64,000 nucleotides of DNA from Prorocentrum cordatum (Eukaryota > Sar > Dinophyceae > Prorocentrales > Prorocentraceae): assembly GCA_963575745.1 (NCBI GenBank), contig CAUYUJ010020615.1, positions 65,001 through 129,000 on the forward strand. The letters run 5' to 3'. Position 1 is the stretch's first letter. Each line of letters starts with the position of its first letter. Positions 1 to 64,000 of the stretch are shown here, in pieces. The notes beneath the pieces were generated by a model, which worked only from the letters and a program-made list of their open reading frames with translations, searched no databases and was not told the DNA's origin. Position numbers and translations under genes: made by a program.

Positions 1-254
1 GTAGAGAAGAAGGAGGAGGATGAGGTAAGAGAGGAGGAGGAGAGGAGGAGGAGGAGGAGGAAGAGGAAGCGAAGAAGCGGTAGAGGAAGGAGGAAGAGGA
101 TGAGGTAGAAGAGGAGGAAGAGGAGGAGGAGGAGGAGGAAGAGGAGGAGGAGGAGGAGGACGACGAGGAAAGGGAGGAGAAATAGGAGGGGGAGGGGGAG
201 GGGGAGGAGGAGGAGGAGGAGGAAGAGGAGGAGGAGGAGGAGGAGGAGGAGGAG
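1..254. repeat. (GGA)n purine microsatellite
   Basis: Nearly pure purine tract of GGA/GAGGA units with a few interruptions. No gene is visible in it. The 100 bases after it (255-355) are ordinary AT-richer sequence with nothing recognisable. Confidence 0.95.
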
Positions 255-355
255 TTTTATGAAGTCACAGTATGCAGCAACGCTGCGATTCTGTTATTAC
301 TGCTGCCAAATATGTGAACTTAATAACGTCAGAATCAAGTTGCGATTGCATCATA

Positions 356-3300
356 TTATGTGTTGGTTTGTTTTGTGATCCTTAAACGCGCAATTAAGAT
401 CCTAACGGATCTGGCGTATTGGGCAAGGGCGTTGCGCAGCGCCCCCCCTCCCCGAGCTTGCTGCCCGGGAGGGATAACCCGCGCGTAGGGGTGGGGGGGG
501 CACTTGCAGGTCAGGAACTTCGCCCACTGCAGCAGGTCGGCCAGCGTACAGGGCTTCCCCCCGCCCCCACTTGCTTCCCCCATCTGGGCATAGGTGGCCT
601 CCGTGATTTCCTGGGCGTCCAATGGGAGGCGGGGGGCGTTGAGGCGCCCCTCGGAAGAGAGGCTCCAGGGCCCCACCGCCCACAGCGGGAACGTCAGCTC
701 AACCTCCACTCCTGGCATCCAAATCCCCGCCCAGTCCTTCTTCCCTCCTCTCCCCCGCGCCTCTCCCCGCCCTATCCCTCGGGCAGTAGTGTAAGGGCGG
801 GCGCCTTCCCCGGTGTCGGCGGGCTCGTAGAGGCGGATCAAGTACTTCCGTCCGGCCGTATCCTCCGCCTGGGTGGGGATGGTCAGGGGTGGCGTAGCCC
901 TCCCCCCATTCACAGTCGCGGGGGCCCCCCCACCCCCTTCGGGGGTGCCTTCAGACACGAGTGCGCCCGGGACGCCGTGCGTCAGCTGGTGGCAGTCAGA
1001 TCCCACCGGCACGCCAGGGGCGGCCGCGGGGTTAGGGGACACCTCCTCGGAGGCGGCCGGCTCCGCGGGCGGGGGGGAGGGAGGCTCCGCGGTTGCCCCC
1101 AGTGCGGGCTTCCCCTCCGCAGGGCCTGCAGTGGGGACCGCGGAGGGTTCGGCGGCTGGCCCGGCATCGCTTAGGCGCGCTGGGTCAGGGGGGGACTTGC
1201 TAGCGTCCGCCCTTCCCTCCCCCTCTCGAGCAGGCTGCGGAGAGGGGCTCGCGTGCCTGAGGCAGAGGCGCTTCCCACCGAACCCGGGTTCCCCAATGTG
1301 CCAGCAGCCTGGCTCCGAGCACTGGAGGCTCAGGCGGAGGTTGTGGTACTCCAGGCCGTGGTAGCGGCACAGGCAGGCCATCGGTGCCCCTCCCCCGTTG
1401 CGCGGCCATCCCCGGGTGTCGGACGTGGGCCCGTCCTCGATGAGCAAAGGGGTGGGCTTGGGTCCCCTCCGATCCTCGCAAGTGCCATGCTTCTGGAGGC
1501 AACAGTGCCCTCCTTTCGCGTCCATCCAGCCCACTGCTTCGGCCATGCAGGGTTCCCAGTCGTCTTCCTCCTGCTGAGGTCCCCGGGGGGTCGCGGTGAC
1601 CTGGCGCGGTCCCGGCCGGCGCAGGCGGGCCCCCCTCCGGCAACAGCAACAACCCCGAGCCAAGAAGGAATGGGCGATGCGCTCCAGAATGCCCTCCAGA
1701 GGGTGCGGAAGCCGGCCAGGAAGGGGCTTCCCAGGTCCCTGTCCTCGGCGAGGTCGAGGATGGCCTTGGCGTCGACCGCGGTATACTTCTGGAGGTGCAT
1801 GGCGAAGGCGTCCACGCTGGGACAGCCGCCCACGGGTCCCGCCCTGCAGAGGTGGACCACCTTGATGTCCGCACCCTCCAGGCGGCGTCGGAGGTCAGGG
1901 TCCGTGCAGTCATGCACCCGGGCGTACGGGAAGTCCTGGCCCGCTCGCTTCTCCTTCCGGATGGGGTCACCGTACTGCCCTCGATCCAGGCGTGCCCGCT
2001 GGCCCCCGACTTCGGCCACGAGGTGGTTGAGCAGCCTCGGGGGCTGGTCGCTCCTCCCCCGGATGATGTTCTTGAAGAAGTCGTCGTCCTCGGGTTGGGC
2101 ATCAGGCCCCCTCCAGTCGAGATCGAGGAGGAACCGGCGGTTGTCCTCCACCCGGGTGCAGAAATCGCGGAAGGTGGGGGAGCGCCTTAGACGGCGGTAG
2201 AACCAGAAAAAGGGGCGGGCCAGGTGGTCGAGGAGGAGGACCAGAAAGCAGATCCCCATGGCGCCCAGGTAGAAGGAGCCCAGCACGTACACGACTACCT
2301 TAAAGCTCACCCACCTCTCCCCCGCGAGGACGGTCAGGCCTGCATCCAGCCATCCGTAGGACCACACGATGAGGCGGAAGAAGAAGTTGGGGCTAGGGAC
2401 GCTCCGGACCTCCAGCACCACTTCCCGGCGGCGGCCGGCAAACCAGTGGTTCTCCCACCAGGGTGTCGCGTCCGCCTCCTCCTGCTCCTCCTCCGTGGGG
2501 GTGGGAGAGGCCCACCTCAGCCATTCCACGAACTCCTCCGCGGGGATTTGCTTGGACCAGGGTAGCCCGTCCCCCGGCTGCGGAGCGGGGGAGGTGCGCC
2601 CCCCGCGGAGGGCCGGATGCGGCGGGGGGGCGGTTCCCGAGCCTGGCCCCGCAGGCGCGGGGGGTTCGGCGGGGGCGGAGAAGCTCCACCAGAACGGGGT
2701 CGGCGTCCCACCTGGGGCGTTCTCCGGCGGGGTCGGCGAAGGCGTCCTCACTTCGGCGGGACCCACCGCCGGCGTGGCAGACGGGGGGGCTGGCGTGCGG
2801 GCCCGCCCAAGGGAGTCGCCCCAGCGTCCGGGCGGCACGTCCGCGCTTGTGGGGCTGGCCTGCGGCGATGCCGGGGCGAACGCGAACGACGCGAGTTCCC
2901 CCCGCCAGAGGGGGGTAGGCGTGCCACCCGGGGTGCTGCCTTGGGCCGAGCTCCCGCCCTGGCGGATCTCCCCAGGATGGGGGAGAGGATGGGAGTCAAA
3001 GTAGGGGCTGCGAGGTTGGATGAGGCGGGGAAGTCCCCTCCCTCCCCGAGAGATAGCTCGGGGCGGTTCCCGTCCTGAACGGCGGCCGGGTCTGGGGCTG
3101 TGGGGGCGTCCGGCCCAAGGGCCCCCTGTCGAGGGGGAGACTGCTCCTTGGGGTCGCCACCCGGATAATGCTCTAGTGGATCGGGTGGGGCGTCATCCAG
3201 CCCGCAGGTGATAGGGTCCCGTGATAGCCAAGCGGGGTGCCCGTATCCCCTCCGCGCCCCGTGGGGCGGGTGGGTCCCTGCGGCGAGACGGCCCACTCCA

Positions 3301-3356
3301 CAGAGGACCGCGGCGGCCGAGACAAGCGGGACCGCCAGGCAAGCGATGCCAAACAT
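356..3356 (-). pseudogene. Broken membrane/Cys-His-rich ORF, retroelement-like, unrecognised
   Basis: Three minus-strand frames follow each other as one protein: 3356 to about 2980, about 2980 to about 1650, and about 1650 to 356. The start at 3356 (MFGIACLAVPL...) gives a hydrophobic segment of about 25 residues like a signal anchor, followed by a Pro/Gly-rich linker. The middle frame has a long hydrophobic stretch (VVVYVLGSFYLGAMGICFLV, about 2310-2250) ending in Arg-rich RRLRR, then a soluble part with DCTDPDLRRRLEGADIKVVH. The last frame is Cys/His-rich (HCCLQKHGTC; ACLCRYHGLEYH; CSEPGCWHIG), which could bind zinc. Both frame changes have the same sense (one base missing), the second near a C run at about 1635. 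I do not recognise the family. A gag-like or envelope-like part of a retroelement is a guess; no protease, integrase or reverse transcriptase follows. Confidence 0.5.
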
Positions 3357-3399
3357 GAGTTAAGGGGGACACCCCCTCCGCAAAAAGGCACAAGCTAGC

Positions 3400-3861
3400 T
3401 GAAACAGCTGCGGGAGGAAAGGAAGAGGAGGAAGACAGGGGAGCAGCCGTTGCACTGCCGTGGGTGAATATCCCTGTTTAAGCAAGCCTAAACAAAACTC
3501 GGTCAACATTGAATGTCTTAGCCCACTTTCGCACATCTCGGCGGCAGTTGCCCTTTTCGGCGACCATGTGACCCCAGCGAAGCCCAACCATCCACGAGCG
3601 CTTGCCCTGGCCCATAGTCTGCCACCACATTCGAAGCCAGCCTCTGGGCCTCAGTCACTGGCAGATCTCCTCGACAGACGCCATCAAACAATTGCTCAGA
3701 CACTCGAGAACTGGCAGCATCAGATCCTTCGAGGGTGCCCACTCGGGATTTGCCAGGGGGCAGAGACGGCACCATCCCCAGGGGCCACGTAATTGTGAAC
3801 ATGCGTTTCCCCTCGTTTGCCGCTTTCGCCCCGCGCTCCCTCGCAAATTCCAAGTGGGCAC
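3400..3861 (-). pseudogene. Transposase-associated N-terminal domain relic
   Basis: The minus-strand frame reads VSEQLFDGVCRGDLPVTEAQ then RLASNVVADYG and DGWASLGSHGRRKG. One base change of frame near an AAAAGGG run at about 3561 then gives NCRRDVRKWAKTF. The pattern of DLP-x-AQ-x-LA, a short linker, an SLG-x-x-G block and an N-x-x-RD block is one I associate with the N-terminus of abundant dinoflagellate transposon-like proteins. That is recollection and was not checked by a search. No catalytic domain follows, so this is at best a fragment. Confidence 0.35.
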
Positions 3862-4278
3862 CCGCGCGCCCTAAGTTGGGCCGCTTGGCCGCCGGAGGGG
3901 CAGCTGCATGAGGCGCGCCGGCGGCATTGCGGGCTCGCGCCTCATTCACAAGCGCTGCGCGCCTAAGCATTGAGACAGCACGCCTGCGACAAGGAGAGCG
4001 ATTGGGAGCGAGCAAGCGGGCCCTTGCCGCACTGCAGGCCTCTCGGGAGACAGCGCGAGTGGGAAGCAAACGCGACTGAGCAGCGTTCGAAAATCCCCGG
4101 GGGAATGGGGAGAGCGCGGAGGAGAGGGCAACGGGCAGAAGGAATGGGCAGAAGCAAGAGGGGATTGACGGGCATGGCGGGTCTGATTAGACTTGTACCT
4201 CGAGGTGGAATATCATATACCCATGCTGTCGCAAAACCGTCGCGCAGCGAGCCTCCAACAAAAAATATGCTCACGGGT

Positions 4279-4523
4279 TCACTGGTCAGAAAGCTTGGCC
4301 TTGGGCTTGCCTTTCGCCTTTGCTTTAGGCGCGGGGGCCGGGCTAAATTTGGCAAAATCGGGCACGGCGGGCTCAATCGGCATTTTCAGTTTCTTCCCCG
4401 GGAGCATGTTCTGTGCGCCGTCCAAGGCGTCGGAGCATTGGGCCACGGCACGCTTGTAGTTTTCGATGGCCCCCTGAAGCATGTCAAGGTACTCCCCCCC
4501 CTTCTTCCCCTCCTCGGGTTCCC
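4279..4523 (-). CDS. Candidate terminal exon, Lys-rich C-terminus
   Basis: An acceptor-like TTGCCAG lies just upstream (4524-4530). The open frame GEPEEGKKGGEYLDMLQGAI then ENYKRAVAQCSDALDGAQNM runs to a TGA at 4279, ending in an Ala/Lys/Pro-rich tail (PAPAPKAKAKGKPKAKLSDQ). The helical middle and basic tail look protein-like and codon use is normal for the window. It may be the last exon of the minus-strand chain at 6.4-9.6 kb, with the composite repeat at 4.83-6.24 kb lying in the last intron. Function unknown. Confidence 0.45.
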
Positions 4524-4827
4524 CTGGCAACTTGGGGGAGATGGAAACACGGCCGCCGCGCACATTTGGGGTGGGGGGGAGAGGGAGGCGCGGCGCAACC
4601 CGTCGGCCGCATCGACTGGAGGTGAAAAGGAGGGGCGCAGGGGAACGAGGGGAAAAAGGATATCGATGGGAAAGGAAAGGCAATGAAGGGTGGAATGGGA
4701 GGAGATAGCTGACGGGATGTAGGCCGCGCGTTCCCTCCCCGCCACCCCGTCAAACGTCTTCGCAGCGGGCTGCAAGAGCGGCAAGAGCTGGACCGCCCCA
4801 CTCCCACATGGAAGGAGGTGGCCGACG

Positions 4828-5545
4828 CAAACCAAAAAAATAGCATGGCGAAGGGCCCGAACATATGTAGTTGTGGGCACCGTCGTTGCATGCACCACAT
4901 TCGGTGGAGCTCCCTCTGGGCCCACGAAACGTGTTAGGGGTGTGCCAACGTGGATGTAATGGGCGCGTGCGAGCACTGGTATGTGGGCCTTCGGTGGAGC
5001 TACCCATGGAGCCGCAGGGGCGTGCCTCGATGGGGCGGGGCCACCATGGGAACCCTGCCACTGGGGCCTTCGGTGGAGCTCCGCTGGGGCCGCGAAACGC
5101 GTGAGGGGTGTGCCGAAGTGGGGCGGGGTCGCCATGCGAACCCTGCCACTTGGGCCCTTGGTGGGGCTCCCTATGGGGCCACGAAGCGTTTGAGGGGCGT
5201 GCCGAAATAGGGCGGGCCGCCATGCGAGCCCTGCTGCCTGGGCTTTCGGTGGAGCTCCCTACGGGGCCACGAACTGCAGTGCGAGGGGTGTGCAGGGCGT
5301 CGGGCTCATGCGGGCCCTGCCGCTGGGGCCTTCGGTGGAGCTCCCTATGGGGCCACGGAACGCGTGGGGGGTGTGCCGAAACAGGGCGGGGCCGCCATGC
5401 GAACCTTGCCACTGAGGCCTTCGGTGGAGCTCTCATGGAGCCGCGAAGCGTGTGAGGGGTGTGCCGAAATAGGGCGGGGCGCCATGCGAACCTTGCCGCA
5501 TGGTCTTCGGTGGAGCTCTCAAGGGGGCCACGAACAAGGTAAGGG
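4828..5545 (+). repeat. Leader plus ~90-bp tandem array (array 1)
   Basis: A short leader (AAAAAAATAGCATGGCGAA, then a stretch ending before 4905) precedes about seven degenerate units of roughly 85-95 bp. Each unit carries CCTTCGGTGGAGCTCC, a GGGGCCACGAA block, GTGTGAGGGGTGTGCCGAA and GCCGCCATGCGAACCCTGCC. The same leader and unit occur at 12.2, 13.9, 15.1 and 58.5 kb, all in the plus orientation. Confidence 0.85.
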
Positions 5546-5578
5546 GTGGGCCGACATCGTGGCGAACATGTTGATAAT

Positions 5579-5766
5579 GACGGCAATGATGATGAGGTCG
5601 AGGGTGGTCATGATGCTTATGGCCATGTTGTTGAAGATGATGGCGATGCTGGTGACGATGCTGCTGATGATGATTGTGATGATGATGGCTATGATGATGA
5701 TGACGATGGCGGCGATGATGATGATGTTGATGACAGAGCCTGATTAGGATGATGAGGATGATGATG
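5579..5766. repeat. (GAT)n microsatellite
   Basis: Imperfect GATGAT/GATGGC triplet run. ORFs through it on either strand are His-, Asp- or Met-rich low-complexity artefacts. Confidence 0.9.
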
Positions 5767-5949
5767 ATGACGAGTTTGTTTGTTTTTTCCGGGGGTTGAA
5801 CGCCTCCCGCCTTATTCACCCAAGCTTAAGAACAATCGCTGCACCCGCAGAAACCATGGACTGATCTCCTGCGCGCAGCCCCCGGGCAGGAGATCTGTCC
5901 AGCTTGTCAGGGCTTGTCGGCGTAGCGGTTTGCGGGCTGCGCGCAGTAG

Positions 5950-6175
5950 GCTTGATGATAATGATGTTGATAACGATGATGGTGAGGATGTTGGTAATGA
6001 TGGTGGTGATTATGACGATGGAGATGTTGATTACGATGATGATGGTGAATATGGTGATGACGATGATGATGAGCACGATGACGATGGTGGTGGTGGTGAC
6101 GAGGATGATGATGATGAGGACGATGGGTCTGATGACGATGATGACGATGCTGCTGCTGCTGATGATGACGCGGGA
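5950..6175. repeat. (GAT)n microsatellite
   Basis: Second imperfect GATGAT run of composite repeat copy 1, ending just before the CTGTCTCTTCAAAACGA block. Confidence 0.9.
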
Positions 6176-6399
6176 GACCTGTCTCTTCAAAACGAGGACC
6201 CAACATCGCAGGACCATGGGGGAACAGGTTGCCCCCGTGTTACGTATATTGTTTGTTTTTGCTGCACGTGCGTATCACGTTTGTTCGTCGTTGCCCATCC
6301 CTTGCCATCTTGCTTGCCTGCCTGTCCGCGCAACCTTGTCTGCTTACGTGATTGCTAAGTCGATTGCTTGCTTGCTTGCTTGCTTGCTTCCGTTTCGTC

Positions 6400-6696
6400 A
6401 TTGTTTGTCTCTGCAGTCCTTCTCCTTGACCTTGCCGCGGCAATCCCTGTAGAGGGTCGCCCAGTCGAACGCCTTAGCCCCCCACGCATCACAGCGCCCC
6501 TTCGGATTGAAGACCTTGACCTTGTTACCCAGCGCGGCCGCCCCCTTCCCCTCGGGCGCCGCGCGCGCGATGTTCGGCCCACCCTCGATATATAATAGTT
6601 GTTCGATGTTCTTGGCCATCCCCAGCGCAGTGTCTACGCTGATGAGAGACTCCCAGTGCATCGTTTTTTTGATGAAACCTTGGTAGCAGTACTCGC
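6400..6696 (-). CDS. Candidate internal exon, unrecognised
   Basis: Open minus-strand frame after an acceptor-like CAAG. It reads GEYCYQGFIKKTMHWESLIS, VDTALGMAKNIEQLLYIEGG and VKVFNPKGRCDAWGAKAFDW. Composition and periodicity look like a folded protein and unlike the surrounding repeats. A (GCTT)n-like run lies just downstream at 6363-6390. I do not recognise the family. It lies between candidate exons at 7.4 and 4.5 kb on the same strand. Confidence 0.5.
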
Positions 6697-7197
6697 CTTG
6701 CTTGAGTCATGGGCCTTGTATTGAATCATGCTCTCGTCGCCTGGAAAATCAGGGTGGGCCCGGGCCCCGTTCGCTTTGTCCTGAGCGCTGGGAGAAGGAA
6801 TTTAACGAGAAGGCTTGGAGGGAGGAAGGAGAGAGGACAGAGGATACATGAAGGAGTGTGGAGGAGGGGTGGATTAGCTGCATCCTTCAGTCCTTCATGC
6901 ACGCAGCGATCATTTGATCGACGCGTGATTGTTTGTTATGGTAGTTTTCAAGAAGATCCTCTGCAACGAAGCAAGAGTCGATATATTCCTGCTTCTTGGT
7001 CTCGGTCCTTCGGAGCACGCCCGCGCCCCCCCGTTGAAAACCTGATCACCCACGTGACTACGGGAAGATGTTGGAGGAGTGCTGTTTCATTCTCCTTTCC
7101 GTGGCACTAAAGGGCTTTCGGGCCGCGGAATAGAAATGGCCCATGTCTGGAAGGGGCCAGGCACGGAAAGTTGAGATGCGTGCGCCGCGGGAGCCCG

Positions 7198-7198
<1 letters not shown>

Positions 7199-7242
<44 letters not shown>

Positions 7243-7262
7243 AGAGAGAGAGAGAGAGAGAG
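7199..7262. repeat. (CT)n-(GA)n palindromic microsatellite
   Basis: About 42 bases of CT units run directly into about 20 bases of GA units with only TT/TG between them. The block can therefore fold into a perfect hairpin of roughly 20 bp. Confidence 0.95.
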
Positions 7263-7389
7263 GTAGGCAGGGCCCCCAGACTCTGGCACACCTGGCCCCC
7301 CCAGCCCCAATGTAAACCCCACGTGCTAGGAGCAGGACTGTTGCCCATGAGTCCTGACCACCTCCTCGATCACAGCCATGTTTCCGACT

Positions 7390-7791
7390 TCTCCGCCGCG
7401 CCCCAAAAAACAATGCAAAGACTTCGCTTTTGCTTTTCTTGCCCGCACCAGCCATGGCCCATTTTTCTTTGGTCACAGGAGGGCAACTCTTTGACTGGAG
7501 CTTCCTGGTCATACTATTCCATGCAGCTGCTCTGCGAGCCTCTCCAAGGGAAGCTTGGGCCTCGAACAATGTTTCGCGGAGATCCGTGCCGCTAACGCTG
7601 CCGTCTGCTTGGCGGGGCACGGGCGCTGACTTGGGAGTGGACAGCGAACTCTCGGGGCCTTGGGATTCCGATGGCGCGGCAGTCGTGTCATGAATAGGCT
7701 CGTTCCCTGGCAATCCCGGGGGCGACGGAGTCTTGCCTCGCAGCCGCCTGCGCTTCGTCGGAGCCCCGAACTCATCATCACGCGGCTCCGC
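7390..7791 (-). CDS. Candidate internal exon, charged, NLS-like
   Basis: The acceptor CTGCGCAG is followed in phase by AEPRDDEFGAPTKRRRLRGK, then TPSPPGLPGNEPIHDTTAAP and DLRETLFEAQASLGEARRAA, and a lysine-rich end (AMAGAGKKSKSEVFALFFG). The KRRRLRGK cluster resembles a nuclear localisation signal. The 3' border is unclear; possible GT sites lie near 7360-7390. It belongs with the exons at 7969-8094 and 8284-8405. Function unknown. Confidence 0.5.
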
Positions 7792-7968
7792 CTGCGCAGG
7801 TTCTGGCCACCCCCGAGGGGCAGGGGGCGAGGGGGGACATGAGCAGAGAGAAGGACAAGGGGAGAGGACGAAGGCAAGTTGAAGATGGGCGAGGAGGAGG
7901 AGGGCGAAGAGGAGGTGGAGAAGGAGGACGAGCAAGAAGGAGGTGGTCGCCTGAAGGCGCAAGCTTAC

Positions 7969-8094
7969 AGGAGGCTCCGGCGGGGCTGATTTAATGGCCG
8001 CGGGGGGCGGCATCACGGGCTGCGCGAGGCCTGAGGCTGGCCCTGCAGTATCACCAGGCTCTTCCTGAGGGGGGTAATCATTGTCATGATCCAT
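7969..8094 (-). CDS. Candidate exon with strong GTAAGC donor
   Basis: The frame reads MDHDNDYPPQEEPGDTAGPA, SGLAQPVMPPPAAIKSAPPE, ending directly at GTAAGCTTG, a good 5' splice site. After the donor the sequence turns into pyrimidine-rich intron-like DNA and an acceptor at 7792. The ATG at 8094 could be internal. The acidic, Pro-rich character matches the next exon. Confidence 0.5.
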
Positions 8095-8283
8095 GCCCAC
8101 ATCCCCTTTGAGGCCTTTTCCAGGGGGCCCGCGAAGGGGCCCTCAGGGCCCTTCGGGCCTTCTTCGGGGGGGGCAGGGGTAGGACGTCTAGAGAAGATGC
8201 CCCCCTGACTCCTTCACCTGGGAGTGCAAGCCCGAACCTGCGGCCGTGGACTCTCGATCAGGATCGGCACCCTCGACCTTCAC

Positions 8284-8405
8284 TTGGAAGACATCAGAGT
8301 GCTTCAACGTGATAGCCTTGCCGTTGAAATCAACGACGATACGGCCATTGGGGTCCTTAAGGAAGTAGTATTGTGACCGCGCGGCCACGGCACGCAGCCT
8401 CCACT
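8284..8405 (-). CDS. Candidate internal exon
   Basis: The acceptor TTGCCAG precedes the frame WRLRAVAARSQYYFLKDPNG, RIVVDFNGKAITLKHSDVFQ and the exon ends at GTGAAGG. The alternating pattern (SQYYFLKDPNGRIVVDF) looks like beta strands of a folded domain. Family not recognised. Confidence 0.5.
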
Positions 8406-8504
8406 CTGGCAATCAACAGGAGCTCGGGCACCAAACTGGCTGCGAACACGCTGAAATGGGCTCATGCCCCATGGGCCTGCATGCTGGGGGTTACAAGAAC
8501 TCTG

Positions 8505-8785
8505 AAACCGTAAGAAAAACTCTGGCCTGCGGCACCGTAAGAAACCGTAAGACACCGTAAACTGGGGCAGGTCTGAATCACAAATCCATTACGAAATCGT
8601 AAGAAACCGTGAGTTAGCCGAAACCGTGAAAACGCAAGACCAACTCCATCCCAGGACTGACGTTCGCTGCCTCAAACCATCCCAAGATTGACGCTCGCGG
8701 GCTCAATGTTTCAGGCGGGCTATCTTACGGTTTCTTACGGCTTTAGTGTGTTATCTGACGGTTTCTGCCGGTGTCTTACGGTCGG
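8505..8785. repeat. Inverted arrays of CCGTAAGAAA motif
   Basis: On the left (8505-8625) CCGTAAGAAA/CCGTAAGACA motifs occur about six times. On the right (8722-8785) the reverse complement CTTACGGTTTCTTACGG recurs. The roughly 100-base centre contains two near-copies of CATCCCAGGACTGACG/CATCCCAAGATTGACG. The arrangement resembles a terminal-inverted-repeat or foldback element lying between candidate exons. Confidence 0.7.
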
Positions 8786-8991
8786 CCGCCTCCCTCGGGG
8801 CCCTGGAAATTTTGATGTCGGCAACTGCATTTTTCCAAAATTGTGGTTGCCACGAGTCCCGAGCGAGAAAAAATGGTTCCCAGGGCTCCGATGGCGGAAT
8901 GGGGCAGGATGGGGGTCCTGAAACCAGGATCTGCGAGGGACAAGTGTTTTGCTGTGGCAGTCGATGCCAGCCAGTGAGTGCAGTTGGCAGC

Positions 8992-9238
8992 CTAGGTGGC
9001 CATGGCGCGCTTCTCGCCGCGCAGAGCGTCAGACAGCTCTGCAATCACGCTATCTAAATCGGCATCGTCCCAGGGATCATGCGACGCAGGCACGTCTTCG
9101 AGATCAGAGAGCTCGACCCCTCGCCGTAAGTCACTTCGGCCAGTTCGTCGGCGTATGTCTCTGCGACGGCTGTGCCAAAAGCTGCGGGGTATGCTTGGGT
9201 CCCTTTCAGCCCGCCGCTCCCCTCTACATAAGGCTCCC
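8992..9238 (-). CDS. Candidate terminal exon, acidic, one frame change
   Basis: The acceptor ATCACAG precedes GEPYVEGSGGLKGTQAYPAA, FGTAVAETYADELAEVTYGE. A one-base offset at a GGGG run (about 9118-9121) then gives VELSDLEDVPASHDPWDDAD, LDSVIAELSDALRGEKRAMA T and a stop at 8992. Both halves are protein-like and acidic, so the G run is probably one base short in this assembly or allele. An alternative start at the ATGATGGCT upstream (about 9294) would make it a first exon. Confidence 0.45.
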
Positions 9239-9305
9239 CTGTGATTTCCGACGTTTTGTTCTCGTATGTTCGCACGTTGTTTGGATCGTCAGCCATCATT
9301 GGCTC

Positions 9306-9591
9306 ACGTGAGCACAGCGTCACAACCCTGGCACAATTGCTGAACAGTCAAGTAGGTTCCAGGGCCGACCCAGCAAAATTCCGCATTGAAATATTGATCG
9401 AAATGAACTTGGAGCCAAACTGGGTCATCATAGCTTTCCACCGTGGGTGCTCTCGGAGTAAGGGCGACTAAGGCTGCTCTACTAGAAATCGTGCATTGTG
9501 CGATGCAAGAGCCACCAGTATGATGAGGGCTACTCGGCTCACCTGTCAGTGGTGCCATTCTACTGGCGAAGCTTTTGACGACAAAACGCAA
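9306..9591 (-). CDS. Candidate exon ending at GTGAGCC
   Basis: The minus-strand frame includes VESYDDPVWLQVHFDQYFNA, EFCWVGPGTYLTVQQLCQGC, DAVL, then CAC followed by GTGAGCC, a plausible donor. The first third is less convincing (Ser/Thr-rich). It would splice to the acceptor at 9239. Unrecognised. Confidence 0.4.
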
Positions 9592-9599
9592 TTCAAAAA

Positions 9600-11360
9600 A
9601 TTAAATGTTTAATCGCAAAATGCTCGGTATAGCGTTGGACCAATCGCGGCTGACTGAACGCGAAAACGCGAGCGCCCGCGCGATGCTCCTCGCTGCAGAC
9701 TGAAGCCCCGATGGGCACCACGATCACAGCGTTTGGCGCGAAAGGGCGCGGACCGAATTGCCTGCCAATCGCGACGTTGCGATGAGGAACCGCTGCGCCA
9801 AAGACAGCGGCAGCGGTGCTACATCGAACAAACACCTTGGAGCAAGTATCATTGCGACAGCGACATCAAAGGCGCCATTACGTTCAATGACACATTGGAG
9901 GTCGCGCAACCACGCGCGAACCCCACGCGGCACTACAGCGCGCAACCGCATGATGAACGCAAACTGCACAAGCCAACGCGATGCGCGTGCCTGCGCGCGC
10001 TAACCCACAACCAGTGGCTCGCACGTGCGCGCGCGCACGTTCGAGGGCGATGGCATCGCCAGAAGTCGCGGCGCGATGGCAACTGGCTGTGCAAATTTGC
10101 AGGTCGCCAGGCGCACTTCTGAAAGTTCTTGGGGTCGCAAAACCATAATGAAAACCGCGCCGCGCATCCAAAGCGACGCGATCACGCGAGTAGGGCCGCC
10201 CGCGCACGGCAAGGCGCGAACGCAAGCCCAAGCTGGAAAAAAAACAGCGAGGTATGGAATCGGATTGCAACGGGCGCTGGTTTTCAGGGCGCGCTAAAAA
10301 CGCATCGCGCGTCGAAGCGCGACCGCCAACAGTCAGCTATGAGGCTGGGCACCCTCGCTGGGAACGGTCAGAACTCAAGAGCAGCGGCCAGGAATTGATG
10401 GGCGCCTCGAACGGCGGCGACAACAAGAAAAACACATCCTCTCGTCGCCGCGCGGCGCAAGAAGCGGCGCAGTCGACCGCGCACGTCCGCGCCGCGCAGA
10501 TTAGCGCAAGACGCGACGCACAACGAAGGGATTGAAAGCCCGCTCGCGCGCGCACGCGCGCACGCCGCAAAGGCGGGAGCGCGCCTCCGCGGGCCTGCGC
10601 GCGTTCCGAAGGGCCGCCAGCGCGCGCCAGCGCAGCCTGCGCGCTGGGCGTCGACCCACCGCGGAGACGACGTCGACGCAGAGGGTTCTGTGGAGCCAGA
10701 ATACTTGAGCCAGAATGGTCGGATCCAAAATTGCAACAGAGGGGGGGGGGCGCCGGGGGCGGCGGGGGGGGGCAGGAGCGGAGGGTTTGGCGGGGCGGGG
10801 GCCGGAGGCGCAGCGGGGGGACGCAGAGTAGAGCGCGGCGAGGGGGGGAAGGGGGTCGGAGGGGAAGGAAAGGAAGGCCGCCACCATGCTTTCGCACGCA
10901 GAGGCGCGTGAAAACGCTTCGCGCTTCCATTTGGGATTATTTCCAACGTTCTCTAAGGCGTATGACGTACTTGCAGTTCGACAGGATATGCAATCGCACC
11001 CCGTTTGGCGCGCGCAATGCGTCTGGTTAGTGTCATCGAGGCCACGGCCGTGCATAAGTGACACAACAGCCGCCCCGTCTCAACAACCATCTGTTTGATC
11101 GTTTCAACCCCCGCGCGTCCCAATCCAATGTTGGCCCTACGCTGCCCGACAAGTTCCAAAGCGGGCCCCGAGACGGCCGCGCGTGGCCCCGAGGCGGCGC
11201 AGGAAGACATCGCGACGGCCCCTTGGGGATCCCAGAAGGCGCGCCGCGACCAGCTAATCCTTTGATTCCGCACCGACAAGACCCACGAAGGACGCACGAG
11301 GCGGCGCAAACGCGCGCAAGGATATCCGAGGGCCCCCACCACAGCACCGAAAGACAAATA
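9600..11360. other. Gene-poor CGCG-rich stretch
   Basis: No supportable gene. Rich in CGCG/GCGCGC steps and short palindromes (for example around 10020-10070 and 10530-10570), with a G-rich segment at 10740-10870. ORFs on both strands here are Arg/Ala-rich composition artefacts. The style resembles the stretches near 19.0, 20.2 and 30-31.6 kb. Confidence 0.6.
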
Positions 11361-11379
11361 CTATTGATCTATCCTTGAT

Positions 11380-11840
11380 TATATTCAAGATGTGGAGGTC
11401 CGCACCTTTCGGGCTCCCTGGCGCCCCAGGGCGGCCTTCGAGGTCCCCAAAGACCACTCCGAGACGGCCAACGACCCCTCAGAAGACCGCCCGATTGTCG
11501 GAGAGGGCCCCGAGACGGCCCATAAATCATCATAGATTATCAAACGACGCCCACAGGCGGTCTCGAAAGGAGTCCGCGAATAGGAAAAGCACTCAACCCG
11601 CGGCCGCCCAGGCGGCCCAAGAGCTCCGCAAGGGCGGCCCCCGCGCTGGTCCACAGAAGCCGACGCCATGCATGTTTCATCGTTTGTGTCCACGTTTGAA
11701 AAATCTGTCGCGTTTGTTTTCCGCATTTTCGGATGGGCCGCGAGATTGCTCCGAGCGCCCCAAAAAACTTCCAACGAGGTCCTCAACGGGGCCCATATGA
11801 CGGCCCCGAACGGCCTCAAAATGACGGAAAACGAACGCAG
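11380..11840. repeat. Degenerate GGCCCC-AAGA-type repeats
   Basis: Loosely periodic CCCCAAAGACC/CCGAGACGGCC/GGCGGCC motifs every 10-15 bases, similar in style to the clearer array at 12.7-13.4 kb. No gene seen. Confidence 0.4.
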
Positions 11841-12221
11841 GGCCACGCGAGGACGCGCCACGATGCCCCCCTTTATCAAGCACAACACCTGGGACAATGC
11901 GGGGCCAGTGTGCAAATTAGCATGTGCACCAATGCACCCAATGACATTTCATCAAACCTCAACTGTCCGAAACCATGCGTCTACCACATGTCAGCAACAA
12001 AAAAAACTGATGTGAAAACGCAACTGTCCAAAACGAGTTTCCTGGACAATTGAATCGCGGTTCTGATGTCTCGAATGTCATGCCGCAGGTTGCCTTCATC
12101 ATCCGCCACAACACTGCGGAACCTCAACTGTTCCTAACAATTGTTTCCCTGGGCTCCTTACCACCAGGCTAACCCAACAACGCGGATAAGAAACGCCCAG
12201 CCACCAAACCAAAAAAAAAAA

Positions 12222-12385
12222 AACAATGTAGCCTGGCGAAAAACCCAACCATATACAACTGGGGGCTCCATGTGGGGCCGCGGACCGTGTGAGGGGTGCG
12301 TCCATGTGACGTGGCGCCGCCATGTGGACGATGCTACTGGGGCCTTCGGTGGACCCCCCTGTGGGTCCACGAACCGCGCGCTGGG
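12222..12385 (+). repeat. Leader plus ~90-bp unit (array 2)
   Basis: AATGTAGCCTGGCGAAAAACC leads into one and a half units with GGGGCCGCGGACCGTG, GCGCCGCCATGTGGAC and CCTTCGGTGGACC. Same family as 4.83 kb. Confidence 0.75.
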
Positions 12386-12396
12386 TTTGTAGCCGC

Positions 12397-12580
12397 GCGA
12401 TTTGTGAAGACCGCATGCGGGGCGGCGCACGATTTGTGAAGACCGTCTGCGGTGTTCTTGGCCAGAGGATTTGTTAACACCGTCTGCGGGGTTTTTGGCG
12501 GCACGATTTGTTAACACCCTGGGCGCGAAACGATGTGCGAACACCTGGGCGCCGCACGATGTGGTAACAACCTGGGCGCC
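12397..12580. repeat. GTTAAC tandem repeat (GATTTGTTAACACC)
   Basis: Five degenerate 30-40 base units built on GATTTGT(T/G)AA(C/G)ACC followed by GTCTGCGGGGTT and TTGGC. Two more units lie at 13733-13790, and two late units read CGATGTGGTAACAACC. Confidence 0.7.
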
Positions 12581-12719
12581 GCGCAGTCCCACCAGCCCTC
12601 TGGGCGTAGGTGGTTTGGGGAGTTTCCTCTTCCAACCCCCTTTCTTCCCCTTGGGGGAGGGGTTTACCCCTCCCCCTACCCCCTCCACTGGACCTGGACG
12701 GGAGGTTTCGCTGGTAGTT

Positions 12720-13420
12720 GGAGCGTCCAAGATGGCCCAAGATGGCTCCAAGAGCGCCTCGGGGAGCCCAATATGAGCTCCAAGATTGCTCAAGAAGCTA
12801 GCCTCAGATGCCTCAAGACGGCTCCGAAGATGCTCCAGTAGGCCCGAAAACCGCCCCAGGACGGCTCCGAGAGGCCAGCTAGGTCCCCCAGGAGGCCTCC
12901 AAGAGGCCCAAATCCTTCAAAAACCGAAGGAACATCAATGCGTGTTGCTTTCTCACCCTTTCGCTTCCGATGGCCTTCCGAGGCCTCAAGATGGCTCCAA
13001 GAGGGCCCAAGATAGCCCCAAGAGGGGCCCAAGATGGCCTCAAGACGGCCCCAAGAGCGCCCAAGAGCGCTCCAAGAGCGCCTCGAGATGAGCCCAAGAG
13101 GCGATTTTAGAGGATCTAGAGGGGCAGGCCTAATTAACCCCACTCTCTTCTTTGATCGATCGCCTCCAAGATGGCCCTAAGAAGCGCCAAGGAGGCCCCA
13201 AAAGGCGCCAAGATGGCCCCAAGATGGCCCCAAGATGGCCCCAACATGGCCCCAAGAGGTCCCCGAGAGGCTCCCCAGGGCACCCAAGACGCCCCAAGAG
13301 GCCTCCGGGACCGCCGAGACGCTCCCAAGACGCCCTAAGAGGCCTTCAGGACGCCCCCAAGAGACCCCCGAAGAGACTCCGAGAGGCATCCAAGAGGCCT
13401 CTGGCCATTCTGCTCGCCCT
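12720..13420. repeat. CCAAGATGGCCC / CCAAGAGG degenerate array
   Basis: Dozens of 12-14 base units (CCAAGATGGCCC, CCAAGAGCGC, CCAAGAGGTCC) in three blocks (12726-12910, 12975-13110, 13165-13400). ORFs through it are Gly/Ser/Trp- or Pro/Arg-rich repeats and are not treated as genes. Confidence 0.85.
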
Positions 13421-13585
13421 TTTCCTCGTCCTCCTTTTCATTCTCGTCCTGCTCCTGCTCCTCCTCCTCCTCCTCCTCATCCGCCTATTGCTCTTCCTCC
13501 CTCTACCCTCCTCCCGCTCCCCCTTTTCCTCCTTGAGTTCCTCCTCCTCATCGTCCTCCGATTCATCCTCCATCCTCGCCGTCTT
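13420..13585. repeat. Pyrimidine (CTC)n tract
   Basis: CTCCTC/TCCTCG-rich strand; nothing else seen. Confidence 0.8.
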
Positions 13586-13732
13586 GGGTAAGACGGGTTC
13601 CCCAGCCTTTTGTTATTCTGTATGCCCCCCACTTCCCTGATCACCCCCATTCGCCTGGGCATCGTTACTGCATGGGCTGTTGGGGATACGCGAAGCGTCA
13701 AGAATTTGTTGGTCTGGAACAGACTGGGCGCT

Positions 13733-13790
13733 ACACGATTTGTTAACACCGTCAGCGGAGCTGTTGGCCGCACGATTTGTTAACATTGTT
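13733..13790. repeat. GTTAAC tandem repeat, second site
   Basis: Two units of CGATTTGTTAACACCGTC / CGATTTGTTAACATTG, the same family as 12397-12580. Confidence 0.7.
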
Positions 13791-13854
13791 TCCGGCGGAG
13801 GCGGGGTGGCAATGCCACCTCCGCGCGTCGCAACGCCACTTCCGCGTGTGAAGT

Positions 13855-14110
13855 GCACGCCCAACTGGAGCGGCGCCGCCATGTGGACCTTGCCACTGGA
13901 GTCTTCGGTGGAACTCCCTGCGGGGCCACGAACCGTGATGATGCGTGCGCTTAAACAAGGCGGCGCCGCCATGTGGGCCCTGCCGCTGGGCCCCCCCTCG
14001 AACTCCACGTGATGCCACGGACCGTGTCAAGTCTGCGCCCACATGGCGCGGCGCCGCCATGTGGACCGTGCCGCCGAAATCTGCGGTGGAGCTCCCTATG
14101 GGAACGACGC
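13855..14110 (+). repeat. ~90-bp units (array 3)
   Basis: Three units with GCGCCGCCATGTGGACC, CTTCGGTGGAACTCCC and GGGGCCACGAACCGTG. Same family and strand as 4.83 kb; no leader seen here. Confidence 0.75.
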
Positions 14111-14159
14111 CCCCCCAGAAGGGCTGGACCAAGCAAGAAGAAGGCGGGGGTGCCCGCCA

Positions 14160-14660
14160 CCGTGTCCCCTCGCCCTCTTCCTCCTCCTCATATTATTCCT
14201 CCTCCTCCTCCTGCAAATTTCCCCCCCCCTCCTCTCCCTCCCCCACCGCGCCGCCATGTCCCCCCACCCCCCCCTCGCCGCATAATGCTACTGCGAACCC
14301 GCTAGGACCGCGAATCGCCCGGCGAACGCGGCACGACCTCGTGGACGCACCAGACCGCCCCGACAAACAGCCCAACCAAACTGACCGACAAAATGCCCAC
14401 CCGGACCGTCGAACAAAATTTCCGGGGGGTGCATCCTAACTGTGAATTTACACTGAATCCGCTCGGCAGCGACAGCCAGGAACGAATTTGTCGCGACACT
14501 TTCCTGGGTCGGTCCGATTTTTTTGTCGCGCCGCCTCTTTTTTTTTGTCGGCCCATTTTGTCGGGCCGATTTTTTTTTGTCGTGTGTGTTTTTTGTCGGG
14601 GAGGTTTGGTTTTTTGTCGGCCGATTCTGTCGGGGCAATCGTTTTCTTTTGTCGGCTGGG
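14160..14660. repeat. Pyrimidine tract then TTTTTGTCGG repeats
   Basis: 14160-14280 is CTCCTC/CCCC-rich. 14505-14660 contains at least seven copies of T(5-10)GTCGG/GTCGC spaced 15-30 bases apart. The interval between them holds no supportable gene. Confidence 0.7.
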
Positions 14661-15117
14661 CGCCGCCCGCAATGCATAGATGCAGGGAGGCAGACGGGTC
14701 ATGTGGCAGCAAGGGCGCACGCGCAAAACGCAGAAGGATAACAAGAAGGAACGCGAACCAGGGCAAGGCAAGAACAACACGGAGGGGGCGAGGGGGGCGG
14801 CAAGAGCAGATGATGACGAACGGGAAAAGACATTTGCTCGTGGAGTACGTGTCCCGACGGACCACTCACAGGGGGCGCCGAAGTGATCGCGGCACCTTTG
14901 GCCTCCAATCTGTAACCTCGATGCCAGCAGCACAGGCGTACGCAGGATGCTCTGTGGGCACAGTGCTCATGAAGTCCGCCCCGCGCGCGACGCAGGAAAC
15001 AGGCGACGCAACTCAACTCCCTTGCGCCTGAAATCGGGCGGCCGCGCACGTCAAGAAACTCAAGGAGCCCCCGCGGTCGCCCCAAGGGGCCCCGCAAAGG
15101 CCTGTCAGGACCAGGAC

Positions 15118-15495
15118 AAAAATAGGCCTGGCGAAATAACCAACCACATGCTGCTGCGGGTACCATATGGGGCCACGATTGCGCGGGGAACGCGCCAAGA
15201 TGAGGCGGCGCCGCCATGTCGACCACGCCAATGGGGCTTCCAGTGGTACTCCACGCGGGGCCACGAACCGAGTGAAGGGTGCGCCCCAATGGGGCGCAGC
15301 CGCCATGTAGACCCTGCCACTGGGGCCTTCGAGTGAGCCCCATGCGGGGCCACGAGCCGTGCGAGGGGTGCGCCCGCATGGGCGGTACCGCCATGGGGCC
15401 ATGCCACTGGGGCCTTCGGTGGACCTCCATTTGAGACAACGAAACGTGTGAGGGGTACGCCCAAATGAGGCGGCGCAGCCACGTGGACCTTGATC
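15118..15495 (+). repeat. Leader plus ~90-bp array (array 4)
   Basis: AAAAATAGGCCTGGCGAAAT leads into about four units with GGGGCCACGA, GCGCCGCCATGTCGACC and GGGGCCTTCGGTGGACC. Same family as 4.83 kb. Confidence 0.8.
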
Positions 15496-15624
15496 CAGCA
15501 TGGATCCTGGCACGTCGGCGGGCCTGGCGAAAGCATAAATGTATCCAAGAATTTAGGGTCTTGTCCGAGCCCATCGATATCCTCCTGCGTGAATGCATAA
15601 TCTTCATCGCCACCCAGACTTATT

Positions 15625-16050
15625 CATGGTGAGACTCACGCACGCCCCGTTCGTGGCCGTTTTGCGGGGGTGCCTCAAGCGGTTTGCCTGTCTTCTGTCC
15701 CAACATCCTTGGCTACCAGAGCAGACTGTGAGGATGTCTCAGGCGGGACGCTGGTTTCAGCCCCCCCTGACGGAAACCACCACGTGTTATTTCACTGTCC
15801 CATTCGCGGCCGTTTTGTGGAGATGTCTCAAGCGGTTTGCCTGTTTCCTGTCCCAACATCCTTCGCTGTCGGAGCAGATTTGGAGGATGTCTCAAGCGAG
15901 GCGCTCATTCTCACCCCCTATAGGGGGAACCGCCAGGGCTTATCTCACGGTCCCGTTCGGGGCCGTGTTGTTGGGATGTCTCAAGCGGTGTCCCTGTTAT
16001 CTGTTCCAACAGCCTTCGCTTTCGGAACAGATTTGGAGGATGTCTCGAGC
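15625..16050 (+). repeat. ~155-bp tandem repeat, block 1
   Basis: Three units built from GGCCGTTTTGTGGAGATGTC, TCAAGCGGTTTGCCTGT, CAACATCCTTCGCT, GGAGCAGATTTGGAGGATGT and CTCACGGTCCCGTTCG. The unit is close to a multiple of three, so frames stay open through it (CLKRFACFLSQHPSLSEQIW), but nothing else argues for a protein. Confidence 0.85.
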
Positions 16051-16059
16051 GCGGAATGG

Positions 16060-16330
16060 GAAGTGCGCGCGAACGAGGGGGGGAAGGGGCAATGCGGCGA
16101 GGAGGAGGAGGATGAGGCGGAAGGCGTGGATGACACGGGGAAAGGGAGGGGAGGGATAACGAGGGCGGTTGAGGGGGGCGAGGGAGTGGGAGAACACCAG
16201 GACGACGAAGGCGAAGGAGGATGAGAAGGAGGAGGAGGATAACAGGAGAAAAGGGGGGTAACGTGAGGAGGCAGGGGATTAATATGATGGCGAAGTGGGG
16301 TGACGGGGGGTAGAAGATAACAAAGAGGAG
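16060..16330. repeat. Purine GGAGGA/GGGGAA tract
   Basis: Low-complexity purine-rich insertion after repeat block 1. The stretch 16330-17020 beyond it holds no supportable gene; a G run lies at about 16706-16717. Confidence 0.75.
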
Positions 16331-17034
16331 GGGTCATGCCGCATTCAATTTCCTCTGGCCCTTTCCGGCCGTTTTGCTGCGATTTGGGCGGTTCTTCGGG
16401 TGGTGCCGAGCGCTCTAATACCCAGAAGGGCGAGAGCGTGACGTTCCTTTTCTTTTTCTTGTGTCTGATCAGTTTGATGGCGCCCGAAAAGCATCCTCGC
16501 TGACAGCGCGCGGTATTTTTTGGGAGCTCTTGGATTGTCCTCGGGTTGGTGTGAATCATTTTGGGCCGCATGGGCCGTCGCATCGTGATTGTCTCTATGA
16601 AAAATGATCACCTTCAGCGGTGTCGGCCGTCGTTGGGGGCAGTGTGCGCCGCCATGGCAGTTCGCATCAATGCAGAGGACGTTTGAATGACATAGGGCCG
16701 ATGGGGGGGGGGGGGCGGCATATTTGGGAGCAGTTGCGACGATTGGTATGGCCGGGCCGCCCTCATTCTAAATATGCGACGTGCTCGTTTTCTTTGTTTC
16801 TTCCAGGGCGTGCTGTCAGCAGGGGGAACGCCGCGCGCCTGGATGCCCCGATGGGAGCTCACGGATTGGATTTTACAGTGCGACGGTGGCCCCAGTCCGT
16901 TATCACCGCGTGATGTTCGCCCCGCGCGGATGGCGTTGCATGTCAGACGGGTAATCCCCATCGAGGGTTTGGTGCAGTTTGCATGTTCGCCATATCCTAA
17001 GATGGTTTTTTGTTATTACGTGGACGCCTCCTAC

Positions 17035-17205
17035 TCCTTCTCACTCTTCTCCTGCCCTCTCCTCCTCATGCCCCGACTTACTCATATACAGACTGACTCA
17101 CACTCAGACTAACTCAGACACATATTCACACACAAATACCTACTCATACTCATACCTACTCATACTCAGACCTGCTCCGACTCAGACTTACTCATGCTGA
17201 GACTC
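17035..17205. repeat. ACTCATACTCAG degenerate microsatellite
   Basis: Repeats of ACTCA(T/G)AC with CACACA insertions, leading directly into 155-bp repeat block 2. Confidence 0.8.
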
Positions 17206-17645
17206 ACGCGCGCCCCGTTCGCGGTCGTTTCGTGGGGATGCCTCAAGCGGTTTGCTTGTTTTCTGTCCCAGCATATTTCGCTATCGGAGCTGATTTAGAG
17301 GATGTCTCGAGCGAGGCGCTAATTTTCACCCCCCTTAGGGGAGCAACCAATGGTTATCTCACGGTCCCCTTCGCGGCCGTTCTGTGGGGATGTCTCCAGC
17401 GGCTTGCCTGTTTTCTGTTTCAACATCCTTCGCTTTCGGAGCAGATTTGGAGGATGTCTAGAGCGAGGCGCTCATTTTCACGTCCCTAAGGAGCCGCCGA
17501 GGGGTTATCTCACGGTCCCGTTCGCGGCCGTTTTGTGGGGATGTCTCAAGCGGGTTTGCCTGTTAGTTGTGCCGACATCATTCGCTTCCGGAGCAGATTT
17601 GGAGGATGTCTCGAGCGAGGCGCTCATTGTCACCCCCCTAAGGGG
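17205..17645 (+). repeat. ~155-bp tandem repeat, block 2
   Basis: Three units of the family seen at 15.6 kb, with the same order of sub-blocks. Each ends in a CACCCCC-TAAGGGG turn. Confidence 0.85.
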
Positions 17646-17839
17646 ATTCAAATATTCACTGCGTGGGGCTCCCCATATGCGCATTTATTCCCATGGACCT
17701 GTCCGCCGTGAGAATCTAGGCGCAAAAACTTTCGAGTATAAACGGGTTTCAGTTGTGACGGTCTGGTCATGAATCTAACTGAGAATCAATTGGAGTGTGA
17801 ATGAGCCTCAGTAGTACGAGCGCGTCTCTGCGCATGTCC

Positions 17840-18480
17840 CTGGGTCCTCCTGGGGCCTCCTGGGGCCTCCTGGGGACCTACTGGGGCTTCTTGGGGCCTC
17901 CAGGAGCCTCTTTGGGCCCCCTGGGGCCTCCTGGGACCTCCTAGGGAGGATTCGTGCCCGAGGAGAGGCCCAATCTATAGCAACAGTCGCACATAAAACA
18001 TTGCGACTTGGAGCCGCAGAAAAAAAAGGGACAATCTATAGGAACACGCGTACAACACCAAGGAGTCGTGCCCTAGGAGAGGCCCTATAGGAACATAAGT
18101 ACACAGGATATGGACAATCTATAGAAACATACGTATAACATCAAGGATTCGTGCCCCAGGTGAGGCCCAATATATGAGAGCATACGTAAAACACATGGGA
18201 TTGGAACCACCCCTGTTGCCTTCTGAGGCCTCCTGCTCCTGGGGCCTCTCGGGGCCTCCTGTTGCCCTCCGGAGACCTCCTGGCGCTTCCTCTGGCCTCC
18301 TGGGGCCTCCTGTGGCTTCCTGAAGCCTCCAGGAGCTTCCTGGGGCCTCCTAGAGCCTCTTGGGGCATCCTGTGGCCTCTTGGGTCTTTCTGTGGCATCC
18401 TGATTCATCCTGGGACCTCATGTGGTCTCCACGGGCCTCCTGGAACCTGTTGGAGCCTCCTGTGGCATCCCCAGGAAAAC
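17840..18480. repeat. CTCCTGGGGCC arrays around a diverged direct repeat
   Basis: CTCCTGGGGCC-type 11-12 base units at 17844-17945 and again at 18205-18480. Between them, GGATTCGTGCCC(G/C)AGG-x-GAGGCCCAATCTATAG and GAACATACGTA/ACAACATCAAGGA segments recur three times (17946-18200). Confidence 0.75.
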
Positions 18481-18496
18481 CAGCGCCCACGAGTCT

Positions 18497-18720
18497 GGCC
18501 ACCGATCGAGACATCCTCAAAATCTGGCCCACCTGGGGGGGTGAAGTGGAGCGCCTCGCTCGAGACATCCTCCAAATCTACTCCGAGAGCGAAGGATGCT
18601 GGGACAGAAAACAAGCACACCGCTTGAGACATCCCCACAAAACGGCTGCGAACGGGACCGTGAGAGAACCATTGGCGGCTCCCCTTAAGGTGGTGAATAT
18701 GAGCGCCCCCCGCCAGTCCT
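18497..18720 (-). repeat. ~155-bp repeat, inverted copy
   Basis: Reverse complement of the 15.6/17.2-kb family (GAGACATCCTCCAAATCTAC, GAGCGAAGGATGCTGGGACA, GCTTGAGACATCCCCACAAA). It is the only copy in the opposite orientation in this window. Confidence 0.85.
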
Positions 18721-18789
18721 CCTGCCAAGGGAACCTGGCTGTGGTTTTCGGCGACGCACCAGCGCCCTTGGCTAACAGCGTTGCAACGC

Positions 18790-19300
18790 ACGCGCTGCAT
18801 TACGCGGAAGTAGTAAGATGATATGTTTCTGACCTGATGCGTGGGCGCGCACGGCGCGGGCCTACATGGCGCGTCGAAGGCGCCTGACACACGCCCGCGA
18901 TACTATTCACGACCGAAATCGGAAAATTAGCTCCGGCGGCGCACATGCGGTGGGACACGCGTGCGTTCGGCATCACCCGCGCGAGGTGGCTAACAATTTC
19001 GCGGCGTTGCGCTAAAAATGCCATTGTGCCCAACATCGTTTCGAAGCGCGCTGCGGTGCGCCGCGCAAGCGCGCGTGGACTGCGGCCTGCGTGCGGCCCG
19101 CGCACTAGTACGAGCGATTGAATCTGAAAGGGCCAGGCGCGGCACGTGCGCCATGAAAACGCGGCACACGGCAAAAGCAGTTACGAGAAGGAAACTCGCG
19201 CGATTCGCGTGCCTCCGTCGACCGAAATCGCTAAATCAGGGCAAGCGATCGGCGACGACCGCGTTTGACGCCACCAATAAATACATGAAAAAATGCAAAA
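18790..19300. other. Gene-poor CGCG-rich stretch
   Basis: No supportable gene; compositionally like 9.6-10.6 kb. Confidence 0.5.
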
Positions 19301-19353
19301 ACAAATTTGTCGAGGCCCTCGTTTTGTTTCCTGGTGGGCGCAACACCTGACAC

Positions 19354-19514
19354 CTGTTGATTGGCCAGTCGTACATTCTGGTGTTCCGTTTGGCCCAAGG
19401 GCCCAGGTAAAAAACTTCGCCCGGTCGACCCCCTGGACAGCCATGCCCAACTTGAGCATGGGGGCGCTGCCCACAAAAGCCCATCTCCCCGGAAAGGAAT
19501 CGCGCGCAGCAACG
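19354..19514 (-). CDS. Methyltransferase-like exon with PPCSSW motif
   Basis: The acceptor TTTTGCAG (19515-19522) and the donor after CAATCAACAG (GTGTCAGG) bracket an open frame: ALLRAIPFRGDGLLWAAPPC, SSWAWLSRGSTGRSFLPGPL, GQTEHQNVRLANQQ. A PPC-S-S-W block after a SAM-fold-like exon recalls motif IV (Pro-Cys) of cytosine-5 methyltransferases. I remember large dinoflagellate families with PPCSSW-x-x-x-SRG-x-T-x-RS and a later LEQP, and cytosine methyltransferases captured by dinoflagellate retrotransposons have been reported. No later exon (target-recognition region, LEQP block) was found downstream, so this is a fragment or the rest lies outside what I can resolve. Confidence 0.55.
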
Positions 19515-19560
19515 CACTGCAAAATCCAAGCGCCGCGTCGATGTTATCCCAAGCACTTAC

Positions 19561-19607
19561 GGTGGAGATGTCCAGCCCCACGGCTTCATAGCCAAGGCCT
19601 CTCATGC
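19561..19607 (-). CDS. Methyltransferase-like exon, SAM-binding motif
   Basis: A 47-base exon: the acceptor CCCTTAG is upstream, and GTAAGTGC follows, a consensus donor. It encodes MRGLGYEAVGLDIST, which fits a Rossmann-type strand ending in an acidic residue (GLDI) as in motif II of SAM methyltransferases. Spliced to 19354-19514 it gives a sensible order (Gly-rich turn, LD acidic, then PPC). A further upstream exon carrying motif I may lie in the frame before 19611 (VSAAGGLAGSLFPL) but its border is unclear. Confidence 0.5.
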
Positions 19608-19659
19608 CTAAGGGAAAGAGAGATCCCGCAAGTCCCCCCGCCGCAGAAACCAGGACCCA

Positions 19660-19800
19660 GGAAAGGTGAGGAGGTGGGGAAGGCGGGGGAAGATGATGGT
19701 GATGGTGATGAGGAGGGGGAGGAGGAGTAGGAGGAGGAGGGAAAGGAGGACAATGGGGAGGAGGAGGTGTAGGGTCGCAGGAAAAGGGGAAGAGGGCAGG
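19660..19800. repeat. Purine GGAGG tract
   Basis: GGAGGAG/GATGGTGATG low-complexity DNA upstream of the methyltransferase-like exons; probably intronic. 19800-20160 holds nothing recognisable. Confidence 0.7.
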
Positions 19801-20164
19801 GGAAGGGCAAATTGCGGGGTCGTGTCTTTCCCTGTGGGCGCCTCGAGAGATCGATTGGCACCCAACAAATAGTTCTGCGCGCTGGATTCGGTGCAGCACT
19901 CCGCTCAACATTAAGATCATGCTCAAGATCTGGATGATCTTTGCAGGGGGGCAAGCGTTTGTCCATCACAATGTTGCTGAAGTTGTTCGGATTCGGCCTG
20001 ATGCGTTTAGGGATCGGACCTCGAGCTCGAGGATGAATCGTCGATCGGGTCGTCGCTGTCGGGGCTGATCACGGCCATCTGTGTGAGGATGCGATGGATG
20101 TTGTAAATGTGGAATTGGCGTCTGGAATTGAGAAGGGCCTGTCCTCCTACAGCGCCGAAATGAC

Positions 20165-20530
20165 GCTACTTGCCTACGTGCGTAAAAAGTACGTTTCCAA
20201 GTGCTCCCCTACTTAGCGTGAAATTGCTCAAAGCGTCGGAGGTCGAACACGACCACCCGCTCAACCAGGGGACGTTGTCGGGCGCAACGCGCAGCCACAT
20301 TTCCGACCTCGCGCGCAACCGCCTGGTTTCACCGACGCGCGAAAGTTTTACGTTGCCGAACAGTGGTCGGAGCCACAAGGCCCATTTGCGAACGCTAGCG
20401 AGACGCCGCTTGGGCAGTGCCCCCCCGGAAACCCGACTATGCGCACGCGGCCACAACGCGCGAAAACCCGCGCATACCGCTACAACCATTATCAAACGTG
20501 CCCCGCTGCCTTTACGGCGGCGCGGCGCCA
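20165..20530. repeat. Dispersed GTACGTTTCC element, copy A
   Basis: Starts with ACTTGCCTACGTGCGTAAAA followed by AGTACGTTTCC. The reverse complement of the same block is at 39440-39535. The remainder is CGCG-rich and has no gene. Confidence 0.5.
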
Positions 20531-20984
20531 CGCGTTGAAGCGCCGCGCGAGGTTGCGGCGCGTCATGCTAGACGGCGCAGTGCCGCGCCATGCTATGCCG
20601 CGCAATGCTGCGACATGCTGCCGAGCTTTATCGAATATCGGGAACTAACGCGCGCGGGCGCTCAGATCTCTGCATCCTCCGTTTTCGACCCGTCAACTCT
20701 TACAACGAACACTTGCAATACCCTTGTCAACCACCGCCTCGAGGATTCCAGGCGGGCAGCTTTGCACGACCAGGAGCGGGGTCAAGAGCCTGGCGGGGGC
20801 GGCGCAAGCCTCTTGACTAGAAGCCGGGCTGGGAAAGTGAAACGACCCCTGGAGAACCAGGAGTGGACGGGTGGATTGGGGGGGGGTAAGGCAAGATGGA
20901 GGCAGAGGATAGCGGATTGGGGCAATAAGAAACATTGCTCCAGGTCGGTTCTGCCGACAGGGGGATGGCAAAAAGGAAATCCCC

Positions 20985-21302
20985 CCCGCCCGCCCCCCGC
21001 GTTCATCTTCCCCCCTCCTCTTCTTCCTCCTCCTCCTCCTGCTCCTGCTCCTGCTCCTCCTCCTCCTCCTCCTCCTCCTCCTCCCCCTCCTCCTCCTCCT
21101 CCTAGTCGGAGCCATGCCCCCCGCTCTGTTACCATCAATTTCGACATTCGGTCATCCCCCATGCCTCTTCCACCGAGCTGTTCCGTCCACCAGGCGAACC
21201 CCCCATCCAACAAACTCTCCCTTCACCTCCTTCCGTTCCCCCTGCCCGTCCCCACTCTGCCTGAAGGGCCACCGCGATTACGAGGGGGGCAGCAAAGTTT
21301 TC

Positions 21303-21336
<34 letters not shown>

Positions 21337-21345
21337 CGACTGACC
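20985..21345. repeat. Pyrimidine tract with long C run
   Basis: CTCCTC blocks at 21014-21105 and a run of about 26 C at 21308-21333. The 308-aa plus-strand ORF through this block is Pro-rich and is not accepted as a gene. Confidence 0.85.
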
Positions 21346-21680
21346 CCTCTCACCGATTTTCTTTGCCCCAAGACCTCTGGATCAGGATTCGGCCGCCGAC
21401 GGAAACGACTGAGGGGGGGGCATGGGGGGGCGGGGGGAGAGGCCCAATGAAAAGCGAGGTGACTGGAGGAGACGACCGATGATGTACCGTGGCGCCAGAA
21501 ATGCAGAGGACGTCCTCGGTCCAACAATCCACGCCACTGGCGCCGAGCAGCGAGCACGGCGCCAAACCGTACATCTCTGTGAGCTTCACGCCGACGAAGC
21601 GCACGACCTCCTGCCAGGACAGCACGCCACCACCGCACACCGTTGTTGTCGAGGCATGACCGTCAGTCCCAGCATCATTA

Positions 21681-23421
21681 TCACTTCGGGGCGGAGGCTG
21701 CAATCGCCTTGGTCTGCGGATTCACGATCGAGTCGGCCTCCTTCATAATGAGCACATTGACCTTCTCGCGCGCACCAGGCACCTTGTCGATATCGGCCAC
21801 CATTGGCGACATCCGACGCTTCATCTGCACCTCGTTGGTCTTCGGCGTTTTGTAGGTAGCTATCAACATGAACTCTGCCACTGTGGGATCTGCGTGCTGG
21901 TGTGCGGCGTCGGCCCGAGCCTTGAGGTTCGGGTCGATGGCCTCCCCAAACAGGCTCGGGGTATCATTGTACTTGGCCAGCTCCGCGTTGGACTCCTTGA
22001 AGCACGCGCTCAGTCGATCACCGTCGAACTTCTCCAAAGTGTTCTCGCTGGGCTTCAGGAGGTCTTTGAAGGTGCCCTGATACTCCTCTGTCCAGGACTT
22101 CCCATCGGGGGCGCCCCTGCAGATCGACCCCACATCCACCAACTTCTCGTCGAGGAAAGACAAGCTGACAGCCCACTACGGACCCGAGTGGGAGTGCAGC
22201 GTTGCTGTCTGTTCGTTCAGTGATTCGAACACCTTGGAAGACGCCACGTACTCTGGAAGGTCGCTCTCAAAGTTGGCAAGAGCACGGCGGTTGCAGAACA
22301 GGGCATCCTTGAATGCAGCCATGTGCGGGTCCTTCTCCACGCGGGACTCTACATTATCTCCGAGACCGATGAACGCCTGAAGCGTCGTCTGGGTGCTGGG
22401 CCAATCACAAAGAATACGTGATGCGAACTTGTGGCCAGCTGGGACCTGCACGAATTTCTCGAACATCGTAGTCACCTCACCGATTCTGCCGTGTATGTTG
22501 GAGTCCGTGCATGCAAACGCGTCCTTGTGCACTCGCCCAAGCCAGTTGCATACCCGAGTCGAGTTCTCGGCGCCCAAAATCGTCTTAGGATCAGATTCCG
22601 CCCGAGTGGAGGCAGCTAGTGAAGTGATGAGGTCATCGATTCTCGCAACCTCCTCCGAGCTGAGCAAGAAGCTGTCCCTCTTAGCACACTCGATGTCCAT
22701 CAACTGCGCTGCGCTCCTCCCTGTTGCCATCACCCGTGCGAACTCTGAGATGCACGAGTCCATGTTGGCCCAACCTCCGATCCCAGACGGCAAGACGTCC
22801 TTGCAAGTAGCAACAAGCTCAATCCAAATCTTGCTGTCCTCCGCGGATACGGTATTCCCTTGCCCCGCCCACCAAACCTGATACAACGCAACCACGTTAG
22901 TTTTGACTGTCTCGTGAAAGTCCCCTGCCATCCAGTCTGGCACAGAGCCCTTGCTATTCTTGACGAGGGCCACCTGCGCCAAGCACGCGCCCCTGAGTTC
23001 GGTCAGCTGGTCACCAACAGGCTGCGCGTCGGGGACAGCCTGGTGCCGCATCACGCCATTGATGTCGGACATGTGGTTGCGAATGCCATCTGCATGCTCC
23101 ACGCAATCGCCAAGGCGGTCGGCCCAGAACTTGGTCCTCTTCAGTGCTTTGGCAAGCTTGAAACCCATGACTCTTGTGTCACCCTTGATGTTGACTTCGT
23201 CACACTCGACGACCTGGTCTACGACCATGTGGTCAGCGCCGCTGAGGCACGATACTACCTTGTGGCAGAAAAAAATATCCGATATCACTTCATCGTAAGC
23301 CTCATTCTGATGGTCCAAGTCTGCAGAGAACGCAGCGTTCAGAGCATCGAGTAATGTAAAAACCACCTCAGCCAACTGATCACCCTTATCCATGAAGGCC
23401 GCAACGAAAGTACCCTCGGGC
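21681..23421 (-). pseudogene. Unrecognised soluble-protein ORF split by one in-frame TAG
   Basis: A strong acceptor (CCCTTTTTAG) at 23422-23431 opens a frame reading GPEGTFVAAFMDKGDQLAEV and continuing for about 415 codons to a TAG at 22176-22178. The same frame then reads on for another 165 codons (WAVSLSFLDEKLVDVGSICR) to 21681. The product is mostly helical and acidic with scattered Cys (FFCHKVVSCLSGADHM; GGWANMDSCISEFARVMATG). Its end is basic-helical (EVQMKRRMSPMVADIDKVPG). No family is recognised and no catalytic signature is visible. It follows the ORF at 24163-25652 on the same strand and may belong to the same mobile element or multicopy family. The lone TAG is either a nonsense mutation or a recoded stop. 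Confidence 0.5.
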
Positions 23422-23439
23422 CCTAAAAAGGGCAACCAT

Positions 23440-23660
23440 GTCGTCGGCGGAGGAGGCTGGGGGGGGAGGGAGAACGGTGACGAAGACGACGACAACGGGC
23501 ACGAGACGTTGGCGACGGCGGCGGCCAAAAGGACAGCGCGACGATGACGACGTCGAAGACGGCGACGGCCAACGCGGCGAGGACGTCACCGATGCCGACG
23601 ACGACCGTGCTGACGCTAAAGATGGTAAGGGCAACGCAGACGACGAATGCGATGAAACTG
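23440..23660. other. CGACGA-rich intron-like stretch
   Basis: GACGACGA/GGCGACGG low-complexity DNA immediately upstream of the acceptor at 23422-23431. ORFs through it are composition artefacts. 23660-24160 holds CACGCGTGT-type short palindromes and no gene. Confidence 0.5.
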
Positions 23661-24162
23661 TCAAGATGCACGTAGATGTCCAAACGGTTCTGTTGGTGGA
23701 GATGTGGGTGCTGGTGCAACTAGACGAGTGCAGGCGCTCAGCTGCAGGTGCATGTACATAATCACTGCACCACCTGTTGCCGACAGCACGGCGGAGCGAA
23801 GTAAGGAAGCCAGCGTGGTGTGCGCAACATAAGAATCGGTGTAGGACCTCGTGCGTGCGCGATGTGGATATCTACTGTACCAGCGTACTATCACAACACT
23901 TGCTGTGCATGGTAGGTAACTATGAATACGTGCACGCGCGTGTCCGTGTAGGCATGGTGGTCGGTACGAGCGCACCCCACACACGCGCGTGTGAACACGA
24001 GTGTTCTGGTAAGAATAAACAGCTGTTGGGCTACGCGTGTAGCCGACTATCTGGCTACACCAACAGACACCCACCCCAAACCAAATCGCGCTGTCCCCTA
24101 CATAAAGACCCCATCCCCCGAGGAATCATCTTGGGCAGGCGGTCATGGCATAACATTTTGGT

Positions 24163-25652
24163 CTAGAAGTCGCGCTTGAGCTTCGAGGCCTTGTCCGCTG
24201 GGGAGCCGCCCAAAGTGCCGACGCTGCAGGCCGCCGGGTCGAAGGCAGCGGAGGTGCTCACACTGAGGAACTTCGCGGTCAAGTCAGTGTCGAGAGTAAC
24301 CTGGCCAGTGAGGTGGGTGAGCAATCCATCGTGCAGCTCACCCTTGAAACGCGAATCGAACTCGACACCGCGACCCTTGAGAAACACCGCCTCCGCCAGG
24401 ATGCTCTCCCACGGAGTCTTGGCGACTGTGTTCTCGACGAAGAAGTGCGCCGACTTTGCGAGGTCCAAGTGCTCCTGCAGCTGGTCCGCCAAGTCGGCGT
24501 GCCCCTGAGCAGTGAGCTGCTCCACGGCCTCCCTGCCCCAGCGGGGCTGGGTGCCGAAGTCGTGGCAAGGATCTGCTCGATGGGCAGGGCTGCGACCTTC
24601 CTGGCCTTGAACTCATCAGGGGTCTCATTCCTGGGAGCAAAGCCGCCACGGGGCTTCTCGCCAAAGCTACGGGTAGACACAGCGTCGCCACGGAAGACGC
24701 CGCGAGAGCCACTCGCAGCAGATGCGGCCCCAAACGAGATGCACCGCACAGGAGCCGTGGCACCACCACGACCCCGACCGATGCGTTTGCCCTTCTGCGT
24801 CCACTCACGTTCCTCATCGCTGTCGGGCTGCTCGGACGGCCCGCCACCTTCCTCATCGGAACCGTCAGCGCGCATGGGTTGGCTGCCTGCAGCGGCGGCC
24901 CCACGGCCAGGCTCGTCAGAGTCTGAACCAATGCCCAGGTCAGCGCGCTGCTTCTTGACCGTCTCAGTCACCTGTGCCACGGTGAGATGGCAACTCTTGC
25001 ACGCCTGAGTCAGCTTGTCCTTCTTCTGGCCCTGGTTGGGCGTGAGACCCACTTCCTGCGCCTGGTTCTTGTAGACGTGGGCATCAGGCCTGAGAGCGAT
25101 CAAGCTCTTGTTGACTCCGCTGCCAGAGGTGACGGTAAACTCTGTCCAAGGCTTCTGCGGGTTCTTCATCAAGACGCCGTTGAACTGCTTGTCGTCCACG
25201 CCAGGAAGGTCGACGAGCTTGAACCCAACGTCTTCTGGAGCCCGCTTGCAATGGTCAATGAACTCCTTTCGGGAAAGGCCCACGTAAGAATTGGTGATAG
25301 TAACGCCGTCTGACGAGTCCGAAGTCACTTGCATCTGCTTGAATGGCGGTGGGCCTTCGCCGTGCAACACCCCATGCGCCTCGCCCCAGTCGGCCTTGAC
25401 CATCTCACTGATCGTCTTTTCCCCACAGACCTCCTCGAACGACTCTTTGTGAGTGAAACCAATGGTGTAGGTCTCATGGCACTTCTTGCAAGCTGGCCCG
25501 CGCGGCAACATGTTCTTCGCGCCCTTCGCTGGCTGCTCGTCGGCCCACCCCATGCCGACGACGTTGCTCTTGGCCCCGCAAGCCACACACGTGCAAATGG
25601 CGGGCGCCCTGCTCCGCTTGGCAGGAGGCTCGTCGGTCTCCCTGCGGCTCAT
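24163..25652 (-). pseudogene. Zinc-binding-like nuclear protein ORF, one frame change, unrecognised
   Basis: The start is chosen at ATG 25652 (MSRRETDEPPAKRSRAP), because the upstream open frame is Arg-rich and unlike the rest. An NLS-like cluster (PPAKRSR) is followed by two CxxC pairs (CTCVACGAKSNV and CKKCHE, about 35 residues apart), then an unrecognised domain (YVGLSRKEFIDHCKRAPEDV; GFKLVDLPGVDDKQFNGVLM), a third pair (ACKSCHLTV), an acidic linker (GSDEEGGGPSEQPDSDEERE) and RGRGG repeats. At about 24545-24575 the frame moves by one base and continues HDFGTQPRWGREAVEQLTAQ, then LQEHLDLAKSAHFFVENTVA, to a TAG at 24163. The four cysteines could bind one zinc. Function unknown; a multicopy or mobile-element protein is possible. 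Confidence 0.5.
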
Positions 25653-26029
25653 GACGCTAGCTGGTGCCTCTGATGCAGTAGAGAAGTCAGTCACCCTGGG
25701 ACCTGAAAAGCACTCGGCGTGACTGGCCCAAGGTCGGGCCGCGCCTCGAGGCCGCGCGAGGCTCGAGCCCGACGCCGATGGACGAGGAGGGCGTCTGCGA
25801 GGCGCCGAGAAGACGCACGTAAAGTCAAGGAGTGCCGAACGCCTGGAGACTGTAAGATACACGTCGCATTGCCCTGTGATCTCGATTCAAGGTCCTTGAC
25901 CAATCGATGGGTGGATCTCTCGGAAGGAATACGCTGTCCAGCAGACGTGCTGCGTTCACCGCTGCGAACGCACGTGACGCGACGGCTCGAGGAACACATC
26001 GATTGCGCAGGCGACGCGCAGCGTTGATA

Positions 26030-26220
26030 TCACCCACTCTGGGGCTCCACAGTGGCCCTCCAACGGGGTCTCTATAGCCCCAGCACTCAAGAGCCCCAAA
26101 CCCTCGAAGACTCTCAGCCTCAAGGACGGCCAAGACACCCAAGAACCCTTCGAGTCCCAAGAGATGTCAACCCAAGAAACCCTGACAGCCCCGAGAGCCC
26201 AACGAACCCAACACTCCAGA
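26030..26220. repeat. CCCAAGA/CCCTCGAGA degenerate repeats
   Basis: AAGAGCCCCAAACCC, ACCCAAGAACCC, AACCCAAGAAACCC-type short units, similar to 27635-27840. Confidence 0.7.
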
Positions 26221-26795
26221 CAACGTCGTATAGCATAGCACTGCGTGTACGCATGCATAGCCGCAGTGTGTTCCGACATGCGCTGTTCTTTGACGCCGCG
26301 AAGGGCTTGATAAGGCAATGCGTGGCCACCGATACTAGCGCCCCCATGCCATCAATGTTTCTTGTTGTTCGATGGCACCCCCTATGATTGGAGACCAAGT
26401 GTGTGCCCAAAACGTGTGTGTGCAGTGTTGTGTGGATCCCCTTCTGAGGCTCTCCAAAGACAACACAATTCGTGCAACTGCATGCCATGATATGTTGATT
26501 TGAATGTTTCGCAAACCCGCGCTCGCATGCCATCGATCGAGAGTCGACCCCGCTGCAAACATGAGAATACAAGCTCGAGCAAACGAACGTCCTCATCGCA
26601 TGGGCTCTGAATGAGGAACAACTTCCGTCAACGACGACGCACCCATCACGTGAATACATCAGACCACCATCCCCCGAGAAAGTATGTAAGGATCACCTCT
26701 GTCACGATGCATTCCTTCAGCACCAAAGAGAAAGTCGACCATTCATCACTCACCCTCCAGCGAACGAAGGGCATCGCTGAAACTGCGCTTCGGCT

Positions 26796-27473
26796 TCATT
26801 TCGGGGACTGCCATCGCGGAGGCACCTGCTGCAGCGCAGGTGGAAGCATTCGCGTTGCATCCTGGAGTCCACTCGGCCCTGCTGCATCAGCACGCGGAGA
26901 TCGACCACGATGCTCAGAAGCACCAGCTGCACCTGCATCTGGTGTGCCACCACGAAATATACCAAGGTCGTCGGCCTTGCTGTAGCCCGCGTGATCGAAG
27001 TGTTTCAGCCTCTCCGAAACTGGCGCGCCGCGAGGTGGCTGAATGGCCTTTGGCGGCGGCGGCAAGCCAGGCGCACAAGGAAGGGTCACCAAGGGGTCGC
27101 TGAGCAATTGGGAATCCTGCTCATGTGGCTGCAAGCCTGGCTGCTCTTGTGATGACACCACTTCCTCTGCTGCAGCCGCCATGCCCTCGTCGTCGTTGTT
27201 GTCCAAACTGGCGGCCTGCCTCTTCGGGGCCGGCTCCTCGCCGCGGCCGCCGCCGTGTTCCGGTAGATCATCGCGATGGCGCCGCCTGAAGCTCTGCTGC
27301 TGCTGCTGCTGCGAACTGGCAGGGGCCATCACCTTGGACCTGATCTCCAATCTCAGTGGAACTCGCAGCTCCATGTCATGAATGCGTTCGCGCTCGGAAG
27401 GGAGCTGCCTCAAGTTGATTCGAACAATTGGAAATTGAAACCTCACCGTCACATCATGCCCATCAATAGCCAC
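26796..27473 (-). CDS. Candidate ORF with beta-rich N-terminus and polyQ, unrecognised
   Basis: A 225-codon frame. Residues about 8-50 alternate hydrophobic and charged (VTVRFQFPIVRINLRQLPSE; MELRVPLRLEIRSKVMAP), which looks like a small beta domain. A six-Gln run, an Arg-rich patch (SFRRRHRDDLPEHGGGRGEE), acidic low complexity and a Pro-rich tail follow. The N-terminal half is the credible part. The true start may lie in an upstream exon. No family recognised. Confidence 0.35.
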   Translation of the reverse strand: MAIDGHDVTVRFQFPIVRINLRQLPSERERIHDMELRVPLRLEIRSKVMAPASSQQQQQQSFRRRHRDDLPEHGGGRGEEPAPKRQAASLDNNDDEGMAAAAEEVVSSQEQPGLQPHEQDSQLLSDPLVTLPCAPGLPPPPKAIQPPRGAPVSERLKHFDHAGYSKADDLGIFRGGTPDAGAAGASEHRGRSPRADAAGPSGLQDATRMLPPALQQVPPRWQSPK

Positions 27474-27634
27474 TGTGCGGGAGAGAATGATCGATTCACA
27501 AATATCAATGACGTAGAGAAAAAGGAAGTGTGAACCACAAGAAAGAACTCTCGAACAAAAGGCGCCACGACATGTTTGATATTAAAATTGAAGCACAACC
27601 ACAGCTCCTCGACAAAGCATGAGTGCTCCAGCGT

Positions 27635-27840
27635 TGCCCAAGACAGCCAATGAGCCCCGAACACCCAAGAAACCTAAAAGCCCCAAGAGCCCAAAGAGAC
27701 CCTAAATACCCAACGCCCCAAGACCACCAATAATCCCAAGACCCAAAGAACCTCAAACACCCAAGAAACCCAAAGAGACCCCTGAATACCCAAGGCCCCA
27801 ATACCCCAAAGGACCCCAAGAGCCCCAAGAGCTGACTATA
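27635..27840. repeat. CCCAAGAAACC/CCCCAAGA degenerate repeats
   Basis: Short A/C-rich units (CACCCAAGAAACCTAAAAGC; CCCCAAGAGCCCAAAGAGAC) as at 26.05 kb. Confidence 0.75.
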
Positions 27841-27999
27841 GCTTGCGCAGAGGTGCGCGCACTGCTCGTTGTATTGTGATGGCATGCAGCACAACATACC
27901 GCACGCGTGGGCGCATGACGTTCGTGATCCTCACATGGTTGTGTCACCTGGTCATGCGCCGAGGATACCAAAACCGACTAACGCCCTCACCTCAAACTT

Positions 28000-29436
28000 C
28001 GCCTTGACGTTCCCCAAGGCTGACTCGCGTAAACCCAGACTGACCCACGTTCATACTCGCATGCGCGCCCCAACCCACCCAAACCCACCCTCACTTTGGC
28101 ACCCAAACCCAGGCAGCCGCGACGCGCAAACTCATCAGACATTGACTCATACCCTCACAAACCAAACCATACACGACTCGGGCCAATTCGCAGCGCCCAC
28201 TGGCACGGACTCCCAGGCGCGCCAGGCGCTTGAACCAACATTGAATGTAGAATTGCCCACCGTTGGTTCCAAGGCCCCGTGGCTCTGCCCTGGCTCGGGC
28301 GCACGCGCTGCCACGTGCTGGAACCGCGCGCGCCTGGCACGCGAAGAACGCGCTGGCTTTCCAGAGAGATGGCCCAGGGCAATGCGTAGGTGACGCCCAA
28401 AAAGCTCTAACGCTAAGCAAAGGCCGATGCATGCCCAGGCCCCGTTGGCCGAGGCCCCGTGGACATGGGCGGCGCGGGGCGGAGAGGGCGGCTCAACTGC
28501 GAGCGAAACGCGCCCCACAATGCCACTGCCGACGGCAATGCCCCAATCTACGCGCCAACCGACAAGGCCCACCACCTCTCCATCCCGTCAACGACGCCCG
28601 CCACGTCGCCCCACCCCCGCCAACCCCGCCCACGCCCGCGACGCCCAACCGCGTGAACGCGCGCGCGGTGGCCCATGTCAGAGCGCGCCTGGGGACCCAA
28701 CAAGACCTGCCTGGTTTGCGCGCAGGCTTGAGGCCCCGCGCGCAAACCAGGCAGCGCTCGCTCCGACGCCCACGCTGGCTCACAAGACCCACGGGCCTTG
28801 CGCCGCCGCACCCACCCCGCCTCGCCGCCACCCCCCGCCCGCCCGCGCCCTCGCCCGCCACCCCCACCCACATGCCCACCCCACCCAACTCTCAGACCCC
28901 CGACCCACCGCCATCCAGCATCACCCGTCCCAGCCACCCCCCACCCGCCAGTTCGCCACCCCACCCCGCCCACGCCGACGGCCACTACGCTTGCCCAACC
29001 ACCTGCCCATGCCCGACAACGCGCGCCCTGCCCCCAACATCCCGACCCACGCTGCCCCACTCTGCCCCGTCCGCCCCTCCGCGCGCGCAGACAACCCCTG
29101 CCACCCCCCCGCCAGCGCCAGCCTCCACCCCCCACCAGCCGCTAACCTCGCCCCGCCACCCCCCGCGCCGCGCCGCCACACCCACCCCGCGCACGCCACC
29201 ACCGCCGCAATCCCACGCGCCCAAGCCCATCGCACGCCCCACGCGCCTGCTCTTCACCCACGCCATGCTCGCCACGAGCCCGCTTCGCCCCCTGACTGCG
29301 CCGGCCGAGCGCCACGCGATCGCGCTTCCCAGCCCGACGAGACTCTCGCGCCCTGAGTTCACGTGCCAACGCGCGCGCAGCAGGCAAGGCAACGCCAAGA
29401 CACCCGACGCGCCTGGGGACTTGCTCATCGCGCATG
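28000..29436. other. C/CCACCC-rich gene-poor stretch
   Basis: Plus strand extremely C-rich (CCACCCCCGCC-type) from 28600 to 29250. Two overlapping long plus-strand ORFs (309 and 421 codons) are Pro/Ala/Thr/Arg-only and reflect composition. No supportable gene. Confidence 0.6.
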
Positions 29437-29486
29437 CGGGGGGGGGGGGGGGGGACACTGCGCAGTTGTCGGGGGGGGGGGGGGGT
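29437..29486. repeat. Twin G tracts
   Basis: Two runs of 14-17 G (about 29437-29453 and 29471-29485) separated by ACACTGCGCAGTTGTC. Confidence 0.9.
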
Positions 29487-29617
29487 ACTTTGCAAAATCC
29501 CGAGCGTGTTTCAGATACAAGGAGATAGTGACCGTGCGAACAGCGCCGACAAACAAGCCCATGCTCAAGCACTCGGCGATTTACGCGGACAGATTGGGCA
29601 CACCCGCTGGAAGTATC

Positions 29618-29800
29618 GAGGTACGTTCAAAGTACGTTTTAAATACGTTCGGGAGGTACGTTCAAACTACGTTCAAAGTACGTTCAAAATACGCGCTGCC
29701 TCCGCTACTGTAAATCTGGCCTAATTTACTGTAAATATGATAGTTTTAAATGTAAAATTAATTTCGCCGCCACAATAAATTTACGTTCGGAGTACGTAAC
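29618..29800. repeat. ACGTTCAAAGT/ACGTTCGGAGTACGTA repeats
   Basis: At least six units of GTACGTTC(A/G)(A/G)A within 29620-29700, then a TAC/GTAAA segment and another ACGTTCGGAGTACGTAACG. Related in style to the GTACGTTTCC elements at 20.17 and 39.44 kb. Confidence 0.7.
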
Positions 29801-30309
29801 GATCCACAATACATTTTCGACCGAATACTTGAGGTACTGCCTCGGGTACTCGGCGATTTTGTCGGAGTGCTTGCGCACGTGGTCAGGGGTCGGCACCGCC
29901 GCTGGTGCGTGGCGCGAATACAAGCCCGATCGTCGATGCGACGCGCGCGCGTACTGACAGGCCAGGCCGCATGTATGCAACGATGGGCATTGCGACCTGG
30001 CGCCCAAGTTGGCTGTCGTGGCCTAGCTGCCCCGACGCGCCGCGCACGCGCCAACGCTAGGGGCACAAGAGGACGGCAACGTCTTCCTGAAGAGCCCCCG
30101 ACGAGGGCGCAAACGTCGCGACAAAGCCCGCGTCGCGCTGACTCCCTGGGGCAAACACGGCAACATCTGCATGTCACAACCAATTGCGAAGTAGAACCGC
30201 TGCGCATGAAGACGGGCTAGGCGATGACAGTGACAAAACACACGGATTACGCACATTGCTACATCACAGCCACATCGGGGGGGCGCGCAAGGGCCGCGAT
30301 ACATAATTT

Positions 30310-30560
30310 ATGCGCGCGCACTCGGGAGCAAAGAAACACATCAGCGATGGCAACGTGTTGCGTACTAAAGAGAGTGGCAGCACGTCCTCGCAATGGCCCT
30401 CGCCGCCGGATGGCGCGGACGCCTCCACGAGAAAAGGCGCGCGGAGCCAGTGGGCCAGCACGCGCGCGCCAACCCCATGGGCGCGATGCCCCGCAGCAGC
30501 CGTCGCACCCACGTAAGCAAAGCCGCTGCTGGATACCTGAGCTTGCAAGGGGACCTCGGT
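30310..30560 (+). repeat. Diverged direct repeat, copy 1
   Basis: Shares AAAGAAACACA, AGCGA-GGCAA, GCG(T/C)ACTAAAGAGAG, GGCAGCA, and AAGCCGCTG-x-x-x-ACCTG in the same order with 31790-32060. Confidence 0.7.
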
Positions 30561-31789
30561 CACCAAACACAGTGTTGCTGCAAGGCAGCATGTGCGTCGC
30601 AGAGGCGGCCGCGTGCAAGCGGGAGCTAGGCTGCGATGACCGCCAAAGGCGCGCGATGATACCTGAGAGTGGTCGCGAGCGCACGCTGGCTTCGGTCCGC
30701 CAGCGACGACAATGCTGTCCTACTAAAACGGGAACCATGAATTATGCGACGAAGTAAAAAGCTTGCGCCGCACGTTGGCAAACGCGCCGCCGTGCGGTCG
30801 CGCATTCGGCACATCGCCGCACTGCGCCAACGCTAAATGGCGCGCCAGCCCAGCGCCCCCCGACACATCGCGCGCAACTGAAGCAACCACCTGAATGGAC
30901 GAGGTCGGCGCGCGAGGCGACGCACCCCCCTGACCGATGCACCGACGCAAAGCGGAACCGCAGACGCTTGCTCGAGTCAGTGACATCGGCGGCCTCACGT
31001 AGCCGACGCGCGTTCCAGAAGGGTGCCGACTGTGCCTGGGCCGCCCCGTCCTTGTCTCAGCACCGCGCACTACGCCGCCCCGCGAACAGGACGCCCCTGG
31101 CTGCATGTCCTACGGCCGCCTGGGGTGCAGGAGGCGCACTGGTTGGTGGGCAAGACAAAGACGCCGCGCAGCCGATGACTTCGCGAGAAGAAACGCCACT
31201 GCCGACCCAGCGCCCCCGCGACGATGCGTCAAACCCGAACACCTCCCCCCGATACGTCCCTGTGAGTGGCCCACGCGCCAGCGCACGCGCCATTGCCGTC
31301 GCCTCTACATATTGCCATCGGCGCGCCACTGCGACGCGAGACGACGTGCGTTTGGGCGCTGAGCTCGCGCGCCCACGCGCGGGGGAAAGCGACGTGCGCC
31401 TGTCGACGCCTTGCGTGCTCCAGAACGGGATGACGCCGATTCCCCATCGGACATGGGACTGGCGGAGGCACCGAGGCGCGCGGTCCTGCCCTTTGGGGGG
31501 GGCGAACAACCACCTGATACGTTGATAGGACAACCGATGACATGATGCGATGGGCAGGCGCACGCGGGTTGCGCCCCGCGGGGTCACGGAGCGCGGGCCC
31601 GTGGGCTGGCACGATGGCTAGCATCCTCCACGCGGCCCTGCCGAACGTACTACAAGCGACGGCGAACTGGAGAGCGGGCAGGGGGTGGGTGGGGGGGCGG
31701 GGGGCAAAATATCGGGTGCAGAACGAACGGCCGAATGTACACGTACATACCGCGGCAACGGTCCGACCGACCCCATGTGACACACGCAG

Positions 31790-32060
31790 GAGCACCATGC
31801 CAGCACGCGCGAACCCACGTGAGAACAAAGAAACACAGCAGCGAGGGCAAAGTATGGCGCACTAAAGAGAGCGGCAGCAGGTCCTTGCAGTGGCTCTTGT
31901 CGCCGCATGGCGCCAACACCTTAGCTGACAGGATGGTGACCCCCCCCCCGTGGGCCCACCCATGCACGCCGCCTCAAGGGGGGTGGCGGCCGCTGGTGGC
32001 CCTTGGAGCTCGGCGCATAGCAAAAGCCGCTGGGCACCTGGACTCGCAGGAATGCCTCTG
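31790..32060 (+). repeat. Diverged direct repeat, copy 2
   Basis: Second copy of the 30310-30560 unit, about 1.5 kb downstream on the same strand. The match restarts after a CCCCCCCCG insertion at 31940-31949. Confidence 0.7.
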
Positions 32061-32689
32061 CGGGGGGCCTCGCACTGAGGCAATGGAGCATGGAGCGGCG
32101 GGGAAGGCTGGGGGGGGGGGGGAGTGGGCGGGCAGGAGCTTACGAAAACGCGGCAACTGACTCGGTTACACCATGCGTTAGCCTGCACAAGAATTGACAT
32201 GCATGTGACACGCGGGGGGGGGGGGGCACGCGGAGCCAATGTGCACCCCCTGGGGTTCATGCACAGACGGCCTGAAAGACACCCAGGGCTAGCTACGTCG
32301 GCTTGAGATGGCCCAAGGCTACGCGCGCCACCACCCTTCAGAACCGCCGAGACATCCCAAGGGGCACAGATGCGCACCAGCCATCCAGCCGAACACTTTG
32401 CCTGCCATCCAATGAACCAACCGACGAACCAGCCAAGCTCCATTACATGGGCGCGCGGGTTAACGCGCGGGTCGGCGGCATAGCTGGTGAGCGGAGCTCC
32501 TCGCTGAGGCGCGCACGCTCGGGCGCGCGCCAACGACAACCGCAGCGAGAGGTGCAGAAGGCAAGCTGGGCACGGCGCTAACCTCCGCCACTGGGCGCTA
32601 AACTTGAACTGTCCACTCGTGGACCTAAGCCTTCTAACCCGAGCACCGTAAGTGCGAACCACGATCAACCTGGCATCTTGGCTAGCACG

Positions 32690-32965
32690 CGCGCCGCACA
32701 AACCCCAACCAACCAACCAGCCCGACAACCATGCATTCCGCCAGCCGGCCTCTATACCTCAAGGCGCGCCGGCGACGTAATTGGCCAGGCCTCAACACGA
32801 CTAGCAAACCAGCCTGCCAGCTAGCATCGAGGCTGGCAGGGGTAGTAGCCAACACCACAGTGCTCGAATCAGCAACTAAGCAACTCAGTTTCCCCGAAAC
32901 CAATCAACCAACCGCCAGCCCACCAGCCAACCAACGCACCAACCAACCACCCAGTCGACCTAGAC
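32690..32965. repeat. AACC/CCAGC-rich simple sequence
   Basis: AACCAACCAACCAGCC blocks at 32701-32722 and 32900-32955. Nothing coding seen from 32690 to 33549. Confidence 0.7.
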
Positions 32966-33549
32966 TGAGCTCACGTGTTGTTTGTTGGGGGGCAGGCGGC
33001 CTGTCCAAGACAGGAGCGCAAAGCTGTGGCAGGATTGGTAGCAAAAGAAATGCGTGAGATCGAACATACAATGGCGTGACAGGCCCTTGTAAATCCCCAC
33101 CCTCTTCCTCCTCATCCCCTCCTCGCCCTCCTCCCTGGCTAAGGCCCCCATCCCTCTCTAACCTGGCCGCCGTCTCCCCGTCTCCTTCCTCACCCTCCCC
33201 CGCCGCCATTCTCCGAATATGCTACACCACAACGGCTGATGCCTGCCGCCAGCCACCGCACTGGCTATCATGATCACCAAGCCCGCCCTTCAAGGACGCA
33301 TGGTTGATCAGCGGGGGCGGTTATCTTGGCTCCTCGCGCGTTGGCGCAGACTGAACAAAAACATATGGCATGGCCCACCCGCCCCCACGTTAAGGGACTG
33401 CTGGCGGTTACCCTGGCCCGACCCATGTTATATGGATTACTTCGTGCTCTCGCGCTTCTCGGGGGTCGCTGCTGCCATGAGACTGCGATCTGGCAAACCT
33501 GTTACAATTCACAGAAACAGCAAGGATATATCAGTTACCGCACGAAGCA

Positions 33550-36069
33550 TCAAACAAGTTCAAGAGGCTCGTCCTCCTCGCCCAAACGGCGAGGCCTCTC
33601 CTGGTTGAACAGCTCAACCACCACGGGCTCGGTGAGCGATATCGCCCTCAACTCGTGCCTCCCCGCGATCCGCTCCTCGTAGTCTGGGAAGTACACCTTC
33701 TTGTGATGAAACGCTGAGTCGGACTCCGACTGGTTCTTCAACCACGCGTACAGCATGCCGAGTGGACGACCCTGGCCCCGTCGAGCGCCAGCCTTTGAGG
33801 TCCTGCTGCGGGTGCACCTCTCGTCCTTGTGCGAATCGCAAAAGCAGTATGCTTTGAACTCCTCCGTTGTACGATAATACACCAGTCTGCCAACGCCTGG
33901 AATAGTGTGAGACAGCTCTGCTGGCAGATGGTGCCCATGAGCTCGAGGTTCTCCAGCGGGGGCATCGGGCGGCGGCGGTAGCGGTGGAGCGTGGTCTGCG
34001 CCAGGCGGCCCATCATCACCACCTTCTACACTGCCACCCTGTCCACCTTCAGCCGCGCCTCCAGGGAGATGGTCATCAACGACAGGCTCAAATGGAGGGA
34101 AGCCGTCGTCGCTCTCCTCGAGCAGGTCTATACCTGGTTTGACGCCGCCAAGGCTCTCGTCGAAGCTATCCCCGTCGGCGTCGGGGCCCTGGCCCACGCC
34201 CAAGTGCTCGTCAACCTCCAGGCCGTCGCCATCGTCGTGGTCATCGGCTCCCTCGATCGCTGGAAGCTTGCCCAAGTGCTCAAGCGCCTTGCTCCACAGT
34301 CCTGGGCCAGGTGGCTTGGGAGCCCTCCGCCTCCTGCTCCAGGGATCCCAGATGGTGTGGAGCACAGCTCGCGGCGGCTCACCTGACACTTCAAGTAAAG
34401 AGCACTGCATCGCTGAAAACTCAATGTCGGGAACTGGGTCTGGACAAAAGTCAACCTTAAAGAAGCAGGTGCGCCACCTCAAATGCTTGTTCAGGCTACT
34501 CATAAGCTGCCAATCATCCTCGTGGGATTGCCACGGTTGGATGCGCACGGTGGGTCGGACATCGGCATCACGCACAACGTGACCGATGAAGCCATCCATG
34601 TCGGAACAAGCCATGCCCATGAACGCACACGTCCATTTGGCCATGTCGATGTCACCCATATGACGCCACAGAACTTCGCGCACTAAGTACTGGACATCGG
34701 CATCTGGACCATCGTCTGGATTGTCGTCTCGGCGGTCTCCAATGAACAACATGCGCACTTCAACAAACTTCAGCGCGTTCCTCTCCTTGGAGTGCGCCGT
34801 GAACGATAAACGGACTGCCCTCCAGAACGACTTCCTCAATCGAGTTGCCAGCAACCCAGCCTCACAACATACACAGACACCAGCCTCCCAACAAGGCCGC
34901 CGAACAGATTCAGCTGATGGGAGAACGACGCTTGGATCGTGATGTACTGCTGTATGCCATTTGGCCCAAACCTTTCGGATGCATTTCCTGAGCTTCACGG
35001 TGGTGGGCTCACGACCCGAAAGAGAAAGTGCATTGATCACGCGTCGAGATAAGTCCATGGGGTGCCATGCCGCATGATGAAACGCACAATCACCCGGGCA
35101 AGGAAACGTATCTGGCAATGCAACGAACTCCTCCTGACGGGCTGCCATCGGAGACCGCCCATCTCCAGATACCACCGACCAGAAACCATTTGGCTTCGCA
35201 GGGTCGCCGTCGATGAAGGCAGCGAGCTTGGCCTCTGACGCGTTGTCCAGCTGCTTCGCTGCCTTGCCATGCGCTCGCAATAATCGCTTGGTCAACGCCC
35301 AGCTGCACCCAGTCGGAGAAAATCTCTGAAGCGTATCCGATGCAGTCCTGCGGCTGCCGTTCGCGAGCGCCGACCGAATGGCAAGTGCCGTCTCCCCGAG
35401 CTAGGTGTGCGCGATCATGCGCGCAGCGACTCTGGTCGTTAGTCGCCTGCCACGCTCGCGGTGCCGACGAGTAGCGGTCCTCGCCCCTGGCCTGAGCGCT
35501 GCTTTCGCAGCAGCGGAGAGACTATGATAACTGACACCGAGAGCACGTAGATCAGGTCTGCCGCCCTGCCCTCTGGAACTCTTGACGTGCTCCCGCCAGA
35601 TGCCCCCGCCCCCTCGCCTCCGCTTGCGGGGCCGGGGTCTTGCAGTTGAAGGGCCCAGGTCACAGCGAGATAGTTTGGTGGTCGAGCGCGCGCCCGTCTT
35701 GCTGTAGCTGTACTCCAGCTTCTTGATCTTGCCCAGGGCCCACCTGGCAGATGCTTGTTCCAGACGGGCAGCCTTGCAGTGGTACGACAGCTGGCCCAAG
35801 CACCTCCGCACCGCCGCATGGCCCACCTCCGCGGCAACCGACTCCACGATGACGCCCATGGCAGTGCTGAGCAAGTCTGTCAGCGCATTGACGTCCCTGG
35901 GGTCGATCTGCAGTTTGGGCCGATACACTGTCATATATTGAAGTGTCCATTCGTCCTGCCTGCACTCCTTCTCATTGCAAATGTCTGGCGCCACATCGGC
36001 AGACTCCAGCATCAGAAAATTCGGAATGGGTAATTTTCGTGAAGCCTCCTCAGGTCGTAAACGCTGCAA
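33550..36069 (-). pseudogene. C-terminal part of a transposase-like ORF, split by one in-frame TAG
   Basis: A single minus-strand frame. 36069 to 35404 begins after an acceptor-like TCTTGCAG (LQRLRPEEASRKLPIPNFLM; ATVYRPKLQ-like segment reading MTVYRPKLQIDPRDVNALTD) and carries a basic stretch (RPRPRKRRRGGGGIWREHVK). A TAG at 35401-35403 is followed without a frame change by LGETALAIRSALANGSRRTA and then MTKRLLRAHGKAAKQLDNAS down to 33550. The lower part has a conserved-looking core (CFKVDFCPDPVPDIEFSAMQ-like, read here as CFFKVDFCPDPVPDIEFSAM), a 100-residue acidic/Pro linker and a C-terminal YYRTTEEFKAYCFCDSHKDE domain with KKVYFPDYEERI. It seems to be the continuation of the ORF at 36257-38365. 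Function inferred only from that neighbour. Confidence 0.45.
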
Positions 36070-36256
36070 GACGATTCAACCAGCATGCAAAAAATGCGAG
36101 CTCTCGCCGCACGAGTCGTGAACTGCGAAGATGCAAGACCACCTGCGGAGATCAGCGACCCCCGCCAACAGCCACCTATGTCACTCCTCTCCCACGGGTG
36201 GGGCAGGCGGGGGCCTCCGACAAGACCCCGAACCCCGTGCATTCGAACTTGAATTT

Positions 36257-38365
36257 CTATCGCACCAGAATCCCCGATGCATCCAGGAAACCTGAAAACC
36301 CCTGCTTTGTGACAGGATGCCTGCGGCTGTTGGCGAAGAGCTCGCTGATCTCCACCTGGCACGGCTCGGTCGTCTTGTGCAAGGCCTGCCTGAGGATGGC
36401 GTATTCCCTGCGGACACCAGCAGCCCCCAAGTGGTGCTGACGATGTGCCCAACCCTGGCTAGACGCGTCGATGTAATCAACTAGCATGCCCTCGAAGGGC
36501 ATCGTCATCCGCTTAAGTATGATCATCCCTGGCAACGGGTGGCCCAAGACAAACCACTTCAACGCCGCTTCCAAGACGTGGCGCGCCATGCCAGACTTCT
36601 TCCCGACGTTCGCCTTCTCCAGGTCATCATCTCTGACAGCGTGATCTTCGGCGTCGCGGGCAACGACGACTCCAGCGTCTGGATGTCCGACGCCAGGGCG
36701 CTTCTTGGTCGCCTTCAGCGCGAACCCGTCTCGGATGTGGCTGGCGTTCGGCGCAACGCTGGAGATCGGATTTCCACTGCGCATGCCCCAACCACGGAGT
36801 CTCGTCAAGAAGGCGCGGCCTCCTGGTTGCGACCTGGCCCATATCAAATACGCATCCTTGAACATCGGCGGGTGGATCGACACCGCCAGGCCAATGTAGT
36901 CAACAGACTTGGCCGCGCCCAACCACTTGTGGCGAGGCCACGTCGGAGGCTCCGTGCCCACCAGCATAATACAGATAAGAGCACAAGCCTTCTTCAATGA
37001 ATCCTCGGGCCCAGAGCAGCAACCACCGCAAATGTGCCGTATCAGAGGCTGATCCCACTTATAGTTGAAGAACCGCAACAAGGAGCATCGGCAGTGGAGG
37101 TTAGATATGCGACCACCATCACAGAACATATCTAGAATCGCTGCATTGTAACGCACATGATGCACTTCTGGGACCCCCTGACTGCACTCGAAGCGGCCAT
37201 CAGATAGCACCGATCTGAGGCATTTGCGCAAGCTCTGCATGGCCGTCGCACTCGAAAGTGTGAGGCTGAAGTTGATGATGGAACTGACTGTCGGCTCCAA
37301 CGGTAAGAAGACGGTCTTCATGAACCCACTGACTTTGTGCACCTCGCATTTGACCCTCAATGGTGTAGTTGTCTGGGCAACACCGCGTTCAGCTCGCTCA
37401 ACTGCGCCATCGGCGTCGGTGCAAGCAACGCGCTGCGAGCGACGAAACCGTGCAGCAATATCATCAAAGTTTGGTCTCGTAGCTGCTACTGCCTGGGCGT
37501 ATACCTCGCCCGTGGTGCTCGAAACTGTCTGCAGCCACACTGGAATCTTCACGTGGGGACGCACAACGTTCTGACCTATCCTCGTCAAAGTGCTGATGGA
37601 CTGGTGGGTCTGCAATAACTTATAGTTCGCACTCTGGGCACTGGCAAGGCGATAACTGGAAGCACCCAGCTGCCGTGCAACCACAGCATCAGTCTCCACG
37701 TTGGCGAGGGCAAGCGCACTGGGGCCCAAGGGCTCAACATCTTTCACTGTCGTCTTCAGTGGCGTGCAATCGTATGATATGCTGTGCGTGAAACAGATGA
37801 GCTCGCCACCACGCCGAAGGACGTCGTCGCAGTGTTGCCGAATCATAAGGTGCGCGTCGCGATGATACATCAGCACACTCGTAGCTGCGATGTCCTCCAT
37901 TGTCTGGGTGATCTGCTTGCGGTCGAACGAATACTGGTCTGCGAGCGCCATTGCACTGATTGGGCGATCCACAGCTGATGGTGCAAGAAGTCTGGCGACA
38001 ACGCCTCTCATTGTTTCGTCGATCAGCTGCGGTCCCAACTCAGTCTCTCGATACATCTCGGCGACGGCGGCTCCGCGCCCCAGCCAAACAGCGCTTTGTT
38101 CCAAGACCTGGGCAGGGAAGGCGTTCGGATGAGCCGTCTCTGCAGGCGCAGGCGCGGCGGCAGACGCGGCGACCACAACATCATCCGAGGCTATGTCCGC
38201 AGCATCTGGGGCCACCAGCTGATGATGGCCTGGGTCGCCTTCGGGCGAAGCCGCGGCCACCTGGCCAAAGATGGCCTGCAACGCCGCCCTGGCGCCGCGG
38301 CGCCAGCCTCTGGAGCCGCCGACGAACGAGTCCCGCGGCAGGCGATGCCGAGAAGAGCGCAGCAA
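36257..38365 (-). CDS. Candidate DDE/RNase H-fold transposase-like protein
   Basis: A 702-codon frame with an Arg/Ala-rich start that is probably not original; confident protein starts near EQSAVWLGRGAAVAEMYRET. A helical segment (ADQYSFDRKQITQTMEDIAA) could be a DNA-binding region. HSISYDCTPLKTTVKDVE places an Asp where the first catalytic Asp of an RNase H-fold transposase would sit. CTDADGAVERAERG followed by CEVHKVSGFMK resembles the second-Asp and C-x-x-H arrangement of hAT-like enzymes. A Cys-rich patch (CRCSLLRFF; ICGGCCSGPEDSL) follows, then a Glu-rich end (EPCQVEISELFANSRR) that might hold the third acidic residue. The assignment is inference from motif spacing. An alternative is an unrelated multicopy dinoflagellate protein. 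The next frame begins at 36069 on the same strand after a possible intron. Confidence 0.45.
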   Translation of the reverse strand: MLRSSRHRLPRDSFVGGSRGWRRGARAALQAIFGQVAAASPEGDPGHHQLVAPDAADIASDDVVVAASAAAPAPAETAHPNAFPAQVLEQSAVWLGRGAAVAEMYRETELGPQLIDETMRGVVARLLAPSAVDRPISAMALADQYSFDRKQITQTMEDIAATSVLMYHRDAHLMIRQHCDDVLRRGGELICFTHSISYDCTPLKTTVKDVEPLGPSALALANVETDAVVARQLGASSYRLASAQSANYKLLQTHQSISTLTRIGQNVVRPHVKIPVWLQTVSSTTGEVYAQAVAATRPNFDDIAARFRRSQRVACTDADGAVERAERGVAQTTTPLRVKCEVHKVSGFMKTVFLPLEPTVSSIINFSLTLSSATAMQSLRKCLRSVLSDGRFECSQGVPEVHHVRYNAAILDMFCDGGRISNLHCRCSLLRFFNYKWDQPLIRHICGGCCSGPEDSLKKACALICIMLVGTEPPTWPRHKWLGAAKSVDYIGLAVSIHPPMFKDAYLIWARSQPGGRAFLTRLRGWGMRSGNPISSVAPNASHIRDGFALKATKKRPGVGHPDAGVVVARDAEDHAVRDDDLEKANVGKKSGMARHVLEAALKWFVLGHPLPGMIILKRMTMPFEGMLVDYIDASSQGWAHRQHHLGAAGVRREYAILRQALHKTTEPCQVEISELFANSRRHPVTKQGFSGFLDASGILVR

Positions 38366-38867
38366 CTCTGGAGCCGTCTCGGCAGCGGCATCGCCGCCTG
38401 GGCCTGCAGGCGGCTGCTACGCTGGCGGCGCCAGGGCCACGGCGCCCTCGGCCGCGCCCCCAACGGCGGCCGCATCATCGCCGCGATCGGCGGCGGCGAG
38501 GGCGGCCAGGACACCCGCCCATCCCGCGCCGGGGCCAGGGGGGGGCCCTGGAGCAGCTCCCTCCTCGAGGGATGCGAGGGCGATGCCCCGCGGCATCGCC
38601 GGAACCCTGAAGCCAAGCGGCTGCGCGGTGAGCGGGTGGCTTAGGCGGCGGGGGGAGGCGCGATCTGCATCGTCGAAACCTTACCACAATTCCATCGTGG
38701 GGGGTATTAGCCCAAGACCCAACAGACAAAACGTAGACTATCGATCAAGAGGCATCCCTGGGCACGGCTTGTCTTTGCGGCCCTGGGCAAGTTACCAGGC
38801 GCGTCCACCAACCGAAAACAATTCGCTAAAGCCAGAGAAGGAAAAGAGAATGATAAAGAAACACACA

Positions 38868-38985
38868 CACACATACACACACACCACATACCACACACCA
38901 CACACCACACACACACACACGCACACACACGCACCCACACACACCCACACACACACACGCACACACGCACACACACACACACACG
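38868..38985. repeat. (CA)n microsatellite
   Basis: Imperfect ACACAC run with CACC and CGCA interruptions. 38366-38867 and 38986-39400 hold no supportable gene. Confidence 0.95.
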
Positions 38986-39439
38986 CAGCTCCCAAGAGGG
39001 CCCGCACAGGCCCCACGAGGCCCTGAAGGCCCCGACGAAACCAGAACGCGCCCACCCTAATTTCCTGAGTGCAACTCCATGACCCCCCCAGAACTGTTAC
39101 AGGACGACACTCAGGAGCAAGCAACGGAGATCCAAATTAGCGTAGCATAGAAGCACGTGGCCCACAACCCAGGCAGCGTGGCGACATTACCTGAAGGTCC
39201 TCCTCCTTCTCCTCTCCCCCCCCTTCCTCCTCTTTCTGCTCCTCCCCCCCCCTCCTCGTCCCCCCCCTAGGCTGTCTGCTCTAAGCCGCGAAGGCGTGCG
39301 ATGCATGGGCCGATGCGTCGGCAACGATGCCCACCATCGGCGGTGCGGAATGGGCAAGCGCGAATGGCGCGGTGACAATCGCCGATGGTTTGGGGCGTAC
39401 TTCTAAAAGTGGCGAACACGGTTGTCGAGCTAAGGTGCG

Positions 39440-39535
39440 TACTCGGAAACGTATCGGGTTGCGACGCCCTACTTGGGAGGTGGTTTGAAACGTACTCGGA
39501 AACGTACTTTTTACGTGCTTAGGCAAGTAGCCCCA
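39440..39535. repeat. Dispersed GTACGTTTCC element, copy B (inverted)
   Basis: GAAACGTACTCGGAAACGTA, CTTTTTACGTGCTTAGGCAA: reverse complement of the start of 20165-20530. CGGAAACGTATC upstream is a further half copy. Confidence 0.65.
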
Positions 39536-39628
39536 CTTTGGCGCCTGTAGGAGGACAGGCCCTTCTCAAGTCTGGAATCGGTATCTCTCTGAGCCCAGAG
39601 TTGCTGCAATAGCGCCGCTGAGAGCCTG

Positions 39629-39672
39629 GGGGGGGGGGGGGGAGGATGGGGGGGGGGGGGGTGGAGGAGGGG

Positions 39673-39731
<59 letters not shown>
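39629..39731. repeat. G tracts and (GA)n microsatellite at the 3' edge of the retrotransposon
   Basis: Two long G runs, then a pure GA run (39677-39731) that ends exactly where the retrotransposon 3' region starts (CGGACAAGTAGG on the plus strand). In sense orientation the element is followed by (CT)n. Confidence 0.9.
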
Positions 39732-39733
<2 letters not shown>

Positions 39734-40098
39734 GACAAGTAGGCGGACCAGGGTCCGTCCGCGAGGCGCACTGCGGTGCGACAACTCGCTAAACACTATT
39801 TGCGGCGGTGCAGCCTTTAGATACGAGGGCGGGCAACAAAAACCCCCTCCCCCGGCGCAGTGCGACAGACGCTACAGACGGCGGACAGACGGTGAAGATC
39901 TCACCTGTCAGACCGCGTGAAGAAAGAGGCCCCAACAAGAAAGGCGACGTGCTGACACGTGGCTAGGCGGCTTGGCAGACCGCCAGTTGGGCGCTTGGCC
40001 GCAAAGCGGCGCGCAGTGACGGGGCACCCCCCGCCCCCACGCCCTGACACCGTGGACGCGGAGCCACGCGTACTCACGGGCAGGCAGAAAGGAGGAGA
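39732..40098 (-). other. Retrotransposon 3' untranslated region
   Basis: About 370 bases between the RNase H stop and the (GA)n tract. It contains a small hairpin (CGCAC-TGCG-GTGCG near 39767-39780) and no ORF of note. Confidence 0.7.
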
Positions 40099-41895
40099 TT
40101 AGCGCGGGGCACCAGGTGGAGCGCCGCGGAACGATGACAGTATAGCTTGGATGGTGAGTGACGGCACGGCACCATCGGGCGAGGGCGTAAGCAGCTCGGC
40201 GAAGGCTCGCCCGGCGCTGTGGAGGCGCTGGAGTAGAGGGCCTTGACGGGCTTGAGCGGCGGCGAGGTCCGCGGCGAGAGCAGCGCACCTCTGCTGGAGA
40301 GCTGCCATAGCCTGGGACAGCTCGGTTTCGCGGTCGGCGAGGGGTGGTTGCTCAGTGCCAGCGGCCGCGGGCCTCGTGACAGGGGTGAGGTCCTCGGTAC
40401 GCCTGGCCAGGTGGTGGACTAGCGTAGTACGGCACCCCGTATGCTGACGTCCGTCACCCTTGAAAGGTGACTGGAGGGGAGCACGCGGCCCCAGGGCTGG
40501 AGCCGCTAGGGTCCCGCCCCGAGAGGTCGGAAGAGCCGCATCCTCTCGCTCAGCAACGATGGAAGCGTGGGCGGGGTGCGAAGGCCTGCCTGGTTCAGTG
40601 CCCTGCGGGGGGGCTGAAGCCGCCCCCGCGGGCTGCCGCTGGTGGGGGGGCGGAGTGGTTTGCGCGGTGGGGCCAATCCTGATGCCGTACGAGGGCTCTG
40701 AGGTCAGCCGCGTAGTAGGGTGGCGCCTCGATAGGGCGGCATGGTCGGCAGTGTGGGGTGTCGGCGGTGCGTCGTCAATGCCACTTAGTCCGCGGGGGTC
40801 ACCCAGGTCGTCGTCGGCGTCTTGGCGGTGACCGATATCGACATATGGGAGCGATGTCGCTCTCGGAGACGGAGTCGCGGTAGGCGTCGAGAGGTTGCCC
40901 GACGGGGCAGGGTTGTCGCTGGCTGGGCCGTCGTCCAAGACGTCCAATCCCCCACCGAAGCTGAACGGGTCGTCCTCCTGTTCGTCAGCGTCTTGGAGGT
41001 GAGCGGCGTCGTCATGTGGGTGCGGTGCCGCACTCGGTGGCGGAGTCGAGGGCGTCGTGCGGATGCCCGACGGGGCAAAGTTGGCGCTGGCTGGCCCGTC
41101 GCCTAGGAAGTCAAGTCCCCCGCCGAAGCCGAACGGGTCGTCCTCCTGTTCGTCGAATATCGCCCGTTGGGCCTCGGCCCAGAGCTCGTCCGGGTTCTGT
41201 GGGATGTCTGGTCCAGCCGCGGGTGGTGCCTGGTCCGACAGCAGGGGGTTTGGTTCCATTTTGTTGAGTTCCGCAGCTGTAAACCCAGCCCTGCGGTGTG
41301 GGAGCGGGAGTGTGCGGTGTCTGCGCTCGTAGATGGCGACAGCGACCCCGTGAAGCACGGTCGCTTGGCGATGTCGTGTTTTGGCAGCTTCGACAATGTC
41401 GTCTGGAAGGTTGTGAGTGCGTGCCGCCGTTGTGGCGAGGGCGTCAGCCTGACGATTGAACTCCTCCGCAATGGGCCCGATGAGCCCGAGGTCGATGCCC
41501 ATGTCTCCCAGGTGGCTGGCGATTTTCTCGACGCGGAACATGTTTGGCTTGGCCATAACACATCGGTGGATCTTTTCCCAGAGGTCCACATGCGTGCCCT
41601 GCGGCGCTGGATGTCCGTCGATGATGCTTTGGAACCCATCGACCACTGCCTGGTTGTCGACGAAAACGTGCACGGGCCGTTCGGCACATGCCGTAAGGTG
41701 GACGATGGCGAGGGTCTCCGCAACCTGGGCGTTCTGCGTTAGGCCGTGGACGCGTGCACTGTAGTTCATGCGATGGTCGATGCCGTAGTAGACGCCGTAA
41801 CCCGCTCGTGCTAGCAAAGGGATGGCTTGGTTGGTACATGCACCGTCTGTGGCAGCGTAGACCCATGTCCAACCAGTGTCGTGGTCAGGTAGGTG
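40099..41895 (-). CDS. RNase H domain with Pro-rich duplicated tail and coiled-coil end
   Basis: The open frame starts upstream of 41817: before the first listed start it reads TWVYAATDGACTNQ, giving the first Asp of RNase HI. Then RAGYGVYYGIDHRMN, AQVAETLAIVHLTA (Glu), VHVFVDNQAVVDGFQSI (Asp), a SHLGDMGIDLGL segment and EEFNRQADALATTAA (last Asp) complete the usual order. It would remove RNA from the cDNA hybrid. The tail (40100-41200) is Pro/Asp-rich and holds an internal duplication: DEQEDDPFGFGGGLDFLGDG and DEQEDDPFSFGGGLDVLDDG. The C-terminus is helical and heptad-like (LSQAMAALQQRCAALAADLA). It overlaps the reverse transcriptase ORF end in the -1 frame and has no obvious ATG, so a fusion broken by one base or a frameshift product is likely. 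Hairpins 1 and 2 lie in the tail. Confidence 0.8.
   Translation of the reverse strand, partial: HLPDHDTGWTWVYAATDGACTNQAIPLLARAGYGVYYGIDHRMNYSARVHGLTQNAQVAETLAIVHLTACAERPVHVFVDNQAVVDGFQSIIDGHPAPQGTHVDLWEKIHRCVMAKPNMFRVEKIASHLGDMGIDLGLIGPIAEEFNRQADALATTAARTHNLPDDIVEAAKTRHRQATVLHGVAVAIYERRHRTLPLPHRRAGFTAAELNKMEPNPLLSDQAPPAAGPDIPQNPDELWAEAQRAIFDEQEDDPFGFGGGLDFLGDGPASANFAPSGIRTTPSTPPPSAAPHPHDDAAHLQDADEQEDDPFSFGGGLDVLDDGPASDNPAPSGNLSTPTATPSPRATSLPYVDIGHRQDADDDLGDPRGLSGIDDAPPTPHTADHAALSRRHPTTRLTSEPSYGIRIGPTAQTTPPPHQRQPAGAASAPPQGTEPGRPSHPAHASIVAEREDAALPTSRGGTLAAPALGPRAPLQSPFKGDGRQHTGCRTTLVHHLARRTEDLTPVTRPAAAGTEQPPLADRETELSQAMAALQQRCAALAADLAAAQARQGPLLQRLHSAGRAFAELLTPSPDGAVPSLTIQAILSSFRGAPPGAPR
40489..40511 (-). 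repeat. Bulged hairpin 1
   Basis: Sense strand: outer arms CCCTAG and CTGGGG (one U-G pair), then C, inner GGC/GCC, loop TCCA. In the RNase H tail. Confidence 0.75.
40601..40632 (-). repeat. Bulged hairpin 2
   Basis: Sense: GCGGGGG and CCCCCGC arms, extended by CCC/GGG past a one-base bulge; unpaired C; GGC/GCC; loop TTCA. Read as GAASAP in the RNase H tail. Confidence 0.9.
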
Positions 41896-44590
41896 GTGTA
41901 GGTGTCCTGGGCTGAAGCCGCAGGATCTCCCTCAGGGGGGGGCCGCGGCATGGGCTGTGGCAGCGGGTCCCTCGCGAGGTCGGCCTGCAGGTCGAGGAGG
42001 GCTGGGTCTTCGTCGAAGAGCCCGCAGTGTCTTGTGTGCGGCGGGAGACGGGCCCACTGGTCGTCACTGATGAGGGTGGTGAGAGGGAGTCTTTCTCGGG
42101 CCCAGCACTTGCAGTCGCGAACAGTGTGCTCCTGAGTTTCCTCTTCCTCGTCGCAGTATCGGCAGATGGGGCTGGGGTCGGCTGACGTGTTTGATCGGGA
42201 TCGTCGCTGTTGGGTGTGGTCTCCGCCCGACAGATAGTTCAGGAGGAGCGCCAGCTGCCAGGCCGTGCATTTGGCTGCTCCTTTGGTTCGGGCGAGCCAC
42301 GTGCTGGCGAAGAGGTCGAGGCCCTGTTTGACAGAGGCAAGGTATCCAAGGTCGTGTCGCCGTGGCTTGATCCTCCGCAGAAAGGCTCTGCGTTGTGAGG
42401 CCCGCAGCATGTGAAGGAAAGCGTTTTGGGGTAAATTCAGCCAGCTGATCTGGCAGCCCCAGTCGTCGTACATGATGCCAAATGTGGGCCAGGTCCATCG
42501 GAGCTGCTGGAGCGACTGGACGAGTCGTCCGACGGGTCCTCCACCACACAGGGTCTGGACGTGGTGTTGAAGGTCTCTGGCGAGCCCGCAGAGTGTAACG
42601 TCGCGGTTAACCTGTCGCCGCAGGCACAGGAATGCTTCACGCTGCGTGATGGCGTCGATCTCCAGGGCGTGTCCTGGGACGCACACGGCCATGAGAGTCC
42701 AGAACTCGACCCACTTGTTCCCCTTGGGGCGGATAGCCGCCTTGAGGGCGTGGTTGTAGGCAGTTTTGGCTGGGCCCGATGGTGCTTGAATGTCGGTGCC
42801 CGTGGTGCAGACACTGGCAGCAAGGGAACGGGCGTGCCGCGCCTTGATAAGCATCGGCGATGGGAGCTTGCCAATGCGCGGCAGGCGACTAGTCGCCCTC
42901 CGAACACGGGCGTCTGCGGTGGCCGTGAGGTTAAGCGCGGCTGGAGCCGGCGCTGCCTCGGCGTTGATGTAACTCCCGACGAGCTTGAAGGAATCGACCA
43001 CACGTAGGGGGCGCTCCGCCAGAGTGAGCTGGGTGACGGCGGCGTGAAGTTCGTCGGTGAGCGCCCACCCTGCCACTTTACCAGGGTGAATGCGTTGACC
43101 TGAGAATCGATCAAACTTGGCGGTTTCGTCAAGAGACTTCTGCAGCTCAGACGCGGTGTGGGTAGTGGAGTTGCTGTCGTCAACAAAGGTAGTGCTGAGC
43201 GATCGAGGAACGTATCGATGCTGCCTCTTAGTCCACACGCACATGAGCAGCTTGATGTCGTCCAGGGACCACGAACTTCCCTGGAGGTGACCGTTAGTCC
43301 TGGCCAAGTCCTTAGAGTACGCTCCGTTCATGCGGATGTAGCGTTTGTGGTGGTTGTAGAAGTTTCGGCGGACAGTAACGATGTCTTGAGGGCACCCCGC
43401 GTGGAGTGCAAGGTTAAGGCAGATGTCCGTGATGAGGTAATCGAAGCACTTCTGTCGGTCTAGGGCAGCTCCAGCTAAGGGGAGGAGCAAAGCCCTGGCG
43501 TGCTCGATGCGCAGGGCGAGAGAGGTGCTGACATCCCCAACGGTAGCTTTGGGAACAGCGCCGAAACTCGTGGCGTGGGTCCATCCCTTCCGCCAGTCCG
43601 TGAGGCTACGGTAGGCTGGCGCTTCCCACGCGTACATCCAAACGGAGAGAACCGAGAGGAGTCGTTGGTCCGTCGGAAGTTCCCCTCGGCCTTTTCTGAG
43701 GCACGGGTTTGGCACGTGAAGGAGGGGTTCTGGGATGTTGCCAGTGCGTTGCATAGCACGTAAGACGCTGGCGAAGAGGCGAAGGATGTCGTCGGGTAAC
43801 TCCTTGGCCTCCTTAGTTGTCCAGCCGTCGAGTCCCCCCGCGCGGCACGGTGAACGGTTGCGAATGAAGTGGATGAGTTGGTCGTCGGTGAGGTGGAAAG
43901 GGACTGCTGGTGATGGCGTAGGCAGCTCTTGTCGGTACTCGTCGTAAAAGTCTGCCCACGTCGGCATGGCTTCGGCATCATGACCTGCACGAGCGCGGTA
44001 CCTGCCCAAGATGGGCTCCCAGGTGTCGACCATGAGCTTGAGCATGTCTTTGGTATTGGCAACAATGGCGTTGGCGGGAAGGGCGTCGGGAACCTGGGCA
44101 GGTGGTGGGTCACAAGTGTGGCCTTCGTCGTTGTCCGTGTCGAGCGAACTACCGTCGCTGGGGCTGAAGCCGCCAGCGTCGGTGTCGGCATCACTATCGT
44201 CCGTGCAAGCTTGGTCAGGGTTGAAGGCGGTGGTGTCGCAGTGGAGTTGCGTATCGTCGGGAGTGGTGGGCGTGCGGAGGTACGCCGTGGGCGAGCAGTC
44301 AGCAGCCCGTGCGTATATGGCCGCCTTTCGCCCGCTTGGCTCGCGGACACCCTCAGCCCAAATCTTGATGCGTTCAGCTTTGGCTCGGTTTGCACGTCGC
44401 GCCAGCTCTGAGTCAAGGTTTTGGATCAGACGGTCCAGGTGCTCTCCGTGTGGTGCTGGCTCGTCGGGGTTCCAGGCCTCAGGAAAGGCCAGGAGGACCG
44501 TGGGGCGCAGCTTGTGGCAGAGAAGGCGGGCCGCGGTCCACGTGCAGTCGATGCGCTGCGCCAGGTAGGCGGGATGGCACGGCAGTCGAT
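41811..44590 (-). CDS. Reverse transcriptase (non-LTR) with CCHC knuckle
   Basis: The frame runs open from about 44590 (AYLAQRIDCTWTAARLLCHK, linker from the endonuclease) to 41811. Polymerase blocks in order: SPCRAGGLDGWTTKEA; KGRGELPTDQRLLSVLSVWM; motif A ALDRQKCFDYLITD; motif B RTNGHLQGSSWSLDD; motif C STTFVDDSNST with the two catalytic Asp; then a thumb region (VDSFKLVGSYINAE). Near the C-terminus CRYCDEEEETQEHTVRDC is a C-x2-C-x8-H-x4-C zinc knuckle, a common LINE feature. It would copy element RNA at a nicked target. Hairpin 4 lies between GSYINAE and LNLTATADARV, where it adds a short Ala/Pro insert; hairpin 5 is in the linker before RT. Hairpin 3 lies in the overlap with RNase H. Confidence 0.9.
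41905..41925 (-). repeat. Bulged hairpin 3
   Basis: Sense: TCCTG and CAGGA arms, unpaired C, GGC/GCC, loop TTCA. Near the end of the RT ORF. Confidence 0.85.
42934..42954 (-). repeat. Bulged hairpin 4
   Basis: Sense: AGCGC and GCGCT arms, unpaired C, GGC/GCC, loop TCCA. Read as EAAPAPAA between conserved RT segments. Confidence 0.8.
44156..44178 (-). repeat. Bulged hairpin 5
   Basis: Sense: CGCTGG and CCAGCG arms (perfect), unpaired C, GGC/GCC, loop TTCA. Read as AGGFSPS in the EN-RT linker. Confidence 0.9.
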
Positions 44591-46012
44591 ATGGTGGTGC
44601 TGTCCGATGAAGCGAAGCTCACAAAGTTGCCGATGGAGCTTGCGAAGGCGGTTCATGTGAATCGTGGAAGCTCCGTAGGTGGGAAAGGCGCGGGGGACAG
44701 CGGGTCGCTCCTCGAACGTGGGTGTGAGCCCGTGCATGGTAGGGGGCTTCTTTTTTGGGTGGTCTGGCGGCGGAGGTGGCAGGTCGCGCAGCCGAGTGAG
44801 ATGGTATTCATGGCTGGCCTCGTTTGCCAGGGCGAACATGCGTTCCACATCGTCGCGTGTGTCGGCCTGCGCCATGCGGTCCTGGTATCGCCCTGCGATA
44901 AGGGTCCCTAATGCCTGAAGTTCGTGGCCCTCATGAGCTCCATCGTTAAGAGGGTAAGGCGTGGGGGCTAGAAGGCGTCGGGCCGTATGGTCGAGGCGGC
45001 TAAGGTCGAGCGTGACCTGTAGGCCAACGTGGGACTTCGCTGGCAAGTCACGCAGATAGCAGAAGTCGGTGACAAGGGATCGCGCCGCTTGGTTGGCGAT
45101 GGTGTAATCGATGCGCGAAGTGCGGGGACACTTGGTGACACGGTCCCAGTCAGGGATATTGCCATATGTGTGCATGGTGTGGTCAGGTGTGCCTTCAGCG
45201 ACGTTAAACCATCCGTGTTGCATCATGTGCAGCAGGTGTGGATTGTCGTCGATGTTCGTGTTGGCGTCCATGCAAATGAAATACGGGGCTGTGCCGACCC
45301 TCGCGGCGGCGCAGTCAGCTAGCCGAAACAAGTCGGTGCTGTCTCCTCCAGCGACCCCATAGAGGCTCGCTATGTAGATCCCAGCGGGCCCGTGGTTGTT
45401 TCTTCGCCGCCTGCGGCGGTGCTGGGTGCAGAGCGGGAGGAAGGCCTCGTGCCATCTTTTCTTGGCCTTGAGTGTGGCGATACAGGACGCAGTATCGTCG
45501 ACGGTGGAGTCGACGATGGCGTCCTTAGAGAGGATGGCGACCCCCCCCGATGCGCCAGTGTTGCCCTCGACTGTGTGGTCTGTGCCGCCGTGGGCAGCTT
45601 TGCGCTGGGCTCGCGCCAGATCCAGGTCAGGTCACAGACTGGCATGATATCCCCCGTGGTGTGGATTGGCGGCGTTGGTAACGATAGCTTGTCTGGTAGG
45701 CTTGGCATGTCGGGTCTCCTGCAGTGCTATGACTGCGGCGTTGTGGTCGACACCTAGAGCGGTGATAGTTGGCCAATTTGCTGGGAGACTCGTGATGTTG
45801 AGGCTGACGAGATGGATGGAGCGACCTGGCCCGTCTCCATCGGTGGAGCTGGGGTTGGCTCGTCCCGCACGGTGGAGGGCCGCCTGGCCCTTATCCAGGT
45901 AGGAGGCTTGGCCACAGTAGGAGCTCATGGCGTCCCTGCAGATTGGCTTGAACGGGGCTGAAGCCGCCGTCAGGCCGTAAGTATAGGCGGGGCATGGTCG
46001 ACACTGCGCCAG
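44590..46012 (-). pseudogene. AP-like endonuclease domain, broken by frame changes
   Basis: Exonuclease-endonuclease-phosphatase blocks appear in order across three frames: LVSLNITSLPANWPTITALG and VIALQETRH (45928-45660; Asn and Glu), DLTWIWREPSAKLPTAAQ (about 45650-45550), then GGVAILSKDAIVDS, IYIASLYGVAGGDSTDL, YFICMDANTNIDDN (Asp/Asn), SRIDYTIAN and KSHVGLQVTLDLS (His). It would nick target DNA. Frame changes lie near a G5 run (about 45654), at the 8-C run 45541-45548 and at about 44590. ATG 45928 is the first Met, but the frame is open from about 46012. Each single-base change is near a short homopolymer, so assembly error is possible. Confidence 0.8.
45951..45971 (-). repeat. Bulged hairpin 6
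   Basis: Sense: GACGG and CCGTT arms (last pair G-U), unpaired C, GGC/GCC, loop TTCA. Just before the endonuclease. Confidence 0.8.
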
Positions 46013-46055
46013 GGGGGTTCATAAACATCGGCAAAACTGCATCGAAAAATCCTCC

Positions 46056-49000
46056 TCACTCCTGTACCGTGGGGGACGAGGGGGGAGAGGTGAGACGGCA
46101 GCAGAGGGAGAGGGAGGCGACTCCTCGATCCGTCCTGCCGAACACAAGAGCAACAGCAGACCAGCGGCGGCAGCTCGACGCGGCGGCGGCGCAACGCGCG
46201 CGCATATACTGCGCACGCGACACCGCTGGTCCGTCCTGCGGTGGCGCGCCCGCCCCGTCAGTACCGTGATGAGCAGCATCAGGTGGAACAGCTCGAGCAG
46301 CGCGGTCAGTGGCCTGGCGCTGGGCCTCGTCCATGCCCGCTGCCGCGAGGCAAGCGTTGCGGACAGGACTGACTCCACGCGGGGCCGCCGCTGCCGCGGC
46401 AGCGGCTGAGGTGGCGAGGGCGCCGCCACGACTCTGTGGAGAGAGCGGTGAGCCGCCGCCGAAACCCGCCGCGAGGTCCTTGACGCGGTACTTGTTCTTG
46501 AACGGGTCGAAGGTCGGCGCCTCGTCGATGGGGGTGACCACGCGGGTGGGCGGCGGCAGCTCCTGGTCCGTGGACGGCGTCGGCTCGAGGTCGACCTGGC
46601 CAGGTTCGATGGCGCTGGCACCAAAGCGTGGCACCACCTCGGGGGCTTGGCGATCAGCCTGAGTCTCGCGGGGCGGCGAGCTCGTGGAGCTCCCAGGGGC
46701 CTTGCGCGAGCTGTGGCGACTGCAGGACCTGCTGCGCGGGACGCGCCCGCCCGTATGGCGGTCGCGTGGCGAGGTCGCCTGGGCGTTAGCGCGCGCAGAG
46801 TCCGCCCTGCTCGGGGAGCGGATCGGCGCTGCGCAGGGTGTTGGACTGGGCTGGCGGGGGCCGCCTGCGCCGCCCGCCGCCGAGGCAGCAGCCTGGTCAG
46901 GGTCGACAGCGTCAGGGCGGGGGCTGATGTGATGGGCACTTCCGTCGCTGTGCCGCGGGGAGGCGCTGTGGTGCGCCTGGGTGTACGTGAGGACGAGCGG
47001 GACGAGCGGCTGCCTCTCTCGCTCAGGTGGGGCAGGTTTTGCCTGGGCAGGGCGCAGCGATGCGGCCACGTTTGGCGGGGGCGTGTGTTGGCGCGGTTGC
47101 CAAGCGCGCACGTTCGCATCGCGCCATCCTTCAGGGCGCCCTGTCCTGCCACGGCTTGGTGCAGCCCCCTGGGCTGAAGCCGCAGGGGTTAGCACTGCGG
47201 GCTGGTTGCTGGGTGTGCTGTCATGGCGGCCTGGGTAGTGGCCCCAGGCACGCGTGGACCCTGGCACGGGCGAGGTGGCCCGTGGGGGAGACTGCACGAG
47301 TGCCCGCGGGTAACCGATGACCGCTGGATGCACCCTGGCGTGGGGGGCATGGCCGTAGCTGGAGGCGGCTGCTCCAGCCGCCGCGGGCCTGGCGCCAATG
47401 GGGCCACGGTGATAGGCGGCGCCCCCGCCGCACACCGTGTTGCCGCCTGTCGGGACGCGCGCGGGGGAGCGGTTGCGTGGAGTGCTCGGCTGACCTGCGT
47501 CGCGTTGGACGCGCTGCTGAATGCGCTGCTGGTGCTGTTGGTAGCGCTGCTGGTCGGCTCTCGAGAGCGGGCGGGTGTCGGGGAGGATGGTGGGCACGTC
47601 GGGCCGCCGCCAGCCCTGGTAGACGTGCTCGAAGGCGTGGTCTGGGTAAGTCTCCCCGACGGGTGAATATCGCCGCACATGCTCCATGTAGTCAATGTTC
47701 TGCGGCTCGGGGAGCGCCGTGATGTTTACAGCTCGCTGGTGCGCTGGTCCATAGAGACAGAAACTACCACGGTTGCTGCGGTCGTGATTCAGCTCGGCTT
47801 CGGTCGTGGCACGGCTCACCATGGCGTCGCAGAGGCGCATGTCGTAGTCGAGAGCTTGAGGCCCAGGGCCGCCCTCGGCGTCCCAGTACAGTACCACATC
47901 TCGCCAGCGGGTGCGGGTAGTGTGGATGCGCTCGGCGATGGACTCGCAGACGGTCCTGACTGTGACACGATCCCTGTGCATGTTGGTGATGGTTAGGGAG
48001 TAAGGTCGGCGGACCGTTTTGTTGAAGGTGAAGTCCTCCTTGAGGGCCTGGTGGGGGCCGAAGAGCACGTAGCCTTCCCTCCACAGCGGTTGGTCGGGGG
48101 ACGGGTCTTCAGGCATCCCCGTTCCTGTGAACCCAGGTGGCCGCCGCGTGCCGTCGGGCAATCCCTGCCTGGGGACCCGCCGCGGCCTCGGTGGAAGGTA
48201 CCATTGACCCTGGTAACCAGCTTGGCCTGGTTGTGGAGGCTCCCCCCCGGGGCCTGAAGGCGCTCGGGGGGGCTCCTTGAGGTCGTGGTGGGCTGGCGCG
48301 TTGCCATATTGGCGGGCAAGGATGTGCGGCGGCATCCCTGTGGCACGGACGTCGAACAGGCTGTGTGGACTGGGCGGATGGGGGCACCTGCTGGAGAGGC
48401 AGCATGTGTCGGAGTCCCTGTTGTCGGTGCTGTATGCACACGTCCAGCTGTTGCAAGAGTAGTCCGTGGACCAGTCCATAAGTGCACGTAGTCCGCTGAG
48501 GGCGCAGTCTGGGCACGTTGGTTGGCCCGAGGTGCCGAGCTGCGTGTTGCGGCGGGCCGCACAGTACTGACAGCATTGGAATCGGCACTGTAGGCATGAC
48601 CAGCGTCCTGGTAGGGGCGGGAGCGCTTGCTCGTTTGTGCCTGGGTCGTCTGGGTGGGGTCGGGGTCGATCCCACAAGGGCCAGACGTCGGCAAACCAGG
48701 ACTGGCCTGTAGTGCGGACGACCTCGGCGGGGAGGCGAGCGTCGTCGGCGTGGCGCTCTATCCACTGGGGCCCCATGTCCGCTGGTACCATGACCGTGCG
48801 CCACGTGTCATCCGCCTTGACGTGGACTTGGGTCGGTGCCCAGAGCTTGGTAGTGGTATCGCCATGGTCGTGGTGGAGGATGACCCAGCCGTCGCGACCC
48901 GCCACCTCAGGGTCGATAACGCGATGGCCCATGACGGTCGTCCCCCACGGTAAGTAGGCGCCGTCGTGGTGATCGCCAGGGTCAAGCCAGACCTCGATGC

Positions 49001-52000
49001 CAGGGGCATTGACACGGGCCCGCACATCGCGGACGTGGAAGGCGAGGACGTGGTAGGCGGTCGGCTCCACTTCCGTCACGATGTGCTCCCACGTCTCGAT
49101 GTCGCTGTAGTCCGAGGTGGAGTTTCCGCCACTCTGCCGTGACGCACGGGAGGCGGATCGCCGTGGGCGGGCGTGGCCTCGGGCGAGGGCTGCGGCCGCA
49201 CTGATGAGGGGCGGCATACGGCGGTCGTCGTCTCCTGATGTCGTCGATGAGCGGTCTGGACTGTGTGCCAGGGCGGCACCTGACTGGTAGGTGCGCGGTG
49301 GACCAGGCGCGGCCCCAGAGCTGGAGCCGCTGGGGCGCGACTCGCGTGCGTCGGGGTGCCCCCGCACGGGGACGGCTTGCAAGCCAGTGTACACAAGGTC
49401 GATCAGTGGCTGCGGGTCCAGCTGGAGCTTGCGAAGCGAGACGCGTGGCCGGGGCTGGTTGGGGTCGGCCCTGGTGGCTGCTTCAGTGTCGTAATGCTGT
49501 TTGGCCCATGCTCGCGCTGCCTCTGGCGAGTATAGTGCCTGCGGCGGTGGCCACGCTGCCGCGATGCCCAGCCTGCGCCGAGTGCTAGCTTCCTGGTCGT
49601 GGGCTTCAGCGGCCTCACGGAGATCTGGATGATCGTAGCCAGCGATGTGGAGGGCGTGCGCACAGTCGCCCATGCCAAATACTTGTGGCAAGGCACGGCA
49701 CCTGGAGGCAGCTTCCGTGGGGGCACACCAGTCCATGCGGATGAGGAGGCCCAGGACCCGAGGGTAGATGAGGCGCGCTCCGTGGGCCTCCCCTTTCACG
49801 AAGTTGTGCCAGTTTTCACCGCTCGGTGGTTGGGTGGCCTCGCACATCCAGAGCGCGATGGGTCCCCACGCGAGGGTGTCGTCTTCGAGGCTGTAGGGCG
49901 GGTGGGGCGGCACTGCGTACCACGCGGCCAGCGAAGGGTGCACGCTCACGTACGTGCGGCCAACGTTGGTGCCAGTTCGACCCTTCGCTTCACGGCGGGG
50001 GCCTGGCAAGAGGTGCCCTCCGCTGGCAGCGAGACGGGCCGCAAGGTCGCCGCGGGTCCCATGCCAGAAGACAGTGGGCGCGTCGGTGGTGGGTTGGCGG
50101 AGGTCCCACGTGAGGTAGGGGAAAATCGTCTCGCCTGAGTTCCCGCCCGAGTCTTCGAGCACCCAAGTGAGGCGGTTCGGGGGCCTCTGCATGATGTCAG
50201 TCCACGGCCCCAGCGCTTGGAGTGTTAGATCATGGGTGAATCGAGGATGGTCGTGGAGTCGCAGAGCGTCTTTGATGTCCTCTGTAGACACGCCACTGTT
50301 ACCAAGCGCAAAGCCGTTTTGGTACAGGGCGTTGAGGATGCTCGTCGGCGGCACGGGGACCGCTGGGTCGCGCTGGATAGTGTTGCGTAAGTTGCGCGTC
50401 GGTGGCTTGAGGGCTAGGTGGGGCGTACCAGGGCCTGAAGGCGCCTGGGGCCTGGCGGGTGATGCATAGCGTGCTCGCCGACGTGGTGGTTGGGTGTCCG
50501 TGTCGGAAGAGGAACCACGAGCATCTGCATGTCGGAAGATGGACCACGGGCTGTCGCGGGTGCGCTCACGTGGTTCCCTTGCCTCGGCGTCGCTGGCGTG
50601 GGCTGTGGCGTCTTCGTGAGTCGGTGGGTTACCATAGACCGCGCCGCTCTTGGAGCCGTATCGCGGAGACGGGCTGGTCGATCGTGGTGTGACAGACGAG
50701 GCTCGCGATACGGCGGCAGTGACTTCGACGATGGCGGCGGTGGTGGCGGTGGTGACATCGGCGACTGCGGCGGCAACTGCTGCGGCGTAGTGTTCCTGTA
50801 GCAGCGGATGTCGGAGTGAGTGCACGTGCTGGTCCTCGTGTTCGTCGGCAAGCGTGCGCGGCATTGTGTATGTGGCCTCATCACGCGGCCTCCTGCTCGG
50901 TTGGCAACAGCGGAGGCACCACTGGGCCGTGGATGAGTCCAGGGCACGCGCACAGATGCGGGCTCCTACGTGTCCGACGGCTCCTTGAGCGAGGAGTTTG
51001 GCGCCGACGAGTAGAAGACCGCACACCACTCCGCCAGTGGCAATAGCTCCGAGTTTGCCGCTGGCCCATTTCAGGACACCCCCGAGGCCGACCCCGACTG
51101 CGCTGGCTCCGCCCGAGACAATATCTCTGAGTTTGGCGCTGGTCCACTTGAGAGTACCCCACAATGCGGACGTGACGTTGTATGCCGTTGTGCATCGGGG
51201 TGTAGTGGGCACAGATGGGCCTGGTGCCGCCGCTTGACGTCGTCGTCGTTGTCGGTAGCTGGGGTCTCGGCTCGGTGTCGGCAAGTGCCCATCGATCTGG
51301 TCCTTGTACGGCATTGCTATCACGATGGCGTACGTGGCCACAAAGAAGCAAATGAGGCAGCCACAGTGTCGTGATGCCGCTGCGCTGTGCTGGGCCTCGT
51401 AGGATCCGCTGGCATCTGGGCTCGCGTCGTCGATGGGGTCGTTATCGATGTCGGCCTGCCAGTGGTCGATGGCGCTGGGATTGGAGTCAGCCACGTTAAC
51501 ACGGCAGACAAGAGTGCGGGGCGTGGTGCTGCCACCTGCGGTCTGGAGATGTCCAGGTCCAGCCAGTGCTGCAGCGGGGCTGAAGCCGCCACTGCGCGGG
51601 CTGGTTTGAGCTGGCGATGCAGTGGCATGGCTTGTCGCGTCGGCGACAGTGGCGCCTTCAGCGTCGTTGAGCTGTGCGCAGGGGTCGGTCTGGGCCGAGT
51701 CGTTGGGCGGACTGCTGTGCGACGGGGTGTGCCCTGAGTGGGGTTCGCTGTCACGGTCACGCTGGGCCGTGTCACCTGGTGGTGTCATGCCGTCACGATC
51801 CTGGGTTTCCATGTCGTCCTGGCTATCGTCCGACGCGTGGAACGAGCCCAGGGATATGTTGCTGATATCGTCCGACGCGTGGAACGAGTCCAGGGGTATG
51901 TTGCTGATATCGCTGGCCGCGATGTGCTGGAGCAGCCATGATACGGGGTCGTCTGCGGCCTGATCACCCGTGGCGTGCTGGGCGAGGCCAGCTGGCGGTG

Positions 52001-53045
52001 GTGGGTTTAGCGGTTCCGTCGGTGCCACGGCGAGCTCCGCCTCGACAAGCGGCTGCATGTCTGTCGGGTGGTGCAGGATCGCATCCGCGAGGTACGCCAG
52101 GGCGTCTTGGTCGGGTGGAGGGAGGCCTCTTGGTAGTAAGGCGTGGGCCCGTGAGAGGTATGACGGCAAAGGTGCCGTGAAAGCCTCGGGGCCGACGAGC
52201 TGAGCACGAGCGCCCTGGTATTCCAGAAGGAGGCCAAAGTAGCGGGTGGAGTACTCGCGGCTGCCCTGGATACGAGTGAGGTTGCGGTTGGTGCGCTGTC
52301 TGTCAGGGCCCGCTCTATGCCAGATGTCCTCGCACATGTCGATCGCGGTGCGCTGGCGCAGGGCGTCGTTTTTCTCCTCGGAGTCCTCCTGGAAAAAGTG
52401 GTCGTACTGTGGCAGATGGAGCGTCGCCAGGATGTACGGGGCGCAGTCCTCGAGCCATGCCCAGAACACGTCCTGATGGTCCTCACCTGGTGCCCACGCC
52501 GCAGCGCGCGGTATGAGCCGGGCTCGGATCATCATCAGGTGCCAGAAAGCGGGGTCCTCCTCGGGTTCGCCCCTGGCGCACAGAGGGGTAATGAGACCCG
52601 TGGGGCTATAGCGGGGCACGACAGCGGGGCTGAAGCCGCCACTGTGTGCATGGCCTTGGTCAGCGGCCCCGTCGAGGATGTGCTGCGCGACGGTCGAGGC
52701 CACGCTGAGGGTGGACTGCGATGCATGTGTCGTAGTTGACGAGGGCGTGCATGCACTCGCGATGGCGCCCAACGGTCCCTTGCCGCACGGACCCGCGGCG
52801 GCGGTGCTGTTCACGATCGGGTCCAAAATGGTGCAATGATCGTACTTGTAGATGCTGCTGTCATCGTAAAGGAAAACGTGTTGGGGCGCACCGCCTGAAG
52901 ACGGGCGTGCTCCAGCTAGCGAAGGGAGGGCCATGCTGCAGGCAAGGCGCCGCATGATGGCGAGGCCAGGCGGGCGGCGCGAGCGATGAGCCAAAAGCTG
53001 CATGTCGGCACACGTCCTCAAATACCCCTGAATGCTCATGTACAT
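46056..53045 (-). CDS. Giant ORF2 with membrane segments, ART-like motif set and Cys cluster
   Basis: The start is chosen at ATG 53045, 8 bases after the ORF1 TGA; the open frame extends upstream to 53147. About 2,330 residues, no repeats. Recognisable parts: an unidentified helical domain (52500-52100, DVFWAWLEDCAPYILATLHL); acidic linker; a hydrophobic segment CGCLICFFVATYAIVIAMPY (about 51365-51305); a second Gly/Ala-rich hydrophobic stretch (about 51130-50950); a domain with FWHGTRGDLAARLAASGG and GRTYVSVHPSLAAWYA (about 50080-49910), resembling the HGT and S-x-x-x-A-x-x-Y blocks of ADP-ribosyltransferase folds; a cluster CLQCRFQCCQYCA...CPDC (about 48600-48500); an unrecognised domain with DVVLYWDAEGG; a long Ser/Pro/Arg tail. 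No function is proven. It lies between gag-like ORF1 and the endonuclease, where LINEs normally have nothing. Nine of the hairpins (6 lies just outside; 7-13 inside) occur along or beside it. Confidence 0.7.
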   Translation of the reverse strand: MYMSIQGYLRTCADMQLLAHRSRRPPGLAIMRRLACSMALPSLAGARPSSGGAPQHVFLYDDSSIYKYDHCTILDPIVNSTAAAGPCGKGPLGAIASACTPSSTTTHASQSTLSVASTVAQHILDGAADQGHAHSGGFSPAVVPRYSPTGLITPLCARGEPEEDPAFWHLMMIRARLIPRAAAWAPGEDHQDVFWAWLEDCAPYILATLHLPQYDHFFQEDSEEKNDALRQRTAIDMCEDIWHRAGPDRQRTNRNLTRIQGSREYSTRYFGLLLEYQGARAQLVGPEAFTAPLPSYLSRAHALLPRGLPPPDQDALAYLADAILHHPTDMQPLVEAELAVAPTEPLNPPPPAGLAQHATGDQAADDPVSWLLQHIAASDISNIPLDSFHASDDISNISLGSFHASDDSQDDMETQDRDGMTPPGDTAQRDRDSEPHSGHTPSHSSPPNDSAQTDPCAQLNDAEGATVADATSHATASPAQTSPRSGGFSPAAALAGPGHLQTAGGSTTPRTLVCRVNVADSNPSAIDHWQADIDNDPIDDASPDASGSYEAQHSAAASRHCGCLICFFVATYAIVIAMPYKDQIDGHLPTPSRDPSYRQRRRRQAAAPGPSVPTTPRCTTAYNVTSALWGTLKWTSAKLRDIVSGGASAVGVGLGGVLKWASGKLGAIATGGVVCGLLLVGAKLLAQGAVGHVGARICARALDSSTAQWCLRCCQPSRRPRDEATYTMPRTLADEHEDQHVHSLRHPLLQEHYAAAVAAAVADVTTATTAAIVEVTAAVSRASSVTPRSTSPSPRYGSKSGAVYGNPPTHEDATAHASDAEAREPRERTRDSPWSIFRHADARGSSSDTDTQPPRRRARYASPARPQAPSGPGTPHLALKPPTRNLRNTIQRDPAVPVPPTSILNALYQNGFALGNSGVSTEDIKDALRLHDHPRFTHDLTLQALGPWTDIMQRPPNRLTWVLEDSGGNSGETIFPYLTWDLRQPTTDAPTVFWHGTRGDLAARLAASGGHLLPGPRREAKGRTGTNVGRTYVSVHPSLAAWYAVPPHPPYSLEDDTLAWGPIALWMCEATQPPSGENWHNFVKGEAHGARLIYPRVLGLLIRMDWCAPTEAASRCRALPQVFGMGDCAHALHIAGYDHPDLREAAEAHDQEASTRRRLGIAAAWPPPQALYSPEAARAWAKQHYDTEAATRADPNQPRPRVSLRKLQLDPQPLIDLVYTGLQAVPVRGHPDARESRPSGSSSGAAPGPPRTYQSGAALAHSPDRSSTTSGDDDRRMPPLISAAAALARGHARPRRSASRASRQSGGNSTSDYSDIETWEHIVTEVEPTAYHVLAFHVRDVRARVNAPGIEVWLDPGDHHDGAYLPWGTTVMGHRVIDPEVAGRDGWVILHHDHGDTTTKLWAPTQVHVKADDTWRTVMVPADMGPQWIERHADDARLPAEVVRTTGQSWFADVWPLWDRPRPHPDDPGTNEQALPPLPGRWSCLQCRFQCCQYCAARRNTQLGTSGQPTCPDCALSGLRALMDWSTDYSCNSWTCAYSTDNRDSDTCCLSSRCPHPPSPHSLFDVRATGMPPHILARQYGNAPAHHDLKEPPRAPSGPGGEPPQPGQAGYQGQWYLPPRPRRVPRQGLPDGTRRPPGFTGTGMPEDPSPDQPLWREGYVLFGPHQALKEDFTFNKTVRRPYSLTITNMHRDRVTVRTVCESIAERIHTTRTRWRDVVLYWDAEGGPGPQALDYDMRLCDAMVSRATTEAELNHDRSNRGSFCLYGPAHQRAVNITALPEPQNIDYMEHVRRYSPVGETYPDHAFEHVYQGWRRPDVPTILPDTRPLSRADQQRYQQHQQRIQQRVQRDAGQPSTPRNRSPARVPTGGNTVCGGGAAYHRGPIGARPAAAGAAASSYGHAPHARVHPAVIGYPRALVQSPPRATSPVPGSTRAWGHYPGRHDSTPSNQPAVLTPAASAQGAAPSRGRTGRPEGWRDANVRAWQPRQHTPPPNVAASLRPAQAKPAPPERERQPLVPLVLTYTQAHHSASPRHSDGSAHHISPRPDAVDPDQAAASAAGGAGGPRQPSPTPCAAPIRSPSRADSARANAQATSPRDRHTGGRVPRSRSCSRHSSRKAPGSSTSSPPRETQADRQAPEVVPRFGASAIEPGQVDLEPTPSTDQELPPPTRVVTPIDEAPTFDPFKNKYRVKDLAAGFGGGSPLSPQSRGGALATSAAAAAAAAPRGVSPVRNACLAAAGMDEAQRQATDRAARAVPPDAAHHGTDGAGAPPQDGPAVSRAQYMRARCAAAASSCRRWSAVALVFGRTDRGVASLSLCCRLTSPPSSPTVQE
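47166..47188 (-). repeat. Bulged hairpin 7
   Basis: Sense: CCCCTG and CAGGGG arms (perfect), unpaired C, GGC/GCC, loop TTCA. Read as TPAASAQGA in ORF2. Confidence 0.9.
48242..48272 (-). repeat. Bulged hairpin 8
   Basis: Sense: CCCCCCCGAG and CCCGGGGGGG arms (9 of 10 pairs), unpaired C, inner stem switched to GCC/GGC, loop TTCA. Read as RAPSGPG. Confidence 0.85.
49312..49336 (-). repeat. Bulged hairpin 9
   Basis: Sense: GCCCCAG and CTGGGGC arms (perfect), unpaired C, GGC/GCT (one G-U), loop TCCA. Read as SGSSSG. Confidence 0.85.
50428..50448 (-). repeat. Bulged hairpin 10
   Basis: Sense: CCAGG and CCTGG arms, unpaired C, inner GCC/GGC, loop TTCA. Read as APSGPG. Confidence 0.85.
51571..51595 (-). 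repeat. Bulged hairpin 11
   Basis: Sense: GCAGTGG and CCGCTGC arms (one U-G), unpaired C, GGC/GCC, loop TTCA. Read as SGGFSPA. Confidence 0.9.
52621..52645 (-). repeat. Bulged hairpin 12
   Basis: Sense: ACAGTGG and CCGCTGT arms (one U-G), unpaired C, GGC/GCC, loop TTCA. Read as SGGFSPA. Confidence 0.9.
52886..52910 (-). repeat. Bulged hairpin 13
   Basis: Sense: GCACGCC and GGTGCGC arms (6 of 7 pairs, one G-U), unpaired C, inner GTC/GGC (one U-G), loop TTCA. Weakest member. Confidence 0.65.
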
Positions 53046-53053
53046 TGCAACAA

Positions 53054-55786
53054 TCACGCCCCCTGCAAGACTGCGGGTGCCCCTACACCAGATAGCTTGC
53101 GCGTGCTGCTGCCAAAACAGACATGAGGCGACAAGAAAGAGATACAACGCGAAGAGGGAAGAGATGCCTCTGAAGGCGCTTCCTCGGAGGGCTGAGGCGG
53201 GCTCTCTGAGGCACCTTCAATAGGGTTCCTGGGTGGCCCGACCCTTGTCTTTGCCTTTGTCAGCCCCTGGGGGCCCCGTCCCTGGGGTGACCTGGCCTGG
53301 CTGGTCGATCCACCCGCAGACAGCCACGGGATCAGCGGCCGCTGCAGCTTCCTCCTTCTTAGTTTCCAGAGTGGCCACTTGTGGCAGGGGATGGTGCCCC
53401 CCGTGAGGTGCCCGAGGAGGGCCTGGATGTCGCCGCGCAGTGCAGCAGCTTCGGCGGTTGCCGTCTGTTGCTGGGTGACGACGGTGGCAAGCCCCCGTTC
53501 CAACCCCGAGACGTGCTCCGTGAGTGTGGCCTGGGAGGAGAGAACGCCCGCAAGCTGGACCTGCATGTTATCCACCGTGTTGGCTAGCAGCTCGTGCTGT
53601 TGTTCCATGTGCTGGATGCGGGTCGTGGCAGCATCTGGCGGTTGAGAGGCCGATGCGAAGCGCTCACCGAAGGTGTTGAGTTCGTGGGAGGCCTCGCTGT
53701 ATTCATCGCCTGATGAGAGGATCTCGACGTCCTCGGCGTCGCCTGGTACTTCGGCGGCTGTGGCAGCGTCGCCTTCGGTGTGGCCCCCACCTTCTGCCGC
53801 CACCGTGCCAAGCCGAGAGTCATGACCACCTGCTCCTGGGGCGGCCGTTTGTTCAGCGGCTCCGTCCGTGCCGTGCGGGGGTGCAGAGGAGCTGCGGCCT
53901 GGGGCGCAGTGTGACCTTGCGTGCGGCGGGACGTCACGTTTCCCACTGGAGGATCGGTGGCGCTTGGCTGAAGGCTCCTCCTTGGGGATCAGGAGCGGTG
54001 CGACGCCTTTGCCTTTGGGCGTGGCAGTCATGAGGTCGTGGAGGTAGGGGCTCTGGGCCGCTTTGGTGAGGAGTGTGCCGGTGGCGGGGCTAAAGCCGCC
54101 ACCACGGGCTGGCGGCGTCACAGGCTCTGTGATGGTGGTAGGCGTGACGATGGTGACGTTGTCCCGCTTCGGCACCACCTCAGCCAGCGGGGCCTCGGTG
54201 ATGCTCCACGGGATGGGGCACCCCGCAACTTGTACCGTGTATGTGAGTGGGGGCCGATGGGCACGCACTAAGGCAAACTGGGCCGCAGTGGCTGGGTCCC
54301 AGGCGGTGTGGTAGACCTCACAGTCCCATTTAACGGATGGGCCCGTGAGAGTCTTGGCGAGCTGGGTCAGCGTGGCGTGGCGTGCCGCAATGCCAGTGAT
54401 GCGGTAGCGCGTCTTGGCGAGGGAAGCCTCGCAGCCACGGATGCTGACGGCAGCAGCCTTGGCGGCGTCTGACCCCCGTGGAACACGGATCCCCAGTAAG
54501 CCTGACTTGCCGTGCCTGACGACTCCCAGGGCCTTGAACTCCACCGACTTCTGGAACGCATCTGCCATCGTGATGGGATGGTCCTCAGGGAACCACACGG
54601 TCTGATACTTGTCAGCGGTGGGCTCGTCAGCACCTACGTTGCTGAGGTCGTAGGTAGCGCCGAGTTGCCCTGATCCCGCCAAGACCTTGTCGACCGCTTG
54701 GAGACTGACGCCGAAGGTGGCAGCCAGGGACCTCTTTCCGACGCCCGATCCAAACCTGCCTAGGCTTTTGCAGGGTTCAAGGATGGTGACGGCTTTAAAG
54801 TTGCCGTGGAAGAGGGCCTTGAAGGTGTCCTGGAGCTGACTATCGAGCTCCTGGCGGCGAGCGTCTTTCTTGGACTCCCTGTGCTTTTGGTTTTGGCGCG
54901 CCTTGTCCTGTGGAGCGGAGTCCCCTCGAAAAGGGCCCTTGGTGCGTGGACCACCGTTCACGGGGGCACCTCCCGAGAACTGGTCCTCGAAGGCCTGATG
55001 CATGGAGGGGACTGCGGCGATGGCCTCGGTTTCATGTATGGTCGCCCGAATCCAGCATACGTGGTCGGCAGGGTCGATGGTGGCGACGGCTACTTTTTCC
55101 GTGCAGGCGACCTCCTTGGTGCCCAGCTGGTACACGGTCACGGGGACGTGCGTGTGGACCACTTTGGGCGCCTTGGGGTGACGCTTCAGGACGGGGACGG
55201 CGAGCTCGGTACCGACGTAGTTGTCGTTTTTTGGGCCCATGACAGCAATCGCGAGCTGACCCGTGGTTCGCTTGCCCTGCTCGAGGTGGTGTTGGAGCAG
55301 CCGCTCACCGCTCTCGTAGTCGTGGAGGCTGATACTGGGCTTGTACGTCTTGCCGTCGTCGGGAGATGTGGGTTCAGCGAGGACGGGGACCTTCCAAAAG
55401 GCCGGGTCCAAGGCGATGAATTGGGCGTCCGCAGCCTGAAGACGTGCGGAACCCGCTGGTGGGTGTGATGTGTCACCGCCAATGCGCTTAGGCTTGCTGC
55501 GCTGGTGATGATCAAGCGTGTAGCTGATCTGGTTGGCGGCGCACATGCGGATCAGGGCGCTGCCAAGCTTCTTCGTGTTGGACTTGTGCATGTCGTACGT
55601 TGCCTGGAGCTCGTCCGCGTTCAGTTCGGCAAGCCCGTTGTATGCGGCCGTGGGGCGGTCAGACCCCGCTTGCTTGAACGCTGCGATGCAGTCCTGCTTG
55701 CGTTGGAGGAGAGATCCTTCAGCAGCAGGACGGGAACTCGGAGGCTGCTTGGAAGAGCGACGGCGGTCCGGCTTCTTGGGGGCCAT
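53054..55786 (-). CDS. ORF1, gag-like nucleic-acid-binding protein with coiled coil
   Basis: ATG at 55786 (MAPKKPDRRRSSKQPP), 910 residues. Basic N-terminus; a predicted folded part (YVGTELAVPVLKRHPKAPKV; VAVATIDPADHVCWIRATIH); a region with KSLGRFGSGVGKRSLAATFG; a possible RRM-like unit (YRITGIAARHATLTQLAKTL followed by VQVAGCPIPWSITEAPLAEV); a charged linker with RHRSSSGKRD; and a C-terminal heptad region (MEQQHELLANTVDNMQVQLA; LTEHVSGLERGLATVVTQQQ) suggesting oligomerisation. As in other LINEs it would bind element RNA. Hairpin 15 lies near the N-terminal third and hairpin 14 before the C-terminal half. Its TGA is 8 bases from the ORF2 ATG, which fits termination-reinitiation. Confidence 0.75.
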   Translation of the reverse strand: MAPKKPDRRRSSKQPPSSRPAAEGSLLQRKQDCIAAFKQAGSDRPTAAYNGLAELNADELQATYDMHKSNTKKLGSALIRMCAANQISYTLDHHQRSKPKRIGGDTSHPPAGSARLQAADAQFIALDPAFWKVPVLAEPTSPDDGKTYKPSISLHDYESGERLLQHHLEQGKRTTGQLAIAVMGPKNDNYVGTELAVPVLKRHPKAPKVVHTHVPVTVYQLGTKEVACTEKVAVATIDPADHVCWIRATIHETEAIAAVPSMHQAFEDQFSGGAPVNGGPRTKGPFRGDSAPQDKARQNQKHRESKKDARRQELDSQLQDTFKALFHGNFKAVTILEPCKSLGRFGSGVGKRSLAATFGVSLQAVDKVLAGSGQLGATYDLSNVGADEPTADKYQTVWFPEDHPITMADAFQKSVEFKALGVVRHGKSGLLGIRVPRGSDAAKAAAVSIRGCEASLAKTRYRITGIAARHATLTQLAKTLTGPSVKWDCEVYHTAWDPATAAQFALVRAHRPPLTYTVQVAGCPIPWSITEAPLAEVVPKRDNVTIVTPTTITEPVTPPARGGGFSPATGTLLTKAAQSPYLHDLMTATPKGKGVAPLLIPKEEPSAKRHRSSSGKRDVPPHARSHCAPGRSSSAPPHGTDGAAEQTAAPGAGGHDSRLGTVAAEGGGHTEGDAATAAEVPGDAEDVEILSSGDEYSEASHELNTFGERFASASQPPDAATTRIQHMEQQHELLANTVDNMQVQLAGVLSSQATLTEHVSGLERGLATVVTQQQTATAEAAALRGDIQALLGHLTGGTIPCHKWPLWKLRRRKLQRPLIPWLSAGGSTSQARSPQGRGPQGLTKAKTRVGPPRNPIEGASESPPQPSEEAPSEASLPSSRCISFLSPHVCFGSSTRKLSGVGAPAVLQGA
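54081..54105 (-). repeat. Bulged hairpin 14
   Basis: Sense: GTGGTGG and CCGCCAC arms (one U-G), unpaired C, GGC/GCC, loop TTTA. Read as GGGFSPAT in ORF1. Confidence 0.9.
55429..55451 (-). repeat. Bulged hairpin 15
   Basis: Sense: TCCGCA and TGCGGA arms (perfect), unpaired C, inner GTC/GGC (one U-G), loop TTCA. Read as ARLQAAD, the third frame. Confidence 0.85.
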
Positions 55787-56430
<644 letters not shown>

Positions 56431-56586
56431 AAGCATTGGCCGTTTCGTTCGGGACATCCTCAACAAGTCGCGATAGCAGGGACTTTGTCTTAAGATGTCC
56501 ATGGCAACGAATGAGCGTTTCGCCATTTACATCCTCTAACAATGGGGATGTTGGCATCGACGGCCTCATCTTCGGATTTCGGAGTC

Positions 56587-56649
56587 CAGTCATTCATTCA
56601 TTCATTCATTCATTCATTCATTCATTCATTCATTCATTCATTCATTCAT
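56587..56649. repeat. (CATT)n microsatellite
   Basis: About fifteen perfect CATT units. The flanking 56431-56586 and 56650-57348 stretches hold no supportable gene. Confidence 0.97.
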
Positions 56650-57348
56650 GGTCATTGCTCGCCTACTCACTCTCGTTCGGACGCGGAGCGGCGGCCCGAT
56701 CGGACTCGGCCACTGGCTGCGCAACTCATCCCCCTGGGCACCGCTGGGACCTCGCGAGTCTCTCCTGGCTGCGGCGCAGGCCCACGTGGGATGTTCGAAT
56801 GGGGATCCTTTCGCAGCTCGGGGCCAAGCCTCCTCGCGCCAGCTCGCTCGTCGCCAAGCCGGCTGCGAGGTCTGTCGAAACGACCGCTGAGCCTTAAAAG
56901 TCAAAAGGGCCCCTGCCCGAACCCCCGCTCGAGCATGCGCCCCGCGCTGGCGGGGGATCCCTCCTTCAGGAAGGGGCGGGAAGGCACGGGGGTTCAGCGG
57001 AGAGGAAGGGCAGGACAGGGGGGGCAAGGACGGAGCGGAGAAGAAGTGGGAGGAGAGGGGGGAAGGGCAGGATGAAGAGGAAAGGCACGAGGGACCAGTG
57101 GGAAAGGGGGTCAAGTGTGAGGGTGGGGCCTGGGAAGGGGGATGTCCACGAGTCCCGGCGCCGCCCCTGCAGGCCCCTGGAGACTGTCCTGGAGGAGGCC
57201 TCTGGAGGCCCCAGCAAATCCCTTAACGTCCAAAATGCTCTGAAACAGATTATGTATCAGCATAGAGCAGGCACCTGGGCTCCAGTCCGAGCGTTCGCGC
57301 TCTCCTGGATCACCCTCAGATGACGGTGGGGCGCCCCTCGGACTGGCG

Positions 57349-57490
57349 CTACTTCGGCTGCATGGCGGCCTCCTTCTCGGCCTGGAGCTTCATGGTCGCC
57401 TTGATCTTGATCTTGTCCCAGGCCTCGGCGATGTCGCTGCCCCACGGCAGCTGCGGGCCCTCTTCCTTCGTCATGACGGGCTTCACCACC
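57349..57490 (-). CDS. Candidate terminal exon (charged helix)
   Basis: The acceptor GCTTTCAG is followed by VVKPVMTKEEGPQLPWGSDI, AEAWDKIKIKATMKLQAEKE, AAMQPK and a TAG at 57349. It looks like a compact charged C-terminus and is the clearest exon of the 57-64 kb minus-strand chain. Function unknown. Confidence 0.55.
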
Positions 57491-57828
57491 CTGAAAGCGC
57501 GAGCTCGCACATGAACTTCGCTGCGGGCCTTCTGGGAGATCCTATATATCTACCCCTGCACCTCTTTCCCTCTGCCCCCCTGCTCAAGGTATAATGCAAA
57601 GAGGGGGCGCGGGTTACAGGATAAGGCACATTTAAAAAGGAATCCTGGGTCTCGAAGCCAGTGAAACTCCAGTCGTGGATCGGCCACGGATATCACCGCC
57701 GCCCTCATTAGATGAGGAATCCTCCAGGGTCTGGCGCTTCCTGGGACTACTAACGCCTCCACTGTATAGGCGGGTACACGTTGGATCTCAGTGCCATCTG
57801 GTTCCACTTCCCCAGCGTGATGTTCGCG

Positions 57829-58515
57829 CTATAGCTGCGTTCGCCGTGGATGCGGGGGTGGATGCGCATCCTTCGGGATCAGCTCCAGCACGTGCTCGTG
57901 CCGCGCGGCCCACTCCTGCGGGCTCTGCAAGACCCGACCACCTATGCCCTTGGGCGCCGCCGACTTCTCCTTGGCCTTTGCCTGGGGGATCGGAGGTGGA
58001 GGCGCTGCCGCTGCAGCCGCAGCCTCGCTCGCCTCAGCCAGCTTGGTCTCGTCATCGGATGGTGCCTTGGCTTTGCTCGTCGCCGGCTCGTCTGCTGAGC
58101 TCGTCGCGGGCCGTCTCTTCGTGGTCAGCCAGCCCGTCGATGTCTGAGGCTCTGCAGTGTTCCACGCGCCCGCTTCATCGTTCTCGCCCTGGGCCTTCTT
58201 GGGCTTGCCACCGCCCTCGGCCTTCTTGGGCTCACCACCGCCCTCGGGCTTCTTGGGCTTCTCCCCCAGGTTCGTCACAGCGGGCTTCGCCCGAGCTCGC
58301 TCTAGCAGCTGCGTTGCAGTCGGCGCCGGACGCGGAACGGGGATATCTCCTGGCTCAGGCGCCGCGTCGCCGCTGTCCGAGTCTGAGTCCACCTCCACGA
58401 CTGTTCCACGCAAGCTATCGTCCACAACCTTGGTGTCGAGAACCCCGTTGCCGTCAGTAAGGCTCTGCGCTAGCTTCAGCGCGTGCTCCCCGCGGCCATT
58501 GCGCGCGCCGCGTTC
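57829..58515 (-). CDS. Candidate exon with PKK repeats, low-complexity nuclear-type protein
   Basis: The frame reads HALKLAQSLTDGNGVLDTKV, VEVDSDSDSGDAAPEPGDIP, then GEKPKKPEGGGEPKKAEGGG-KPKK repeats, a KAKAPSDDETKLAEASEAAA segment and EWAARHEHVLELIPKDAH. The 5' end fuses with the 90-bp array, so the real exon probably starts near 58470 at an AGCGCAG acceptor. The acidic Ser/Asp patch and PKK repeats suggest a chromatin- or RNA-associated protein, but this is composition only. Its 3' border to the exon at 57490 is not clear. Confidence 0.45.
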   Translation of the reverse strand, partial: ERGARNGRGEHALKLAQSLTDGNGVLDTKVVDDSLRGTVVEVDSDSDSGDAAPEPGDIPVPRPAPTATQLLERARAKPAVTNLGEKPKKPEGGGEPKKAEGGGKPKKAQGENDEAGAWNTAEPQTSTGWLTTKRRPATSSADEPATSKAKAPSDDETKLAEASEAAAAAAAPPPPIPQAKAKEKSAAPKGIGGRVLQSPQEWAARHEHVLELIPKDAHPPPHPRRTQL

Positions 58516-59060
58516 GATCGGTGGAGTTCCCTGTGGGCCCACGAAACGCGCGGGCGCATGCGAACGCTGGCACTGGGGCCTTCGGTGGAGCTCCCGATGG
58601 GACCATGAGACGTGTGAGGAGTGTGCTGAACTGGGGCGGGGCCGCCATGCGAACCCTGCCACTGGGGCGGGGCCTTCTGTGGAGCTCTCTATGGGTCCAC
58701 GAACCGCGTGAGGGGTGTGCCGAAATGGGTGCGATGGGCGCATGCGAGCGCCGGCACTTGGGCCTTCGATGGAGCTCCCCATGGGGCCATGAGACGTGTG
58801 AGGGGTGTGCCGAACTGGGGCGGGGCCGCCATGTGAGCCCTGCCACTGGAGCCTTTTGGTGGAGCTCCCTATGGGGCCACGAAACGTGTGTGGGGTGTGC
58901 CGAAATGGGGCGGGGCCACCATGCAAACCCTGCCACTTGGGCCTTCGGTGGAGCTCTCTATGGGTCCACGAAACGCGTGCCGAATTGCTGGGGCGGGGCC
59001 GCCATGCGAACCCTGCCACTGCGGCCTTGGGTGGCGCTCCCTAGCGGGCCACGGACAAGG
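58516..59060 (+). repeat. ~90-bp tandem array (array 5)
   Basis: About six units of the 4.83-kb family (CTTCGGTGGAGCTCCC, GGGGCCACGAAACGTGTG, GGCGGGGCCGCCATGCGAAC). Confidence 0.85.
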
Positions 59061-59930
59061 TAAGAGGTGCGCCGACATGAGTGGCGAACATGTTGATGAT
59101 GACGGCAATGATGATGCCGATGTTGGTGGCGATGATGTTTGCGGCCATGTTGCTGAATGTGATGGCGATGGCGATGGCGATACATGATGATGATGGTGAC
59201 GATGATCATACTGATGATGTTGTTGTTGATTTGGTGATGATGATGACGATGCTGATGGTGATGATGTTGCTGCTGATGATGATGACGGTTATGATGGTGC
59301 TTTCTTTTTTTTTTGCGGGTGAACGCTTCCCGCCATAGTTACCTAATCCCAAGGACAAGCGCTGACAACGCAGAAACCATGGGCAGATCTCCTGCGCGCA
59401 GCCTCCAAACCGCTACGCCGACGAGCGAAGATCAGGCAGAAGCCCTGGGCAGATCTCCTGCGCGCAGCCCCAGGGCAGAAGATCTGTCCATGGTTTCGGC
59501 GTTTTCAGCGCTTGTCGGCGTAGCGGCGCGGGGGCTGCGCGCAGGAGACCTGGAGATATATGATGATGATGGTGATGATGATGATGACGGTTATGGATGG
59601 TGGCGGTGACGATGGTGATGGTGATGATGGTGATAATGAAGGTGGGGGCCGTGATTAAGATGATGATGGTGATGCTAATGGTGATGGTAATGATGATGGT
59701 GGTGATGATGCTTCTGATGGTGATGCTGCTGCTGCCGTTGCTGCTGCTGCTGGTGACGATGAGATGATGACGATGGTGGTGATGATGATGATGGTGATGA
59801 TGATGATGATGATGGTGATGATGGCGATGATGGTGATGATCGGAGGAGGGGGGGGGGGGGGGGCGGAGGGCGCGCGGGGCGCTGTCTCTTCAAAACGACG
59901 ACCCAACACCACAAGATGGCGGGGAATATA
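58516..59930 (+). repeat. Composite dispersed repeat, copy 2
   Basis: Same module order as 4828-6235: array; link GGACAAGGTAAGAGGTG and GTGGCGAACATGTTGATG; GATGAT run (59085-59300); block GTGAACGCTTCCCGCC and GCAGATCTCCTGCGCGCAGC (59317-59550, here with that sub-block repeated three times); second GATGAT run (59555-59850); end block CTGTCTCTTCAAAACGACGA (59882-59901). Confidence 0.75.
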
Positions 59931-60255
59931 AACAAGAAGGAGGAGATGTGGAAGGGGGGGGAAGAGTCGCAGTTGCAGAAGCAGGGGGATAGGGCCTTTC
60001 GAAGGGACCACGCCGCACCTCCACCCCCTCGAGTCGCTTCGTTTCTGCGCCCCTCATCGCCGAGCTCGACCCGTCGAACGGGGGGGGGCGGGGAGGAGGA
60101 TCATGAAATTCATGTGAAGGGAAAAAGGAGACGACCAGGAAGCAGGAGGAATAGGAGACAAGAGGGGGTCAGGGGGGAACGAAGAAGACTAGGGCGGGAG
60201 GCTCAGGAGGGAAAGGGGGTGGATGTTTTGCCCAGCCCGCAGTCCCTATCCACCT

Positions 60256-60289
60256 CAGGGTGACTCTCGTAGATCAGCGCCTTCGCGTG
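60256..60289 (-). CDS. Possible short exon
   Basis: The acceptor TACTGCAG is followed by HAKALIYESHPE and a GTGGAT that could be the donor; the frame would also read on (VDRDCGLG). Weak evidence from size alone. Confidence 0.25.
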
Positions 60290-60479
60290 CTGCAGTACCT
60301 ACGAGAGATGCCAGTCGGGAATTCCTTGCCTCCTTTTCCCTTCCCTCCTTTTCAACTTCCAGTCCCTCCCCCGACAACATCCAGACCTCCCCCCATATGC
60401 CTTGCTACTCCTCTACTATGTGTATCGCCCCAGGAGCACCCGTGAATTATGCACGCGGCTGTTCTTTCTATCTCGTTCT

Positions 60480-60748
60480 ATTCCTCTTCGTTTCTCTCTT
60501 CGTGTACCTCCTCCTTTCCCTCCTCCTCCTCCTCCTCTTCCTTCTAGCCCTCCATCCTCTCCTTCCTCATCCCCATCCTCCGCTTCTCCCCTCGCCCTCC
60601 TTTCCTCCGCCCGTTCTCCTGCCCATCTATCGCGCTTATCGGGCCCCCTGAAGCCTCCTCCTCCTCCTCCTCCTTTTCCTTCTCCCACTCCTCCTCCTCC
60701 TCCTCCTCCTCCCCCTCCCCCTCCTCCTCCTCCTCCTCCTCCTTTTAA
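60480..60748. repeat. Pyrimidine (CTC)n tract
   Basis: CTCCTC/CCTCCC low complexity; no gene. 59935-60230 is purine-rich with GGGGG runs and also empty. Confidence 0.85.
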
Positions 60749-60789
60749 TGGGGCGCCGGGGCGCCCCGGAGGGACTCCGTCCGACGCCA

Positions 60790-60870
60790 TTTCAGACCAG
60801 CGCCAGCTTTCTGTTTTGGGTCTGGCTCATCGTTTTCATCGCTGATCACAGCGCCTGCGTTCTGCTCGTC
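60790..60870 (-). CDS. Possible exon, acidic
   Basis: The acceptor CGCCTCAG is followed by DEQNAGAVISDENDEPDPKQ, KAGAGLKW. The 3' border is uncertain; a GTCGGA follows. Confidence 0.3.
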
Positions 60871-61139
60871 CTGAGGCGAGGAGGGGGCAGGGGTGGGGGC
60901 AAGGAGGAATGCGCATGAACGGCAGAAACACGAGGGGGAAGGGGATTGAGGAGAAAGAGGATCAGGAGGAGGAGCATTAACAGCAGGAAAAGGAGGATGG
61001 GGAAGCCAGAGTGCTCGCGAGCATAGGGGGAGTGGTGGGGGGCACCAACCGAGGCCAGGATGAGAGGGAGAGGGAGAGGGAGAGGAGGGAGAGGTAAGAG
61101 TGCGCATTATCAAGCAGACTGATCAACAGTGGGAATGAG

Positions 61140-61300
61140 AAGGGACGAGGAGGAGGGCGACGAGAAGGGGAGGACGAGGACGACGAGAAGGAGGAGGAGG
61201 AGGAGGAGGAGGAGGAGGAGGAGGAAAAGGAGGAAGAGGCGGGGGAGGAGGAAGAGGAGGAGGAGGAGAAGGAGGAGGAGGAGGTTGTCCTGAAAGATCT
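61140..61300. repeat. Purine GAGGAG tract
   Basis: (GGA)n run with GGACGA interruptions. Confidence 0.9.
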
Positions 61301-61324
61301 GTGTGTCTTCTTCTCCTGAGACAC

Positions 61325-61367
61325 CTCGTCCCATGTGGCCGCAGCGCTGGGCGCCCTCGTGGACCTC
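61325..61367 (-). CDS. Possible 43-base exon
   Basis: The acceptor CTGCCCGTAG and the donor GACGAG-GTGTCT flank EVHEGAQRCGHMGR. The splice borders are good but the exon is very short. Confidence 0.35.
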
Positions 61368-61405
61368 CTACGGGCAGAGAGAAGGGGTCAGTGGTCAAGG
61401 TCGGC

Positions 61406-61528
61406 GGCGCACCGAAGGGGGTGGGGGAACGGGGGCGGGCTTGCTTTTAAGAAGCCCTGTCAAGGCATCTTAAAACACCCCCCCCTTTGGCGTAGCTCCC
61501 CCCGTTCCCCCACCCCCTTCGGCGCGCC
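61406..61528. repeat. Foldback element with 30-bp inverted arms
   Basis: The left arm 61406-61435 (GGCGCACCGAAGGGGGTG, GGGGAACGGGGG) and right arm 61499-61528 are reverse complements with one mismatch. The 63-base centre has a C8 run and a short ORF-free spacer. It abuts the 3' end of the candidate exon at 61535-61722. Confidence 0.85.
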
Positions 61529-61534
61529 GTCAAC

Positions 61535-61722
61535 CAGCGCGCGATTGAGTTGAGTAGAGTAGGAGGTTCGGATTGGGTAGCCTGACTGTCGGTGGAGCGC
61601 CGCCGCGTCTGCGGCGCTCCTGGTTCTGGGCAGAGCGACTTGAGCTCGGCGATGGTGGGGCTCCTCGACTCCGTCGAGTGGCGCGAGAGGCGGCGCAGGT
61701 AGCTTATCATGTCATGTAGCAC
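61535..61722 (-). CDS. Candidate exon
   Basis: An acceptor-like CCCCCAAG is followed by VLHDMISYLRRLSRHSTESR, SPTIAELKSLCPEPGAPQTR, RRSTDSQATQSEPPTLLNSI. The start looks like a folded helix and the rest is Ser/Thr/Pro-rich. The 3' border (a GTTGAC near 61535) is uncertain because the foldback right arm begins there. Confidence 0.4.
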
Positions 61723-61854
61723 CTTGGGGGCTTGATAATACCCACATTGAGGATTTAGTTTGGATGGGGCCCCTTTGGGCCCAGGGGGCCCTGGTCAAAC
61801 TTGAACGACTTCCGGGGGGCGGGTCGAACCGTTTCGAGCGACGGAATGCCGAGA

Positions 61855-61995
61855 GGTTGAGGGAGGGAGGGTGGTGGTGGAGGGGGGGGGGCTGCAGGAA
61901 AGGGAGGCGAGTCGTAGGAGAGGAGGTGGAAAAAGGGAGGTGGAGGTGGAGGAGAGGGGGGGAGGTGGAGGGGGAGGTGGAGGAGGGGAGGCGAA
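61855..61995. repeat. Purine GGAGGTGG tract
   Basis: GGAGG/GGTGGAGG low complexity. 62050-62165 next to it repeats CTTCCGCCGAC/CTTCCGCCG about seven times. Confidence 0.8.
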
Positions 61996-62215
61996 ATGGC
62001 TGGAGCCATATGGGGGACTTCGGAAACCCTGAACCCAAACACGTTTCAATTTTTTGGGGACGCATCTTTTACTTCCGCCGCTTTCCGCCAGCCTTCCGCC
62101 GGCTTCCGCCCGCAGAGGCGGCCTCGTTTTACTTCCGCCGACCTTCCGTCGCCTTCCGCAGAGGAAGAGATGGCAACTCCTTCGATCTTCGAAGGCAAGT
62201 TTTTTTTGGAACGCA

Positions 62216-62392
62216 TCATATGTTGGAGCCGCGAAGGCCCGGGAGGGCCTGTCCCTCAGCAATGGCCCATTGGATCGTCACATTCTCTTGGTACCCAGCC
62301 TTCTGCTGGGGCGTGCCTGTGTCGAACGGCGTTTCCATTCTCATGTTATAGATGTGGACGGCGCTTGCATACTCATCAACTGTAGCCTGGGT
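62216..62392 (-). CDS. Candidate exon
   Basis: The acceptor AATGGCAG is followed by TQATVDEYASAVHIYNMRME, TPFDTGTPQQKAGYQENVTI, QWAIAEGQALPGLRGSNI and a TGA at 62216. The first 45 residues look like a real helical segment; the last few may be intron read-through. Unrecognised. Confidence 0.45.
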   Translation of the reverse strand, partial: TQATVDEYASAVHIYNMRMETPFDTGTPQQKAGYQENVTIQWAIAEGQALPGLRGSNI

Positions 62393-62743
62393 CTGCCATT
62401 GGATTCGTACCCCTCCCCCTCCTTCCCCCTCTGTACCCATTCCCTCCCGTCCGTTTGCCTATCCCCTCCTTCTGACCTCCCATCCCCTTTCGCCCGCCCT
62501 CCGCTTTCCTCCTAGCCTCGTTTCTCCTTCCCTCCTTCCATCCGCCCTCTCACTCCCTCCCTCCCTCCATCCATCCATCCGCATCTTTCTCATTATTTCC
62601 CATCCTCTAGGCCTCCTAGATGGGGTCGGAATAGATGGGGTCGGAGAATCGCGCTGCATCGCCGATGCATCGTCGACGTGGCTCGATGTGGAGCCCGATT
62701 TGCTTCGGGTCGACGTCGCCAATGCATCGCCGACGTCGACGAT

Positions 62744-62790
62744 GCATCGCCGATGCATCGCCGATACATCGGCGATGCATCGGCGATGCG
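62744..62790. repeat. Near-perfect palindrome of GATGCATCGCC units
   Basis: 22 of 23 bases pair between TGCATCGCCGATGCATCG... and its reverse complement across a 2-base centre (AC at 62766-62767). Further GTCGACGATGCATCG units lie on the left. Confidence 0.85.
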
Positions 62791-62844
62791 GCGCGATCCT
62801 TCGACCCCATCTCCTCGGACACACATCTATAGGAGGCCTCTCAC

Positions 62845-62972
62845 CGTTCAGCCTGCTTCCCTTTCAAGTTATTCATGATAGCCTTGAGCACAGCAAAGTG
62901 GTATTCGCAATCTTTGGCCTGGACCTTCGTGGTGCCATCGAGCTGCCAGGCCTTCAGCAGAGGGAACAGCAC
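62845..62972 (-). CDS. Candidate exon
   Basis: The acceptor CTCTGGAAG and the donor AACG-GTGAGAGG flank VLFPLLKAWQLDGTTKVQAK, DCEYHFAVLKAIMNNLKGKQ AE. It joins in phase with the exon at 63191-63275. Protein-like and well bordered; family unknown. Confidence 0.5.
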
Positions 62973-63190
62973 CTTCCAGAGCACGCGGTCACTATCCCAT
63001 CCTCCTCCCCTTGCCTCACCGCCACATTCCTCTACCCTGGACCCTGGGCCTGGGAGGGAGGCAGGGACCCGAATGGTAAGAGCGTGCAAGACGGCCCACG
63101 ATGGCTCCAAGAGGACCCTTTGCGGTGTTTCGAGTCCCTCCCTCCATCTCCCAACCATTATTCCCCCCTTCCCCCTTTTCATGGTCTCAC

Positions 63191-63275
63191 CTTTGTTCGT
63201 TCGGCCGCCGTGCGGCGTTCCTCTGGCATGTAGCAGAGGCCATCTAGGATGTCGTTGACAAAGGACATCGAGCCC
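63191..63275 (-). CDS. Candidate exon, possible start
   Basis: MSFVNDILDGLCYMPEERRT, AAERTK followed by GTGAGACC, a good donor. An acceptor-like CGAAG precedes, or the ATG at about 63268 could begin the protein. Another frame is also open (GLDVLCQRHPRWPL), but this one joins the next exon in phase. Confidence 0.45.
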
Positions 63276-63354
63276 CTTCGAAATCGCGCCGCCCCGCTTT
63301 CGACCCCCCCCCAAGCCCCATGCGTTTCGCCTTTGAGGCCCACTCTTTCCCCTC

Positions 63355-63485
63355 CCTCCTCCTCCTCCTCCTTCTCCTCCTCGTCCTCCTCTTCCTCCTA
63401 TTTATCCGCCTCCTCCTCCTCCTCCACCTCCTCCCCCTCCTTTCCTCCCAATCACTCCCCCTCCTCTCGTTTTCCTCTCCTCCCT
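63355..63485. repeat. Pyrimidine (CTC)n tract
   Basis: CTCCTCCTT low complexity; no gene. 63490-63770 has an ambiguous minus-strand frame (QACAGACCVDIGGLSQIYQR) that might be a further exon but has no convincing borders. Confidence 0.8.
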
Positions 63486-63769
63486 TGTGGGGGCGGGGAT
63501 GGGGGGCCACGGCAGAGTGTAATCAGCTCAGGGGGGGGAGCATCGACCTGGAATCGGCGATGTCGCTGATAGATCTGCGATAGCCCCCCGATATCAACGC
63601 AGCACGCTCCTGCGCAGGCTTGGGCTATATAGAGGCCCTTTCGGCGACGCATCCTCGACTGGGGGTCGACGCTTCCCCCCCAGGGCCAATCCCCCTCTGA
63701 CGTTGCCCCCGAGGGGGGGGGGGGGGTCGAAGGCGCGCGGATGGGGAAAAAACTGGGGGCGGACGAAGG

Positions 63770-64000
63770 CGCAGACGCCTCTCAATCGGCCAGAACGGCT
63801 AACGAGGAGGAGGAGGAGGAGGAGGAGCAGGAGCCGCGGAGGAGCTGCAGACGCCTCCCAATCGGCCAGAACGGCTAACGAGAGGAGGAGGAGGAGGAGG
63901 AGGAGGAGGAGGAGGAGGAGGAGGAGGAGGAGGAGGAGGAGGAGGAGGAGGAGGGGGGGGGGGGAGGAGGAGGAGCAGGAGCTGCGGAGGAGGAGGAGGA
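63770..64000. repeat. Tandem duplication and (GGA)n microsatellite
   Basis: GCAGACGCCTC-x-CAATCGGCCAGAACGGC followed by TAACGAG and a GGA run occurs twice (63770-63836 and 63848-63905). The second copy leads into GGA repeats to the window end. Confidence 0.9.

Follow-up and report, generated by a model that had tools for sequence, protein, structure and literature searches.

Hairpins with a bulged C and a TYYA loop are dispersed along a 16-kb LINE-like element of Prorocentrum cordatum and recur in shorter elements sharing its ends

The window (the whole stretch of 64,000 nucleotides analysed here, G000:C19766:65001-129000, from a genome of 4.13 Gb in 21,875 contigs that was searched) contains a LINE-like element of ~16.2 kb at 39731..55940 on the minus strand, the sense strand of which runs from window position 55940 to 39731. 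As read from the sequence, the element extends from TAGTCTCGGCTCGAGAGT to GTCCGC between (CT)n tracts, and no LTRs were seen on reading of its ends. Both ends (window 55940 and 39731), as well as those of the shorter element B described below, lie in (CT)n, and a target preference for CT/GA microsatellites is possible. The 5′-end pattern of the LINE has 908 matching places genome-wide, and the same-family copies that were fetched (20 stretches) gave 49 aligned blocks of >300 bp that are 82–97% identical, some copies covering the element end to end. ORF1 (53057..55786, minus; 910 aa in the window copy) aligns with six database relatives at 41–84% identity, has nothing in Pfam at E 0.01, and its profile gave two matches in the PDB with E-values of 0.2 and 0.55. 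ORF2 (46059..53147, minus) encodes an orphan protein of 2363 aa with no Pfam match, no homologue among the 8000 candidates scored, and one PDB match at E 0.56. By eye, the ORF2 stretch VFWHGTRGDLAARL...GRTYVSVHPSLAAWYAV (window ~50100–49700, minus) has what we take to be a resemblance to an RNA 2′-phosphotransferase/ADP-ribosyltransferase-like motif; the same stretch returned no database match. Near the ORF1/ORF2 junction, a 34-nt block, GCCTCAGCCCTCCGAGGAAGCGCCTTCAGAGGCA (53164–53198), shows zero mismatch across copies and is of a different class from the hairpins that are the subject of this study. The remaining coding regions, all on the minus strand, comprise an endonuclease region (44429..45631; weak Exo_endo_phos match, E 0.032) with a stop upstream in the window copy, a reverse transcriptase (RT) region (41814..44045; collinear RVT_1 and zf-RVT matches, E 0.02 and 0.033, respectively), and an RNase H region with a C-terminal tail (40102..41817; RNase_H, E 0.00074). 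All four matches fall under the Pfam cut-offs, and their order is right for a LINE of the EN-RT-RNase H type. The tail of the RNase H frame also includes a 168-bp unit in two tandem copies (40811–41154). The frames of the window copy are broken, whereas the C21 copy retains a single frame of 3470 codons from inside ORF2 to the RNase H end, with one base within it unread. No relatives of the RT were found in viral contigs.

Along the sense strand of this element lie 15 hairpins, each with an outer stem that varies, a single C bulged out on the 5′ side, an inner stem of 3 bp and a loop of the form TYYA, all on the minus strand between window positions 40489 and 55450. A scan with strict pairing finds 14 of them, and the fifteenth (bulged C at 48262) has an A·C mismatch at its second outer pair followed by seven pairs, so that the count and common orientation given in an earlier note on this DNA are borne out. 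Numbered in the sense direction, with the bulged C in brackets, those with a TTCA loop are hairpins 1 (55428..55450; C 55444), 3 (52889..52907; C 52903), 4 (52621..52645; C 52638), 5 (51571..51595; C 51588), 6 (50428..50448; C 50443), 8 (48243..48271; C 48262, the one with the A·C mismatch), 9 (47166..47188; C 47182), 10 (45951..45971; C 45966), 11 (44156..44178; C 44172), 13 (41905..41925; C 41920) and 14 (40605..40629; C 40622). The loop is TCCA in hairpins 7 (49312..49336; C 49329), 12 (42934..42954; C 42949) and 15 (40489..40511; C 40505), and TTTA in hairpin 2 (54081..54105; C 54098). The bulge is thus C in 15/15, and across the 15 rows the columns that never vary spell C G. C T.. A G. 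This agrees with the layout of bulge, inner stem and loop proposed in the earlier note, but the contiguous outer stems are 4–7 bp rather than 5–10 bp long, and at site 10 only three contiguous outer pairs are present in most copies. The gaps between successive hairpins (1346, 1195, 265, 1050, 1145, 1114, 1067, 1080, 1216, 1794, 1223, 1029, 1298 and 117 nt) are near-regular, with 11 of the 14 within 950–1400 nt; their coefficient of variation of 0.39 is equalled or undercut in 0.055% of uniform placements, a test devised post hoc. When folded locally in a 200-nt context, 12 of the 15 hairpins have a mean pair probability of at least 0.69, and the poorly folding ones are those with bulges at 52903 (0.02), 49329 (0.29) and 40505 (0.19).

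The hairpins are far in excess of what composition would give. A core, defined as the C, the 3-bp inner stem and the TYYA loop, occurs 17 times on the sense strand of the element, 14 times with an outer stem of at least 4 bp; the antisense strand has two cores (one with four outer pairs), and the rest of the window, both strands included, has 14, all with at most one outer pair. In 200 dinucleotide shuffles of the element the mean number of hairpins is 0.035 (maximum 1), which excludes an equal density in randomised sequence. In a scan open to any tetraloop with a 5′ bulge of 0–2 nt and an outer stem of at least 5 bp, C-bulged TYYA hairpins make up 13 of the 31 stems and no other class appears twice; together with the shuffles, this rules out chance or composition as the source of the hairpins. 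On the 15 rows, 90.7% of the pairing cells are paired, compared with 35–51% in slid controls, and the covariation score is matched by 0 of 500 shuffles; two-sided change is seen at 8 of 10 pairs, a count also reached by 27 of 500 shuffles. The assertion that the outer stems differ completely and yet pair holds for the pairing, but the outer stems of sites 4 and 5 resemble each other. Since the rows were chosen by pairing, the covariation test is partly circular, and more weight is therefore put on the core-only count and on the shorter elements B and D. A covariance model (R1, Infernal) built from the 15 LINE hairpins alone was run on 13 sources (156 kb). It recovers all 15 source hairpins and, up to E 1, nothing more from the window, in keeping with the claim that the window has none elsewhere; Rfam, at gathering scores, gave no match in the window. 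Genome-wide, the 11-nt core has 15,054 occurrences versus 7,418 for the reversed control, an approximately twofold ratio which implies that many cores are chance and under which hairpins may still exist outside the LINE elsewhere in the genome, and five single genomic places with the core alone (L001–L005) show no outer stem by eye. Outside the LINE alignments, L024 has four stems with a bulged T and a TTCA or TCCA loop (L024:6971, 8288, 8345 and 9698); two have six outer pairs, two seem to repeat the other pair, and they possibly belong to another repeat family.

Alignment with the same-family copies indicates that the hairpins are kept as nucleotide sequence. The comparison proposed in the earlier note gives a core pairing and loop retained in 133 of 139 aligned site-copies, the six losses being sites 5 and 6 in L013, sites 8 and 10 in L015, and site 12 in L022 and L026; at site 11 of L023, two outer pairs remain. 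Most hairpin sites are inside long open frames, and the 14 that fall in a listed frame are distributed over the three codon phases as 1, 8 and 5 (site 10 is in none in the window copy). Mismatch at codon positions 1, 2 and 3 is 1.5, 1.0 and 1.1% in the hairpins and 4.5, 4.2 and 14.6% in the rest of the ORFs, the third-position values deriving from 913 and 46412 cells, respectively, and the minimum third-position mismatch in 10000 draws of random blocks is 4.8%. A constraint on the protein would hardly keep third positions this constant at sites that differ in phase, and the conservation goes beyond what the protein needs; the three phases and the 1.1% versus 14.6% contrast rule out peptide conservation as the cause, as had been argued from the reading of the insert in all three frames. 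The peptides at sites 1 and 2 of P0004–P0006 (RLQ A/T/P AD; GGGFSP, GGGSSP, GGGGFSP) would fit a kept hairpin, a reading from peptides alone that is only suggestive, and in P0007–P0009 neither peptide is kept. By offset from the bulge, and over 14 sites, mismatch falls from 14.6% at −7..−5 to 0.9% at −5..0, stays at 0.8–2.5% over the bulge, inner stem and loop and at 1.7% at +11..+16, and then rises to 8% and 13%; the block from −5 to +16 has on average 1.6% differences, compared with 7.7% overall and 12–15% just outside the 5′ stem. On either side, the low-mismatch block reaches as far as the fifth outer pair. Site 3, which was left out of the offset table, is conserved in 10 copies. Both the offset and the codon tables count copies as independent, and as the copies are related, their cells are not. 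Taken singly, sites 2, 3, 6, 7 and 10 have 4.2–5.8% mismatch (28th–43rd percentile of 21-nt blocks), an ordinary conservation due in part to private changes in the window copy. As many other blocks of the element are equally conserved, conservation alone does not define the hairpin class. An extra sense hairpin (ctggg C GTC TTCA GAC ctcag) is situated 37 nt past site 5 at L024:506 and L028:1944; it is seen in these C93 and C123 copies alone, and the window copy has a degenerate version differing by point changes.

The same class of hairpin is found in two shorter elements. Element B (6.9 kb, C2:406.7-413.6k), which lies between two LINE copies in C2, has the LINE 5′ start and its last 377 bp (90%), together with open frames of its own and no LINE protein match. 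It carries six sense hairpins (four with a bulged C, two with a bulged A) and none antisense; the one at 407718 is downstream of B's long ORF. Among the matches listed to the 5′-end pattern, three are of type B (C2, and C1178 twice) and seven are of a further type with CATAGCG. To the latter belongs element D (C738, 5.5 kb), a relative of B that has 209 bp (87%) and 375 bp (86%) in common with the LINE ends and also bears six sense hairpins, none antisense, with a bulged T in one of the six. At a site matched between B and D, the inner stem changes from GTC/GGC to GCC/GGT with pairing kept and the bulge from A to T, while at another site the loop changes from TCCA to TTCA; the bulge base is not strictly read. 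At E up to 1, R1 recovers six of six hairpins in B and five of six in D: eight C-bulged ones at E <0.001, one at 0.012, and the two A-bulged ones of B at 0.07 and 0.42, the T-bulged hairpin of D being absent from these matches. The building of such a covariance model, recommended in the earlier note, thus gives matches in B and D and nothing further in the window. The density of hairpins is similar in all three elements (one per 1.08 kb in the LINE, 1.15 kb in B and 0.92 kb in D), and in B and D they are not evenly spaced. Two hairpins each in B and D sit in 34–40 bp that match LINE site 14, so that not all of the B and D hairpins are independent and some may be inherited pieces. The shared ends suggest that B and D depend on the LINE for mobilisation, as non-autonomous elements. 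L039 (C1178:49301-56800) is probably a B/LINE chimera, resembling B for ~4 kb and then bearing hairpins like those of LINE sites 6 and 7.

More distant LINE families of the same genome present a different picture. Starting from P0003, we located copies in C3524, C1856 and C13792 (88–94% alike in most long blocks) and a more distant copy in C19111; by block, these are 34–50% identical to the window element in the RT and 28–32% in ORF1, and none has an ORF2 match. C3524 (L029/L030) has head-to-tail repeats of the endonuclease and RT matches, and because those to the endonuclease return after ~7.4 kb, there is no room for a 7-kb ORF2. Neither the scan nor R1 (run on L029–L036) found any of the hairpin class in the 54.5 kb around these families, where the scan returned one G-bulged stem with four outer pairs. 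Hairpins and ORF2 accordingly co-occur in the few families seen, and as the hairpin-less LINEs have ORF1 relatives but lack ORF2, ORF2 is a better first candidate than ORF1 for a protein that binds the hairpins, a choice that follows from co-absence and to which we attach low certainty.

Several known systems offer points of comparison. The iron-responsive element has a 5′ C bulge, an upper stem of 5 bp and a loop of 6 nt; the LINE hairpins likewise have a C bulged on the 5′ side under a short stem with a loop, but their inner stem is 3 bp and their loop 4 nt long. The known cis-acting RNA signals of LINEs (3′-end recognition, 5′UTR structures) are few and terminal. The present hairpins would resemble them as structures of the element's RNA used by the mobilisation machinery and common to non-autonomous partners, but are many and inside ORFs. 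SINEs share LINE tails, and B and D likewise share LINE terminal sequences, but at 5.5–6.9 kb, with their own long open frames and with both ends and an internal hairpin class in common, they differ from the usual LINE/SINE partnership. The likeness to the packaging signals of ssRNA viruses is closer: many hairpins of one type per RNA, variable stems, a 4-nt loop ending in YA and a 5′ bulge, together with nucleotide conservation that is independent of coding. In MS2, the packaging motif has an xxYA loop and a 5′ bulged A, with 15 mapped sites (PMC6281560), and the analogy with RNA-phage coat-protein hairpins drawn in the earlier note is close in that respect, the motif here being TYYA with a bulged C. 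The host there is a virus and here a LINE-like element with no known coat protein, the inner stem here is 3 bp, and the LINE hairpins are sparser (~1 per 1.1 kb) and more uniform. The loop fits xxYA, but the bulged base is C in 15/15 LINE hairpins, A in only two of the six in B and T in one of the six in D; as the bulge base differs, membership of the MS2 class is not claimed, and the resemblance is one of working principle. Among the matches listed, the titles and abstract openings (journal literature without preprints and with few subscription titles) mention no such hairpins in a LINE, and the main text of PMC5890265 has no occurrence of hairpin or stem-loop.

Variable stems, a conserved loop and bulge position, nucleotide-level conservation and the presence in B and D lead us to a reading in which the hairpins are dispersed RNA recognition sites for an element-encoded binder, serving particle assembly and used by non-autonomous partners, and to this we give an even chance. 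The 15 hairpins would be copies of one RNA recognition element, placed about once per 1.1 kb in the sense transcript of a LINE of 16 kb. An RNA-binding protein encoded by the element, possibly a domain of the 2363-aa ORF2 product, would grip the TYYA loop and the bulged base, and through many such contacts per transcript the RNA would be recognised and taken into a retrotransposition particle. The shorter elements that share the LINE 5′ and 3′ ends would use the same hairpins and so be mobilised in trans. That the hairpins act as RNA, are bound by a protein, that this protein is encoded by the element, and that they serve a step of RNP assembly or packaging, we infer from these features. B and D share mainly the LINE ends and carry the same hairpins nonetheless, which strengthens the interpretation as cis signals first suggested in the earlier note; one hairpin per 1.1 kb is, on the other hand, sparse for a capsid.

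An alternative that we consider unlikely, albeit the most serious of the rivals, is that the hairpins are bound by a host protein through which a very long unspliced RNA would be exported, stabilised, translated or localised. Conservation and occurrence in B and D would be no different under this reading; against it stand the LINE families of this genome that lack both ORF2 and hairpins, and the absence of hairpins from the rest of the window. Host binding would also fit the predominance of post-transcriptional control that is said to hold for dinoflagellates (PMC12787238). A role as DNA, for instance as an extruded stem or in single-strand cDNA during target-primed reverse transcription or recombination between copies, seems improbable to us. 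The motif would form in single-stranded DNA too, and the probable B/LINE mosaic in C1178 is what recombination could leave; the single orientation within the element speaks against it, however, and the 5′ bulge and fixed loop look like RNA read by a protein. G-U cells also slightly outnumber A-C cells (15 to 10 when counted symmetrically over 28 different 21-mers, of which two are probably spurious), which is the direction expected from the earlier remark that U-G pairs point to sense RNA rather than DNA, as an argument a weak one.

We see still less reason to regard the hairpins as RNA processing sites, the stems of which would hide or present trans-splicing or cleavage sites. The invariant columns C G. 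C T.. A G would suit this, in that the core has what we assume to be the look of a 3′ splice acceptor, but a linear acceptor needs no paired outer stem of varying sequence, and most of the hairpins are inside long open frames. Least credible of all is the tiny mobile hairpin inserting into the LINE, which the earlier note had offered as an alternative. The many similar copies, the one extra hairpin confined to the C93 and C123 copies and a short deletion across site 6 in L013 could be read as its traces. Against this, same-family copies have hairpins at the same 15 places, apart from a few single losses, with outer stems that differ from site to site and a single orientation, and the rest of the window and the fetched distant LINEs have none. 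Point changes are what separate the extra hairpin from its counterpart in the window copy, and the L013 gap does not coincide with the hairpin in its ends. We reject the mobile hairpin, as the losses are by substitution save for that one short deletion.

The answers known to us to how a LINE protein chooses its own RNA are cis preference and terminal signals, and how such proteins select their RNA along its length is an open question. A conserved internal hairpin, repeated in a LINE and in shorter elements that share its ends, offers a direct and countable test of RNA choice. In its boldest form, which we advance tentatively and would sooner doubt than accept, the recognition reading makes this a LINE with a virus-like, multi-site packaging code: bulged hairpins of a single type, set at near-regular 1.1-kb steps through its ORFs in all three frames, would be deciphered by the ORF2 protein during particle building, and parasitic elements of 5–7 kb would have copied the code to gain entry. 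If dispersed recognition of this kind is true, the principle of dispersed packaging signals would extend outside viruses, and the hairpin and its binder may perhaps provide a ready RNA/protein tethering pair.
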